DNA of 64,000 nucleotides from positions 1 through 64,000 of the forward strand of contig JANJWP010000005.1 in the NCBI GenBank assembly GCA_024709505.1. Direction: 5' to 3'. Shown here piece by piece: positions 1 through 64,000 of this stretch. The number at the start of each line of letters is the position of its first letter. Position 1 is the stretch's first letter. The notes under the pieces are model-generated. The model worked only from the letters and a program-made list of their open reading frames with translations, did no database searches and was not told the origin of the DNA. This DNA comes from Candidatus Altimarinota bacterium. GTDB lineage: Bacteria; Patescibacteriota; Gracilibacteria; BD1-5; UBA2023. Position numbers and translations under genes: made by a program.

Positions 1-2
1 AA

Positions 3-3000
3 ATCGCACCGTATTCTTCCAATCCGATGCGTAAGGGGTTCGATTCGGTGATTCTGGAAGGCGTTTTCGAAGACGTGCTCAAGCGGTTGAACCCGAACGT
101 TCCCGAGTCTGCTATTTCCGAAGCGTCGTCGAAGGTTCGGAAACTCGGCTCGTCCGACCTTATGGCGAACAACGAAGCGTTCCACGGGATGCTTACGGAC
201 GGCGTCTCCGTAGAATGCTTCCATAACGGCCAGCCGAAGGGGTTCTCCCTCCGAATCGCCGATTTTTCCAACCCCGAAAACAACGTTTTCCACGCGGTGA
301 ACCAGCTCGTCGTGAAGGAAAACGACAGCGAGAAACGTCTGGACGTCGTGGTTTTCGTGAACGGGCTTCCGCTCGCGGTCGTCGAACTGAAGAACCCGAT
401 GGACGAGAACGCGACGCTCGAACGCGCGTTCACCCAAATCCAGAACTACAAGAAGGCGGTCCCGTCGGTTTTCCATTACAACGCCGTCTGCGTCATATCC
501 GACGGGCTCGACGCGAGGATTTCGAGCGTTTCCGCGCCGTTCTCGCGCTACCTCGTTTGGAAGTCGCCAGAAAAGAAGGAGAACGGAATCCTGCCAGAAC
601 TCCAAATCCTCGCGGAAAGGATGTTCGAAAAGAAAACGTTCCTCGAACTCGTCAGGTACAACACGGTTTTCGAAACCGAAGAAGTGAAGGACGCCCGTAC
701 CTGAACCCTCTCGGTAGCGAAAATCAAGAAGGTCGCTTCGTACCACCAGTACTACGCCGTCGAAAAGGCGGTGAAGGAAACGCTTCGGGCGACTTCGGAG
801 GCTGGCGACAGGAAAATCGGCGTCGTCTGGCATACCCAAGGCTCTGGAAAGTCGCTCTCGATGGTCTTTTACGTCGGACGCTTGGTGGTCGAGCCCGAAA
901 TGAGGAACCCGACCGTCGTAATCCTTACGGACCGAAACGATTTGGACGACCAGCTTTTCCAAACCTTCGGGAATTGCGTCTCGCTCTTGCGTCAGAAGCC
1001 CGTCCAAGCGAAGGACAGGAACCACCTCAAGGAACTCCTGAAAGTCTCTGGCGGCGGCGTCGTCTTCACCACCATCCAGAAGTTCTACCCCGAAGACGGG
1101 AAGGGGGATTTCGAAACCCTGACCGAACGCTCGAACGTCGTGGTCGTCGCGGACGAAGCGCACCGAAGCCAGTACGGTTTCGCTGGAAAAATCGGCTCCG
1201 AGGGCGAAATCAGGTATGGGAACGCGAAATACCTTCGGGACGCCTTGCCGAACGCTTCGTTCATCGGGTTCACGGGAACCCCGATAGAGAAGGAGGACAA
1301 ATCGACGCCAGCCGTATTTTGAGGGTACGTGGACGTGTACGACATCGCGCAGGCAGTGGAAGACGGGGCGACGGTTCCGATAAGTTACGAGAGCCGTCTC
1401 GTAAAAATCAGGATGAATACCGAAGCGGTGGCGAAAATCGACTACGCCATCGACGAAATCGAGGACGCCACGCCCGAACAGAAGGAGAAGGCGAAGAAGC
1501 GGAACGCGCAAATCGACGCCATCGTCGGGCACCCAGAACGCATAGCCGACGTCGCGAAGGATTTGGTCGAGCATTTCGAAGCGCGGCAGGCCGTTTTCGA
1601 AGGGAAGGCGATGTCGGTATGTATGACCCGCCAAATCGCCGTGAACCTCTATGCGGAAATCGTGAAGCTCCGACCAGAGTGGCACGATGCCGACCTCGCC
1701 AAGGGTTCCGTCAAAGTCGTGATGACGAGTTCATCCGACGACCCCGAAAGCTTCCAACCGCACCACACGACCAAGCAAGAACGGAAAGCTCTCGCGTTGA
1801 GGTTGAAGGACCCGCACGACCCCTTGAAACTCGTCATCGTCCAGTCGATGTGGCTCACGGGTTTTGACGCGCCTTCGCTCCACACGATGTACGTCGACAA
1901 GAAGATGGAAGGCGCCAACCTCACGCAGGCGATTGCCCGCGTGAACCGCGTATACAAGGACAAGCCAGCCTGACTCGTCGTCGACTACATCGGTATCGGA
2001 CAGGACCTCCGCAACGCTTTGGCGACCTACATCGAGAGCGGAGGACACGGCGAAGCGGTAATCGACATCGCCGAAGTCGTAGCCTGAATGCGGACCAAGT
2101 TCGAAATCGTTTCGCAGATGTTCCACGGTTTCGACTACCTTTCGTATTTCCGAACTTCGGAAACGGGGGAGAGGTTGAAAATCCTGCTTTGAGCACAGAA
2201 CTTCATTTTAAGGAGCGAAGACCTCCAGAACCGATTCCTTTCGGAAACGACGGCGCTTTCGAAACTTTTCGTAATGGCGGTCCCGAGCGAACCCGCCGAA
2301 CGGATAAAGGACCAAGTGGCTTTTTTCCAAGCCGTGAAAACCCGAATCAGCAAGTTCACTCCGACGTGAGGCAAGAGCGACGCCGAACTGAATACCGCGA
2401 TACGCCAAATCGTGGACGACGCGCTTTCTTCGGAAGGCGTCGTCGACATCTTCGAAGCCGCCTGAATCAGGACGCCTTCCATCGAAATCCTTTCCGAGGA
2501 GTTCCTGCTCGAAGTGAAGAACATGGAGCATAAGAACCTCGCATTCGAGCTTTTGAAGAAACTCCTGAACGAGGAGGTGAAAACCCGAAAACGCAAGAAT
2601 CTGACGCAGGGGAAGAGGTTTTCGGAAATGCTCGGGAACGTCATCAAGCGGTACCACAACAACCAGCTCGACACGGCGCAAATCATCGAGGAGCTTTCCG
2701 AAATCGCCCGAGAAATGAAAGCGGAGGACGGGAAGGCGAAGGAAATCGGCCTCACGCCCGAGGAGTACGCCTTTTACTCCATCCTTTCCGAGAACACTTC
2801 GACGCAGTTCCTCGAAGACCACAAGATGAAGGAACTCATCCATACCATCGTCGAGACCGTCCGAAAGAACGCGACCGTGGACTGGGACAAACGCGACGAC
2901 GTGAAGGCCCAACTCCGACTTACCGTAAAGAAAATCCTGATGCGATACGGATACCCGCCCGATTTGGCGAAAATGGAAGCCGACCGAGTATTGGAACAGA

Positions 3001-3035
3001 GCGAACTGCTCGCGGAAGAAATTACGGGCGGGTAG
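3..3035 (+). CDS. hsdR: Type I restriction enzyme R subunit, 5'-truncated by the window edge; contains 7 in-frame TGA (Gly) codons
   Basis: ORFs 27-704, 771-1322, 1329-1973 and 2514-3035 share one frame and are separated only by TGA (702, 1320, 1971, 2085, 2190, 2367, 2463). Motifs: [14 protein letters not shown] nuclease region, [47 protein letters not shown][G][23 protein letters not shown][G][10 protein letters not shown]. Frame is open upstream of 27. Ends in TAG. Confidence 0.93.
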
Positions 3036-3052
3036 GCGGAAGGGCGTTCGGA

Positions 3053-3346
3053 TTACTGGTTGAACCCGAAAATCTTGAAGTAGACTTCGGAATCCCTTGG
3101 AACCACGGGGAAAGTCCTTTTCGAATCGAACTCCCAAGCGGTCCTCATCGCGTTTATCGAAAGCCCGATTTCGTCCCAAAATCTCGGAACCCTCGTTTGC
3201 GAGGGCTTGCGGTAAACGTACACCTTCCCGTCTATCGTTCGGGTTCCGAACATCTTCATCGTGTCTCCGAAGAACTGCATCGTCGGCCTGCTGAAAAACG
3301 GAGAGCCTGCTGCGGTAGCTGCGCGCTTAATGTCGTGAATATTCAT
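3053..3346 (-). CDS. Small hypothetical protein, resembles phage-type DUF7447-like proteins (MNIHDIKRA...FFSRPTMQFFG)
   Basis: Intact 97-aa ORF just downstream of and convergent with hsdR; family resemblance from memory only. Confidence 0.5.
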   Translation of the reverse strand: MNIHDIKRAATAAGSPFFSRPTMQFFGDTMKMFGTRTIDGKVYVYRKPSQTRVPRFWDEIGLSINAMRTAWEFDSKRTFPVVPRDSEVYFKIFGFNQ

Positions 3347-3498
3347 AGAGTGGAATAATTAAAGAGGTAGAAGGGGTTTTTTGTCGGACTTTCGGTCTCG
3401 ACACACCCTCATTCGATTTCCAAAACGTTTTCCCAAGAGATTTTTTCAAAAAGTCCGAAAATGGCTTCCTTAAGCCATCGAAAAAATCGCATTTTACA

Positions 3499-3524
3499 AA
3501 AACCGCTTTCTTAAGCGGTTTTTT
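3499..3524. terminator. Bidirectional intrinsic terminator
   Basis: AAAACCGCTT-tctt-AAGCGGTTTTTT. Confidence 0.75.
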
Positions 3525-3695
3525 GCGTTCGAATGGTTATTCGCCTGAAGCCATAGGCGTCGCCCGACCCATTACCACCTTATGGGCGTTCTCGACGTAC
3601 TGGAAACAGTCGGAAAAATTCGTTCGAATATACGAAATCAAAGTCTCAAAAGGTTCGTTCTTCTTGTCGTGTGTGCCACCAATCGCATTCCAACC

Positions 3696-3725
3696 AAAAA
3701 CCCACCTTTTGAAGGGTGGGTTTTT
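3696..3725. terminator. Intrinsic terminator after the minus-strand gene 3734-4396
   Basis: AAAAACCCACCTT-ttga-AGGGTGGGTTTTT. Confidence 0.75.
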
Positions 3726-3733
3726 CATTCAAA

Positions 3734-4396
3734 TTACGGCACGTGTTTCGTTTCGTGCTCCGGGGAGCTTTGTTTTGCGGAGCTTTTCTCCGCGGCCGCC
3801 CGTTCATCGGCATCCAACGCGTCCAGAAGCGTCGTTCGTCGCTGTCCGTATGCGTGAAGCGTCTGGCTGATGTCAATGAAAAGGTCTTCGATTTCTTCCC
3901 TCGTAACCGCTTCCGCTTTGGATAAGCGAACGATTTTTGGAACGAATGGCAGGGGAAGTTCCATTGCCATGCGCGGTTCCGAGTGGGTATCGGTTTCCGA
4001 TTCGTCCGGATGGAAGAAGGTGGAAAAAGGAAGCCGAACCCGTTCGGATTTCCATTTTTCGGCATTTGAAGACAAAAACGCCTCCAACTCTTTCCAATAA
4101 TCAATCGCCGCACGGAGTACGTCATATTCGCCCCGGTCTTTTAAGATGACCGAAAAAGCATTCGATTCGCTCCCGCCTTCTCCTGCGGCCTGAAAATCGA
4201 CGTGCATGAGATTGGCGCCGTTTCGTGATTCGAAAAGCGTGACGAGAAAATCGTAGGACAAAGAGTAGTCCGAATGGGAAATCGAAACCTTTTCCACGAC
4301 GTGGAACTTCTCGGCAAATTCTCGGACCGTTTCGGGTTTGTCTTCCGACGTAATGGAAACCAGGGCGCTCGAAAGTTTCGCTACCACGGATTTCAT
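3734..4396 (-). CDS. Hypothetical protein (220 aa)
   Basis: Long ORF with protein-like composition, followed by a terminator. Confidence 0.65.
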   Translation of the reverse strand: MKSVVAKLSSALVSITSEDKPETVREFAEKFHVVEKVSISHSDYSLSYDFLVTLFESRNGANLMHVDFQAAGEGGSESNAFSVILKDRGEYDVLRAAIDYWKELEAFLSSNAEKWKSERVRLPFSTFFHPDESETDTHSEPRMAMELPLPFVPKIVRLSKAEAVTREEIEDLFIDISQTLHAYGQRRTTLLDALDADERAAAEKSSAKQSSPEHETKHVP

Positions 4397-4556
4397 TCCT
4401 CCGGATTCCGCGACGGTTGCCTGCCGAATCCGTCTTTCGAGTTTTCCGACTCAACCGTCGGAATGCGCATTCGTTCCTGTTTGCATTTTTCCATAAGATA
4501 AAAAACTGCTCCATGCCGTCGATTCTATCATGATTCCATTCTCTTGGCAAAAAACG

Positions 4557-4582
4557 AAACCCCCTCTTCGCGAGAAGGGGGG
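4557..4582. terminator. Intrinsic terminator
   Basis: AAACCCCCTCTTcgcgAGAAGGGGGGT hairpin. Confidence 0.65.
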
Positions 4583-4602
4583 TGAGATTGGGAGTTGTCG
4601 TT

Positions 4603-5064
4603 TTAAACCGGCAAATGGGCGAGGATTAAGTTGGCCTTCCCACGGGTTTTAAAGCGGATTCCGTCAACGTAAGGAAGCTTGGTTGAAGCATCTTCGACGA
4701 TGCCCATGCCCTGCTTCAAAATTTTATTTACGTCGGTCGCGATTGTGCGGACCTTCGCCATTTCCGGATGCCTCGTAGGAAGGTTTTCCAAGAGGAAGTG
4801 AAGATGGAACGACACGCAATGGACGCTTTCGTCCAAGACGCATTGCCGGACGTTCGCCGTCATGATTTGCGTCGTCTGGGAGAGTTTTTCGACCAATCCC
4901 CGTTCGACGACCGCGGCGGCCACCGTCCGCTTTTTCGTTTTCTGCCAGGTTTCCACCGCGCCGGAACGGCGGAGTTTCGCTTGGACGTGCGGCTGTGAAA
5001 ATTGGTTTTGGTTCACTTTGGAGTCCTCCTTCGAAAAGATTGAGTTGAACGTTTTATAACTCAA
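4603..5064 (-). CDS. Hypothetical protein (153 aa)
   Basis: ORF followed by the terminator at 4557-4582; ribosome-binding-like gaaaggagg... upstream not resolved. Confidence 0.6.
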   Translation of the reverse strand: MSYKTFNSIFSKEDSKVNQNQFSQPHVQAKLRRSGAVETWQKTKKRTVAAAVVERGLVEKLSQTTQIMTANVRQCVLDESVHCVSFHLHFLLENLPTRHPEMAKVRTIATDVNKILKQGMGIVEDASTKLPYVDGIRFKTRGKANLILAHLPV

Positions 5065-5154
5065 TAGTGATTTATGTCAAACATAGCTTGATTTTTGGGG
5101 AATACGAGTATGTTGCTTCGGTAGGCATTCCGTGTTTGAAAGGAGAAAAACGCC

Positions 5155-5784
5155 ATGTCCACGCTTTCTGACAAAGACAAAAAACGCATCCGTTCTTATG
5201 GGCTTTCCACCGACGTTTCCGAAGCGGTCGCCCAAGTTTGGCAGGAACGCCGAACATCCGTCCATGCCGACGTCGCCATCTCGATAACCGTTCTGGGATT
5301 CTCCCTGATACTGTTCTTGTCCCGCGATTTTCCGGAGTTGGCCAGTGCGGCTTTGGCGATCGAGTTCGCCATCCGCATCCTCAGTTTTCCGCTTGTCCTT
5401 CTGGGTCTCGCGATGTTCTTCGGCCTTGCCCGCCATCCCAACATGGATCCGGAAGACGATTCAGCAAGGAGGCTTTTCCTTTCGAGGCTGTCGCTTTCCA
5501 ACCTGTTTGCCAAAAACCTTTTCAAGAAACGGATAGGGGCCGTCGCTTCCGGTGCGATCGTCGCGGCGCTTGTTTCGCAGGGGCACGTTTCCACCGGAGT
5601 GCTTTTCCTTTTTGCTTCCGTTGCTTTCTCGGCGGGATTCGGAGCACTCCAATATCGTTCCGAAAGATTTTTACGAATCCTTTCCGAGCATTTTCTCGAA
5701 TTGCGGTCGTATCGAAACCGTCCGTTCCGAAAACCTTTCGGTGGCGGAACGGTTATCGAAGGCGAATGCGTTCGCGTCGAGTAA
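5155..5784 (+). CDS. Hypothetical membrane protein, paralogous to 6887-7417
   Basis: Good SD (gaaaggagaaaa), two hydrophobic hairpins, ORF ends in TAA/TAG context. Confidence 0.7.
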   Translation: MSTLSDKDKKRIRSYGLSTDVSEAVAQVWQERRTSVHADVAISITVLGFSLILFLSRDFPELASAALAIEFAIRILSFPLVLLGLAMFFGLARHPNMDPEDDSARRLFLSRLSLSNLFAKNLFKKRIGAVASGAIVAALVSQGHVSTGVLFLFASVAFSAGFGALQYRSERFLRILSEHFLELRSYRNRPFRKPFGGGTVIEGECVRVE

Positions 5785-5869
5785 TCCGCCCCCTTCGTGG
5801 GCAATGTCCCCAACCATTTGGCTGGGGATTTCTTTTCGCTTTTTGTCCGTTCCAAGCAAACGTGTTATG

Positions 5870-6802
5870 ATGTCCGGCATGAGCCATCTTCCTGACAACG
5901 TCATCCACGCGAATTTTTGAAACTGCCGTCCCCGAACTCCCCTCGAGGCCTTCGATGCTTCCGGCGGTGCCGCCTCTTTGGAAGTGGGGGAATCGGTTGC
6001 TTCCGATTGCGTTCGAGTACTCGAAATGCCCGATTCCTTCGACTACCGCGCGCGGTTCGACCGCATTCCCAATTATGACCGGCACGCGCTTGGATTTTTC
6101 GCTCACATGGCCAAATCGGGCATCGTTACCGTACTGACCGACGACGTCGAAGACCCGGTCGCTACCGCCGTACTCGAAGTGACCGAACCCACTGACGGCG
6201 AGATTTTCCGCATCTCGCTCGACGAATTCGTCCGCTACGTCCATCCTTTGGGCGAGCTTTCGGGTTCCGAAGAAAAAGAAACGTTCTTCCGCGATGCCAT
6301 GGATGCTCACGGGCTCTTGGTGGAAACTCGCGACAAGGATTTTGAATACGCCTCGGCTTCGTCAACGTTCGTGACCGAAGAGAATTTCGATTCGTTCGTT
6401 CCCGAGGCGATGTTGGTCGTTAACGGCTCCGAGTCGGGCTTTCCGACGGTCGCCATCGTTACGGCGGCTTCGCTCGATGCCGACGTGCATACCGAACTTT
6501 CTCCCGACCATTTCGTCGATCCATCGAAAATCGCCCTTCTTCATCTCATGATGTACTTGGTGGACGACTATCGCCAAGGTGGTGAAGAAATCCCTGAAGA
6601 CGCGACGATCTTCATCATGAAGCGTGCCTACGAACGCGACGGGGCGTTCGCCATTCCGTTCCGGCTCGTTCGGAAATCGGTGCTTGCCGCCATTGACCGT
6701 TCGTTTCCGCTCTATGGGCAAATCCGTGACGAAGAAGAACGGATTTGCCGCTTTTTCAAAAACTACGTCATTCCCGAACTCGCTCCCATTTCTCATCGTT
6801 AG
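5870..6802 (+). CDS. Hypothetical protein with one in-frame TGA (5918)
   Basis: MSGMSHLPDNVIHANF[G]NCRPRTPLEAFDASGGAASLEVGESV...; 5978-6802 is in the same frame with only TGA between. Confidence 0.65.
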
Positions 6803-6813
6803 GACGTTCGGCA

Positions 6814-6870
6814 TTGACATTTATCTTCTCGTCGATATGGTTTTTCTCGGACAGTGTCGTCCGAGAAAAA
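6814..6870 (+). promoter_or_regulatory. Promoter TTGACA-N16-TATGGT with a perfect 12-bp palindrome (6841-6870) abutting the -10/+1
   Basis: TTGACA 6814-6819, TATGGT 6836-6841, TTTTTCTCGGAC-agtgtc-GTCCGAGAAAAA at 6841-6870. Confidence 0.6.
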
Positions 6871-6886
6871 GGAAAGGAGCATTGAA

Positions 6887-7417
6887 ATGGATGCCATTTC
6901 AGAATCTGACTTACGAAAAATTGACGCCTACCCGCTTTCGGACAAGACAAAACGACTTGTCCGCGAAGCGTGGTCAAGAGGCGGGATCGATCCGGGGAGA
7001 GGTTTTCCGGCAATCGTTTTCTTCCTCTTTGTGGCATTGACGTTCATCGATGCCCTGCCAAAAACGCCGACCGTCGAATCGGTCGCCGTCACGGCCGCTA
7101 CGTTAGCGATTCCGATATGCTTGGGCGCTTGCGCCTTGGTTTACGGAGCCATGCATCCTTGGTTGAGGTCGGACTCCGAACTCGCCGACAGGATATATCT
7201 CTCGAGGGACATGCTCGAAATGCTTTGGCCATCCAGCTTGTGGTCCATCGCGTTCGAAATCCTTCTCTCATCTTCCGTGCTCGTCGTTCTTGCGACGTAC
7301 GGACATACGGTTCTCACATTCCTTTTCGTCGTTTCGTTGGTCGCCTCCGCGGCCGCTAAGACCAAGCTTCGAAAGGAAATGGCCGATCATATTCTGCGTA
7401 TCGCCTCCCGACCGTAA
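6887..7417 (+). CDS. Hypothetical membrane protein, paralogue of 5155-5784
   Basis: SD aaaggag at about 6873, start ATG 6887; N-term ISESDLRKIDAYPLSDKTKRLVREAW resembles LSDKDKKRIRSYGLSTDVSEAVAQVW. Confidence 0.7.
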   Translation: MDAISESDLRKIDAYPLSDKTKRLVREAWSRGGIDPGRGFPAIVFFLFVALTFIDALPKTPTVESVAVTAATLAIPICLGACALVYGAMHPWLRSDSELADRIYLSRDMLEMLWPSSLWSIAFEILLSSSVLVVLATYGHTVLTFLFVVSLVASAAAKTKLRKEMADHILRIASRP

Positions 7418-7446
7418 CCTTTTGGCAGGCGAACCAAAGCATAGTG

Positions 7447-7475
7447 CCCCCGGAACTTCGGTTCCGGGGGTTTTC
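7447..7475 (+). terminator. Intrinsic terminator
   Basis: CCCCCGGAAC-ttcg-GTTCCGGGGG-TTTT. Confidence 0.8.
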
Positions 7476-7515
7476 GCGCCTTTCTTTTGGTTTTTTGATA
7501 GGGTATCATGCCGGC

Positions 7516-7908
7516 ATGAAAAGCCGGCACGTCATTTATCCCGTCATCATCACGCTTGCCATAGGGGTTCCCGTGGCGAGGTATTATACGGTGACCCCCG
7601 GCGTGAACGCCTGCGTTTTGGAATACGTCGATAATTTCGATTCGTCCAATTACCGGGGAAACATCTACGACATCAAAGGGGAGCGGCATATAGAAACCGC
7701 TCCTTCGGATGGACGCGACGCGCTCGAAGACTACAAGATCGGCCGTTCTTACGGATGCATCATGGTGAGCAACAACGCCTACGCCGACCTTACCAACACC
7801 TTTTACTGTTCGGTTGCCTACATGCTCGAAAAATCGCCCCTCAAAAACCGGAAGGCCGAAGAGGCCAGAAAAGAAGGGCTTATCCAAGGGGCCGATAAAC
7901 TCCGGTAG
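7516..7908 (+). CDS. Hypothetical N-terminally anchored or exported small protein
   Basis: MKSRHVIYPVIITLAIGVPVARYY single N-terminal TM, then soluble domain. Confidence 0.6.
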   Translation: MKSRHVIYPVIITLAIGVPVARYYTVTPGVNACVLEYVDNFDSSNYRGNIYDIKGERHIETAPSDGRDALEDYKIGRSYGCIMVSNNAYADLTNTFYCSVAYMLEKSPLKNRKAEEARKEGLIQGADKLR

Positions 7909-7978
7909 GCTTCGATAGGTGCCAATCAATTCCAATGGGCGGACCCTTTTTTACGAACGCGGTTCCGGGCGGATTTCG

Positions 7979-8911
7979 TTATTTTGACCCGCCGTTTTCT
8001 TTTAGGGCGGAGGCGGCTTCGAGAATCGCGGTTTCATCGACGTCGCCCTTTACGACGGCGTATTCCCCGGTTTTTTCATTGAGGATTAAAACGCTCGGAG
8101 TCGCCCGGATTTTCAAGTAGTTTCCCTGTCCGAAATCCTTTTCGACGAGCGCGGTCGTTTCGTCCGATTGCACGCACGCTTCGAACGCGGACTTATCGAT
8201 TCCGCGTTTGAGCGCTTCGGCATAGGCGGCCTCGACGTTCGATCATTCTTCGGCCGAAAAAATTGCCTCGACGGTTTCGTAGTACGCTCCGCTTCCAAAT
8301 TTTTGGAGCGCGCACTTGGCCGAACGGGCGAGAAAGTCCGACCCTTCGTTCTTTAGATTCACGAGGGGTTTGAACGCATAGGAAGCCCCCATATTTTTCG
8401 CGGCGCTTTCGGCCGCTCCCGAAACGTGGAAGGTTTGGCAGTAGTCGCAGGCGAAATCGGAGAATTCGACCACCGAAATTTCGGTTGTTCCTTCATATTT
8501 GTAGAAGAGCGTGCTTTTAAGCGCCGAAACCTCTTCTTTTAGAAGATTTCAAAACTCATTTTCAAGCGTCGCCCCATCGCCCCGTTCGCGCTCGATCTTC
8601 TTTTTGATTCCGCGCACGTAGTCGGGTTCCTGTTCTTCGAGGTCTCTCAGATAGCTTGCCGTCCGGTCGCGCTGGATTTCCTGAAGGAGCCGGTAATTGG
8701 CTTCTCATCCGACTTTTCCGTATTCGGTTTCGACGAGGATCCTATGGAAATCGCGCTTGGAGAGTTCGGCGAAGACGAACTGCGAAGCGATGATCACGGC
8801 CGTGCAACAGACGATGGCCACGATAACGGAATTGACCCGCTTATCGGCGCGGAAATCATCCGATTCGATCTTTTCGGTCGGAGTTTCGGAATTTTCCGGA
8901 GGAGTGGGCAT
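7979..8911 (-). CDS. DsbA-like thioredoxin-fold thiol oxidoreductase, membrane anchored; 3 in-frame TGA
   Basis: ORFs 8705-, 8243-8473 and 7979-8173 are in one frame separated by TGA; VVEFSDFACDYCQTFH CxxC motif; KIRATPSVLILNEKTGE cis-Pro region. Confidence 0.85.
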
Positions 8912-9072
8912 AGGCCAGCAAGGAGGATATTTCGCATAGTGTACAACGTTTTTTTCGGTTTCCAACCGCTCCGCTTTCTTTTTTAAAAGAAATCCGTATC
9001 CTGCATGCGTTCCGCGCCGCCCGCTTTCGAGCGGCAGGCGCCATTTATTTGGGTTATTCAAAAGAGTCTTCC

Positions 9073-10524
9073 ATGGCACCAAGCAACGAAACCGTCATCC
9101 GTTTCAACAACGTCTCCTTCAAGTTCGATACGGGCCGCATCATTCTCGACGAGGTCGATTTCAGCGTCAGGAAAGGCGCCAAGCTCACCATCATGGGGCA
9201 AAACGGAGCGGGGAAGTCCACCATCTTCAAGATGATTACCGGCGCCATCAAGAACAAATACGGCACCATCAACATCGACAAGGACCTTTCCATCGCCATC
9301 GCGTTCCAATCGATGCTTGCCGAAGACAAGGCTTTGGACGTGCGTTCGTATTTCCGCAAATACGCCAACGACGACGCGTTCAACATCGACGTGAAGATCA
9401 ACGACGTTCTCGCTACGGTGAACCTCAAGGCGCCTCTTGACCGCCTCGTGGGTTCGTTTTCCGGCGGACAGCAGGCACGGCTTCTCCTCGCCGCCGCGCT
9501 CATCCAGAATCCGGACATCCTCCTTTTGGACGAACCGACCAACAATCTCGACTCCGCGGGAATCGACCACCTTACCGAATTTCTCGTCGATTATAAGAAA
9601 ACCGTCCTCGTCATCTCCCACGATGCCGACTTTTTGAACGCGTTTACCGACGGGGTCCTCTATCTCGACGTCAATACCCACAAGGTCGAGCAGTACGTCG
9701 GAAACTACCACGACGTGGTCGAACAGATTTCGGCCCGCATCGAAAAGGAAAACCGCAAGAACGCCCTCATGGCCAAGGAAGCGCAGGCCAACAAGGAACA
9801 AGCCGAAGTTTTCGCGCATAAGGGGGGAAAACTCCGCCTCGTCGCCAAAAAAATGCGCGAAAAGGCCGAGGAACTCGAAGAAAACATGGTCGATGTCCGC
9901 AAGGAGGACAAGACCATCCGGTCTTTCGAAATTCCGGCGCAGGAAGGCATTGGCGGATGCATTCTCGAACTTGATTCCGTCACCGTCATGCGCGACCATG
10001 AGCCGGTGGACATGCCCGTGGACGTAAAACTCTACCGCGGTCGTCACTTGCTTCTTTCCGGTCCGAACGGAATCGGAAAAACGACCCTCCTCGAAAAGCT
10101 CGCGACCGGCCATGCCAAGGGCGAACACGTCGCGCCCGGAGTGAAGATCGGCTACTACCGCCAGGATTTCTCGAATCTTGATTTCAATCAGACCGTCCTC
10201 CAGTGTTTGAGCGAAGCCGATCCGAACATGCGCGAACAGGATCTCCGCTCGATGGCGGCGGGATTCCTCATTACCGGCGAGGTGATGAAAACCCCAATCG
10301 GACAGCTTTCCGACGGGCAGAAAGCGCTCGTTTCGTTCGCCCGGCTCGTGCTTCAAAAACCGGGGCTCCTCATTTTGGACGAACCGACCAACCACGTGAA
10401 TTTCCGCCACATCCCGGTCATTGCCGAAGCCCTCGACGCCTACGAAGGCACGATGATCCTCGTGTCGCACGTCAACGAATTCGTTTGGCAGATCCGCATC
10501 GACGACTATTTGGAGTTGGAATAG
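9073..10524 (+). CDS. ABC-F family ATP-binding protein, two ABC domains
   Basis: GQNGAGKST, SFSGGQQARLLLAAALIQNPDILLLDEPTNNLD, GPNGIGKTT, LSDGQKALVSFARLVLQKPGLLILDEPTNHVN. Confidence 0.93.
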   Translation: MAPSNETVIRFNNVSFKFDTGRIILDEVDFSVRKGAKLTIMGQNGAGKSTIFKMITGAIKNKYGTINIDKDLSIAIAFQSMLAEDKALDVRSYFRKYANDDAFNIDVKINDVLATVNLKAPLDRLVGSFSGGQQARLLLAAALIQNPDILLLDEPTNNLDSAGIDHLTEFLVDYKKTVLVISHDADFLNAFTDGVLYLDVNTHKVEQYVGNYHDVVEQISARIEKENRKNALMAKEAQANKEQAEVFAHKGGKLRLVAKKMREKAEELEENMVDVRKEDKTIRSFEIPAQEGIGGCILELDSVTVMRDHEPVDMPVDVKLYRGRHLLLSGPNGIGKTTLLEKLATGHAKGEHVAPGVKIGYYRQDFSNLDFNQTVLQCLSEADPNMREQDLRSMAAGFLITGEVMKTPIGQLSDGQKALVSFARLVLQKPGLLILDEPTNHVNFRHIPVIAEALDAYEGTMILVSHVNEFVWQIRIDDYLELE

Positions 10525-10664
10525 GAATCGTCCGAACGTTTCGTAAAGCAAACAATCCGCAGGTCGAAAACGGGATTCGTTCCTCCTCCGGCCCTGCGTG
10601 ATGTCGTCGGAAGCGAATCCCGTTTTCGACCGAGGACGTTTGTGGCAAAACGTTCGGACGATTC
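10525..10664. repeat. 140-nt imperfect palindrome / long hairpin
   Basis: Outer arms GAATCGTCCGAACGTTT / AAACGTTCGGACGATTC (17 bp), inner arms GTCGAAAACGGGATTCG / CGAATCCCGTTTTCGAC (17 bp), about 35-nt apical region. Confidence 0.9.
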
Positions 10665-10688
10665 ATTTCGCATTACTTATCGTCGCCG

Positions 10689-10955
10689 ATGCCCTTCTTC
10701 GCCTACTTTCTCAAATGTTCCGACGGAACCTATTATTGCGGCTCCACGCCCGATTTGGAAAAACGGCTCCACGAACACAACCATTTGAAGACGGGGGCGA
10801 AATACACCCGGTCGAGACGACCGGTGGAACTTGCGTATTCCGAAGCGTTCGAAACCCGCTCGGAGTCGCTCAAGCGCGAGTGCGAAATGAAAAAGATGAC
10901 GCGCTTACAAAAAGAAGCGCTCGTTTCCCAAAGGAGGAATCCCAACGCCCCGTAA
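10689..10955 (+). CDS. GIY-YIG nuclease family protein (YhbQ/URI-like)
   Basis: FAYFLKCSDGTYYCGSTPDLEKRLHEHN...GAKYTRSRRPVEL...ESLKRE. Confidence 0.92.
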   Translation: MPFFAYFLKCSDGTYYCGSTPDLEKRLHEHNHLKTGAKYTRSRRPVELAYSEAFETRSESLKRECEMKKMTRLQKEALVSQRRNPNAP

Positions 10956-11080
10956 ATTTCCGGGCGTCTTTTTAGTGGAGGGCGTATCCGAGGCATCCTC
11001 CGGCGTTCTTGGTGTCGAAACTTTCTTTTTTATGAAAATGCCCTACTATCCGCACTCATTCTTTCACCTTTCGTTTTCTT

Positions 11081-12448
11081 TTGACCTTCTTTAAAGACCT
11101 CGGACTCTCCGAACCGATTCTCCGCGCCCTCGATGCCGAAGGGTACTCCGTTCCTACGCCGATTCAGGCAGGATCGATTCCCGTCATCCTTGAAGGTCGC
11201 GACCTCATCGGATGCGCCCAGACCGGAACCGGAAAAACTGCCGCGTTTTCGCTCCCCGTCCTCCAACTTCTCAGCGCGAACGGAGGTTGGTCTCCGGCAA
11301 AGGCCGGCCAACCGGCCAAAGGGTTCAAGCGCCCCATCCGCTGCCTCGTGCTCACGCCTACCCGCGAACTCGCCATCCAAATCGGCGAATCGCTTTCGGC
11401 ATACGGAAAGAATCTCCCGCTCCGCCATACCGTCATTTTCGGCGGGGTAGGGCAGTGAGCCCAGACCGATCGGCTTTCCAAGGGCGTGGACGTTTTGGTC
11501 GCTACCCCGGGTCGTCTTCTCGATCTCATGGGACAGGGGTACGTCGATCTCCGACAGATAGAAATCTTCATTTTGGATGAGGCCGACCGCATGCTCGACA
11601 TGGGCTTCGTTCACGACGTCCGCAAGGTTATCGCGAAAATTCCCGAACGCCGGCAAACCCTCCTTTTTTCCGCGACGATGCCGGAAGAAATCGTCAAACT
11701 TTCGCAGACGATCCTTCGCAATCCCGCCCGTGTCGAAGTCACGCCGGTTTCGTCAACCGCCGAAAAAATCGCCCAATCGGTGTATTTTGTTTCGAAATCG
11801 GACAAAAAACTCCTACTCGCCCATATTTTGAAAAACCGTTCGCTTGATCGCGTGCTGGTTTTTTCTCGGACGAAGCACGGTTCCGACAAAATCGTCAAAG
11901 ATCTTCAGAAATCCGGAATCCGCGCCGAAGCCATTCACGGAAACAAATCCCAAAACGCGAGACAACGGGCCCTCGCCGCTTTTAAGGACGGGGAAATTCG
12001 CGTGCTCGTAGCGACCGACATCGCCGCCCGCGGAATCGATATCGACAGCCTTGCTTACGTCATCAATTACGACCTTCCCAACGAACCGGAATCCTACGTT
12101 CACCGCATCGGCCGCACCGGTCGTGCCGGGGCGAGCGGACTTGCCATGTCGTTTTGCGACGGCGAAGAGCGGGCATATCTCCGGGATATCGAACGGCTCA
12201 TTAGAAAGAGCGTTCCAGTCATCGAAGACCATCCGTTTCCCACGAACGACGCCATTGCCATGGGCGAGGCGAAAGCTGCCGAAGAAGCCCGCCGGGCTCC
12301 CCGGGGAAGGGGAGGGTTCGCCGCCCGTTCGGGACGCTTCGGAAAAACGGAGGAACCGCGCCATTCGTCCGGAAAACCCTGAACCGTGAAAGCTCCGAAC
12401 CGAGATCGTGGAGATCCTCGCGGAAACCGGGGACGAAATTTCAATTAG
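11081..12448 (+). CDS. DEAD-box RNA helicase with RG-rich tail; TTG start; TGA at 11456 and 12380
   Basis: [38 protein letters not shown][G][54 protein letters not shown]; tail continues through TGA to TAG 12446. Confidence 0.92.
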
Positions 12449-12540
12449 GTTTTTTTGGAAAAATACCGAACGGAAGGGGCATATCATTTGCGAAAAACGC
12501 CGCATAAATGGTAGTATGGCCGGGTAGCAAGTTGCAAACC

Positions 12541-12852
12541 ATGGCTGAACACGTTCTTCCTCCCGCTTCGAAGGCCTTCGTGGAACACCTCCGCAAGGCG
12601 GCTTCGTCGAACCCCGAATACGCCGTATGGGCGGCGGTTTTGGAATCGCCGCTTTCGGATGACGCCCGAATGGAGATTGAAACGCTCCTTTCGGGCGCTA
12701 TTTCCGACGGAATGGAAGCCCTCAAAGGAAAGAAAATGGCCAACGTCATGGAGCGTCTTGCCGAAATACTTGAACGAGAAAGGATTGAGGCCGCAACGGA
12801 GCGGAAGGATGCCCAATCGGCCCTCGAATCTTTCTTCCGCCTTTTCCATTAG
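12541..12852 (+). CDS. Small hypothetical helical protein
   Basis: MAEHVLPPASKAFVEHLRK...; adjacent to and co-directional with the 12856 gene. Confidence 0.55.
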   Translation: MAEHVLPPASKAFVEHLRKAASSNPEYAVWAAVLESPLSDDARMEIETLLSGAISDGMEALKGKKMANVMERLAEILERERIEAATERKDAQSALESFFRLFH

Positions 12853-12855
12853 GAC

Positions 12856-14556
12856 ATGTCAGAAAAACAAAACCCCCAAGAGCAGCTCTCAAACGGTCCT
12901 CAGGCTGCGAAGGCTCCGGCCGAATCCGCCATTGCGGAACTTGCCAGGAATCCCGAAGCGCTCAAAGATCTTGCGAGGAATCTGGATTTCCAGCGTTCCT
13001 TGGACGCCTTGAAGTCGAATCCCGTCGTAAAGGAGGCGCTCGACCGGATGTGGAACGCGGCGCTCGTTTCGCTCTTTCGTTCCGGATTCGAAAAGGCTTC
13101 GCCCGAAAAGCAGTCCGAGATGGTTCGGGCGCTTCCGGAAGCCGAACGTCTCGTTCTCGTGTTTCATGTTCGCGCTTACGACCGTGACAACGGATCCGAC
13201 CTTCCCGCTCCCAATCCGAACGACCCTTCGGCATTCGCCAATTCCCCCGAAGCCGTGAACGCGGTCGCGGCTTCCATGCGCCGATCCATAGAGACTGGAC
13301 GGAACGCCGAAATCCTCAAGTCCGCCGACATCCGCGGACGTTTCGATTCGCTTAAGGCCCAAGCCAAAGAATCCGCGGCATCCGACCCCTCGCGTGAAGA
13401 GCTCGCCAAGTCCCTGGAAAAAATGGACGTCTCGACCATGGCCGAAAAAGACGTCTCGAGCCTTCGGGCCATGGGGGCCGATTTATCCAAGCTGTTTTTG
13501 GTTGACGCATCCGGGGCTCCTTGCCAAGGAAAGGACGCCATTGTCAAGGCTTCTTCCAATCTCGAACCGGGGAAATCTTCGGGACTCAAATTCGTCGTCG
13601 ATTTTGGAAAAAACGACCGCGTGAACCGGGCCGTCGGTGCGGGGGACATCCTCCCCGACGAAGTGGACCGCGTCAAGATCAACGGAACCGAAGGGGTCAA
13701 AAAATTCGACCCACGCCCCGGTTTCTACGACGCGAACGGCCGGTATTTGCCGATATTCGATGGTTATACGGTGGAAGTACTTTCTTCCAAAGAGCTTTCT
13801 GAAGCTGACAGGAAGGCCGCAATAGACGCGCATTTGCGCCGTTTCGAAGAGATCGTTTCCGACGAAACCGTCGATATTCTCCGTAACGCGACCTCGTCCG
13901 AACGCTTGGTCGTGAAGGCTCAAAATTCGAAGGAGGCTGAGGCTTTGGCAAACGTTCTTTCGGCATCGCTTGGATTTTCGGACAAACCCGAAGAAGTTTG
14001 AAGGCTTCGGGAAGCCCTTATGAAAGACGGCATGGACTTGGGAAAGCGGGGGCCATATGCGGATAAGATTTCCGCTTTCGCCCAAAAAATAGCCGACATG
14101 GATAGGGCGCGCGGAGGAATTCCCGCAATCCCCAAGGACGGAATCGTCTCGGGCCCCATCGAACATTCGCCTTCGGGAAGTACCATGTGTTCCAAAACTG
14201 CCCGTGAAAATGGAGAACGGCTCTTCGGCATGCGTCTTCCGAGGGGGAATGCCATCGACGTGCAAAACGGTTACGGTCCGGAAGGCCTCCGCCATTCTGA
14301 CGATCCGACCAAATCGCCCATCGAAATTTCGAACGGACTTCCTCCATCCGACCCGAAGGCGAATTTCGCGGACGTCTTCACCGGATCGAAAAGCGAATAC
14401 GGGCATCGGGCCGTCGCCTTCAAGGATGGCGACGCGTGGCTCGTTCTCGATCCGTACGTTACGAAAACCAGCCACCCGGTTTCGCTCGCGGATTACGAAA
14501 AGCTCCGCCCCATCCGAAAGGCGGCGCTTTATTCGCTTCCGTCGGCATCGGCATAA
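12856..14556 (+). CDS. Large hypothetical protein with possible papain-like/NlpC-like C-terminal domain; one in-frame TGA (13999)
   Basis: ORFs 12856-14001 and 14020-14556 share a frame; C-term GSTMCSKTARENG...EYGHRAVAFKDGDAWLVLDPYV. Confidence 0.7.
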
Positions 14557-14633
14557 TTGCGGAAGTTTTTCAAAAAGGGCGTCCTTCGCGCCTTTTTTAT
14601 TGTCCGTTTCGGAATTGCGGATATTCTTTGGGC

Positions 14634-15419
14634 ATGGATTTTCGTTTTAAGAGAGGACGTCTTGCCAACCGTTTCGCCGCATTTCGGAGTTCCCGCGTTT
14701 TTCGCCGCATTTGGGGATGGGTTTCTGAAAAGGGGCTTCCCGTTTTGCGAAAAACGGTACTTTGGGGTTCGTTCGGGATTTTAGCCTTCGCCGCGATATC
14801 CTACGCGAGCGTTGAAATCGCGGCGTTCGGACGGACATATTCCCAGCCTGATTCCGTACCGAAAAACGCGGTTGGCCTCGTTCTTGGAACGTCGGCAAAA
14901 ACCGCCGACGGACGCCCGAATGCCTATTTTGCCAATCGCATAACCGCCGCCGCCGAACTGTATCGGGAAAAGCGCGTTGACTGTCTGTTGGTTTCCTGAG
15001 ACAATTCGACCCTCCACTATAACGAAATCAAAAGCATGCAGCTTGCGCTCATGGAAAAGGGGATTCCTCCCGAACGGATTTTCGGCGATTACGCGGGTTT
15101 CCGCACGCTTGATTCCATGGTTCGGGCCAAAGAGGTTTTCTGACTTTCGCGTTTTACGGTGGTGTCGCAATCTTCCCATGCGAAACGGGCGGTCTTTCTC
15201 GCGCGGCTTTCCGGATCCGACGCTATCGCTTTCGAGGCCGAAACCCCGCCGTTTTTTGCGTGACCGATTCCCGTACTGCGGGAATTTCCCGCTCGCACGC
15301 TTGCTTTTTATGAGGCGGTATTGGTGGAAATGCGGCCGAAATTCCTAGGAAAAAGCGAACGCATCGAAACCGATCCGGCGGTTCGGCCCGTGCCCCCTAA
15401 AGTCTGTTATCCGAGATAA
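14634..15419 (+). CDS. SanA/YdcF-like DUF218 family protein; TGA at 14997, 15141, 15261
   Basis: GLVLGTSAKTADGRPNAYFANRI...LLVS[G]DNSTLHYNE...PPERIFGDYAGFRTLDSMVRAKEVF[G]LSRFTVVSQSSHAKRAVFLA. Confidence 0.9.
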
Positions 15420-15421
15420 TC

Positions 15422-15694
15422 ATGAAGACCTACGTTTTTTCCGAAACCGAATTTTCCAACGTCGAAGATTTTTATGACGCGGCGGTCCGAAATTTCGGAT
15501 TGTCTTCCGATTTTGGAAGGAATCTCGATGCCCTTTGGGACGCAATGTCCGACGAATCGGGGCTTTCCCGCGTGGAAACCCCCTCGGAAATCGTTTGGAA
15601 GTCTTCGGTTCCACCCCGATTGGACGAAACCTTCAAACAATCGGTTTTTGAAATATTCGCCTCAATCCCGGGCGCGTCGCTACGAATCGAATAA
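15422..15694 (+). CDS. Barstar-family (barnase inhibitor) protein
   Basis: DFYDAAVRNFGLSSDFGRNLDALWDAMSD, characteristic NLDALWD segment. Confidence 0.8.
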   Translation: MKTYVFSETEFSNVEDFYDAAVRNFGLSSDFGRNLDALWDAMSDESGLSRVETPSEIVWKSSVPPRLDETFKQSVFEIFASIPGASLRIE

Positions 15695-15713
15695 TTTGCC
15701 CCATTGCCGTTCC

Positions 15714-17006
15714 ATGCCAAAATTCGATTTTTTCTCTGCTTACGTCCCCGCCCCACAAGACGGGGAACTCCTTCGTCAAACGGTCGGTTCCATCCGACGG
15801 GAACTCCAAACGCACGGATGGTCGAGCGATTTCGCGTCCTTCCTGCTTCCCGGTACCCGGGAATACCTTGACGCTTCCAAAATGCTTGCGGCAAGCTTTT
15901 CCGATTGTTCCGCGATGGTGGTCGTCGGAATCGGAGGTTCCAATCTTTGAACCGTCGCCATTTCCGAAGCCCTGTTTGGCAAGCCCGAATATGCCGAAAC
16001 CGGGAAACGCCTCTTCTTTCTTGATACCGTCGATTCGCGCAAAACGAAACGGATTCTTTCCGCTGCCGAACGAATCGCCGTTTCGGGAGGAAAAATCGCC
16101 CTCGTTTCGATTTCAAAATCCGGATCGACCGCCGAAACCGCCTCGCTTACCGAAACCGCCTGGGATTTTCTTTCCCGAAGGGCGGGGTTGTCGTCCGAAC
16201 GCTCGGTAGCGATTACCGAACCGGGCTCCAAATTGGAAGATTATGCCCGTTCGAAGGGATGGCAAACTCTTCCTATGCGCCCGAAAGTCTGAGGTCGGTA
16301 CAGCGTGTTTTCCAACGTGGGGCTTTTCCCGCTCGCGTTTCTTGGGGTTGACGTGGAGGCTTTGGTTTCCGGCGCTTCAGCAGGACTTGCCGCCTCTTTT
16401 TTGGAGCGTCCGGAAGAAAATCCGGCCTTTCTTTCGGCGCGGTTTCTCTTTGAAGGCGCCGGACTCGGAAGGAACGTGGCCGATCATTTTTTCTTTTCCG
16501 ACGCTTTTGAGTCGGTGGGAAAGTGGTACCGGCAACTTCTTTGAGAAAGCGTCGGAAAAGAATTTTCGACCGACGGAACGCTCGTGCGGACCGGGATAAC
16601 TCCCACCACTTCCATCGGATCCACCGATCTTCATTCGGTAGGGCAACTCTATCTCGGGTGACCGCGCGACAAGTCTTTCACGTTCGTTCGGACCACCGTT
16701 TTCGAACCAGTGGAAATTCCGTCCTCGCCGTCGCTCGACGCCATCGTCCCCAATCTTTCCGGAAAACCGCTTTCGGCCGTTATGGACGCCATATGCCAAG
16801 GAACGCTTTCAGCTTATCGTGCCAAAGGAATTCCCTTTGCCGAGTGGGAGCTTCGCGAGGATTCGGCCTATGATTTGGGATATTTCCTGCAAGTAAAAAT
16901 GGGCGAAGTCGCTTTTTTGGGGGCGTTTTTCCGCGTCAATCCGTTCGATCAGCCAAACGTCGAAGACTATAAGTCCGGCACTCGGGCCGCTCTTGCCGCA
17001 AAATAG
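15714..17006 (+). CDS. pgi: Glucose-6-phosphate isomerase; TGA at 15948, 16290, 16542, 16659
   Basis: VVVGIGGSNL[G]TVAI, ISKSGSTAET, PKV[G]GRYSVFSNVG, YRQLL[G]ESVGKE, SVGQLYLG[G]PRDK. Confidence 0.95.
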
Positions 17007-17079
17007 CGGTTCCCCGAATTTTTCGGTTGCCAACCGAAACGAAAACCGTACCCTGCGAACGTATATTTTACGAATTCCC

Positions 17080-17550
17080 ATGAGGCAATCGACCCTTATT
17101 TTCGTCTTGAACTCCAAGGACGAAATTCTTCTCGCCATGAAAAAACGAGGATTTTGAGAAGGGAAATGGAATGGGGCGGGAGGAAAGGTCGAAGCCCAAG
17201 AAACCATCCCGCAGGCAGCCGTTCGCGAACTTCGGGAAGAAACGGGAATCGACGTTCCCGAATCGGTCCTCGAATCCGCGGGGGTGTTGCATTTCACTTT
17301 CGAAGCGAAGCCCGAATGGAATCAGGACGTCAGCGTTTTTCTCGTGCGCGATTACCGCTGACCGGACGCTCGGGAAACCGAAGAAATGCGCCCCGAATGG
17401 TTTTCCATCGAAAACATCCCCTATGACGACATGTGGGCTGACGATCCGTACTGGCTTCCCCGCGTGCTCGAAGGGGACAAAGTCGATTTTTCCTTTACCT
17501 TCGATTCCGACGGCGATCTCGTTGAGGTCGTGGAAGGATATTCGGCCTAG
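17080..17550 (+). CDS. NUDIX hydrolase, MTH1-like (8-oxo-dGTP type); TGA at 17155
   Basis: AMKKRGF[G]EGKWNGAGGKVEAQETIPQAAVRELREETGI; MRPEWFSIENIPYDDMWADD. Confidence 0.93.
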
Positions 17551-17554
17551 TCCC

Positions 17555-18745
17555 ATGGAGCGCGCGTCACGGTATTTCGTCCTCGCGCTCTTTTTTTTAT
17601 TTCCCGTCGCGTTCGCGGGAATCCCCGCTTTTTGGTGAAGCGAAATCCCGCGGGGATTTTCCCTTTATGAGGGGGTGAAAATCGCCGGATTCTTCCTTCT
17701 TACGTTCGCGATTTGGTTTTTCGTTGCCGTTTTCCATCGCCCCGCGCCTTTTTTATGGGAGCGGCGGAACGTTTTGGCGGTTTTTGCCACGGTATCGGCG
17801 GTAACGCTTTTTTCGTTGCTCCATGGATTCCACCCCGTGGACGACCTTATCTTAGGGAGGACGTATTCGGTTTCCGTTTTCGCGGGTCTTGCGGCGTTTG
17901 TTTGGGGCGTTTCGCTTTTATCCGAACCGTTCAAGAAGGATGCGGTTCGGGTTCTCGTTCTTGGATTTGTCGTTTCGAATTTTCCTTACGCATTCTTTCA
18001 GGTTGCGGGTTTTGATCCCGTGTTTCGGCATTTGATCTTGCCCGAATGGGGCGACGCCCGGGCCTTTGGAACGTTTGGAAATCCCAACTCTCTCGCGCTG
18101 TTTTCGGTCATTTGCCTTCCGTTCGCATTTTCTGCTTTCGACCGTTTCCGCTTTCGAATGCTCCTTGCCGCCATGCTCCTCGCCGTCGTCTTTCTGACGA
18201 AAAGCCTCTTCGCTTCGGCGGTCGCCACCGCATACGTGGCATACAAGACGCTTTCGCGATCGAAAACCATTCTCGTTTTCGTTTTTCTCGCGGCACCGCT
18301 CGCGTTTTCATATTTCACCGTTCCGGAAAAAACGTTTTCCCTCCAACTTCGCGCGGCCATCGCGCTCGACGTGGCGGAAGCGTCGATTTCTTCTTGGCGG
18401 ACGTTCCTCTTCGGAGAAGGGGGAGGCGCCGTCGAACGGCTTTTTTCGTTGCGAAGGAGCGGGGAAGTGGCAAAATTTGTCGATGCGGCCATTCCCATAT
18501 CGCATTCGCACTCGCTGTTTTTGGAAATCGCGCTCGTGTTTTGAGTTCCGTTTTCCGTTGTTTCCGCCGTTTTCGTTTTCCGCCGGGCGTTTCAAAAAAT
18601 CGAGAGGCCCCGCGTCGAGGCGCTCTCGATCTTCTTGCTTCTATCGGCGATCTATCTTCCGTCAGTGGCGCACTTGGCGCTTTTGGGGATGCTTATCGTG
18701 CCACCGGTTCCGAAGAAACGGCCGGTTTCGGAGGGAACGGCGTAG
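17555..18745 (+). CDS. O-antigen ligase/Wzy-like polytopic membrane protein; TGA at 17636 and 18542
   Basis: Many TM segments; AFGTFGNPNSLALFSVICLPF as in O-antigen ligase/polymerase families; ends in TAG 18743. Confidence 0.7.
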
Positions 18746-20177
18746 GATCGCAGAGGTCTCCGATGCCGTCTTTGTCCGCGTCGCCCTGTCCGGGATTCGG
18801 CTTTCCGGGACAATTGTCTTCGGCATCGGGAATTCCGTCTCCGTCGGAATCTTTTGGAACCGGCTTGGGAGCGGGAAGCGGCGTTTGGGTCGTGACGGGG
18901 GTTGGCGAGGTTGGGAGTTTTACGGCGGTTCCCGAACCGGCCTCGGTTTCCAAAATCGCTCCCGTTTGAGTCGTTCCGCTCTGCGAAAGCGTTTCGACGC
19001 GCTCGAACGCCTTCCATTCTTCCAGGCGTTTCGAGCGCTCCAACCGGAGTTCTTCCACCCGCTTCTGCACGCTTTTGCGAAGGTCTTCGTCGGACGGACG
19101 GTTTTGGATTTCCTTTCGGATTTGGGCCATCTTGCGATCTTGAAGGAGGATGAACGCCGCCCTTTCGGATTCGCGGAGAAGGGTTTTTCGAATCTGATCT
19201 TCCGTTCCCGAAGCGGTTTCGGCAAGCGTCCGTTCCCGGATGGAAGGTTCCGAATAGTACGAAGCGATTTCTTCGCGCTTCGGAAGCGTTGCCGAGACTT
19301 CTTTATCGAGTCTCGAGCGGAGTTCTTTCAGGCTTTTCTTATCGAGCCTTCCTTCGATTTCCGAAAGGATCGGGGCGGTAAGCCCGCTTCCGGAGGCGTT
19401 TTCTTCCGCGAGCTCCAAAAGCCTTCGCATGTAGGCGAGGTCCTGGAGGGTGTTTTCGCGCACGAATTCCCGCTTCATCGCCTCGGTCATGGGGACCTTC
19501 CGTTTTTTTGCTTCGTGCTTGTCGGTACTGAGCGCAAATCCGTTTTCGGGTTCTATTCGTTCCCGGATTTCCATTCCGTCTTTGTCGAGATAGGCGACGT
19601 CCACTCCGGGCGTTTCCGCGCCGTTTCCGGTTGAATCGAAAACCTCCACGTCCGTTCCTTTCGACGTTTTTTCAATACGAAGGGACGTTCCGCGAACTCC
19701 GGCGGAAAGGTCGGAGGTCCGGATGGAGAAAAACGAGCCTTCGGTCAAAGGCTTGAGTATCCGGGCCCAAATTTCTCCCGAAAGGAGTTCGGTTTCGGTT
19801 CCGTTTCCCGCCGCGGCCCGAATCGAAAGGGCGGTGTTCGCCGCAAGGCGTATCACGCTCGAGTCGGTAAAAACGATTTCGGCGCTCGAATCATTCCCTA
19901 CGGAAACCGTTTCCCCCACGCGAACGCCGTCGCCGACAGAAGCGATTCCCCCGTCTTTCGCCACTTCGCCTTCGGCGCGGTTGAGGTAGGCCACTACCTC
20001 GCCCAAGGCCGCCTCAACGGATCCGCTTTGGCTGATTTCCCCGCTTTGCGTAACGATTTGGTATTTGGCTCCGGAAGGGGATTCGTTACGGTTGGCGACG
20101 GTCCAGACGAGGATTCCGGCCAAAATTGCCGTGGCGGTCCATGCGCCAATCTTCATTGCCAATGAGGCGTTTTCCAT
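18693..20177 (-). CDS. FecR-domain protein with C-terminal thrombospondin type-3-like Ca-binding repeats
   Basis: N-terminal TM; VGDGVRVGETVSVGNDSSAEIVFTDSSVIRLAANTALSI...; SIRTSDLSAGVRGTSLRI; DSDGDGIPDAEDNCPGKPNPGQGDADKDGIGDLCD. Confidence 0.88.
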   Translation of the reverse strand: MENASLAMKIGAWTATAILAGILVWTVANRNESPSGAKYQIVTQSGEISQSGSVEAALGEVVAYLNRAEGEVAKDGGIASVGDGVRVGETVSVGNDSSAEIVFTDSSVIRLAANTALSIRAAAGNGTETELLSGEIWARILKPLTEGSFFSIRTSDLSAGVRGTSLRIEKTSKGTDVEVFDSTGNGAETPGVDVAYLDKDGMEIRERIEPENGFALSTDKHEAKKRKVPMTEAMKREFVRENTLQDLAYMRRLLELAEENASGSGLTAPILSEIEGRLDKKSLKELRSRLDKEVSATLPKREEIASYYSEPSIRERTLAETASGTEDQIRKTLLRESERAAFILLQDRKMAQIRKEIQNRPSDEDLRKSVQKRVEELRLERSKRLEEWKAFERVETLSQSGTTQTGAILETEAGSGTAVKLPTSPTPVTTQTPLPAPKPVPKDSDGDGIPDAEDNCPGKPNPGQGDADKDGIGDLCDPTPFPPKPAVSSEPVAR

Positions 20178-20223
20178 GTTTTGAATATACTCGGGATAAA
20201 CGCGGCCATTATAGGGAGTCCTT

Positions 20224-30439: not shown

Positions 30440-31108
30440 TTAGGTTTTTCGTATTTTTCCGATGGCCGTCACGGTGGTTGCCGTTTCGACCGCGGTATTT
30501 ACCGCCGTCCCTACCGCGCTCTTGGCGGTCTCCAGAACTTCTTCGAACGCGCCTTCGGCCGAACGCTCGAGCCGTTCGATTTCCCGACTGATGCGGACGA
30601 GGATGTCACGCGTTTCCTCGAACCGTATCCGCGAATGGGCGATTGACCGCACTGCCACCGAATGGAGTGCGCCATAGGCGACTTCGGTTACCGCGGCAAG
30701 GGCGTCGGCAATCTTCAAAACCGCGAATTCCCGCGTTTTCGGTACCGATACTTTTCCGAAGCCGAGGGGAAACATATGGGCTTCAATGATGCTTATGGCA
30801 TGAAGGTTCCGAAGCCCGACCTTCCGAGCGTTCCGGGCTGATTCGAGGCCGTGCTCGTAGCCTTTTACGCGCGTTTCGTGGAAATCGTGGAGAAGTCCCG
30901 CGAGAACGCAGGTTTCTACGTCGGCACGAAAGAGCTTTGCCAACCGCAAACAAAGCGAGGCCGTATGGATGAGGTGTTCGTGCCGGTTGAAAAAAAGGTG
31001 GTGTCGATGTCGGCGAAGCTTCGAGAACCGTTCGTGGGAAACGTAGGGCGCGATGATCTTCGAGAGTTCGTCACGGTCTTTTCCCCGGAGGAGAAAGAGG
31101 GAAAGCAT
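30440..31108 (-). CDS. HD-domain protein
   Basis: NRHEHLIHTASLCLRLAKLF...CVLAGLLHDFHETRVKGYEHGLES. Confidence 0.75.
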   Translation of the reverse strand: MLSLFLLRGKDRDELSKIIAPYVSHERFSKLRRHRHHLFFNRHEHLIHTASLCLRLAKLFRADVETCVLAGLLHDFHETRVKGYEHGLESARNARKVGLRNLHAISIIEAHMFPLGFGKVSVPKTREFAVLKIADALAAVTEVAYGALHSVAVRSIAHSRIRFEETRDILVRISREIERLERSAEGAFEEVLETAKSAVGTAVNTAVETATTVTAIGKIRKT

Positions 31109-31110
31109 GG

Positions 31111-31881
31111 TTATTTCGATGATTCGAGCTCCGGATAATTCCAGGTTCTCGGAGTATCGAGAAGGCGGGGTTTTATTACCCAGCCGACGTCCTTGGCAAT
31201 CTGGAAATGAAAGGGGACGATGCTGAAGGAATTGAAGATCTTAAAATACCCCACGTCGAGAAGCACTTTCCCTACGACGTCGGAACGTTTGAGATAGTGT
31301 CCGGTCGTTCCCGAGAGGCATGAACGGAAACACGAGCGTGAATCGGAAGAATTGTTCCGATTGTCGCCCATGGTGAAATAGTGCCCTTCCGGAACTTCGA
31401 ATTTCGGATCGCGAACGTCGTTCGGAAGGAACGTGCGACCTTTGTTGAATGCCGAAAGATAGTCTTCGTTCAATTTGGCGGCTTCAAGCATTTCCGGAGT
31501 TTTCAGCCACACTTCACCATCCTTGAATTCGATCGTATCGCCCGGAATTCCAACGACCCTTTTGATGTAGTATTCCTTGCCGTTCCCTGCATGGGGACGG
31601 ACGATCACCACGTCGCCGCGCTTCGGATCGCCGACTTTCACCACGCCGAAATCGGCATAGGAGAACTTGTCTACGAGAATGAATTCCTTGTCGTGGTATG
31701 ATTCTTCCATCGAATTCCCGCTGATTTGGAACGGGGAAGCCACGTATTCCCGAACGAACATTACGACGATGAGAATCACCGCAAGATCGCGGAAGAACGC
31801 GAGAGCTTCTTTTAGATGAAAGGTCTCGTTTTCGGATTCTTTCGGTCGGATTTCGGGATTGTCGGTCGGTTCGGGAATCAT
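31111..31881 (-). CDS. lepB: Signal peptidase I
   Basis: SPFQISGNSMEESYHDKEFILVDKF, KRGDVVIVRPHAGNGKEYYIKRVVGIPGDTIEF, GHYFTMGDNRNNSSDSR. Confidence 0.95.
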   Translation of the reverse strand: MIPEPTDNPEIRPKESENETFHLKEALAFFRDLAVILIVVMFVREYVASPFQISGNSMEESYHDKEFILVDKFSYADFGVVKVGDPKRGDVVIVRPHAGNGKEYYIKRVVGIPGDTIEFKDGEVWLKTPEMLEAAKLNEDYLSAFNKGRTFLPNDVRDPKFEVPEGHYFTMGDNRNNSSDSRSCFRSCLSGTTGHYLKRSDVVGKVLLDVGYFKIFNSFSIVPFHFQIAKDVGWVIKPRLLDTPRTWNYPELESSK

Positions 31882-31928
31882 GTTGGATTTTATTGAAAGA
31901 CCTTCTTTCGGAGGCGGGTCTCCCCGGA

Positions 31929-34688
31929 TTATTTTCCGTGGCAGGCTTTATATTTCTTTCCGCTTCCGCACGGACAGGGTTCGTTGCGTCCGACCTTCGG
32001 TACCGGAGTCCCGCTTGCTTGAGTCGGAGCCGGCGGATTGGAAGCGTTTGCCACGCGCACGACCCGAACGCCCTCGGAGTCTTGGGGTTGGACGTCGAGC
32101 GCCGCCTTGAAGACGGCTTCGTCGGAGAGAAGGTTCATAAGTCCTTCGGCGTTTCCGCTCGAAAGGCCGTCGAGCGCCCGTTCGAGTTTGGATTCGTCAA
32201 TTTCCACCGGCTCGATAGGTTGCGATACGGTGGCGGTAAGGAGTCCCTTGGTAACCTTCCGTCCGATCTCTTCGATGAGCGTGACGAATTTGTCGTAGGC
32301 CTTCTCCTTATAGACGACGAGCGGCTGTTTTTGGGCGTATCCTTCGAAGGCGACTTCTTCCCGGAGATGCGCCATTTCGTCGATGTGACGCATCCAAAGT
32401 TCGTCGATCGATTGGAGCATGAGGCGCTTTTCGTAGTCGGCGAATTCGGCGGGGAATTCCGCCATTTTCGGCTCGAGCGCGCGGAGAAAGGCGTTTTTTA
32501 TGATTTCCGTGATGACGGCGGAGTCGTCGGAAGTGATTTCGTCTTCGGAGAGGACGTTCGTCCCGGCGTATTCCGCACATTCCGAAACGAGTTTTGCGGC
32601 GTCGATTTCATCGGCGTCGTTCCGAGAATTTTCCACGAGGCGCTCCGAGAGTTCCGCGAAGGCGCGGACGACCTCTTCGTGGACATTTTCCTGCTCGAGA
32701 ATGCGGTTCCGGCGTCCGTAGATGACGAGCCGGTGGTGATTGAGAACGTCGTCGTATTCGAGAATGTGCTTGCGGATGTCGAAATTCCGGCCTTCAACCT
32801 GCTTTTGAACGCCGGTAATGCGTTTGGTGAGGGTGCCCGATTCCGCGAGCGGCTCATCGTCGGGAATGCTCGCGAAGAGGGGGGAATTGAAGAGCGAAAA
32901 AATCCGGTCGCCGCCGAAAATGCGCATGATGTCGTCCTGGGGCGAAACCATGAACTGCGAAAGGCCGGGGTCACCCTGGCGCCCCGAACGACCGCGAAGC
33001 TGGTTGTCGATGCGACGGGTTTCGTGTTTTTCGGTGCCGATAACGTAGAGTCCCCCGAGTTCGTAGATTTGTTCGCCGACTTCGACCGTCCCCGATAACG
33101 ACGCGACTTCTTCCGCGATCTTGATGTCGGTTCCGCGACCGGCCATGTTGGTCGCGATGGTGACGGCCCCCAATTGTCCGGCACGGGCGACGATTTCGGC
33201 TTCGCGCTCGTCTTGCTTGGCATTGAGGACTTCGTGGGGAATTCCGGCGCTTTGCAAGAGGGAAGAGAGGTATTCCGATTTCGCGACCGAAACCGTTCCC
33301 ACGAGAATGGGCTGGCCCTTTTCGTGCAAGGCTTTGATAAGCTTGACGACGTAGTCGTATTTTCCCTTCTCGTTTTTAAAGAGAAGATCCGATTTGTCCC
33401 TTCGGATGAGCGGGCGGTTGGTTGGAACGCAAACGACCTCGAGGCCGTAGATCTTGTAGAATTCCTCTTCTTCGGTTTTGGCCGTACCGGTCATTCCGGA
33501 GAGCTTCTTATAGAGGCGGAAATAGTTTTGGAACGTGATTGACGCGAGCGTGCGCGATTCCTGTTGGATCTTGACGTTTTCCTTCGCTTCGATGGCCTGG
33601 TGCAGGCCATCGGAATACCGCCGTCCGGAAAGGACGCGGCCGGTGTGTTCGTCGATGATCATGACGTTTTCTTCGCGCACCAGATAATCGACGTCGCGCT
33701 TGTAGACGGCGTTGGCCTTGAGCGCGTTTTCGACGTGGTGGAGATCGTTGTAGTGCGCCGAAACGTAGATGTTGTCGATGCCGAGCATTTTTTCGATTTC
33801 GCCGATTCCAGCTTCGTTCAACGTGGCCGTCTTTTGTTTTTCGTCCACCTTGTAATGAACGTTTTCCTGAAGCTTTTTCGCGATGGCCGCGAATTTTACG
33901 TACTTGCTGGTCGGTTCGGAATCCGGGGCGCTGATGATGAGCGGGGTTCGGGCTTCGTCTACGAGGATGGAGTCAACTTCATCGACGATGGCGTAGTACA
34001 AAGGCCCCATGACGCGGCGTTCGACGTTCGAGACCATGTTGTCGCGAAGGTAGTCGAAACCGAGTTCGTTATTGGTCGCGTAGACGACGTTTGCGCGGTA
34101 CATTTCGCGCTTTACGTCGGGTTGCTGGTGGTGGACGATCACGCCGGTTTTGAGGCCGAGCGCTCCGTAGATGATTCCCATTTCCATCGCGTCGCGGCGG
34201 GCAAGGTAGTCGTTAACGGTAACGACGTGAACCGGAAGCCCGACGAGCGCGTTCAGATAGGCGGCGATGGTCGCGACGAGGGTTTTTCCTTCGCCGGTCT
34301 TCATTTCGGCGATGGAGCGGTCGTTCAAGGCCATGGCGCCGACGATTTGAACGTCGTAAGGAACCATGTTCCACACGACCTTCCGCCCGTCTTCGAGTTC
34401 GAATTCGCGGCCGTTTATCAAACGGCAGGCGATGCGGTGGACGGCAAGGGCTTCGTTTCGGATTTCCGCGAGGATTTCCTTAATCTTCGCGTAATCTTCC
34501 GCATTTTTATAATCCAATCCCTCGAACCGCGACAGGAATTCCCGGGTTTTCGCTTGAACGGCGTCGAGATCGGTCAACTCGCCCGAGAGCCGCGCTTCGT
34601 GCTCCTTTACGTCTTCGAGTTCGCGAAAATACTCTTTGAGACGCTTTTCGGTCGGGTCTCAGAAAAGGGCTTTGAGGAAGGGGTGCAT
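31929..34688 (-). CDS. secA: Preprotein translocase SecA; start extended through one TGA relative to ORF track
   Basis: MHPFLKALF[G][41 protein letters not shown]..., [35 protein letters not shown]-terminal [18 protein letters not shown]. Confidence 0.97.
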
Positions 34689-34906
34689 CGTTGAAGGATT
34701 GGATAAGCGTTCCGGCCTTGGTACGGAGTACGGGAACGGGAAGCCGCGGTCGATAGAAAAAACTCCGGTTCTCGCCGGAAACGCGCAAATTATACGGATT
34801 TTTCGGGAAAAACAACGTTTTTAAAAGGAATGGATGTCGGATTTTCCGCGTTGATTTCCATGGATTTTCGTTACGCTTTTAAAAGTTGTCCGTGCCCTTT
34901 CGTTCC

Positions 34907-35347
34907 ATGTCCTCCGAAAATTCCAAAGAATCCTTCGAATTCGAATTGCGCCTCGACCCCAAAATGGAACCCCCGAAATTTTTTTCTTACGTCCGGGGGG
35001 TGATCGCCAAGAAGGTCACGAATTTCGAAGACCGCGTTCAGTCGGACGTTTCGGATATTTCCACGCGCCTCGTTCTTTTGCGGGACGCGCAATCGGCCTG
35101 AAAAGCTTTTGAAGTCCGGGTGTCCGAAGCCGAAAACGTTGCCGGTTCGAAAAAACAGTCGCGCGAACTTACCGCCGCGATTTTGGAATTCAACGCCGCG
35201 ATGAAGGAACTCGATTCGCGCCTCAAAGAGGAAATCCGCTTTCAGGAATCTCGCGGGGGCATATCGGAACCGGCGTTGCCGGAAGAAGACGATTTCCGCC
35301 TCCGTTCCGATGAGGCGATTCGCTTCCTTCGGGAAAACGATTGGTAA
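34907..35347 (+). CDS. Hypothetical coiled-coil-like protein; TGA at about 35099
   Basis: 34886-35101 and 35120-35347 in the same frame, only TGA between. Confidence 0.6.
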
Positions 35348-35407
35348 AACCCCTCCACGGAAGGGGGGGGAGGGGTTAAAAAATGCCTTTTGCCTCTTTT
35401 GGGCAGG

Positions 35408-36733
35408 TTATTTTAGGAAAATATCCACCACCTTGCGGTACGCGAGACGGTTCTTCACGTCCTCGTAGTAGGTATCTCCGGGAACGAGCTTGGCCTTGAG
35501 GCGTTCGCGTACTTGTTCGGAAGAATAGGACGAAATGATCGAATTCACTTCGATCGCGATTTCCTCGTCGGTAGCCTCCACGCCCTTGATTTCCCGAATT
35601 TTTTTCAAAATGAGTTCGGCGCTGAGGCGGCGGCGGGCTTCCGGGACCACGACCTCTTTTTTATAGGTCTCCTCATCTTTTCCGACGTGCGAAAGATAGT
35701 CTTTCGCGGTGAATCCCTGCGCCTCCATGTTTCCTTTCTGTTCGCGCCAGATGGTTTCGGTTTCACGCTCGACAAGCCCCGGACCGAGATCGAGTTCGGT
35801 GATCGCGAGAAGCGCTTCGAGGAGCTTCGCTTCATCCTTCATGCGGGCTTCGCGCTCGCGTTCGGCGAGGATTTCTTTCCGGAGAATGTCCTTCAGTCCC
35901 GCGACGTCGGTTTTCACTCCGCGCAACCGTTCGATGAATTCTTCGGTCCATTCGGGCTTGTGCGGTTTTTCAAGCTTGAAGACGGTGGTTACGAAAAACA
36001 CCTTCCGACCCTTGAACGCGTCGGCATGGTAATCCTTGGGGAACGTGATTTCAAATTCGACCACTTCTCCAACCTTGTGTCCGACGAGGTTGTCTTCGAA
36101 ACCCGGAATGAATTGTCCGGAGCCGATGACGAGCGGAAAGGCTTTGACCTTGGTTTCCGGAATTTCCGCCCCGCCCCGCTTTTCGAAGCCTTGGGTGTCG
36201 AGCGTGACGCGGTCCCCCTTTTCGATGACCATTTTGCTTGCGTCGAACCCGTCGTCGCCATGGGTTCCGGCATCGTGGTAGTGGGTAAAGCGCTTTTCGA
36301 TTTCCGAGAAAGCTTTTTCGGCATCCGATTCGGTTGCGTCAACGACGGTTTTTTCAATCGAAATTTTCGCCATTTTCTTTTCGTCGATTTTCGCTTCGGG
36401 AAGCACCTCGAGTTCGAGGACGATTTCAAGGGGTTCTACCGACTTGATGTTCTTGACGTTTCCCGGAGCCACCGGAACGGCCCCCGTTTTTTCGAGGATT
36501 TTGTGGTATTGCCGGTCGAGGTACGAATTTACCGCGCGTTCGGTAACGCGGACTTCCCCGTATTCCCGAACGACGACTTCTTTGGGGACGTTTCCTTTGC
36601 GGAATCCCTTGAACGAAACGTTCTCCGCGATTTCGGCAATGGCTTCGTCGCGGGCCTTTTCAAAGGCTTTGGCGCTGTCTTTTACGACGACTTCAATCGT
36701 ATGGGCGTTCTTTTTTTGACTGGTGATTTGCAT
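35408..36733 (-). CDS. tig: Trigger factor
   Basis: FKGFRKGNVPKEVVVREYG N-terminal signature; PPIase and C-terminal domains. Confidence 0.95.
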   Translation of the reverse strand: MQITSQKKNAHTIEVVVKDSAKAFEKARDEAIAEIAENVSFKGFRKGNVPKEVVVREYGEVRVTERAVNSYLDRQYHKILEKTGAVPVAPGNVKNIKSVEPLEIVLELEVLPEAKIDEKKMAKISIEKTVVDATESDAEKAFSEIEKRFTHYHDAGTHGDDGFDASKMVIEKGDRVTLDTQGFEKRGGAEIPETKVKAFPLVIGSGQFIPGFEDNLVGHKVGEVVEFEITFPKDYHADAFKGRKVFFVTTVFKLEKPHKPEWTEEFIERLRGVKTDVAGLKDILRKEILAEREREARMKDEAKLLEALLAITELDLGPGLVERETETIWREQKGNMEAQGFTAKDYLSHVGKDEETYKKEVVVPEARRRLSAELILKKIREIKGVEATDEEIAIEVNSIISSYSSEQVRERLKAKLVPGDTYYEDVKNRLAYRKVVDIFLK

Positions 36734-36970
36734 GAAAAACCGAAAAAGGGAAAAATGAGCGCGAAAATTGTATGCAAAAGGGGCGGCTATTCAAATTTTC
36801 TTCCCGTCGGAACGCTTTTTGGCAAAGGGTCGAATCCGATTTGAAACCCTACCGACGAACGGTATAATTATCAGCGAGGAAAAACGAAAGTCCTTCCGGG
36901 AACCGCGCGCGCAAGCGGACGGTTCCGATTAAAAAATTTATACGAACTCGACTCGTCCAACAACAGTTTT

Positions 36971-38206
36971 ATGGTTCCAGGAGAAACATTTACCGCGATA
37001 GACATCGGCAGTTCCAAAATCAAGACGATCATCGGAACTTTTACCGAAGACAAGAAGCTCCGGGTCCTCGGAGTGGGGGTGGCGGCGTCCGGCGGCGTCC
37101 GGAAGGGCAACATTCTCGACATGGACGAATTTAAAAAGAACGTTGACGCCTCGCTTCTCGAAGCCGAGAAAATGACGGGTGAAGAAACCCGCAGCGTCTA
37201 CCTCTGCGTCTCCGGCACCTCCATCGATTCCGTTGTCGGAACGGGAATCGTCGCCGTTCCCCACGGCGAGGTTTCCGAAGAGGACGTCTCCCGGGCGCTC
37301 GACATGTCCCAAAACGGGGTCGATCTCACGAATCGCGAGGTTCTCAAGGTCATTCCGGAATCCTTCGCCCTCGACAACGAGGCGGGAATCAAGAATCCGG
37401 TCGGCATGGCCGCGAAGAAGCTCGAAGTCCGGGCGCATATTTTCTCGGTAGGGGAGAACGTCCTTTGAAACATCAAGAAGGGCATCGCCGACGTGGGCGT
37501 CGATATTTACGACGTCTATCCCAACGTCATCTCCGCCCCCGAAGCGGTGCTTACCCGCCGCCAAAAGGAGCTTGGCGTCGTGGTCGTCGATATCGGCGCC
37601 TCGACTACCGACGTCGCCGTATACGAAGAGGGGACGCTCATTTTCGCCACCGTCATCCCGATGGGCGGCGAGCACGTCACTTCCGACGTCGCCATCGGCG
37701 CCCGCGTCTCCATCGATTTGGCCGAGAAGCTTAAAATCGAATACGGCGACCTCGCCTTTGCCAAGGAGGAAAAGGCCAAGGACGAAGACATTCAGCTTTC
37801 CAAGCTTTCCAAGACCGAAACCGCGACCGTTTCGAAGAAGTATCTCTCCGAAATCGTCCGCGCACGCTATGGCGAAATCTTCTATTTCATCAACGCCGAG
37901 TTGAAGAAGATCGGAAAGGATGGCATGCTTCCCGAGGGGGCGGTCATAACGGGCGGCGGCGCCAAGATGCGCGGCGTCGTCGAGCTCGCCAAGGAAATCT
38001 TCCGGCTTCCCGCGGCTGTCGGCATTCCCGAAGACAGCGATTTGATTTCCGGAACTTCCATCGGCGATCCGGTGTATGCCGGGGTTATCGGCACCCTCCT
38101 TCTCTCGCAGCGTTACGGATCCCATCGACACCGATTGAGGCTCAGCTTCTCGGTCGGAGGGTTCTGGAATTCGCTCAAGAACCTCTTTTCCAAACTCGTA
38201 CCGTAA
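36971..38206 (+). CDS. ftsA: Cell division protein FtsA; TGA at 37466
   Basis: [24 protein letters not shown][G][55 protein letters not shown]; next to ftsZ. Confidence 0.95.
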
Positions 38207-38232
38207 TTATTTTTCTTTTTTTCCGCTCCCAT

Positions 38233-39441
38233 ATGGCCGCTCCGAAGAAAACCGACGACAAGTTGAAATCCCTCCTCCGCAACGATATGGGAGGATTTCA
38301 TTCCCAAGTTGAGGAAATCAACGTCACCGATTACATCTCCCCCATCGCCAACATCAAGGTCGTCGGGGTCGGCGGGGGCGGCGTCAATGCCGTTAACCGC
38401 ATGATCCAGTCGGGTCTTGAGGGCGTCGAATTCCTCGCCGTCAATACTGACGCTCAGGCGCTCTTTTCGTCCAAGGCGAACGTCCGGATCAATATCGGAC
38501 GGGCTACCACCCGGGGACTCGGTGCCGGAGCGAATCCCCAAATCGGACAGAAGGCGGCCGAAGAGTCTTCCGAAGAACTCAAACAGGCCCTTGCCGGAGC
38601 GGACATGGTGTTTGTCACCTGTGGTCTCGGCGGAGGAACCGGAACCGGCGCGGCCCCGGTCATTGCCGAAATCGCCAAGGGACTCGGCGCCCTCGTCATC
38701 GGTGTCGTAACCAAGCCGTTCGGATTCGAAGGACAGCGCCGCAACGTCCAAGCTCTCGACGGATATGACCGCTTGAAGGAAAAGGTCGATACCCTCATTA
38801 CCATTCCGAACGACAAGATTCTCTCCATCATCGATAAGAAGACCCCGCTTCTCGAGGCGTTCTCCATCGTTGACGAAGTATTGAATCAGGGCGTACAGGG
38901 CGTATCCGACCTCATCACCCTTCCGGGACTCATCAACGTGGACTTTGCCGACGTGAGGTCCGTTATGGAAAATGCCGGGTCCGCACTCATGGGCATCGGA
39001 TACGGTTCCGGAGAAAACCGCGCCATCGAAGCGGCCCGCGCTGCCATCGATTCTCCGCTTCTCGAGCTTTCCATTGCCGGAGCGAAGGGGCTTCTCTTCA
39101 ATATCACGGGCGGAACCGATCTCTCCATGTTCGAGGTTGACGAAGCGGCCCGCATCATTACCGAAGCTTGCGATCCCGAAGCGAACATCATCTTCGGCGC
39201 GACCATCAACGAGAACTATACCGGCGAAATTAAGATCACCGTCGTCGCTACCGGCTTCAACGAGGAAACCAATCAGCGTTACAGCGAGGCGCCGCGTCAG
39301 AGCGCAAGCCCGTTCCGTCCCCATCCGGTCGGACGCTCGACCGCTCCGCAACAGCAGTCGTTTCAGTCCCCGGCGTCTTCCCCGGCGTCTTCCCAAAGCG
39401 ATCTCGACGTTCCGGCATTTCTCCGCAATAAGATGAAATAG
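38233..39441 (+). CDS. ftsZ: Cell division protein FtsZ
   Basis: [36 protein letters not shown]-terminal [12 protein letters not shown]. Confidence 0.98.
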
Positions 39442-39503
39442 CCTTCCGGCACTTGAGAAAACCCCTCCGGAAAAGGAGGGGTTTTCCTCTCTTCACGATC
39501 GAA

Positions 39504-41372
39504 ATGGACGTTCAATCTTTTCTTTCATTCTTCCGCCGTCCGCGTACGGACGCTTCCAATAAAGCCTTCCGGAAAGCGTACTTTTTCGCATTTCCGCTTT
39601 TTCTCCTCTTTCTTGTCGAAACGGTTTCCCGCTCCGATTTTTGGGCGCTTTTCATTTTTGCGGGAGCGAATCCTTTCATTGCCGCATTTTCTTACGTTTG
39701 GATATTGGCGGTTCAAACCCTAGCCTTCTTCATTTTTGGAAGGGCGTCGTTTTTCGTTTCGTCACTCTCCGTTTCGATTCTCGCGGTTGCCCATGCCGAA
39801 AAACTTCGGACTCTTGCCGAACCGCTCTACGCTACCGACGTGCTTGCCCACGCATCGGCCCTTGGAACCCTTGCGGGATTTTCGGGAATCCCCCCGTCCT
39901 CCGCCGTTTTCGCTCCGGTACTTTTTGCCCTTTTCGTCTCATTTGTGGGATGGAGGCGCTTTCCGCCCTTTTCCTTTGCGGATTCCACCTCTTCCGATCG
40001 CGCTTTCCGCTTCGGTTGAATCGTAGTTTTTTCCGCTTTGAATTTCGCGGTTTTTTTCAATGCCTTCGGAACGCTTTCGATGATTCAAAAGGCCGTTTGA
40101 CTGACTCCGGAAGAATATTCGTGGCGGCAAATCGAAAACTACGAACGCAACGGGTTTCTCGGAGGGTTTTTTACGAACCTCGGAAATTTCCACGTAAACA
40201 AACCGGAGGGGTATTCCGTTGACGCGGTAGAAAAGATGTCCGACGAATACCGTCATGCGACCTCGGCCTCAGGAACGAAACGTCCTAACGTGGTTTTCGT
40301 ATTGAGCGAATCTTTCTGGGATCCGACCGCACTTCCCGGAGTTTCGTTCGAAAGGGATCCCGTTTCGAATTTTCGGGACATCCGCAAGTCCTTCGGGGGA
40401 GGGGAAATCGTTTCGCCCACGTTTTGAGGCAAGACGGCCTTGGTTGAATTCGAAATTCTTACGGGAAATTCGGTCGCATGGATTCCGAAGGGAAGCATTC
40501 CGTACCAGCAATATTTCCGACGCGACGTTCCCTCCATCGTTTGGGAATTTCGGAATGCCGGATATTCGACGACGGCAATCCATACCTACCATAAGAACTT
40601 TTTTAGCCGGATTCGCGCGTATCCGCTTCTCGGATTCGAGCGTTTTATCGGACTCGAAGACATGCCCGACGCCCAAACGAAAGGGAAATTCGTCTCCGAC
40701 GCGACCCTTACCGATTATATTCTCGATGCCGTCGGTCGCGCCACTCCCGATGCCCCGGCGTTTGTGTTCGCCGTTTCAATGGAAAACCATTTCTCCTATG
40801 AAGGCGACAAATTTAACCGCCATGACATCGGAGTTCTTTCGTCCGCGCTCCCGGAAAACGACCTCCTCACGCTGAAAAACTACGTTCAAGGCGTCCACGA
40901 TGCCGATACGGAGCTCCGAAGACTCATAACCGAACTCGAAAAGATTCCGGAACCTACCTACGTCGTATTTTTCGGCGACCATTTAGGAATTTTGGGCGAC
41001 CGCTACCGGGTTTATGAAAAAACCGGATTCGTCCCGTCTTCCGACGATGCTCGGTGGAGCGCTTTTGACCGTCTGAAGATGCGGACTCCGCCGTTCGTTG
41101 CGTGGAATAACTTTTCGCATCCCGAACCATTTGAAGCGGACGAACGGATCCGCGCCCCATTTTTTTGAACCCGCTTCCTTCAAGGACTCGGCATTTCCCG
41201 GGTTTCGCCCTTTTTCCGTTTTCTCTCGGATGTGGAACCCTGTTTTTCGAATCCCGCTCCGGAACTCTCCGACGCCTTCGATCCAAAATCTTTTACGAAG
41301 CGGGGGAAGTCCTGCGCCTCCGCGATGCGGGAATGGGAAGCCTTCCAATACGCCAATCTTTTTGGACGATAG
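39504..41372 (+). CDS. LtaS-like sulfatase/phosphoglycerol transferase membrane protein; 4 in-frame TGA
   Basis: N-term TMs; KRPNVVFVLSESFWDPT; GGEIVSPTF[G]GKTALVEFEILTGNS; VVFFGDHLGILG; ends in TAG 41370. Confidence 0.88.
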
Positions 41373-41540
41373 TTTTTCCTGGAAATTTCCCTTACTCCCA
41401 TTGGCTTTCGGGAGGCTTCCGGATACAATCGCGTGCGTTTTACGAGATGGAGGCACGAAGGCGTCCGAGCGATTTCGACTCCATTATGAACGAGGACGCC
41501 TTCGTGCCTCCAATTCCATTCCCATACCGATTTTTTCCGA

Positions 41541-44288
41541 ATGCCTTCCATCGTCGCTTTCGATCTCGAAACCACCGGGCTCGATCCGAAATCCGATGCC
41601 ATTATCGAGATCGCGATGGTCCGCTTTGACGAAAACGGGACGGTCGAAGAGTTTTCGAGCCTCGTCAATCCCGGGGTTTCCATTTCCGAAGAAGTCGAGA
41701 ACATTACCGGCATTTCCAATGCCGACGTCGCCGACGCCCCCGGATTTTGAGACATCCGGGAAAAAGTGGCGGCATTTTTTGGAAACGATCCGGTATTGGC
41801 CCATAATGCCGATTTCGATACGGCCTTCCTTTCGGCGTACGGACTCGATTTTTCCAACCGGACGGTCATCGATACGTTCAAGATCGCCCAGCTCGCTTTC
41901 CGAAACGAAAAGAGCTTGAACCTTTCCAATCTCGCGGACGCTTCCGGATACTTTCACGAATGAGCGCACCGCGCCTTGTCCGACGCCCGCGCAACGGTCG
42001 CGATCTATCGAGAGGCCTTACGGAGAATCGGGGAATCTTCGGGCGTCGAAAACCGCGCCTACCGTTTTTTACGCGACTATTCTTCGCCCCTTTCGTCCTT
42101 TCCCGTCACGGTTCGGATGGCGCTCGGAGAAGAAATGGAATCGACCGATGCGGCCGCGCTTTTCGCGCACACCGAATCGACTCTTTCGGAATACGCTCCT
42201 GATCCAGCGCCCGAGCGTCCTTTCGACGCTCCGGATCCGGTAACGATTTTGGAATCCAATTCCGGATTGGAAAAACGTCCCGAACAAGCCCGGATGGCCG
42301 GACTCGTGCGCGATGCCATCGCTGCGAAATCCCTTCTTGCCATCGAAGCCCCCACCGGAATCGGAAAGACTTTCGCGTACATGGTTCCGGCAGTGGCTTC
42401 GGCCATGATCGACGGCGCGAGAATCCACGTTTCGACCAATACCAAAACCCTCCAGGACCAAATCGCCTATAAGGACGTTCCGAAAATCCGCGACATCCTC
42501 GCTCCTTACGGACTTGCTTCGTTTCGTTTCGCCAAACTCAAGGGGCGTTCCAACTACGCGAGCCTTTTGAAATTGTCGGAATTTCCCGAGCGCGACGGTT
42601 TTTCCGACGAAGCCAAGCTCTTTTTTGCCAAAATAAACGTTCTTCTTTCCGAAAGCCGTACCGGCGAACTCGACGAGATTTCGTTTTACGGAAAGGACTA
42701 CGAATTCCTTTCCGAAGTTCATTCCGGTGATGCCCGAGTGCTTTGGCCCGATAATCCGCATCGGAAAAAGGAACCGCTTTATGCCGCGAGGGAATCCGCA
42801 AAAGTCGCGGAAGTCGTGCTCGTGAACCATTCCCTCATGCTTACCGAACTTTCCGATGATGCTTCGGCTTCGTCCGGAAAAGTTTCCCGCATGATCGTTG
42901 ACGAGGCTCACAATCTCGAATCGGCCGCCACCGACGCGCTCACCCGAACGATTGTGCTTGCGGACGTTGAAAAAGCGTTCTTCCGCATCGAAGCCCATAT
43001 TCGAAGGCACAACCGTCAATCATGAGCCGAGAAATTCCTGTTCCCCGAAATGAAGGAAATTTCCGAATCTTTCGTGCTGTCATTCGGAATGGCGCTTGAT
43101 TTTGCCGAAAGGTACGCCTTCGTAAAAAGCGGGGATTCCGCTTTTTCAAAGGGCGGATATGCCGCCGCACGGGGAACGGACGTGCTCGTTTGCGATGACT
43201 TTTTCACTTCCGAAGGAATTTCCGGAATGTCTTCGGTCGTATCGTCGGTTTTCGAAAAGTTCAAGGACCTTTCCGACCGACTTCGCTGCGCTCCGGAAAA
43301 ACTTTCGGAAGCTTTTGACGCGCCGCTTTCCGAGCTTTCCGGATACGCGACGTTTCTCGAAGAATTTTTTTCGAGCTCCAGGCAGGACCTCATCAAGGTC
43401 GTTTCTTTCAAATGACCCGGAGAGTGCCGTCTTTCGACCGCTCCGCTCGACGTTTCCGGAATCTTAAAGGAGCGTCTTTGGAACAAGCTCGAATCGGTCG
43501 TGCTCACGTCGGCTACGCTGGCGGTCGGTGGGGAATTCGACTTCCTGAAAAAAACGCTCGGACTTACGGATTTTTCATTCTCCATTCTCGATTCCGACTT
43601 CGATTACCACTCGCAAGCGACCGTTTTTCTTCCCGACGACCTCTGAGACATCCGAAACGAATATGATCGTCGCCGCATAAACGCCTTCGTCGCGAGGGCC
43701 ATCGTCGCCATGGGCGGACGGACGCTCTGCCTCTTCACGTCATTTTCAAGCATCAAGGAAGCGTACCTACAGATCAATCCGCTCTTAAAGAAAGAGGGGA
43801 TCCACCTCCTTTCACAGGGGATGTCCGGAGGGAAGCATAAGATGATCGAGCAATTCAAGCGCACCGCGGATAGGAGCGTCCTTTTCGGAACTGACAGTTT
43901 CTGGGAGGGGGTGGATATTCCGGGAAAGGATCTGGAAATGCTGTTCATCCATAAGTTTCCTTTTGCGGTTCCGACCGATCCGGTCGTCATGGCGAGATCG
44001 AGGCTGTTTCGCGATCCGTTTTCCGAATATTCCGTCCCGCAAATGCTTTTGAAGCTCCGTCAGGGAATCGGACGCCTCATCCGGACCAAGGAGGACCGCG
44101 GGGTCGTCGTCATTCTCGACGGCCGGATAAATTCGTCTTGGTGAAGGGCCGTCCCCTGAGCGTTTCCTCCCAATATCCGCATCAAAAGGGGGGCGATGGA
44201 TGCTTTTGCTGAACTACTTGAGAAAAAGCGCGAAAATTCGGTTTTACAAGCCTTGGAATCCGAAGGAAAAACCCCCTTCGCAAATTAA
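41541..44288 (+). CDS. DnaQ-like exonuclease-DinG helicase fusion; 7 in-frame TGA
   Basis: VAFDLETTGLDPKSDAIIEIAMVRF; AHNADFDTAFL; AIEAPTGIGKTFAYMVPAV; MIVDEAHNLES; VLTSATL; LFGTDSFWEGVDIPGKDLEMLFIHKFPF; LRQGIGRLIRTKEDRGVVVILDGR. Confidence 0.94.
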
Positions 44289-44399
44289 TCGTGAACCAAG
44301 GCGTTAAAAACGCAAGACGAACCTTCCTCCGCCTTTTTGCAATCAAAAAAGGAACGTGCTATACTTGCGTCGGTACTCTTAATTCCGTGCCGAACGCGT

Positions 44400-45308
44400 A
44401 TGGCATTTTTCCAAAATAAAAAAGACGGTCCGGAAGCTTCCGGACTTCCGTCTCCCGCCGCTTCCGGAAAGGACGGCGAAGCGCCGAAGGGCGAAGAAGC
44501 GACCCCCCTCGCCATAGGCGACGACATTTTCCAGGGACTCGGCGAAAACTTTTTCAAAGACGCCCAAACCGCGACGAACCAGGAATCAAAAAAGAAGGAT
44601 CCCTACGAAATCGGGGCCAAGACTTTCGATATTGGAATGAAACTTGCCATCGTGCTCACGGTGCTTTTTTCCATTGATTCCACGGTCCGGAGCCAGGAAG
44701 AACCGGGCTTTTTGGAAAATCTGCCGGTATGCGACTATTTGGCCATGGGCATCGACGGCCACGTCAACGACGAATGCAAAACCCTCGTGCAAATCGCCGC
44801 GGACAAGGCCGAGGAAAAAAAACAGGTCGAAACGACCCTCGTAAACAATCTCCTCGTTCTCGTTCCGAAGCGTCTCGAGGCCGGAGACGCCCTCAACTCG
44901 CCCGAAGTCCAGTTCATCAAGGAGCGAACTGGAGATGCCCGGGTTTCGTTCGCCGCGGTCGTTGACGAATTTCAGTCCATCGTCTCGAAGTCCGATTACA
45001 AGGGCGAAGACATCGAATGTTCGAAGTTCGTCTTCAATGAAAGGGGGGAGCTTTCCGTTCGTTGCGAATTCTATGGGGACTCCCTCAATTCTTCGGCCTT
45101 CCGCGAATCGAGGTCTTCCCGCATGACGGCGCTTTCGTTTCTCGCAAGGCTCGAAAACAGCCCCTTCAAGGTGCTCAATTCTCCCAAAACGCTCGACATC
45201 CAAAAGTATTCCACCGCCGACGTCGGCATCCGTTCGACCTTCTCGACCGTTACAAAATTGCAGTTGAATCTCCGTTACGTACCGACCGTAACCGGTAACC
45301 GCCCGTAA
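44400..45308 (+). CDS. Hypothetical single-TM protein in T4P gene cluster
   Basis: IGMKLAIVLTVLFSID TM followed by extracytoplasmic-type domain; position upstream of pilO-like/pilB/pilC. Confidence 0.65.
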   Translation: MAFFQNKKDGPEASGLPSPAASGKDGEAPKGEEATPLAIGDDIFQGLGENFFKDAQTATNQESKKKDPYEIGAKTFDIGMKLAIVLTVLFSIDSTVRSQEEPGFLENLPVCDYLAMGIDGHVNDECKTLVQIAADKAEEKKQVETTLVNNLLVLVPKRLEAGDALNSPEVQFIKERTGDARVSFAAVVDEFQSIVSKSDYKGEDIECSKFVFNERGELSVRCEFYGDSLNSSAFRESRSSRMTALSFLARLENSPFKVLNSPKTLDIQKYSTADVGIRSTFSTVTKLQLNLRYVPTVTGNRP

Positions 45309-45309
45309 T

Positions 45310-46581
45310 ATGAACCAGCAAACTCCCGTTATCGACGAAGAGAACTTCGCCATCCAAGAAAAGAAGCGGAAGGAACGCCTGACCCGATCCATGGTCCTCA
45401 ACGGCTTCCTCATCCTTTTAATGACTGCGGTATCCGCAAGCTACGCGCTCCCGAAATACGAGGAGATTTGGCTTAAACAGGACGAAACGAACGGGCTCAT
45501 CGCGAAGATCGAGACGCTGAAGAACGATGGAATGACTCCGTCGGAATTCGTTTCGGCCCTCGGCCGCGTGGCGGGAAAATCCGCGAAAAATCCCATCTTC
45601 GAAGACAAAGAAAAACTCTCCGAGGCCATGGAAAAGGATCCGCAATATTCCGGAACCTACTACGCTTGGCTCAACCAGGAAGTCGGAAAGGAATCGATGG
45701 ATCGTTACGATCAGGTCATCGCCCAAAAGCGCGAGATACTCGGCAACATCATTCCGACGTTTACCGATTCGCTTCCCGGAGAAAATCTGGGCTTCGATCG
45801 CGATCGCATCACGGTGGCGACGTTCATCCGCCATATCGAGGAAAACATTTTCAAGCAATTCAAGGTTTCGGCCTTCACTCCGCTTGGAGTTGACCGGGTT
45901 TCTTTCGACAATTCCAAAACGTCCATCGTGAACATCGGCACCTTCAAAACCGATTTTTCCATCGAAGGCCAGAATTCCCAGATTATGAAGCTCGTCGAAT
46001 ACCTTCAGGATTCCGGGAAGGTAAAGGTTGAAAACGGAAAACTCGTCGCGCTCTATCCGACTTCGAAAAACAAGAAGGATCCGACCCTTTCGGACTTAAA
46101 CAACCTCCTTATTACCATCGACACTCTGGACGCGGAGAAATCGTTTGCCAATCCGGAGGCGAAAAACACCGTCAAACTCGGACTTTCATTTTACGTAAAG
46201 GGGCGGACGTACGCTTCGCTCGTCGAAATCCGTTCGATGGTCGTCGAAAAGATCAAGAAGCTCAAGGAAGACGTGGACAAGCTTTCTAAGACCTGCTCCG
46301 GAAAGAAAAATCCCGTTTGTGACACGGATGCCGGAGTCTCGGCGGTATCGGCGACGAAAAATCTCGTCTCCGAAATCGGTTCCATTGACCAAAAGGCCCA
46401 AGAAATGTTGAAAACCGCAACCGTTTCGGATCTTTCGGCCGAATTCGACAAGGTTTTCGCGATCTACGCTTCGGTTCGAACCGTTGAAACCGGATACCTC
46501 AAGCAGAAGGCCATCCTCGAGAAGGCGGTGAAGAATTCGGCCGGAACGCCGGATTCCGGATCATCCAAAGCTCAGCAGTAA
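45310..46581 (+). CDS. PilO-like inner-membrane assembly protein (tentative)
   Basis: N-term TM RSMVLNGFLILLMTAVSASYALP, long alpha/beta periplasmic-type region, immediately upstream of pilB. Confidence 0.55.
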   Translation: MNQQTPVIDEENFAIQEKKRKERLTRSMVLNGFLILLMTAVSASYALPKYEEIWLKQDETNGLIAKIETLKNDGMTPSEFVSALGRVAGKSAKNPIFEDKEKLSEAMEKDPQYSGTYYAWLNQEVGKESMDRYDQVIAQKREILGNIIPTFTDSLPGENLGFDRDRITVATFIRHIEENIFKQFKVSAFTPLGVDRVSFDNSKTSIVNIGTFKTDFSIEGQNSQIMKLVEYLQDSGKVKVENGKLVALYPTSKNKKDPTLSDLNNLLITIDTLDAEKSFANPEAKNTVKLGLSFYVKGRTYASLVEIRSMVVEKIKKLKEDVDKLSKTCSGKKNPVCDTDAGVSAVSATKNLVSEIGSIDQKAQEMLKTATVSDLSAEFDKVFAIYASVRTVETGYLKQKAILEKAVKNSAGTPDSGSSKAQQ

Positions 46582-46593
46582 CCGTTTTTCGAA

Positions 46594-47856
46594 ATGCAAA
46601 CGAATTCGTACATCGAGCGCCTGAAGGAGGAGATATACAAGGGTGACAACGCCCAGCAAATCTGCAACCTCATCATCAGCGCGGCCGTCTCCGTCCGGTC
46701 TTCCGACATCCACATCGAACCGTTGTCGAATTATGTCCGCATCCGTTACCGCGTGGACGGCGTGCTCGAAGAAATTCTTGAATACCAACAGTTTCTCCAT
46801 CCTCAAATCGTTGCCCGCTATAAGATTTTGGCCAACCTCAAGATCGACGAGTCGCGCATGCCTCAGGACGGGCGCATTTCGGTAACCATCGACGAAAAAC
46901 CTCTCGATCTTCGCGTTTCGACGCTCCCCACCGTTTCCGGCGAAAAGATCGTCATGCGCATCGTTGATAAATCCAAGAAGATTCCCGATCTCGACGTCCT
47001 TGGTATCGAAGGGCAGAACGGCGAAATCCTGAAACGCGCCATTTCGCTTCCGAACGGAATCATCCTCACTTCCGGCCCGACCGGCTCCGGTAAGTCCACG
47101 ACCCTTTATTCGTGCCTTACCCGTCTGAACAAGCCCGATGTCAATATCATGACGCTCGAAGACCCGGTAGAAAACGTCATCGACGGGGTTAACCAGAGCC
47201 AGATGTTTCCGGATATCGGATACAATTTCGCTTCCGGCCTCCGCACGGCGCTCCGTCAGGATCCGGACATCATCATGGTCGGTGAAATCCGCGACCGGGA
47301 AACCATCAATATTGCCATTGAAGCCTCGCTTACGGGACACTTGGTACTCTCGACCATCCATACCAACTCGGCTGCCGAAACGATTACCCGCATCCTCAAC
47401 ATGGGCATTCCGGCATTTCTCCTTCCGGCATCGATGAACGCCATCATCGCCCAACGCCTCATTCGCCGCCTCTGTCCGCATTGCCGCAAGCCCGTGCCGG
47501 CCGAATCACTTCAACCACGCATGCAGGAATCGGTGAAAAGGGCGATTTCGCGGACGAACAAGAAAGAACTTGCCTCCCGCGTTCCCGCTGAAATTCTCCA
47601 AAACCCCAAATTCTACGAACCCGTCGGTTGCGAACACTGCGGCAATAGTGGATATTCGGGGCGGGCGGGAATCTATGAAATCATGGAAATCGGCCCCGAA
47701 ATCAAGAAGCTCATTCTCGATAACGCCTCGGGCGTACAGATCAACGAAACGGCCATCGATGCCGGGATGATTTCCCTCGAACAGGACGGAATCATGAAGG
47801 CCCTCAACGGTCTCACGTCCCTCGACGAAGTTTACGCCGCCGCCAAGGAAGGTTAA
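46594..47856 (+). CDS. Type IV pilus/type II secretion ATPase (GspE/PilB family)
   Basis: SDIHIEPLSNYVRIRYRVDG, ILTSGPTGSGKSTTLYS, MTLEDPVE, IMVGEIRDRETINIAIEASLTGHLVLSTIHTN, CPHC/CEHCGNSGYSGRAGIYEIMEI. Confidence 0.96.
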   Translation: MQTNSYIERLKEEIYKGDNAQQICNLIISAAVSVRSSDIHIEPLSNYVRIRYRVDGVLEEILEYQQFLHPQIVARYKILANLKIDESRMPQDGRISVTIDEKPLDLRVSTLPTVSGEKIVMRIVDKSKKIPDLDVLGIEGQNGEILKRAISLPNGIILTSGPTGSGKSTTLYSCLTRLNKPDVNIMTLEDPVENVIDGVNQSQMFPDIGYNFASGLRTALRQDPDIIMVGEIRDRETINIAIEASLTGHLVLSTIHTNSAAETITRILNMGIPAFLLPASMNAIIAQRLIRRLCPHCRKPVPAESLQPRMQESVKRAISRTNKKELASRVPAEILQNPKFYEPVGCEHCGNSGYSGRAGIYEIMEIGPEIKKLILDNASGVQINETAIDAGMISLEQDGIMKALNGLTSLDEVYAAAKEG

Positions 47857-47867
47857 TCCCCCATGCC

Positions 47868-49019
47868 ATGAATGCTCAAATGAACCAGGAAATCATCATC
47901 CAAGACGTCAAAAGCGACGGTCCGGACCAATCGGAGTCGGGCGGGCTTTTGGCGAAGTTCGAAAATTGGATGTTGAACCAGCAGCGGTTCAAGCTCAAAC
48001 AGAAGGTCGTATTTTTCCGCTTGCTCGCCACGATGGCGAATGCCGGATTGCCGATCCTCAAATCGCTTTCGATTCTGGAACGCCAAGAAAAAAATCCGGT
48101 AGCGAAAACGTATTTCGGTCGCATGATCGCGGGCATTAAGTCCGGAAAGAACCTTTCGGCCACGCTTCGCGATTTCGAGGGAAATTTTACCGATGCCGAA
48201 TGCTCCATCATCGAATCCGGAGAAAAAACCGGTAAGCTCAACGGGGCGCTGGTACAACTTGCCGACCAAGTCGAAAAGGTCGCCGACATTTCCATGAAAT
48301 TGAAAGGCGCGCTCATCTATCCGGCGGGAATCATCATCGTCATGTTCATTTGTATCGGCGTGCTCATGACGCTCGTCGTACCCAAACTCGTCACGATTTT
48401 CGGCGAACGCGAAAAATTGCCGCCGATGACCCAATTCCTTCTCTCGGTCAGCGACGTGTTCGTGAATTATTGGTGGGCGATGGTCCTCTGTTTCGCCATC
48501 GTCGTAGCGTTTTTGAAGATTTGGAAAAACACTCCGGAAGGCCACTACCGTTTTGACATGGCGCTCCTCTACGTCCCCATCGTCGGTCCCATCGTCCGGA
48601 AGGTCGTGCTTTCAAAATTTTCCCGGGTCCTTTCCAATCTCCTTTCTTCCGGAATTTCCATCGTCGAATCGTTGCGCATCGTTTCGGAAGTCGTCGATCA
48701 CGAAGTGTACCGTCAGCGCATCATGCTTCTTCGCGAAGATATTAAGAAGGGCGTGAAAATCGGCGAGGGGCTCGAGGAAGACGCGCTCTTCCCGGACATG
48801 CTCGTGCAGATGATCAAGGTTGGCGAAGAAACGGCCCGTCTCGATACCATCATCTTGAAGATCGCCGATTTTTACGATGCCGAAGTCGATTCGACCGTCA
48901 ACGCGATCAATAAGACCATCGAACCGGTCATCATCGTCATCATGGCGGTCGTTGTCGGATTCATCGCGTTGGGGATTCTCCAACCGATCATGAACCTTTC
49001 CGAAATCATGGCGGGGTAG
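47868..49019 (+). CDS. Type II secretion/type IV pilus inner membrane protein (GspF/PilC family)
   Basis: FFRLLATMANAGLPILKSLSILERQ; ECSIIESGEKTGKLNGALVQLADQVEK; LLSSGISIVESLRIVSEVVDH; QMIKVGEETARLDTIILKIADFYDAEVDSTVNAINKTIEPVIIVIMAVVVGFIALGILQPIMNL. Confidence 0.95.
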   Translation: MNAQMNQEIIIQDVKSDGPDQSESGGLLAKFENWMLNQQRFKLKQKVVFFRLLATMANAGLPILKSLSILERQEKNPVAKTYFGRMIAGIKSGKNLSATLRDFEGNFTDAECSIIESGEKTGKLNGALVQLADQVEKVADISMKLKGALIYPAGIIIVMFICIGVLMTLVVPKLVTIFGEREKLPPMTQFLLSVSDVFVNYWWAMVLCFAIVVAFLKIWKNTPEGHYRFDMALLYVPIVGPIVRKVVLSKFSRVLSNLLSSGISIVESLRIVSEVVDHEVYRQRIMLLREDIKKGVKIGEGLEEDALFPDMLVQMIKVGEETARLDTIILKIADFYDAEVDSTVNAINKTIEPVIIVIMAVVVGFIALGILQPIMNLSEIMAG

Positions 49020-49075
49020 GGGACGAAACGAAAAAAGAGGGGGCATGCCCCCTCTTTTTCGTTTCGTGAGATCGT

Positions 49076-49690
49076 TTAGGCGATCATTTTCAATTCTCCG
49101 GCGGCCTTCCGGGCCGATTCGACGGATTCCCGTTCGGTATTTGCGCTGAGCTTCGCCCGCGCTTCGGCGCCCCGGGCGATTTCAGCGGTGCGACGCTCGG
49201 TTTCGAGTTCTTGCGCGGCTTTGAGAACGGCCTTGGAAAATTCGAGCTTGCGTGCGTGTTCGATATCTTCGGCCGTTTTTTTCTCGTCCTGCTTTCTCCG
49301 TTTGTCGTTTTCCGCGTCCCGGCCTTCTTGGGTTCCGCGGACGCCTTCGAGTTTTTCAACGAGGGAAAGATAGGCTTTTTCGAGGGCCTTCTTCCGATCA
49401 TCGGCATTTCCGATGGACTTCGCCGCTTCAATCGATTTTTCGTATTCGGCCAAGTGGGGAGCGGACCATTCCGCAAATTCGTCCCTTTCGTTTTTTCCTC
49501 CGGATCATGCGTCGCTCCGCCGCGTCGAAAGGATTTCCGCATAGGCGCTCTTTCCGGCTTTCCGCATGAGGTCGAAAGTTCCTTCTTCCGATTCGGTCCG
49601 TTCCTTTCGGATGAGGGAATCCGCCTCTTCGATCCTTTTCTTTTCGAGGCGGAGTTCTTCTTCTCGGGATTCTTGCTTTTCGAGATTCAT
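49076..49690 (-). CDS. Hypothetical charged coiled-coil protein; one in-frame TGA
   Basis: 49505-49690 and 49076-49453 in one frame (…STRRSDA[G]SGGKNERDEFAEW…). Confidence 0.6.
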
Positions 49691-49792
49691 AATCGGTGCG
49701 GTTAGTTCGGTTCCATCATACCATGAACAGGACGAAAAGCCAAAAGCCAGGGAATCTTCGGGGGAATTCATCCGCCTCAAAAACCGGTCCGT

Positions 49793-50446
49793 CTAAAATA
49801 CGACGACGAATTCGCCCTTTCTCGGTCGGGATTTGAGTTCGGCAACGCATTCCGCGGCAGTTCCGCGGAAGAATTCTTCGAACTTCTTCGTCAGTTCCCG
49901 AGCAATCACGACGGGATGGTCTCCGCCGAAGTTTTCGGCGATTTCCGCCACCGTCCTATCTATTCGGTGAACGCTCTCGTAGATGACAACGGTGTAATCT
50001 TTGTTCCGTAGCGATTCGAAGAGCGTCTTCCGCCCTTTTTTAATCGGAAGAAACCCAAGGAAGCGAAAATCGTGCGTATGCGCTCCGGAACATACGAGGG
50101 CTGAAAGTACCGCCGACGCTCCCGGAATGGGGGAGACCGGAATTCCTTCCGCAATGGCGGCTTTCACAAGCGCGTATGCCGGATCCGATATTCCCGGCGT
50201 TCCCGCATCCGAAATCAGGGCGCAGGTTTTGCCTTCTTTCAGCGCGTCGAGGATTTTATCGATCTTCGCGACGCCGGAATGCGAATGGAAAGACAACATC
50301 GGACGGTCAATGCCGTAGTGCTTGGTGAGGATGCCCGAAGTGCGGGTATCCTCACAGGCAATGAAATCGGCCTCTTTCAAGACGCGCACGCCGCGGTACG
50401 TCATGTCTTCGAGATTGCCGATAGGAGTCGAGACGAGGTAGAGCAT
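49793..50446 (-). CDS. rsmI: 16S rRNA (cytidine1402-2'-O)-methyltransferase
   Basis: LYLVSTPIGNLEDMTYRGVRVLKEADFIACEDTRTSGILTKHYGI; ISDAGTPGISDPAYALVKAA; VIPIPGASAVLSAL-type motif. Confidence 0.96.
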   Translation of the reverse strand: MLYLVSTPIGNLEDMTYRGVRVLKEADFIACEDTRTSGILTKHYGIDRPMLSFHSHSGVAKIDKILDALKEGKTCALISDAGTPGISDPAYALVKAAIAEGIPVSPIPGASAVLSALVCSGAHTHDFRFLGFLPIKKGRKTLFESLRNKDYTVVIYESVHRIDRTVAEIAENFGGDHPVVIARELTKKFEEFFRGTAAECVAELKSRPRKGEFVVVF

Positions 50447-50451
50447 GCTAT

Positions 50452-51879
50452 TTAGAGTCCGAGTTTGTCACGGATCACATTCATCTCGTAGTAGAGGTTC
50501 TGGTCCTTTTTCAAGACCGTCTCGAGCTTGCGGCACGAGTAGAGAATGGCTGAATGGTTGCGACCGGAGAAGATGTTCCCGATGCGTTCGTAGGTGAAGT
50601 GCATCTTATTTTTCAGGAGGTACATGGCCACCTGGCGGGGAATCATGTTTTCTTTGCGGCGATCCTCGCCCACGAGGGTCTTTTTTTCGATGCCGAAGTG
50701 CCCGGCGACGGCGTCAAGCAGTTCGTCGTAGCTTCGCGCTACCCGGCGTTGGAGGTTCCGGTTTCCGATGGCATCGTTCGTAACCCCGAGTTTTTGAAAG
50801 CGGGAAGAGACGTTCTCAAGCGTCGGCGGCTTGCCATGGAGTTCGTATTCGGCGATGATCTGATTGAGAATGCCTTCGATTTCGCGGACGTTGGAACTCG
50901 CGTTGTACGCGATGAATTCCGCGACTTCCTGTGGGAGGATGAATTCGCGCGAGCGGGCTTTTTCCTGAAGAATGGCCAAACGGGTTTCGAAATCCGGCGC
51001 CCCGACATCCACGATGATACCCCATTCGAAGCGCGACTTGAGGCGCGGTTCGATTTCGGTGAGTTCCTTCGGCGGACGGTCTCCGGAGAGAACGATTTGC
51101 CGGCCGGATTCGTGCATCAGGTTGAAGATGTTGTAGAGCTCTTCCTGAGTACGCTCTTTCTTCGCGAGGAATTGGACGTCGTCAATGACGAGCACGTCGA
51201 TGTTGCGGTATTTTTCCCGCATCTTATCGACGGTGCGCTTCTTGATGCTGTTGACGTAGTCGGTAAGGAACCGGTCGGCCGTGGTGTAAATGACCTTCTT
51301 GTCCTTGAAACGCGCCTTGATGGTGTTTCCGATGCCTTGGAGGAGGTGGGTCTTTCCAAGTCCTACGTCGCCGTAGATGTAGAGGGGGTTGTACGCGGAG
51401 CCCGGGCGGCGCGAAACGGCGTCGGCAGCAGCATAGGCGAGCTGGTTGGACGGTCCGACGATGAAGTTTTCGAGACGGTATTTCTCGTTCATCATGCGGA
51501 CGTTGATTCCGCCCATTTCCTCCTCTTCCTTGGCGACGGAAGCCTCTTCCTCCTTTTTCTTGAGGGAGAAAAACTCCTTGTATTCCTTCAAACAGTCGAT
51601 TACCGCGGCATTGGAGGGATTGTCGATGTCGGAATCCACCGAGAATTCGACGCTCTCGACCTCGGGGAGTACGCCCGAAACCGCCTCTGCGATCTCGTGC
51701 TTGAACTTGTGGGCGAGATTGTCCCGGGCAAAACTTGAGACGACGCCGAAAACGACTTTTCCATCGGCGTACGAGAGGAGCGACAGCTTCTTGAAGTACG
51801 TAAGGAAATCCTGTTTCTTTACATTACCGGCAATCGCCCGCACGATTTTCCGAAGATGTTCTGCGCTGGGGGGAGTCAT
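50452..51879 (-). CDS. dnaA: Chromosomal replication initiator DnaA
   Basis: YNPLYIYGDVGLGKTHLLQGIGN, VLVIDDVQFLAKKERTQEELYNIFN, C-terminal MIPRQVAMYLLKNKMHFTYERIGNIFSGRNHSAILYS. Confidence 0.97.
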   Translation of the reverse strand: MTPPSAEHLRKIVRAIAGNVKKQDFLTYFKKLSLLSYADGKVVFGVVSSFARDNLAHKFKHEIAEAVSGVLPEVESVEFSVDSDIDNPSNAAVIDCLKEYKEFFSLKKKEEEASVAKEEEEMGGINVRMMNEKYRLENFIVGPSNQLAYAAADAVSRRPGSAYNPLYIYGDVGLGKTHLLQGIGNTIKARFKDKKVIYTTADRFLTDYVNSIKKRTVDKMREKYRNIDVLVIDDVQFLAKKERTQEELYNIFNLMHESGRQIVLSGDRPPKELTEIEPRLKSRFEWGIIVDVGAPDFETRLAILQEKARSREFILPQEVAEFIAYNASSNVREIEGILNQIIAEYELHGKPPTLENVSSRFQKLGVTNDAIGNRNLQRRVARSYDELLDAVAGHFGIEKKTLVGEDRRKENMIPRQVAMYLLKNKMHFTYERIGNIFSGRNHSAILYSCRKLETVLKKDQNLYYEMNVIRDKLGL

Positions 51880-52074
51880 TCTGGTTCGAATTCCGATGAA
51901 GGGTTCCGTGCCGGGGGTCCCGGCCTTGGAAGATGTGACATATTTACCCGGAGCCGGTCCGGAGTCAAAAGAAAAAAACGCCTTGACACCTAAAAACGTA
52001 CACATTTTTTGTACGCTTTTCCGGTGGCTTGGCAAGGGGGAGCGAAATCCTCGGTTTTTCGTGTTCGGTTGAGA

Positions 52075-52117
52075 AAAGTCCCCTCGCTTTCAAAAGGAAA
52101 GCGAGGGGACTTTTTGA
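52075..52117. terminator. Strong intrinsic terminator downstream of rplS
   Basis: AAAAGTCCCCTCGCTTTC-aaaa-GGAAAGCGAGGGGACTTTTT. Confidence 0.9.
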
Positions 52118-52125
52118 CAATGAAT

Positions 52126-52482
52126 TTAGGCCTTGATTTCTTTGAGGCGAGCCGCCTTTCCGCGGAGGTTGCGGATGAAGGAAATGTACTTGCGGCGAAC
52201 CTTGAAAGAACGAAGAACCTCGATCTTGGAAACGCCCGGGGAGTGGATGGCGAAAATCTTTTCGATTCCAATGCCGTCAACGTCCTTGCGAACGGTGATG
52301 GTCTTTTCAAGGGGGCTTGCGCCTTTGGTTCGGATGACGAGCCCGCGGAATTTTTGAATGCGGGACTTTTCTCCTTCCTTGATGATTTGGTGCACTTCGA
52401 CTTCCATGCCGGTGCGGACCTGCGGAACGTCGGCCTTGATGAATTCGGCCTGAATTTCGCGAATGAGGGCTGCGTTCGCCAT
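52126..52482 (-). CDS. rplS: 50S ribosomal protein L19 (bL19)
   Basis: ADVPQVRTGMEVEVHQIIKEGEKSRIQKFRGLVIRTKG...ITVRKDVDGIGIEKIFAIHSPGVSKIEVLRSFKVRRKYISFIRNLRGKAARLKE. Confidence 0.97.
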   Translation of the reverse strand: MANAALIREIQAEFIKADVPQVRTGMEVEVHQIIKEGEKSRIQKFRGLVIRTKGASPLEKTITVRKDVDGIGIEKIFAIHSPGVSKIEVLRSFKVRRKYISFIRNLRGKAARLKEIKA

Positions 52483-52571
52483 TTTCTCACGAGGGTTACG
52501 GGATGGATACGGAAAAGCTCGTACCCGAAAAATACCGGCTTACTATATGGAAAGGCGAGGGGGAGTCAAAT

Positions 52572-52802
52572 TTATTTCGAGATTGCCGAAAGCATTTTCG
52601 AAAAGGCTTCCCGATCGATCTCCACTTCCCTTAAGAGCGCCATTCCAAGCTCGAGGTTGACGAGTTTCGCGAGCTTCGTTTTTTCTTCGGATTCCGGCAT
52701 CCGTTCATACCTTGCTTCAAAGGATTCGGCATGCTTCCGAAATTCCGGATACTTTTGGAGGAAGCGCTGCCAATTAGGGGAATCGGTTTCGAGTCGTGAC
52801 AT
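52572..52802 (-). CDS. Small hypothetical helical protein
   Basis: MSRLETDSPNWQRFLQKYPEFRKHAESFEARYERMPESEEKTKLAKLVNLELG... Confidence 0.5.
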   Translation of the reverse strand: MSRLETDSPNWQRFLQKYPEFRKHAESFEARYERMPESEEKTKLAKLVNLELGMALLREVEIDREAFSKMLSAISK

Positions 52803-52848
52803 CGTGGCGGGAGTTTTTTGGGTATTTGAGATCGGCTTTCGGCCTGAA

Positions 52849-53289
52849 CTACAGGAATGCGGACAAGGGATCTTCGAGTTTTCGTGGAATTTCCCCTTCG
52901 GGTTTTTCGCAAACCGGCGGACGTCCGGCATTCCGCATGACTTCGAGCTTGCGTTTGCGATCGTATTCCTCGGCTCAGGCGAGGTTCGATTGGAATGTTG
53001 CTTCTGTTTCCTCGGCCCTGCTCCGCGCTTCTTCGGCCCGGAGTTCGGCTTCTGAAACGAGCCTCTCTATTCGTTCGAACGCGTTCGCGATGTTGCGTCG
53101 CCGTTCTTCGTCGGCATAGTGCTTGATTTCGAGGAGCTTGTCTAGATATTTCGGCCAATGGTCGAGGATTTCGACCTGCCGTTCCGGAAGGAGCGCCGAA
53201 AAAATGCGCTCCAAATTAAAGCGTTCCTGTTCGGTCAGTCAGGATTCCTTGAGGTAGAGCGAAAACTTGAAATTTCCCGGGGCGGACAT
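52849..53289 (-). CDS. Small hypothetical protein of the local ERIF/WPK paralogous family; 2 in-frame TGA
   Basis: MSAPGNFKFSLYLKES[G]LTEQERFNLERIFSALLPERQVEILDHWPKYLDKLLEIKHYADEERRRNIANAFERIERLV...SNLA[G]AEEYDRKRKLEVMRNAGRPP... TAG. Confidence 0.65.
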
Positions 53290-53298
53290 GATCTTCCG

Positions 53299-53595
53299 TT
53301 AGCTGATGGCTCCCGAAAGCAGGAGATCGACGGTCTTATAAAAATCAACCCCGATTTTCTGGTTGTCGCGCTCGGCTTGAAGGATGACGAGCTCGATTTC
53401 TTTGGAAACCGCTTCACGTTCGGCGGAATTTTTCAGCGCGTCGATCCTCGAACAAAGCGATGTGAGCGCTTCCCTGAAGGCGGGATCGGAGTTTTTTTCT
53501 CCGAGCGAAAGGAGTTTCTCCTTGGTTTTCTCGGTTGCGGAAACGGAAGTTTCGGTTTCGGATTCGACGGGAATCCTTCCTCGTTCGACGTTCAT
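53299..53595 (-). CDS. Small hypothetical helical protein
   Basis: MNVERGRIPVESETETSVSATEKTKEKLLSLGEKNSDPAFREALTSL... Confidence 0.5.
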   Translation of the reverse strand: MNVERGRIPVESETETSVSATEKTKEKLLSLGEKNSDPAFREALTSLCSRIDALKNSAEREAVSKEIELVILQAERDNQKIGVDFYKTVDLLLSGAIS

Positions 53596-53679
53596 GGGCG
53601 GGTTCGTAAAAGAATTTCGGACAGTATAGGCCCAATCGAAAAGATTTCCAATCCTTGCGCGTTTGCGTATCGTATCGGC

Positions 53680-54894
53680 ATGAAACGCAACTACGTAAAA
53701 ATCGGCGTTGACGAGGCCGGGCGTTGACCGTGGTTTTGACCGGTCGTCGCGGCGGCATTGGCTTTCAATCCGAACTCTCCCGTTCCGGAAGGGCTTTTTT
53801 CGTCGCTCAAAGACAGCAAGGCCCTTTCGCCGAAGGTCCGGGAAGGGATATTCCACCAACTCGTCGCCTTGGCTTCTTCGGAAAATCCGTCGGTATTTTT
53901 CGGGGTTGGAACATGCGACAATTTCCTCATTGACGAAATCGGCATTAAAAAGGCCAACCGCGAGGCGATGCGCCGAGCGCTCGAAGAAATCGTTCGGAAA
54001 CTCCCGGGGGAACTTGAAATCAACGCCGTCGTCATCGACGGAAACGACGGTTACCAATTCCAGGAAACCGTCGGCCGCGAAGCGGTTTCGGTCGTTCGGG
54101 GCGACGCCAAGATCCCCGAAATCTCGGGCGCTTCCATCATTGCCAAGACGTTCCGGGACAAACTCGTTGACGCATACGCCCCGCTCTATCCGCACCTCGG
54201 CCTTGAAACCCACAAGGGATACGGCGTAAAAAAACATGCCGACGCCCTTTGCGATCCATCCAAAGTGACCTGAGCGCACCGAAAAAGCTATGCGCCCGTA
54301 CAAGCCGCCCTCTCCCGGAAACCCAAACTTCTTTTGCACGTTTGCTGCGGCCCGGACGCAACGGTTCCCATCATGGATCTCAAGGACCAATACGACCTCC
54401 TTTGTTTTTGGTACGACCCCAACATCCAGCCGAAAGACGAATACGACCGACGTCTCGAAGCTTTCAAAAAGGTTTGCGAAATCGAAGGCGTTCCATTTAT
54501 CGAAGGCGACTACGACGTGGCGGAATTCCTTTCGGAAATCCGAGGGCTCGAACATACGCCCGAAAAAGGCGAAAAATGTTCCAAATGCTATGACATGCGC
54601 CTTCGGAAGACCGCCGAACTCGCGGAGTCCCTCGGAATCCGACGGTTTTCTTCGACGTTGAACAATTCGCCCCACAAAGACCTTTCGAAAATGTTTTCCT
54701 TGGGCGAAAAAAACGCCCTCGAACGGAATCTCGAATTCCTGAAGATCGCCTTCCGCAAGAACGGGGGATTCGATCGGAGCGTCCAATACACCAAGAAGCA
54801 CGGGATATACCGTCAAAATTATTGCGGATGCGTTTTTTCCGAAACGTTTCCCAAGCCCGGAGCGGAAATTCCGGAAGGGGAGTGGCGGGGATAG
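53680..54894 (+). CDS. RNase HII-QueH (epoxyqueuosine reductase) fusion protein; TGA at 53716-type positions and 54271 read as Gly
   Basis: MKRNYVKIGVDEAGR[G]PWF[G]PVVAAALAF...KDSKALSPKVRE...YPHLGLETHKGYGVKKHADAL...VT[G]AHRKSYAPVQAALSRK then KLLLHVCCGPDATVPIMDL...CFWYDPNIQPKDEYDRRLEAF...KCSKCYDMRLRKTAELA...FSSTLNNSPHKDL...QNYCGCVFSE; no TAA/TAG between domains. Confidence 0.92.
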
Positions 54895-54937
54895 CCGCCA
54901 TCGCCCGTTGCCTCGCCCAGTTTCCCCCTTTGGAATC

Positions 54938-54965
54938 TTGACATTGGTATTGTATTGCCTATAAG
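54938..54965 (+). promoter_or_regulatory. Sigma70-like promoter
   Basis: TTGACA (54938) - N16 - TATAAG (54960). Confidence 0.65.
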
Positions 54966-55098
54966 GCTTTGGAAACGCAGGTGGGATTTTTCCGTTCCAA
55001 CCCTTGGTAAAGAATCCATACCAAAAACGACTCCCCCCGCTTGAAACGAGCGGACTTTCCGGCGTTTTCGGTAAATGCCGCGCCTTCCTTTTCCTTCC

Positions 55099-57063
55099 AT
55101 GATAAAACACGTTCCCGTTCCATTCGACCGTTATGGTTCCGATGACTATTTCCGCGTAGCGGAAGGTCTCGCGAACCTATCGGAAAAGCCTTTCCGGGGT
55201 TCTTTGGTCGAAAAGGAAATCGAAACCGGAATCCGCTATTTCGTGAGAAAATACGGCCTCAAAATTTCGGAAATCTTCGATTTCGACACCGTGATCGCAC
55301 GGGTCGAGGCGCGTTCGGAGGAATCTGAAAACGGCCTTTCGGATTTGGGGTTCCTTGTTAAATTCCGAGCGCGCTCCCTTTCTCAAGGGTCCGCGTCCAT
55401 CAAAGACGTCCTCCAAAACGAATTTGAAGCGCTTCTTCGCGAAGGGCCGCTCGCGTATTTTTCGTGGGCGTGTCCGAGGGAGAAAACGGTTCTCGCCGCA
55501 AGCGCCAATGCCGAGCGCGTTTTCGGGCGGGCGCCCGAATCCTTTTCGGCCGGCAGTACCGAATATTTCGAGCTCATCCATCCTGACGACGTGGAAACGG
55601 TGAAAAATGACCTCTCCGAATTTCTCCGTTCCCGGTCTGGCGAATTCGATCTCCACTACCGCATCGTGCAGCCTTCTTGACAGGTTCGTTTCGTCCGCGA
55701 CCATACGCGCGTCATTTACGACGAAGACGGCGAGATGCTCCAATCCTACGGATTCGTCCTTGACGTGACCGACCGCGAAGAATCCCGTTTCGTCATGGAC
55801 GAATACGTTCGGGCCATAGACCAAAGCGCCATCGTTCAAATCGTTGATCGGGAGGGGATGGTCGTGTACGTGAACGACCTGTATCGGAAAGTTTCGGGAG
55901 ACACCCGGGAAATCGTCGGCAAGCCCGTTCGGATTCTTGGGGGACGCAAATACCACGACCAAGAATTTTGGGAAAACCTTTGGTCAACCGTTTTGGAAGG
56001 AAAGATATGGAGCGGCGTCGTTCAGAACCCGCTTCCGAGAGACCCTTCGGAAAGCTATTATGCTTACACCACCATCACGCCCGCTTGCAATGCCCGGGGA
56101 GAATACGACCGTTTTATCGCCATCAAGTTCGACGTGACGCGGTTGAAGGAGGTGGAATCGGCACTCCGTGAAGCCAATGCCCGCTTTGAGAAAATCATCG
56201 ACTCGACTTCGCAGGGGTTTTGGTCCCTCGATCGGGATTTGCGCATTTCGGAGGTGAATTCCTCGCTTTGCCGGATGCTTTGATATTCTCGCGAAGAGCT
56301 TTTAGGAAAGGATCTCCGCGAACTTTTCGACGAAAAGAATCGCGAAATCCTGGAAGCCCAGGCGAAAAACGTCGCGACGACCGATCATCGAAAGTACGAT
56401 CTCGAGATTCTCCGCAAGGATGGAGCTTCGCTCCCCATCATGATCAATGCCACGAGTCTTCGCGCCGAAGACGGAACGTTTTCCGAGGCGGTAGCTTTCG
56501 TCACCGATTCGACGGAAGCCAAGGCCTTCCAAACGCGGCTGTATTTGGCCTCGATTACCGACGAACTCACCCAAACCGGAAATCGGCGACACTTCGACAA
56601 GGAACTCGCCCTCGCATTCGACGATTTGGTTCATTGGCGAATTCCCAATCTTTCCCTCATCGTCCTCGATCTCGACAATTTCAAGCGGATTAACGACAGT
56701 TTTGGGCACGATAACGGGGACAAAGTGCTCCGTTTCATCGGAAACAAGCTCGGCTCGCTTTCGAATTCGAAGTTTTCGGTCTTCCGCCTCGGAGGCGAGG
56801 AGTTCGGAATTCTCGGGAAGGGGATATCGCTCGATTTAATGCGCGAAGTGGCCGAGAGCCTTCGTAAGGACATCCAGCGTTCGCCGGTAGATATCGGGGC
56901 ACAACATCCTTTGCGGATCAGCATCAGCGCATGAGTCGCCTCGCTCGATTCGGCCCAAGCGACTGAACATGCCCCAGTAGACCTCTACCGCTCTGCGGAC
57001 GCGCTCCTATACCTTGCGAAAAATAGCGGGAGGAACAACGTCAAAGCCCAGACGATCATGTAA
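55099..57063 (+). CDS. Multi-PAS diguanylate cyclase (GGDEF-domain) protein; 4 in-frame TGA
   Basis: PAS-like segments (FELIHPDDVETVKNDL; GKPVRILGGRKYHDQEFWENLWSTVL; ...YSREELLGKDLRELFDEKNR); DELTQTGNRRHFDKEL; LDLDNFKRINDSFGHDNGDKVL; FRLGGEEFGIL; ends TAA 57061. Confidence 0.9.
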
Positions 57064-57076
57064 CGAAAAAGAGCGC

Positions 57077-57550
57077 TTAGGAGCGCCCTTTTTCGATTTC
57101 GGCAAGAAGCTCTTTCGCCATGTCCACGAGACGCTTTTGGTAGAGCGCTTCCCATTTGGCGACATCTTTCGCTTCTTCGTTGGAAACCGCTTCCAGCGAA
57201 TCGAGGCTCGCGAAATAGCGGGCGATTTCTTCGTCTTCTCCCGCGTCGAGAAAAACCGAATGACAGGCCGCGCATTGGTCCACGTGTACCTTGGAAAGGG
57301 CGTATTCGGTTTCCGTCATCGTCGCGCCGCATTTTGGGCATTTGAGGGGTTCGGTACGATCTGGACGATTGTCCCCATAGGAAAACGATTCGAATTTTTC
57401 CTTCGCCGGCATCGAGAGTAGCACGGACATTTCATCGAATTCGAAAAACATTCCGTGGCATTTTTCACAAACGTCGATATGCCGATTGCCGACGGGAATG
57501 GCGACGAATTCTCCGTCGCACGAGGGGCAGCGCCTTTCGTTTAAAGCCAT
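57077..57550 (-). CDS. Zinc-ribbon (zf-TFIIB type) protein
   Basis: RCPSCDGEFVAIPVGNRHIDVCEKCHGMFFEFDE; KCPKCGATMTE...VDQCAACHSVFLDAGEDE. Confidence 0.85.
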   Translation of the reverse strand: MALNERRCPSCDGEFVAIPVGNRHIDVCEKCHGMFFEFDEMSVLLSMPAKEKFESFSYGDNRPDRTEPLKCPKCGATMTETEYALSKVHVDQCAACHSVFLDAGEDEEIARYFASLDSLEAVSNEEAKDVAKWEALYQKRLVDMAKELLAEIEKGRS

Positions 57551-57690
57551 GTCGGGAAAACGTTGGGTTTAATAAGGGGTTTTGGATCGCAAAGAAGGGG
57601 AGTGGTGCGTGGCTGGTTGGGTTCATCATAGCGCATCCCGTGCGAAAAAGAAACGATTCCCGTTGAAATTTTTCGCCTTTCCCGTATCCT

Positions 57691-57859
57691 TTGGGTCGTA
57701 AGGTCGTTTCGCGTTTCGAAAAACGTCCGGTTTGGCACCCGGGACGGAAACGTAAAAAGACCGAGAGAGCCGCACTTCACGCGGAACTCGGGTGGAACCG
57801 CTCCGAAACGTCGGAGTCCCGAGGCCCGGACGCCGTCCGAGGGCCTCTTTCTTTTTTTC
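57691..57859 (+). promoter_or_regulatory. T-box riboswitch (Gly specificity) upstream of glyS
   Basis: Promoter TTGAAA 57663 - N16 - TATCCT 57685; antiterminator CTCGGG-TGGA-ACCG-CTCCG-aaacgt-CGGAG-t-CCCGAG (57787-57823); overlapping terminator GAGGCCCGGAC-gcc-GTCCGAGGGCCTC-TTTCTTTTTTT (57821-57859); TGGA complements UCCA of U73 tRNA-Gly. Confidence 0.9.
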
Positions 57860-57935
57860 GAGAGGGCGTCCGAGACGGATTCGGGCGGATTTTTTTTCGC
57901 GAATTTTTCGCGAATATCCTCTCACCCCTTTTCGT

Positions 57936-59339
57936 ATGGAAATGAAAGATCTGGTTTCTTTCGCAGTAGCGAAAGGCTTCGTTTACCAGGGTTCCGAGAT
58001 TTACGGCGGCCTCGCGAACGCTTGGGATTACGGCCCGAACGGTGCGCTTTTGAAGGAAAACCTTAAAAACCTCTGGATCAAGCATTTCGTCCAGAAGCGC
58101 TCCGACATGGTGCTTTTGGATGCGGCGATCCTCATGAATCCCCAGACCTGGGTGACTTCCGGCCACGTCGGAGGGTTTTCCGATCCGCTCATGGATTGCA
58201 AATCCTGTAAGCAGCGCCTTCGCGCCGACAAGCTCGTCGAAGAATACGTCGAAGCCACCGGAGACGCCGAGATGCCCGCCGAGTGGGCAGGGGAGTCCAC
58301 TCCCGCCGCCAATCTTACGGCCTACATCGCCAAGAAGGGGATCAAGTGTCCCAATTGCGGCGGAACCGATTTCAGCGACATCAAGAAGTTCAACCTCATG
58401 TTTAAGACGTTCCAGGGCGTTACCGAGGATTCCACCGCGACGGTGTACCTCCGTCCCGAAACCGCCCAGGGAATTTTCGTAAACTTTTCCAACGTCGTCC
58501 GGACTTCGCGCAAAAAGGTTCCTTTCGGTATCGCGCAGGTAGGAAAAGCGTTCCGCAACGAAATCACTCCCAAGAACTTCATTTTCCGCACCCGCGAGTT
58601 CGAACAGATGGAAATCGAATTCTTCTGCGAGCCCGAATCGATCGCTCCGGGCAAGCATCTCGAATGGCACGAAGCATGGAAGACCGTCTGCTGGAATTTC
58701 CTCACTAAGACGGTCGGGCTTAAAGAAGATCTGATGCGCTTCCGCAACCACGGACCGGACGAACTGTCGTTCTATTCGGCCGCGACGACCGATATCGAAT
58801 TCTATTTCCCCTTCGGCTGGGGCGAACTGTGGGGAATCGCCGACCGTACCGACTACGACCTTTCGGCCCACATGAAGGAATCCAAAGCCGACCTCGCGTA
58901 TTTCGATCCGTTTACCAACCAGAAATACGTTCCGTTCGTCATCGAACCGTCGCTCGGATTGAACCGCCTCATGCTCGTAACGCTCATTTCGGCCTACGAC
59001 GAAGTCGATTCCGGCGAAGGAAAGCGCGTCGTACTGCGCTTCAAACCCGAAGTGGCTCCGGTAAAGGTGGCCGTCCTTCCGCTCGTGAAAAAGCTCTCCG
59101 AAGAAGCCAAAAAGGTCTACGACCTCCTTTCCGACCACTTCGTCTGCGAATACGACGACGCCGGAGCCATCGGCAAGCGGTACTACCGGATGGACGAAAT
59201 CGGCGTTCCGTTCTCGATCTGCGTCGATTCCGAAAACTTCGAAGCCGGCCAGGTGACCGTCCGCGACCGCGACACCGGACTTCAGGAAACGGTGAAAATG
59301 GACGATCTCGTCGAATACTTCCGAAAGAAGGGGTGCTAA
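57936..59339 (+). CDS. glyS: Glycyl-tRNA synthetase (alpha2/eukaryote-like type)
   Basis: KGFVYQGSEIYGGLANAWDYGPNGALLKENLKNLW; TYLRPETAQGIFVNF-like VYLRPETAQGIFVNFSNV; RTREFEQMEIEFFCEP; VIEPSLGLNRLMLVTL. Confidence 0.97.
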   Translation: MEMKDLVSFAVAKGFVYQGSEIYGGLANAWDYGPNGALLKENLKNLWIKHFVQKRSDMVLLDAAILMNPQTWVTSGHVGGFSDPLMDCKSCKQRLRADKLVEEYVEATGDAEMPAEWAGESTPAANLTAYIAKKGIKCPNCGGTDFSDIKKFNLMFKTFQGVTEDSTATVYLRPETAQGIFVNFSNVVRTSRKKVPFGIAQVGKAFRNEITPKNFIFRTREFEQMEIEFFCEPESIAPGKHLEWHEAWKTVCWNFLTKTVGLKEDLMRFRNHGPDELSFYSAATTDIEFYFPFGWGELWGIADRTDYDLSAHMKESKADLAYFDPFTNQKYVPFVIEPSLGLNRLMLVTLISAYDEVDSGEGKRVVLRFKPEVAPVKVAVLPLVKKLSEEAKKVYDLLSDHFVCEYDDAGAIGKRYYRMDEIGVPFSICVDSENFEAGQVTVRDRDTGLQETVKMDDLVEYFRKKGC

Positions 59340-59390
59340 TTCGCGCATTTCCCGAAATCCCCCCGCACAAGGCGAGGGGATTTTCAATGA

Positions 59391-59550
59391 CAATGGCTCC
59401 CCGAACAGGATTCGTTCCTCTCGTCCTCGGCTCCGCCTCGGCCGCTCGGAACGCCTTGCCTACGGAGCCAAATCGTTGGCTCCGTACCGAATCGCCGCAA
59501 GCGGACGATCCGGAAGGCTGCGGTTTCGAATCCCGTTCTTCTCGCACCCA
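59391..59550. other. tRNA-remnant / structured element
   Basis: 24-nt copy (CAATGGCTCCCCGAACAGGATTCG, 59391-59414) of the tRNA-Asn 3' region at 59604-59627; perfect hairpin TACGGAGCCAA-atcg-TTGGCTCCGTA 59461-59486; T-arm-like GGTTTCGAATCCCG...CGCACCCA at the right end on the + strand. Confidence 0.6.
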
Positions 59551-59606
59551 TGTTGAAAAACGAAAAAGGCCCCGTTCTTGCGAACGAGACCTTTTCTGTT
59601 TTTCAA

Positions 59607-59681
59607 TGGCTCCCCGAACAGGATTCGAACCTGTGACCCACCGGTTAACAGCCGGTTGCTCTACCGCTGAGCTATCGAGGA
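59607..59681 (-). tRNA. tRNA-Asn(GUU), CCA encoded
   Basis: TCCTCGATAGCTCAGCGGTAGAGCAACCGGCTGTTAACCGGTGGGTCACAGGTTCGAATCCTGTTCGGGGAGCCA; 7-bp acceptor, GTT anticodon. Confidence 0.96.
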
Positions 59682-60036
59682 ATACGGCATCTTCTTTCGA
59701 AGCGGGCGCATACTAAAGAAAATGCCAAGCAAGTCAAAATTTTTTGCGGGCGTTTTTTCCACGTCTCCGCCCATGCATCCATCTACGACGGGGGAGGGGA
59801 TTCGATTTTTGAAAAAAATATGTTCAAAAATACCCGCTTCCGTCCGTATCCGGTGCGAAAAACCCCATAAAACACCCGTTTTTTGAAAAATACCGTTTCC
59901 GCATCCCAAAGCCAAAAAATCAGGTAAATATCCGGTTTTTCCCTTCCTGTTCAGACGAAACCCCATAAAAATCATTTGCGTCCCCTTTTTTCCGCGTATA
60001 ATCGGTTCGGTTATATCTCTAACCTCATAACCGCAT

Positions 60037-60309
60037 ATGAAGAAGCAGGATTTCATCAAGGAGGTCTCCGCTAAGGCAGGTCTCAGCCAAGACGCCGTTA
60101 CCAAGTCGCTCAACACCATGATCGACGTTATTACCGCTCAGCTCAAGAAGGGCGGAGAAGTTAACGTTACTGGTTTCGGTGCGTTCAAGGTTTCCCAGCG
60201 CGCTGCTCGCAATGGTGTTAACCCGAAGACTCGCCAGAAGATCACCATCAAGGCAATGAAGTCCCCGGTTTTCCGCGCGGGCAAAACCCTCAAGGAAGCC
60301 GTTCGCTAA
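60037..60309 (+). CDS. HU family DNA-binding protein
   Basis: MKKQDFIKEVSAKAGLSQDAV...GGEVNVTGFGAFKVSQRAARNGVNPKTRQKITIKAMKSPVFRAGKTLKEAVR; TATAAT at 59997. Confidence 0.97.
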   Translation: MKKQDFIKEVSAKAGLSQDAVTKSLNTMIDVITAQLKKGGEVNVTGFGAFKVSQRAARNGVNPKTRQKITIKAMKSPVFRAGKTLKEAVR

Positions 60310-60326
60310 TTCACGCGATAGGAAGA

Positions 60327-60350
60327 GGGCCCCGCAAGGGGCTTTTCTTT
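60327..60350 (+). terminator. Intrinsic terminator of HU gene
   Basis: GGGCCCC-gcaa-GGGGCTTTTCTTTT. Confidence 0.8.
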
Positions 60351-60414
60351 TGCTTTTTTGACTTTCCCTTCGCATTGCGATACACTTAGGGCAAGTGTTT
60401 CCTTACGCTTCGGA

Positions 60415-60966
60415 ATGGACTCAGGGCTCCAGGTTGACATCTCGCAACTCGAATATCAGGATCTCCTCGATTTCGCGAACCGGAACATTCCCAATCCCGG
60501 GGAGTTCGACCTTTACCTTACCTTCCAGGCGGATTACGGGCAATCCAAGATGATTCGTGATCTCATCCTCTTCCTTTTCGAGCGCAATTCCATCGAGGTT
60601 CCCTGGAAAAACCGCTTCGCCCTCATTTCCGACGAACTCGTCAACAATTCCATCGAATACGGCAGCATGCCCTTGGATAAGAACGGCTTCTTCATCGGAT
60701 TCAAAACCGAATGAACCAAACTCAACGTCGTACTTGAGGTGCGGGATACCGGCCGCGGACTCGAAGCCAAGAGCAGCAAAGAAATGGAAGAACTTCGCAA
60801 GCTCAAAGAAATCCAAGGATTCGACGGCTATCTCTGAAAACGTGGCCGCGGACTCTTTCAAATGATTACCAAACTCGTTGACGAACTCTATTTCCGAGAC
60901 AACGATGACGGATGACTTACCGTTGGAATACGGAAAACCCTCGAAAAACAGTCCGTCTCCGCGTAA
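60415..60966 (+). CDS. RsbW-like HATPase (anti-sigma/serine kinase-type) protein; 3 in-frame TGA
   Basis: RFALISDELVNNSIEYGSMP; EVRDTGRGLEA; L[G]KRGRGLFQMITKLVDELYFRDNDDG[G]LTVGIRKTL; ends TAA 60964. Confidence 0.85.
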
Positions 60967-61015
60967 GGCTCTGAAATTATGGAATAAGAAAACCCCCGGT
61001 CTTCCGGGGGTTTTC

Positions 61016-62416
<1,401 letters not shown>

Positions 62417-62586
62417 TCAAAAAAGAAAGGCGCGTGAACGGCGCCAAGATACGTCCGAGAGTGTACCCGTTCCCGCACGATTTTCAAATTCGATTTGGCA
62501 TTCCGGCCTTTTCCGATATATTTCCCCCGTTCTTTTTGAAAGGAGCCCGGGCTTTCTCCGGCTCCGGTACCTAATTTCAAACCATC

Positions 62587-62763
62587 ATGGCAAAGGGAAA
62601 GCGCACCTACATGTCCTGCATCTCGACCGAATCGGGCATCATGGGATACATCACCACCGTTCAGAAGAAGAATTTCGCGGCCGGCGAAAAACTCGAACTC
62701 CGCAAATACGATAAAAAGCTCCGCAAACACGTCGTTTTCAAGCTTAAGGAAACCAAGCACTAG
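62587..62763 (+). CDS. rpmG: 50S ribosomal protein L33 (bL33); not in the supplied ORF track (58 aa)
   Basis: MAKGKRTYMSCISTESGIMGYITTVQKKNFAAGEKLELRKYDKKLRKHVVFKLKETKH, TAG stop; followed by a CCCCCGG hairpin terminator. Confidence 0.88.
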   Translation: MAKGKRTYMSCISTESGIMGYITTVQKKNFAAGEKLELRKYDKKLRKHVVFKLKETKH

Positions 62764-62851
62764 TCGTTCGTTTCAAAGCGGCAGAAAACCCCCGGTTCGT
62801 CCGGGGGTTTTCTTAAGGCATCTCGAGCTTTTAAAAGACTGCCGCGAAAAA

Positions 62852-63238
62852 TTATGCCGCGGCTTTGAATTGGGAATCGTTGGCCGGTTCGGTGCCGTCC
62901 AAGATGGCGCCGATGTTGCTTGCGGTTTCCGCCTTGAGGACGACCAATGATTCGCGGTATCGAATTCCGCGATCCTTTACCATGGTTTCGACCCGAAGGG
63001 AATCGAGTTGCCCACGGACGGTTCCGTAATTTTCCGCGAGGGCGAAGGCGATTTCCTTCCGCACTTTCGCATCGCCTTTGACTGCTTCCACGTATTCGGC
63101 GGGAAGGTCGTAGTTTGCGGCCACGCGTTCGAAGAACGCGTCAACGGAACCCATCTTGTCGAGCTGTTCGGCGGTTTGTGCGCGGAGATCTTCTTGATTG
63201 GGGGAGCCGAAGTGGCTTTCGAGAACATTGCTTGCCAT
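62852..63238 (-). CDS. Small hypothetical protein
   Basis: 128-aa ORF MASNVLESHFGSPNQEDLRAQTAEQLDKMGSVDAFF... Confidence 0.55.
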   Translation of the reverse strand: MASNVLESHFGSPNQEDLRAQTAEQLDKMGSVDAFFERVAANYDLPAEYVEAVKGDAKVRKEIAFALAENYGTVRGQLDSLRVETMVKDRGIRYRESLVVLKAETASNIGAILDGTEPANDSQFKAAA

Positions 63239-63279
63239 GGGAAAAATGGGATGGATATTGGTTTTTCTTTTACCCGACG

Positions 63280-63681
63280 TTAGGGGGTTCGGTTTTGGGA
63301 TTTTTTGAATTCTTCGAGGTCATTCCGGACGTTTCTCGCGACGATTTCATGATTGTGGGCCGAGAGGTCTTGGGCAAGTCACGATACGGCGTTCGCAAGA
63401 AGGAGGCATTTTTGTTCCTCCACGGCTTCACGGTTGCGCTTGATGCGCTCCGCGATTTTCGGCCAGTCCGCTAGGATGGTTATCCGGCGTTCTTCCGTAA
63501 GGCAGGCGAATATCCGCTCCACTTCCGGACGGTCGTCCTCGTGGATGGCGGAAATTTCCATGAGCCGGATGAGTTCGGTGTTCGGCATCGGGAGGAATTC
63601 TTGATACGTGGTTCCGTCGTCGTTTCCGCGACTTTTCCATACTACCATACCGCCCCAGGCGTTGCCAATATTTTCCCGCAT
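63280..63681 (-). CDS. Small hypothetical protein of the ERIF/WPK paralogous family; one in-frame TGA
   Basis: …VERIFACLTEERRITILADWPKIAERIKRNREAVEEQKCLLLANAVS[G]LAQDLSAHNHEIVARNVRNDLEEFKKSQNRTP, TAA stop. Confidence 0.65.
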
Positions 63682-63715
63682 TCTCCCTTGACGGTTTTGC
63701 GAAGAAGAGGGGAAG

Positions 63716-64000: not shown

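Follow-up and report, generated by a model that had tools for sequence, protein, structure and literature searches.

The stretch of DNA analysed here (the window; 64,000 nucleotides of contig JANJWP010000005.1 from a Candidatus Altimarinota bacterium) carries, at positions 53680..54894 on the + strand, an rnhB-queH fusion gene that encodes 404 amino acids under genetic code 25 and ends in a TAG stop. Sequence comparison confirmed the gene as one protein-coding fusion and no assembly accident, because 51 of the 360 class genomes have the same fusion, with its catalytic residues intact and with a junction of constant length in 45 copies. We consider it probable that the product is two independent enzymes in one chain, that the two genes became joined end to end in a small genome, and that QueH is a repeat hitchhiker on the C-terminus of its partners. 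Neither half has an unusual function; the interest lies in the repeated hitchhiking of QueH on unrelated proteins.

The frame contains a ribonuclease HII (RNase HII) domain at residues 8-205 (53701..54294, + strand) and a QueH domain at residues 217-388 (54328..54843, + strand), separated by a junction of residues 206-216 (54295..54327, + strand) in which the C-terminal helix of RNase HII ends and leads directly to the first strand of QueH. Both domains were delimited by Pfam, by the alignment of 41 fusions and by fold matches to RNase HII structures and to Thermotoga maritima QueH (7lc5), respectively. The Pfam match to RNase_HII (PF01351) scored 93.3 bits against a cut-off of 25.8 and covered positions 1-197 of the 199 in the profile, and that to QueH (PF02677) scored 200.2 bits against a cut-off of 23.5 and covered positions 1-173 of 175. 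The narrow NCBIfam equivalog models for ribonuclease HII gave at best 154.9 bits, below their cut-off of 167, and we do not claim that label for the window protein; its assignment to RNase HII is based on Pfam, conserved residues and predicted fold. An open frame of 404 codons with TGA read as sense is not rare by chance (P about 0.06 from the window-wide TAA and TAG frequency, at 54% GC), so the evidence for the fusion is homology and not length. Full-length orthologues with 54-64% identity are present in dozens of genomes, which bears out the earlier note in its reading of a single RNase HII-QueH frame. A TGA-free antisense open frame of 603 amino acids also lies across the gene (53299-55110, - strand) and has probably arisen from the GC-rich composition of the coding strand.

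Only three TGA codons occur in the frame when it is translated with table 25. Those for Gly16, in the DEAGRG motif (53725..53727, + strand), and Gly20 (53737..53739, + strand) fall in glycine columns that are invariant across the 41 aligned fusions, and that for Gly198, ahead of the HR motif (54271..54273, + strand), in a column with Gly in 35 of 38. The 41 aligned orthologues hold 612 TGA codons, and the orthologue of one f20 genome (G241), which lacks TGA altogether, has Gly opposite 428 of them and other residues far less often. Since the G241 gene is TGA-free, this evidence for TGA as Gly is not circular. The window's genome thus combines the two marks of code 25, UGA at conserved glycines and a UCA-anticodon tRNA, and the earlier reading of TGA as Gly stands. 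The tRNA has a tRNA-Gly(GCC) about 20 bases away and is probably a UGA-reading tRNA-Gly; ARAGORN labels it SeC from its anticodon (contig C27, 50923-50998; G000, L211). A gene that, by its sequence, probably encodes glycyl-tRNA synthetase, the enzyme expected to charge such a tRNA, was seen in the window 3 kb from the fusion (57792-59339, + strand). UGA to Gly recoding is established for this bacterial group (for example PMC4032931 and PMC8629427).

Under table 11 the fusion gene breaks into pieces, as had been predicted. The claim that the fusion is revealed only under code 25 was right for the window gene and too broad for the fusion as such: the G241 frame contains no TGA, so the architecture is independent of the altered code, and each code-25 copy still requires code 25 to be read. 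In recoded Gracilibacteria table 11 misses or mis-splits both rnhB and queH, so the choice of table affects whether queuosine salvage is recognised in these bacteria, which probably depend on hosts.

Both halves of the protein look active from their sequences. Among the 41 aligned fusions, D11, E12, D120, D142 and Y181 of the RNase HII half are invariant, as is the GRG motif (G14-R15-G16), and in the QueH half the same holds for C222, C223, D226, C300, C303, C382 and C384. C222 and D226 align with the positions mutated in the solved C9S and D13N mutant structures of T. maritima QueH. One f2 genus (g14; L023, L025, L026, L027, L028, L029) has roughly 40 extra residues inserted in QueH, close to residue 345 of the window protein, that are absent in most relatives.

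The spacing between the HRxSY motif of RNase HII and the HVCCGP motif of QueH is 15 residues in 45 fusions from families f1, f2 and f20 (43 found by automatic matching, and G047 and G027 by eye), while the linkers of the f5 fusions are variable and about 42-44 residues or longer. RNase HII-only relatives end in KPIKRLLEK (G052), KPVKKFLEK (G055) or KPIKVVLEKNN (G113), and stand-alone QueH proteins begin with MKLLLH or MQKLLLH; judged by these sequences, the junction corresponds to a natural RNase HII end joined to a natural QueH start. An AlphaFold2 (AF2) model of the whole chain (pLDDT 88, pTM 0.75) has a helix at residues 205-211 that runs into a strand at 216-221. Its two domains separately match Escherichia coli RNase HII in 7uwe (TM 0.89 by target) and the T. 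maritima structure of QueH, 7lc5 (TM 0.89). Structure prediction thus upheld the two folds, whereas the inter-domain contacts raised alongside them gained little from the constant spacing: a packed interface under selection could produce it, but of the 15-residue windows in the alignment 74% are just as free of gaps, and because most of the aligned protein behaves like the junction, its constancy is only weak evidence for an interface or for coupling.

It is highly improbable that the protein works as two products, made by internal initiation or proteolysis, and not in its fused form. The candidate start near 54334 that had been singled out earlier is a TTG codon at residue 219, from which the table 11 list has an open frame of 186 amino acids. 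This TTG lies within the first QueH strand, part of which would be cut off by a start there, and the relatives have no conserved internal start near the beginning of QueH: an ATG occurs within 12 codons before the QueH motif in 2 of 44, and TTG and GTG codons are scattered among them. The constant junction length also speaks against separate products. We rejected initiation at the junction, as its start codons are not conserved in the relatives.

A search for other single rnhB-queH frames showed that the window gene has wide company. QueH was found in 73 of the 360 class genomes, which we classed by extracting their frames. Of these, 51 encode RNase HII-QueH fusions: 42 in f2, which includes members named Candidatus Gracilibacteria and Patescibacteria (L031, L032), two in f1 (the window's family), six in f5 and one in f20. 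Another nine, all in f1, encode QueH behind a nucleotidyltransferase domain (PF01467) with NadD-type motifs (G003, G005, G007, G009, G014, G016, G019 and G021, with loci L133, L135, L136, L138, L140, L141, L142 and L144; and a contig-edge fragment in G023), and 13 have stand-alone QueH. Where RNase HII was found in the NadD-like-QueH genomes it is a separate gene. Both arrangements occur within one genus, in which G006 has RNase HII-QueH and a free NadD-like protein, and G016 has NadD-like-QueH and a free RNase HII. G009, G014, G019 and G023 have, 1-2 kb from the fusion, a further NadD-like gene of a more ordinary kind. A third partner, a family-4 membrane glycosyltransferase (Glycos_transf_4), precedes QueH in two f173 genomes read with the standard code (L244:1468-3039 in G692 and L245:1435-3000 in G677), probably as an independent event; by eye, the neighbours are alike in both, with a gene for a Clp-type ATPase upstream and a transpeptidase-like gene downstream. 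In the rest of the phylum sample, QueH is found in frames of stand-alone length.

Separate rnhB and queH genes do exist in relatives, but the strict case in which the fusion had been expected to fall, an adjacent rnhB-queH pair split by TAA or TAG, was not seen among them. The sole adjacent pair that we found, in G227 (L162:1343-2542), has the reverse order, with unfused queH and rnhB on the same strand and few bases between them; the two genes can therefore be neighbours outside the fusion. In a MAG labelled Bacteriovorax (L033:4512-5687) we also observed a GTG-start protein of 391 amino acids that ends in a QueH domain 56% identical to that of the window and whose N-terminal part of 170 amino acids has no Pfam family.

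The recurrence of QueH behind three unrelated known partners, always as the C-terminal part and usually with a KPK-like junction just ahead of its first strand, could mean that the partner in front acts as a generic carrier for QueH folding, dimerisation or tRNA binding, with selection acting on the possession of a carrier and with many soluble or membrane proteins of suitable C-terminus able to fill the role. We regard this as unlikely, since QueH stands alone in T. maritima (7lc5, 9deu) and mostly does so across the phylum sample, and since a C-terminal position is also expected if queH simply lay downstream of its partner. Likewise improbable is the version in which, in small-genome bacteria, QueH was repeatedly selected to sit C-terminally on a stable but unrelated enzyme that gives it stability, dimerisation or RNA contact, with a switch of carriers within one family, from RNase HII to the NadD-like enzyme or the reverse.

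A single clade (98% SH-aLRT) unites all QueH domains of f1, f2, f5, f20 and f23. Within the QueH tree the NadD-like-QueH domains are nested among those of RNase HII-QueH, which would fit a change of partner from RNase HII to the NadD-like protein, but the alternative was not rejected (AU p 0.21). In the RNase HII tree the window's genome (G000) and G006 group with f2, apart from the other f1 copies. A single clade of all f1 copies was marginally rejected (AU p 0.04), and the placement of G000 and G006 with the NadD-QueH genomes was not rejected (AU p 0.19); the grouping would suggest horizontal transfer of the fusion, on tests that are marginal in both cases. The six f5 fusions with their long, variable linkers may be independent or ancestral, an ambiguity that arises because losses would likewise break up the clade.

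The genome of the window encodes the partners that QueH needs in its pathway, as a check for queuosine genes showed. It has TGT (contig C2), which is also present in 59 of 60 relatives, QueA (contig C21, where two pieces lie in a single frame) and the full set of four GUN tRNAs; QueC and QueG had no match in it. Among the relatives searched, QueG was found in none and a full QueC in one only. Where QueA and QueH are present without QueC, the expected route is salvage of preQ1 or preQ0 and not synthesis (PMC11130926), and the fusion QueH therefore probably serves a salvage-type pathway. A YhhQ-type transporter was considered as the salvage route and rejected, as none was found in the window's genome. 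The tRNA-Asn(GTT) to which the earlier note had drawn attention is real (59607-59681, - strand), but it adds nothing to a link, being 4.7 kb from the fusion in a genome that has all four GUN tRNAs.

QueA and QueH are found together in f2, with QueA in 42 of 42 QueH-positive genomes versus 1 of 7 QueH-negative ones (Fisher p 5e-7, uncorrected for kinship); the kinship-corrected test had 3 independent pairs, none of them against the association (p 0.25). Where QueA is lost, QueH is lost too, cut off at the junction, and RNase HII remains: in G052, G055 and G113 the protein consists of RNase HII only and ends in LEK or LEKNN, at the junction itself. In five genomes (G008, G012, G013, G017 and G028) QueA is present and neither QueH nor QueG was found; epoxyqueuosine may be the end product there, unless it is reduced by an enzyme of another, unknown kind.

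These losses and the alternative partners bear on the functional link that had been proposed between R-loop or ribonucleotide removal and queuosine status, in which the fusion might bring QueH to RNA or sense Q-tRNA at sites of transcription or replication. The conservation of the fusion through f1, f2 and f20 with a constant junction, and the pTM of the whole chain, fit such coupling. It is nevertheless very unlikely, because QueH sits on NadD-like partners in nine f1 genomes and on the membrane glycosyltransferase in f173, RNase HII is kept without QueH in genomes that have lost the queuosine branch, and stand-alone length is the rule for QueH in the phylum sample. The proposed link is thus unsupported, and we conclude from QueH on other partners and from RNase HII outlasting the queuosine branch that the two enzymes probably share a chain and not a reaction. 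Against this preferred reading of two independent enzymes, the constant junction in 45 fusions could mean a selected packed interface, an argument weakened by the many equally gap-free windows, and the fusion persists through the deep divergence of f2, more steadily than drift alone suggests.

With two independent enzymes in one chain, the N-terminal half would be the only RNase HII detected in the cell, and the C-terminal half would act as the epoxyqueuosine reductase that completes queuosine on GUN tRNAs after TGT and QueA, in a pathway that presumably begins with a salvaged 7-deazaguanine base. The fusion would have arisen when an upstream rnhB was joined end to end with queH, and it may have been retained because a reduced genome can then supply both enzymes from a single promoter, start site and polypeptide. 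The choice of partner by QueH would then carry no shared chemistry. This case counters the usual inference that fused proteins are functionally linked, with the same QueH domain on three unrelated enzymes; the inference also fails here in that QueH disappears when its own pathway does and the partner remains. The literature searched, mostly papers outside subscription, contained no description of an RNase HII-QueH fusion and no paper that mentions QueH together with RNase HII, and the novelty of the fusion is provisional.

Compared with known RNase HII (rnhB, PF01351; T. maritima 3o3g, E. coli in 7uwe), the N-terminal half has in common the DEDD residues, the GRG motif, the GYG tyrosine, the C-terminal HRxSYxP motif and the fold, but the fusion continues with a complete second enzyme past the natural RNase HII C-terminus. 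Its QueH domain is 36% identical to T. maritima QueH in the fold search (7lc5; PF02677/DUF208) and keeps the paired cysteines and the equivalent of D13; in contrast to the stand-alone T. maritima protein (structures 7lc5 and 9deu), it is joined N-terminally and lacks a start codon of its own. The NadD-like-QueH fusions share with the window fusion the QueH clade, the C-terminal placement and a similar KPK(I/L)L junction, and differ in having PF01467 instead of RNase HII as partner. The Glycos_transf_4-QueH proteins, from another family of the phylum and encoded without TGA, likewise have QueH at the C-terminus (the G692 junction reads RQKPKLLLQVCC) but carry it on a membrane glycosyltransferase.

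Follow-up and report, generated by a model that had tools for sequence, protein, structure and literature searches.

A stripped-down T-box leader, predicted to sense tRNA-Gly charging, upstream of glyS in a Gracilibacteria bacterium that reads UGA as glycine

The glycyl-tRNA synthetase gene (glyS) of this Gracilibacteria bacterium is very probably preceded by a transcriptional T-box riboswitch. To judge by its sequence, the leader is a real, stripped-down T-box with a predicted role in sensing tRNA charge; its parts covary and are conserved together with glyS across related genomes. The leader and its surroundings are placed as follows in the window, the whole 64,000-nt stretch of DNA analyzed:

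57077-57550, minus strand: zinc-ribbon gene, divergent, on the other flank of the leader
57663..57690, plus strand: likely sigma-70 promoter (TTGAAA, 16 nt, TATCCT), predicted, with transcription expected to start near 57697
about 57697-57859, plus strand: T-box leader, 77 nt before glyS
57936..59339, plus strand: glyS, glycyl-tRNA synthetase (GlyRS) of 467 aa, 80% identical to a Gracilibacteria GlyRS; the putatively regulated gene

The promoter site matched 9 of 12 positions (0.1 expected in shuffles). In relatives, -10-like hexamers were mostly found 28-50 nt upstream of the specifier, and in the window at 48 nt; with the promoter so placed, a longer Stem I would not fit. From 5' to 3' the elements run promoter-like site, Stem I, Stem III, antiterminator, and terminator with U tract, and the paired positions listed here were verified letter by letter. 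Between the T-box terminator and glyS lies a second terminator-like hairpin (57867-57897; 8 pairs, 5-nt loop, -10.6 kcal/mol, then eight T). A 29-nt direct repeat (93%) at 59391-59419 and 59604-59632 copies the 3' end of a tRNA-Asn gene 213 nt away, a pattern expected where a tRNA gene has been the site of an integration or duplication. A plasmid collection searched with the leader gave no match.

UGA is read as glycine in this organism. A GGDEF protein in the window reads through three in-frame TGA codons, and the GlyRS genes of relatives contain 0-25 of them. A tRNA gene with a UCA anticodon and U73, called as tRNA-SeC by ARAGORN, adjoins that of tRNA-Gly(GCC) (G000:C27:50825-50998).

The 3' part of the leader was resolved into these elements (helices named as in PMC7583486, A1 outer and A2 inner):

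57765..57786, plus strand: Stem III, pairs 57770-57773/57781-57784, with flanks GAGAG and AA that fit RRRxG-Stem III-AA
57787..57823, plus strand: antiterminator, assigned from covariation, RF00230 and a leave-one-out model
57787-57792/57818-57823, plus strand: outer helix A1, CTCGGG/CCCGAG
57793-57799, plus strand: T-box bulge TGGAACC (RNA UGGAACC), whose UGGA complements UCCA of tRNA-Gly
57800-57805/57812-57817, plus strand: inner helix A2, GCTCCG/CGGAGT, with a wobble as basal pair (G57800-U57817)
57821..57858, plus strand: intrinsic terminator GAGGCCCGGAC/GUCCGAGGGCCUC plus U tract (-18.7 kcal/mol, z = -3.2)

The bulge reads UGGAACC in 71 of 72 leaders, in keeping with the T-box form UGGN-ACC, in which N matches the cognate tRNA's discriminator base. 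The tRNA-Gly genes of the window genome have U73 and end in TCCA, confirming the fit between the TGGA bulge and the UCCA end that had been proposed in the preliminary description. A G-U wobble at the base of A2 is held to reject charged tRNA, as the aminoacyl sensor; the window leader keeps this wobble, and in 59 of the 72 leaders the pair is G-C. The terminator hairpin proper spans 57821-57847 and is followed by TTTCTTTTTTT; a terminator-like hairpin with a U tract was present in 70/72 leaders. Antiterminator and terminator, both described beforehand, are both in place, and their mutual exclusion, likewise claimed, holds only in part because the two folds share just 3 nt in this genome (57821-57823). 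Stem III with its flanks (GAGAG-CCGC...GCGG-AA, compared in the window only) agrees with the RRRxG-Stem III-AA motif of T-boxes (PMC7583486).

The Rfam T-box model RF00230, a search already suggested in the preliminary description, gave a single match in the whole 1.17-Mb genome, at the leader (23.8 bits, E 0.0014), and the leader was also matched in an all-family Rfam scan of 600 nt (E 0.003). This score is far below the Rfam gathering score (23.8 vs 93 bits), which a Firmicutes glyS T-box (58.1 bits) and thrS T-boxes within the class (30-48 bits) do not reach either; since the Firmicutes glyS T-box falls short too, the cut-off is not decisive. A first covariance model built from relatives included the window sequence and was therefore rebuilt without it, and the relatives-only model again had the leader as its sole match in the genome (33.2 bits, E 6.1e-5). 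In the 42 leaders compared, the antiterminator pairs were formed in 98.8% of cells (87.7% in shuffles), both sides had changed in 61 cells (15.6 in shuffles), and the covariation score was 0.493 (0.273 in shuffles), with none of 500 shuffles as high on these three measures, in a test that leans slightly towards structure because the ends of the aligned stretch were picked by pairing. Folded in full, the leader has an ordinary energy (z = -1.0), and the terminator has an exceptional one.

Of the 360 genomes of the class that were searched, 78 belong to the window's order, and 71 of these have a leader match; the named relatives are Candidatus Gracilibacteria MAGs. There was one leader per genome, except in G008, which has three and an estimated contamination of 6%. 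GlyRS was likewise found in 71/78 genomes of the order. The sole glyS-bearing genome of the order without the leader (G017) has only the 3' part of glyS assembled, and one genome (G115) has the leader and no GlyRS match. Together, the bulge, the covariation and this order-wide occurrence support what had been proposed from the window alone, a T-box riboswitch upstream of glyS in a UGA=Gly organism; lack of covariance support, or of the leader in relatives, had been named as grounds for giving that proposal up, and neither was encountered.

In most genomes the leader stands directly upstream of glyS, and in some one to several genes intervene. At loci L207 (G039), L236 (G054), L202, L205, L208 and L209, the intervening genes are RidA-type and aldo/keto-reductase-like, and a membrane-like protein of ~100 aa without a Pfam match recurs there. 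Outside the order, matches within the class were sparse and comprised long-Stem I thrS leaders and short glyS leaders (L220, L223, L229). Weak covariance-model matches outside the order, such as L232-L234, look like chance and were set aside. In the wider phylum, T-boxes stood mainly before thrS and sometimes, as assigned by eye, before apparent ileS (L258) or valS (L268), or before glyS. The thrS T-boxes, with a UGGA bulge, are common across the phylum (in other Patescibacteria, L241, L246, L249-L254, L256, L257, L259, L261, L263, L264, L266 and L269).

The 5' part of the leader forms an ultrashort Stem I:

57702..57762, plus strand: Stem I, base GGUC/GACC; folds so alone, on a plan common to 65 leaders
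57711-57717/57747-57753, plus strand: lower helix
57718-57723, plus strand: 5' bulge, 6 nt
57724-57730/57739-57746, plus strand: upper helix, with G57741 bulged
57731..57738, plus strand: apical (specifier) loop UUUGGCAC
57734..57736, plus strand: specifier GGC, predicted partner the anticodon GCC of tRNA-Gly

A whole-leader MAFFT alignment was poor in Stem I, so for this region the leaders were lined up on the apical loop. The same plan of lower helix, internal loop, upper helix and apical loop was seen in 65/72 leaders, with an upper helix of 3-8 pairs, an apical loop of usually 6-9 nt, and an asymmetric internal loop (unpaired nt: median 6 in the 5' strand, 2 in the 3' strand). Both helices scored higher than when arms were exchanged between leaders (upper, 11.1 vs 4.4 ± 0.34; lower, 12.0 vs 7.1 ± 0.44). 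The internal loop occupies a fitting place for a K-turn, and some relatives have UGAUGA/GA-like sequences there; none is clear in the window leader, where a K-turn was not recognizable. No classical Stem I fits between promoter and antiterminator, and the preliminary description had been unable to assign one with confidence; the comparison of 72 leaders reveals the ultrashort one in its stead. The distal Stem I with the double T-loop motif that binds the tRNA elbow is absent, since Stem I is closed by the specifier loop and the -10 box lies a few tens of nucleotides upstream. Stem II with the IIA/B pseudoknot is absent as well, the stretch from Stem I to the T-box core measuring 15-62 nt, Stem III included.

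Hairpin loops were screened for enriched trinucleotides with no codon assumed beforehand; UGG came first (53 of 69 leaders vs 7.6 expected) and GGA second (43 leaders vs 12.1 expected). The apical loop has the consensus U-GGN-A, the base after the specifier being A in 63/65. Stem I carries a codon that matches the downstream synthetase, GGC in the window and GGN in 65 leaders, and the comparison bears out the GGC in the apical loop that had been named as one of two candidate specifiers. The third base was A in 46 leaders, C in 9, U in 6 and G in 4. Its distribution on the GlyRS tree (42 rows), where the window has GGC and its closest relatives GGA, calls for nine changes or more. With GGC as the specifier in the window, and a tRNA-Gly with anticodon GCC encoded in the genome, tRNA-Gly(GCC) is the predicted ligand, which suggests an answer to the earlier question of which isoacceptor is sensed. 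The tRNA-Gly genes of this genome have A37, so pairing of U-GGC-A with the anticodon loop may in principle extend from U33 to A37. Specifier and codon use followed no clear rule among the leaders: GGC leaders had a somewhat higher local G+C (median 0.40 vs 0.28), and one genome has a GGA specifier although its glyS has no GGA codon. A search for tRNA-Gly(CCC) in GGG-specifier genomes, with a UCC tRNA as query, recovered only UCC.

On these observations we lean toward a doubly reduced transcriptional T-box class, fixed on glyS in an order of UGA=Gly Gracilibacteria, that would do without Stem II and also without the Stem I domain that binds the tRNA elbow, would hold tRNA-Gly only by its CCA end and by 3-5 bp between U-GGN-A and the anticodon loop (U33 to A37), and would have released the preference for C, with the G-U sensor turned into G-C in most members. 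In the window, RNA polymerase would start near 57697 and make the very short Stem I, whose apical U-GGC-A would pair with the anticodon loop of tRNA-Gly(GCC). Were this tRNA uncharged, its UCCA end would pair with the UGGA bulge, stabilizing the antiterminator and letting transcription proceed into glyS; with charged tRNA, the terminator at 57821-57858 would form and transcription would stop. We infer these steps of tRNA-Gly(GCC) binding, charge sensing and antitermination. With Stem II and the elbow-binding distal Stem I absent, only the anticodon loop and the 3' end would remain for gripping the tRNA.

Other readings fit the data poorly. It is improbable that the leader is a T-box whose specifier is not the apical UGGN, with the codon elsewhere (e.g., GGA at 57746-57748) and the loop serving, for example, as a second contact for the CCA end of the tRNA. 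The apical UGGN does resemble the UGGA bulge, and the GGA, within ACGGAAAC, was the other candidate specifier of the preliminary description; however, it belongs to the base-paired 3' side of Stem I and was rejected for lying in a helix. The fourth base of UGGN also varies (A/C/U/G) in relatives, whereas the bulge stays UGGA and the glycine-type tRNAs of the window genome all have U73. Since the bulge is nearly invariant while the loop base varies, the apical loop is no second copy of the acceptor contact. Even less probable is a tRNA-independent attenuator, or a plain terminator that merely resembles a T-box: the stable terminator and the ordinary folding energy of the leader would suit it, but a plain terminator has no need of the UGGAACC bulge or of the covarying helices that flank it, and the leader is tightly associated with glyS.

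We give equally little credence to the idea that the leader senses the UGA-decoding tRNA-Gly(UCA) and not a GGN isoacceptor. That tRNA must be charged by GlyRS, and its gene, beside that of tRNA-Gly(GCC), has the matching U73, but the UCA anticodon would place A36 opposite the first specifier base, a G, with which it cannot pair. A UGA specifier was rejected in the window because the triplet is absent: there is no TGA in 57691-57859, as had been stated before. Nor did any leader yield one, all 65 specifiers assigned (from UGG loops, the only ones considered) being GGN, even though UGA makes up as much as 74% of the glycine codons in relatives' glyS and more than 30% in 21 of 38 genes. The unbiased loop test likewise showed no enrichment of UGA.

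If the doubly reduced T-box is confirmed, these leaders would count as some of the smallest T-boxes known, and transcriptional tRNA sensing would be possible without the tRNA-elbow contact held essential for the class (PMC7583486). T-box control would extend to a candidate-phyla lineage, and the prediction is that a recoded organism regulates glyS by sensing a GGN isoacceptor and not the UGA-decoding tRNA. Being short and conserved, the leader would also be a handy model for the rejection of charged tRNA without the G-U sensor pair. In the open literature we found no paper on a T-box in connection with Gracilibacteria, Patescibacteria or the candidate phyla radiation, which is weak evidence because subscription papers were mostly outside the search.

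Among known systems, the leader shares with the Firmicutes glycyl T-boxes (glyQS/glyQ; RF00230) the gene family, the UGGA bulge, the antiterminator/terminator switch, the Stem III flanks, the absence of Stem II and, in the window member, the GGC specifier. In contrast to them, it has nothing distal to the specifier in Stem I and no double T-loop, its specifier is in the apical loop and not in a side bulge, its relatives mostly have GGA, and the G-U aminoacyl sensor, retained in the window, has mostly given way to G-C. A long Stem I with an elbow-binding motif is required by the best-studied transcriptional T-boxes, and Stem II is required by T-boxes whose Stem I is short (PMC7583486). The same paper attributes to Stem II the very strong bias of T-box specifiers towards C as their last base; in this order the preference is lost, 46/65 ending in A. 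The ultrashort translational ileS T-boxes of Actinobacteria (PMC7583486, PMC10651847) have the same short Stem I, apical-loop specifier and lack of an elbow-binding motif, but they act on translation and require both Stem II and the IIA/B pseudoknot, whereas here there is a 15-62 nt spacer and, in place of sequestration of the ribosome-binding site, a terminator with a U tract. The long-Stem I thrS T-boxes of the same class (L221, L225, L231) have the same type of antiterminator as the glyS leaders, but their match to the Rfam model takes in Stem I with its distal part, and that of the glyS leaders does not. A Clostridiales MAG glyS leader (L131) has an apparent ultrashort Stem I with the loop GUGGCGA, followed by what appears to be Stem II, and may be an intermediate form; that of a Moranbacteria MAG (L165) looks short in Stem I too. 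Given these two leaders and the T-boxes mentioned in the TBDB paper that were found with the transcriptional model and have a truncated Stem I (PMC7778990), the glyS leaders of this order are best regarded as a variant and not as a new kind of T-box.
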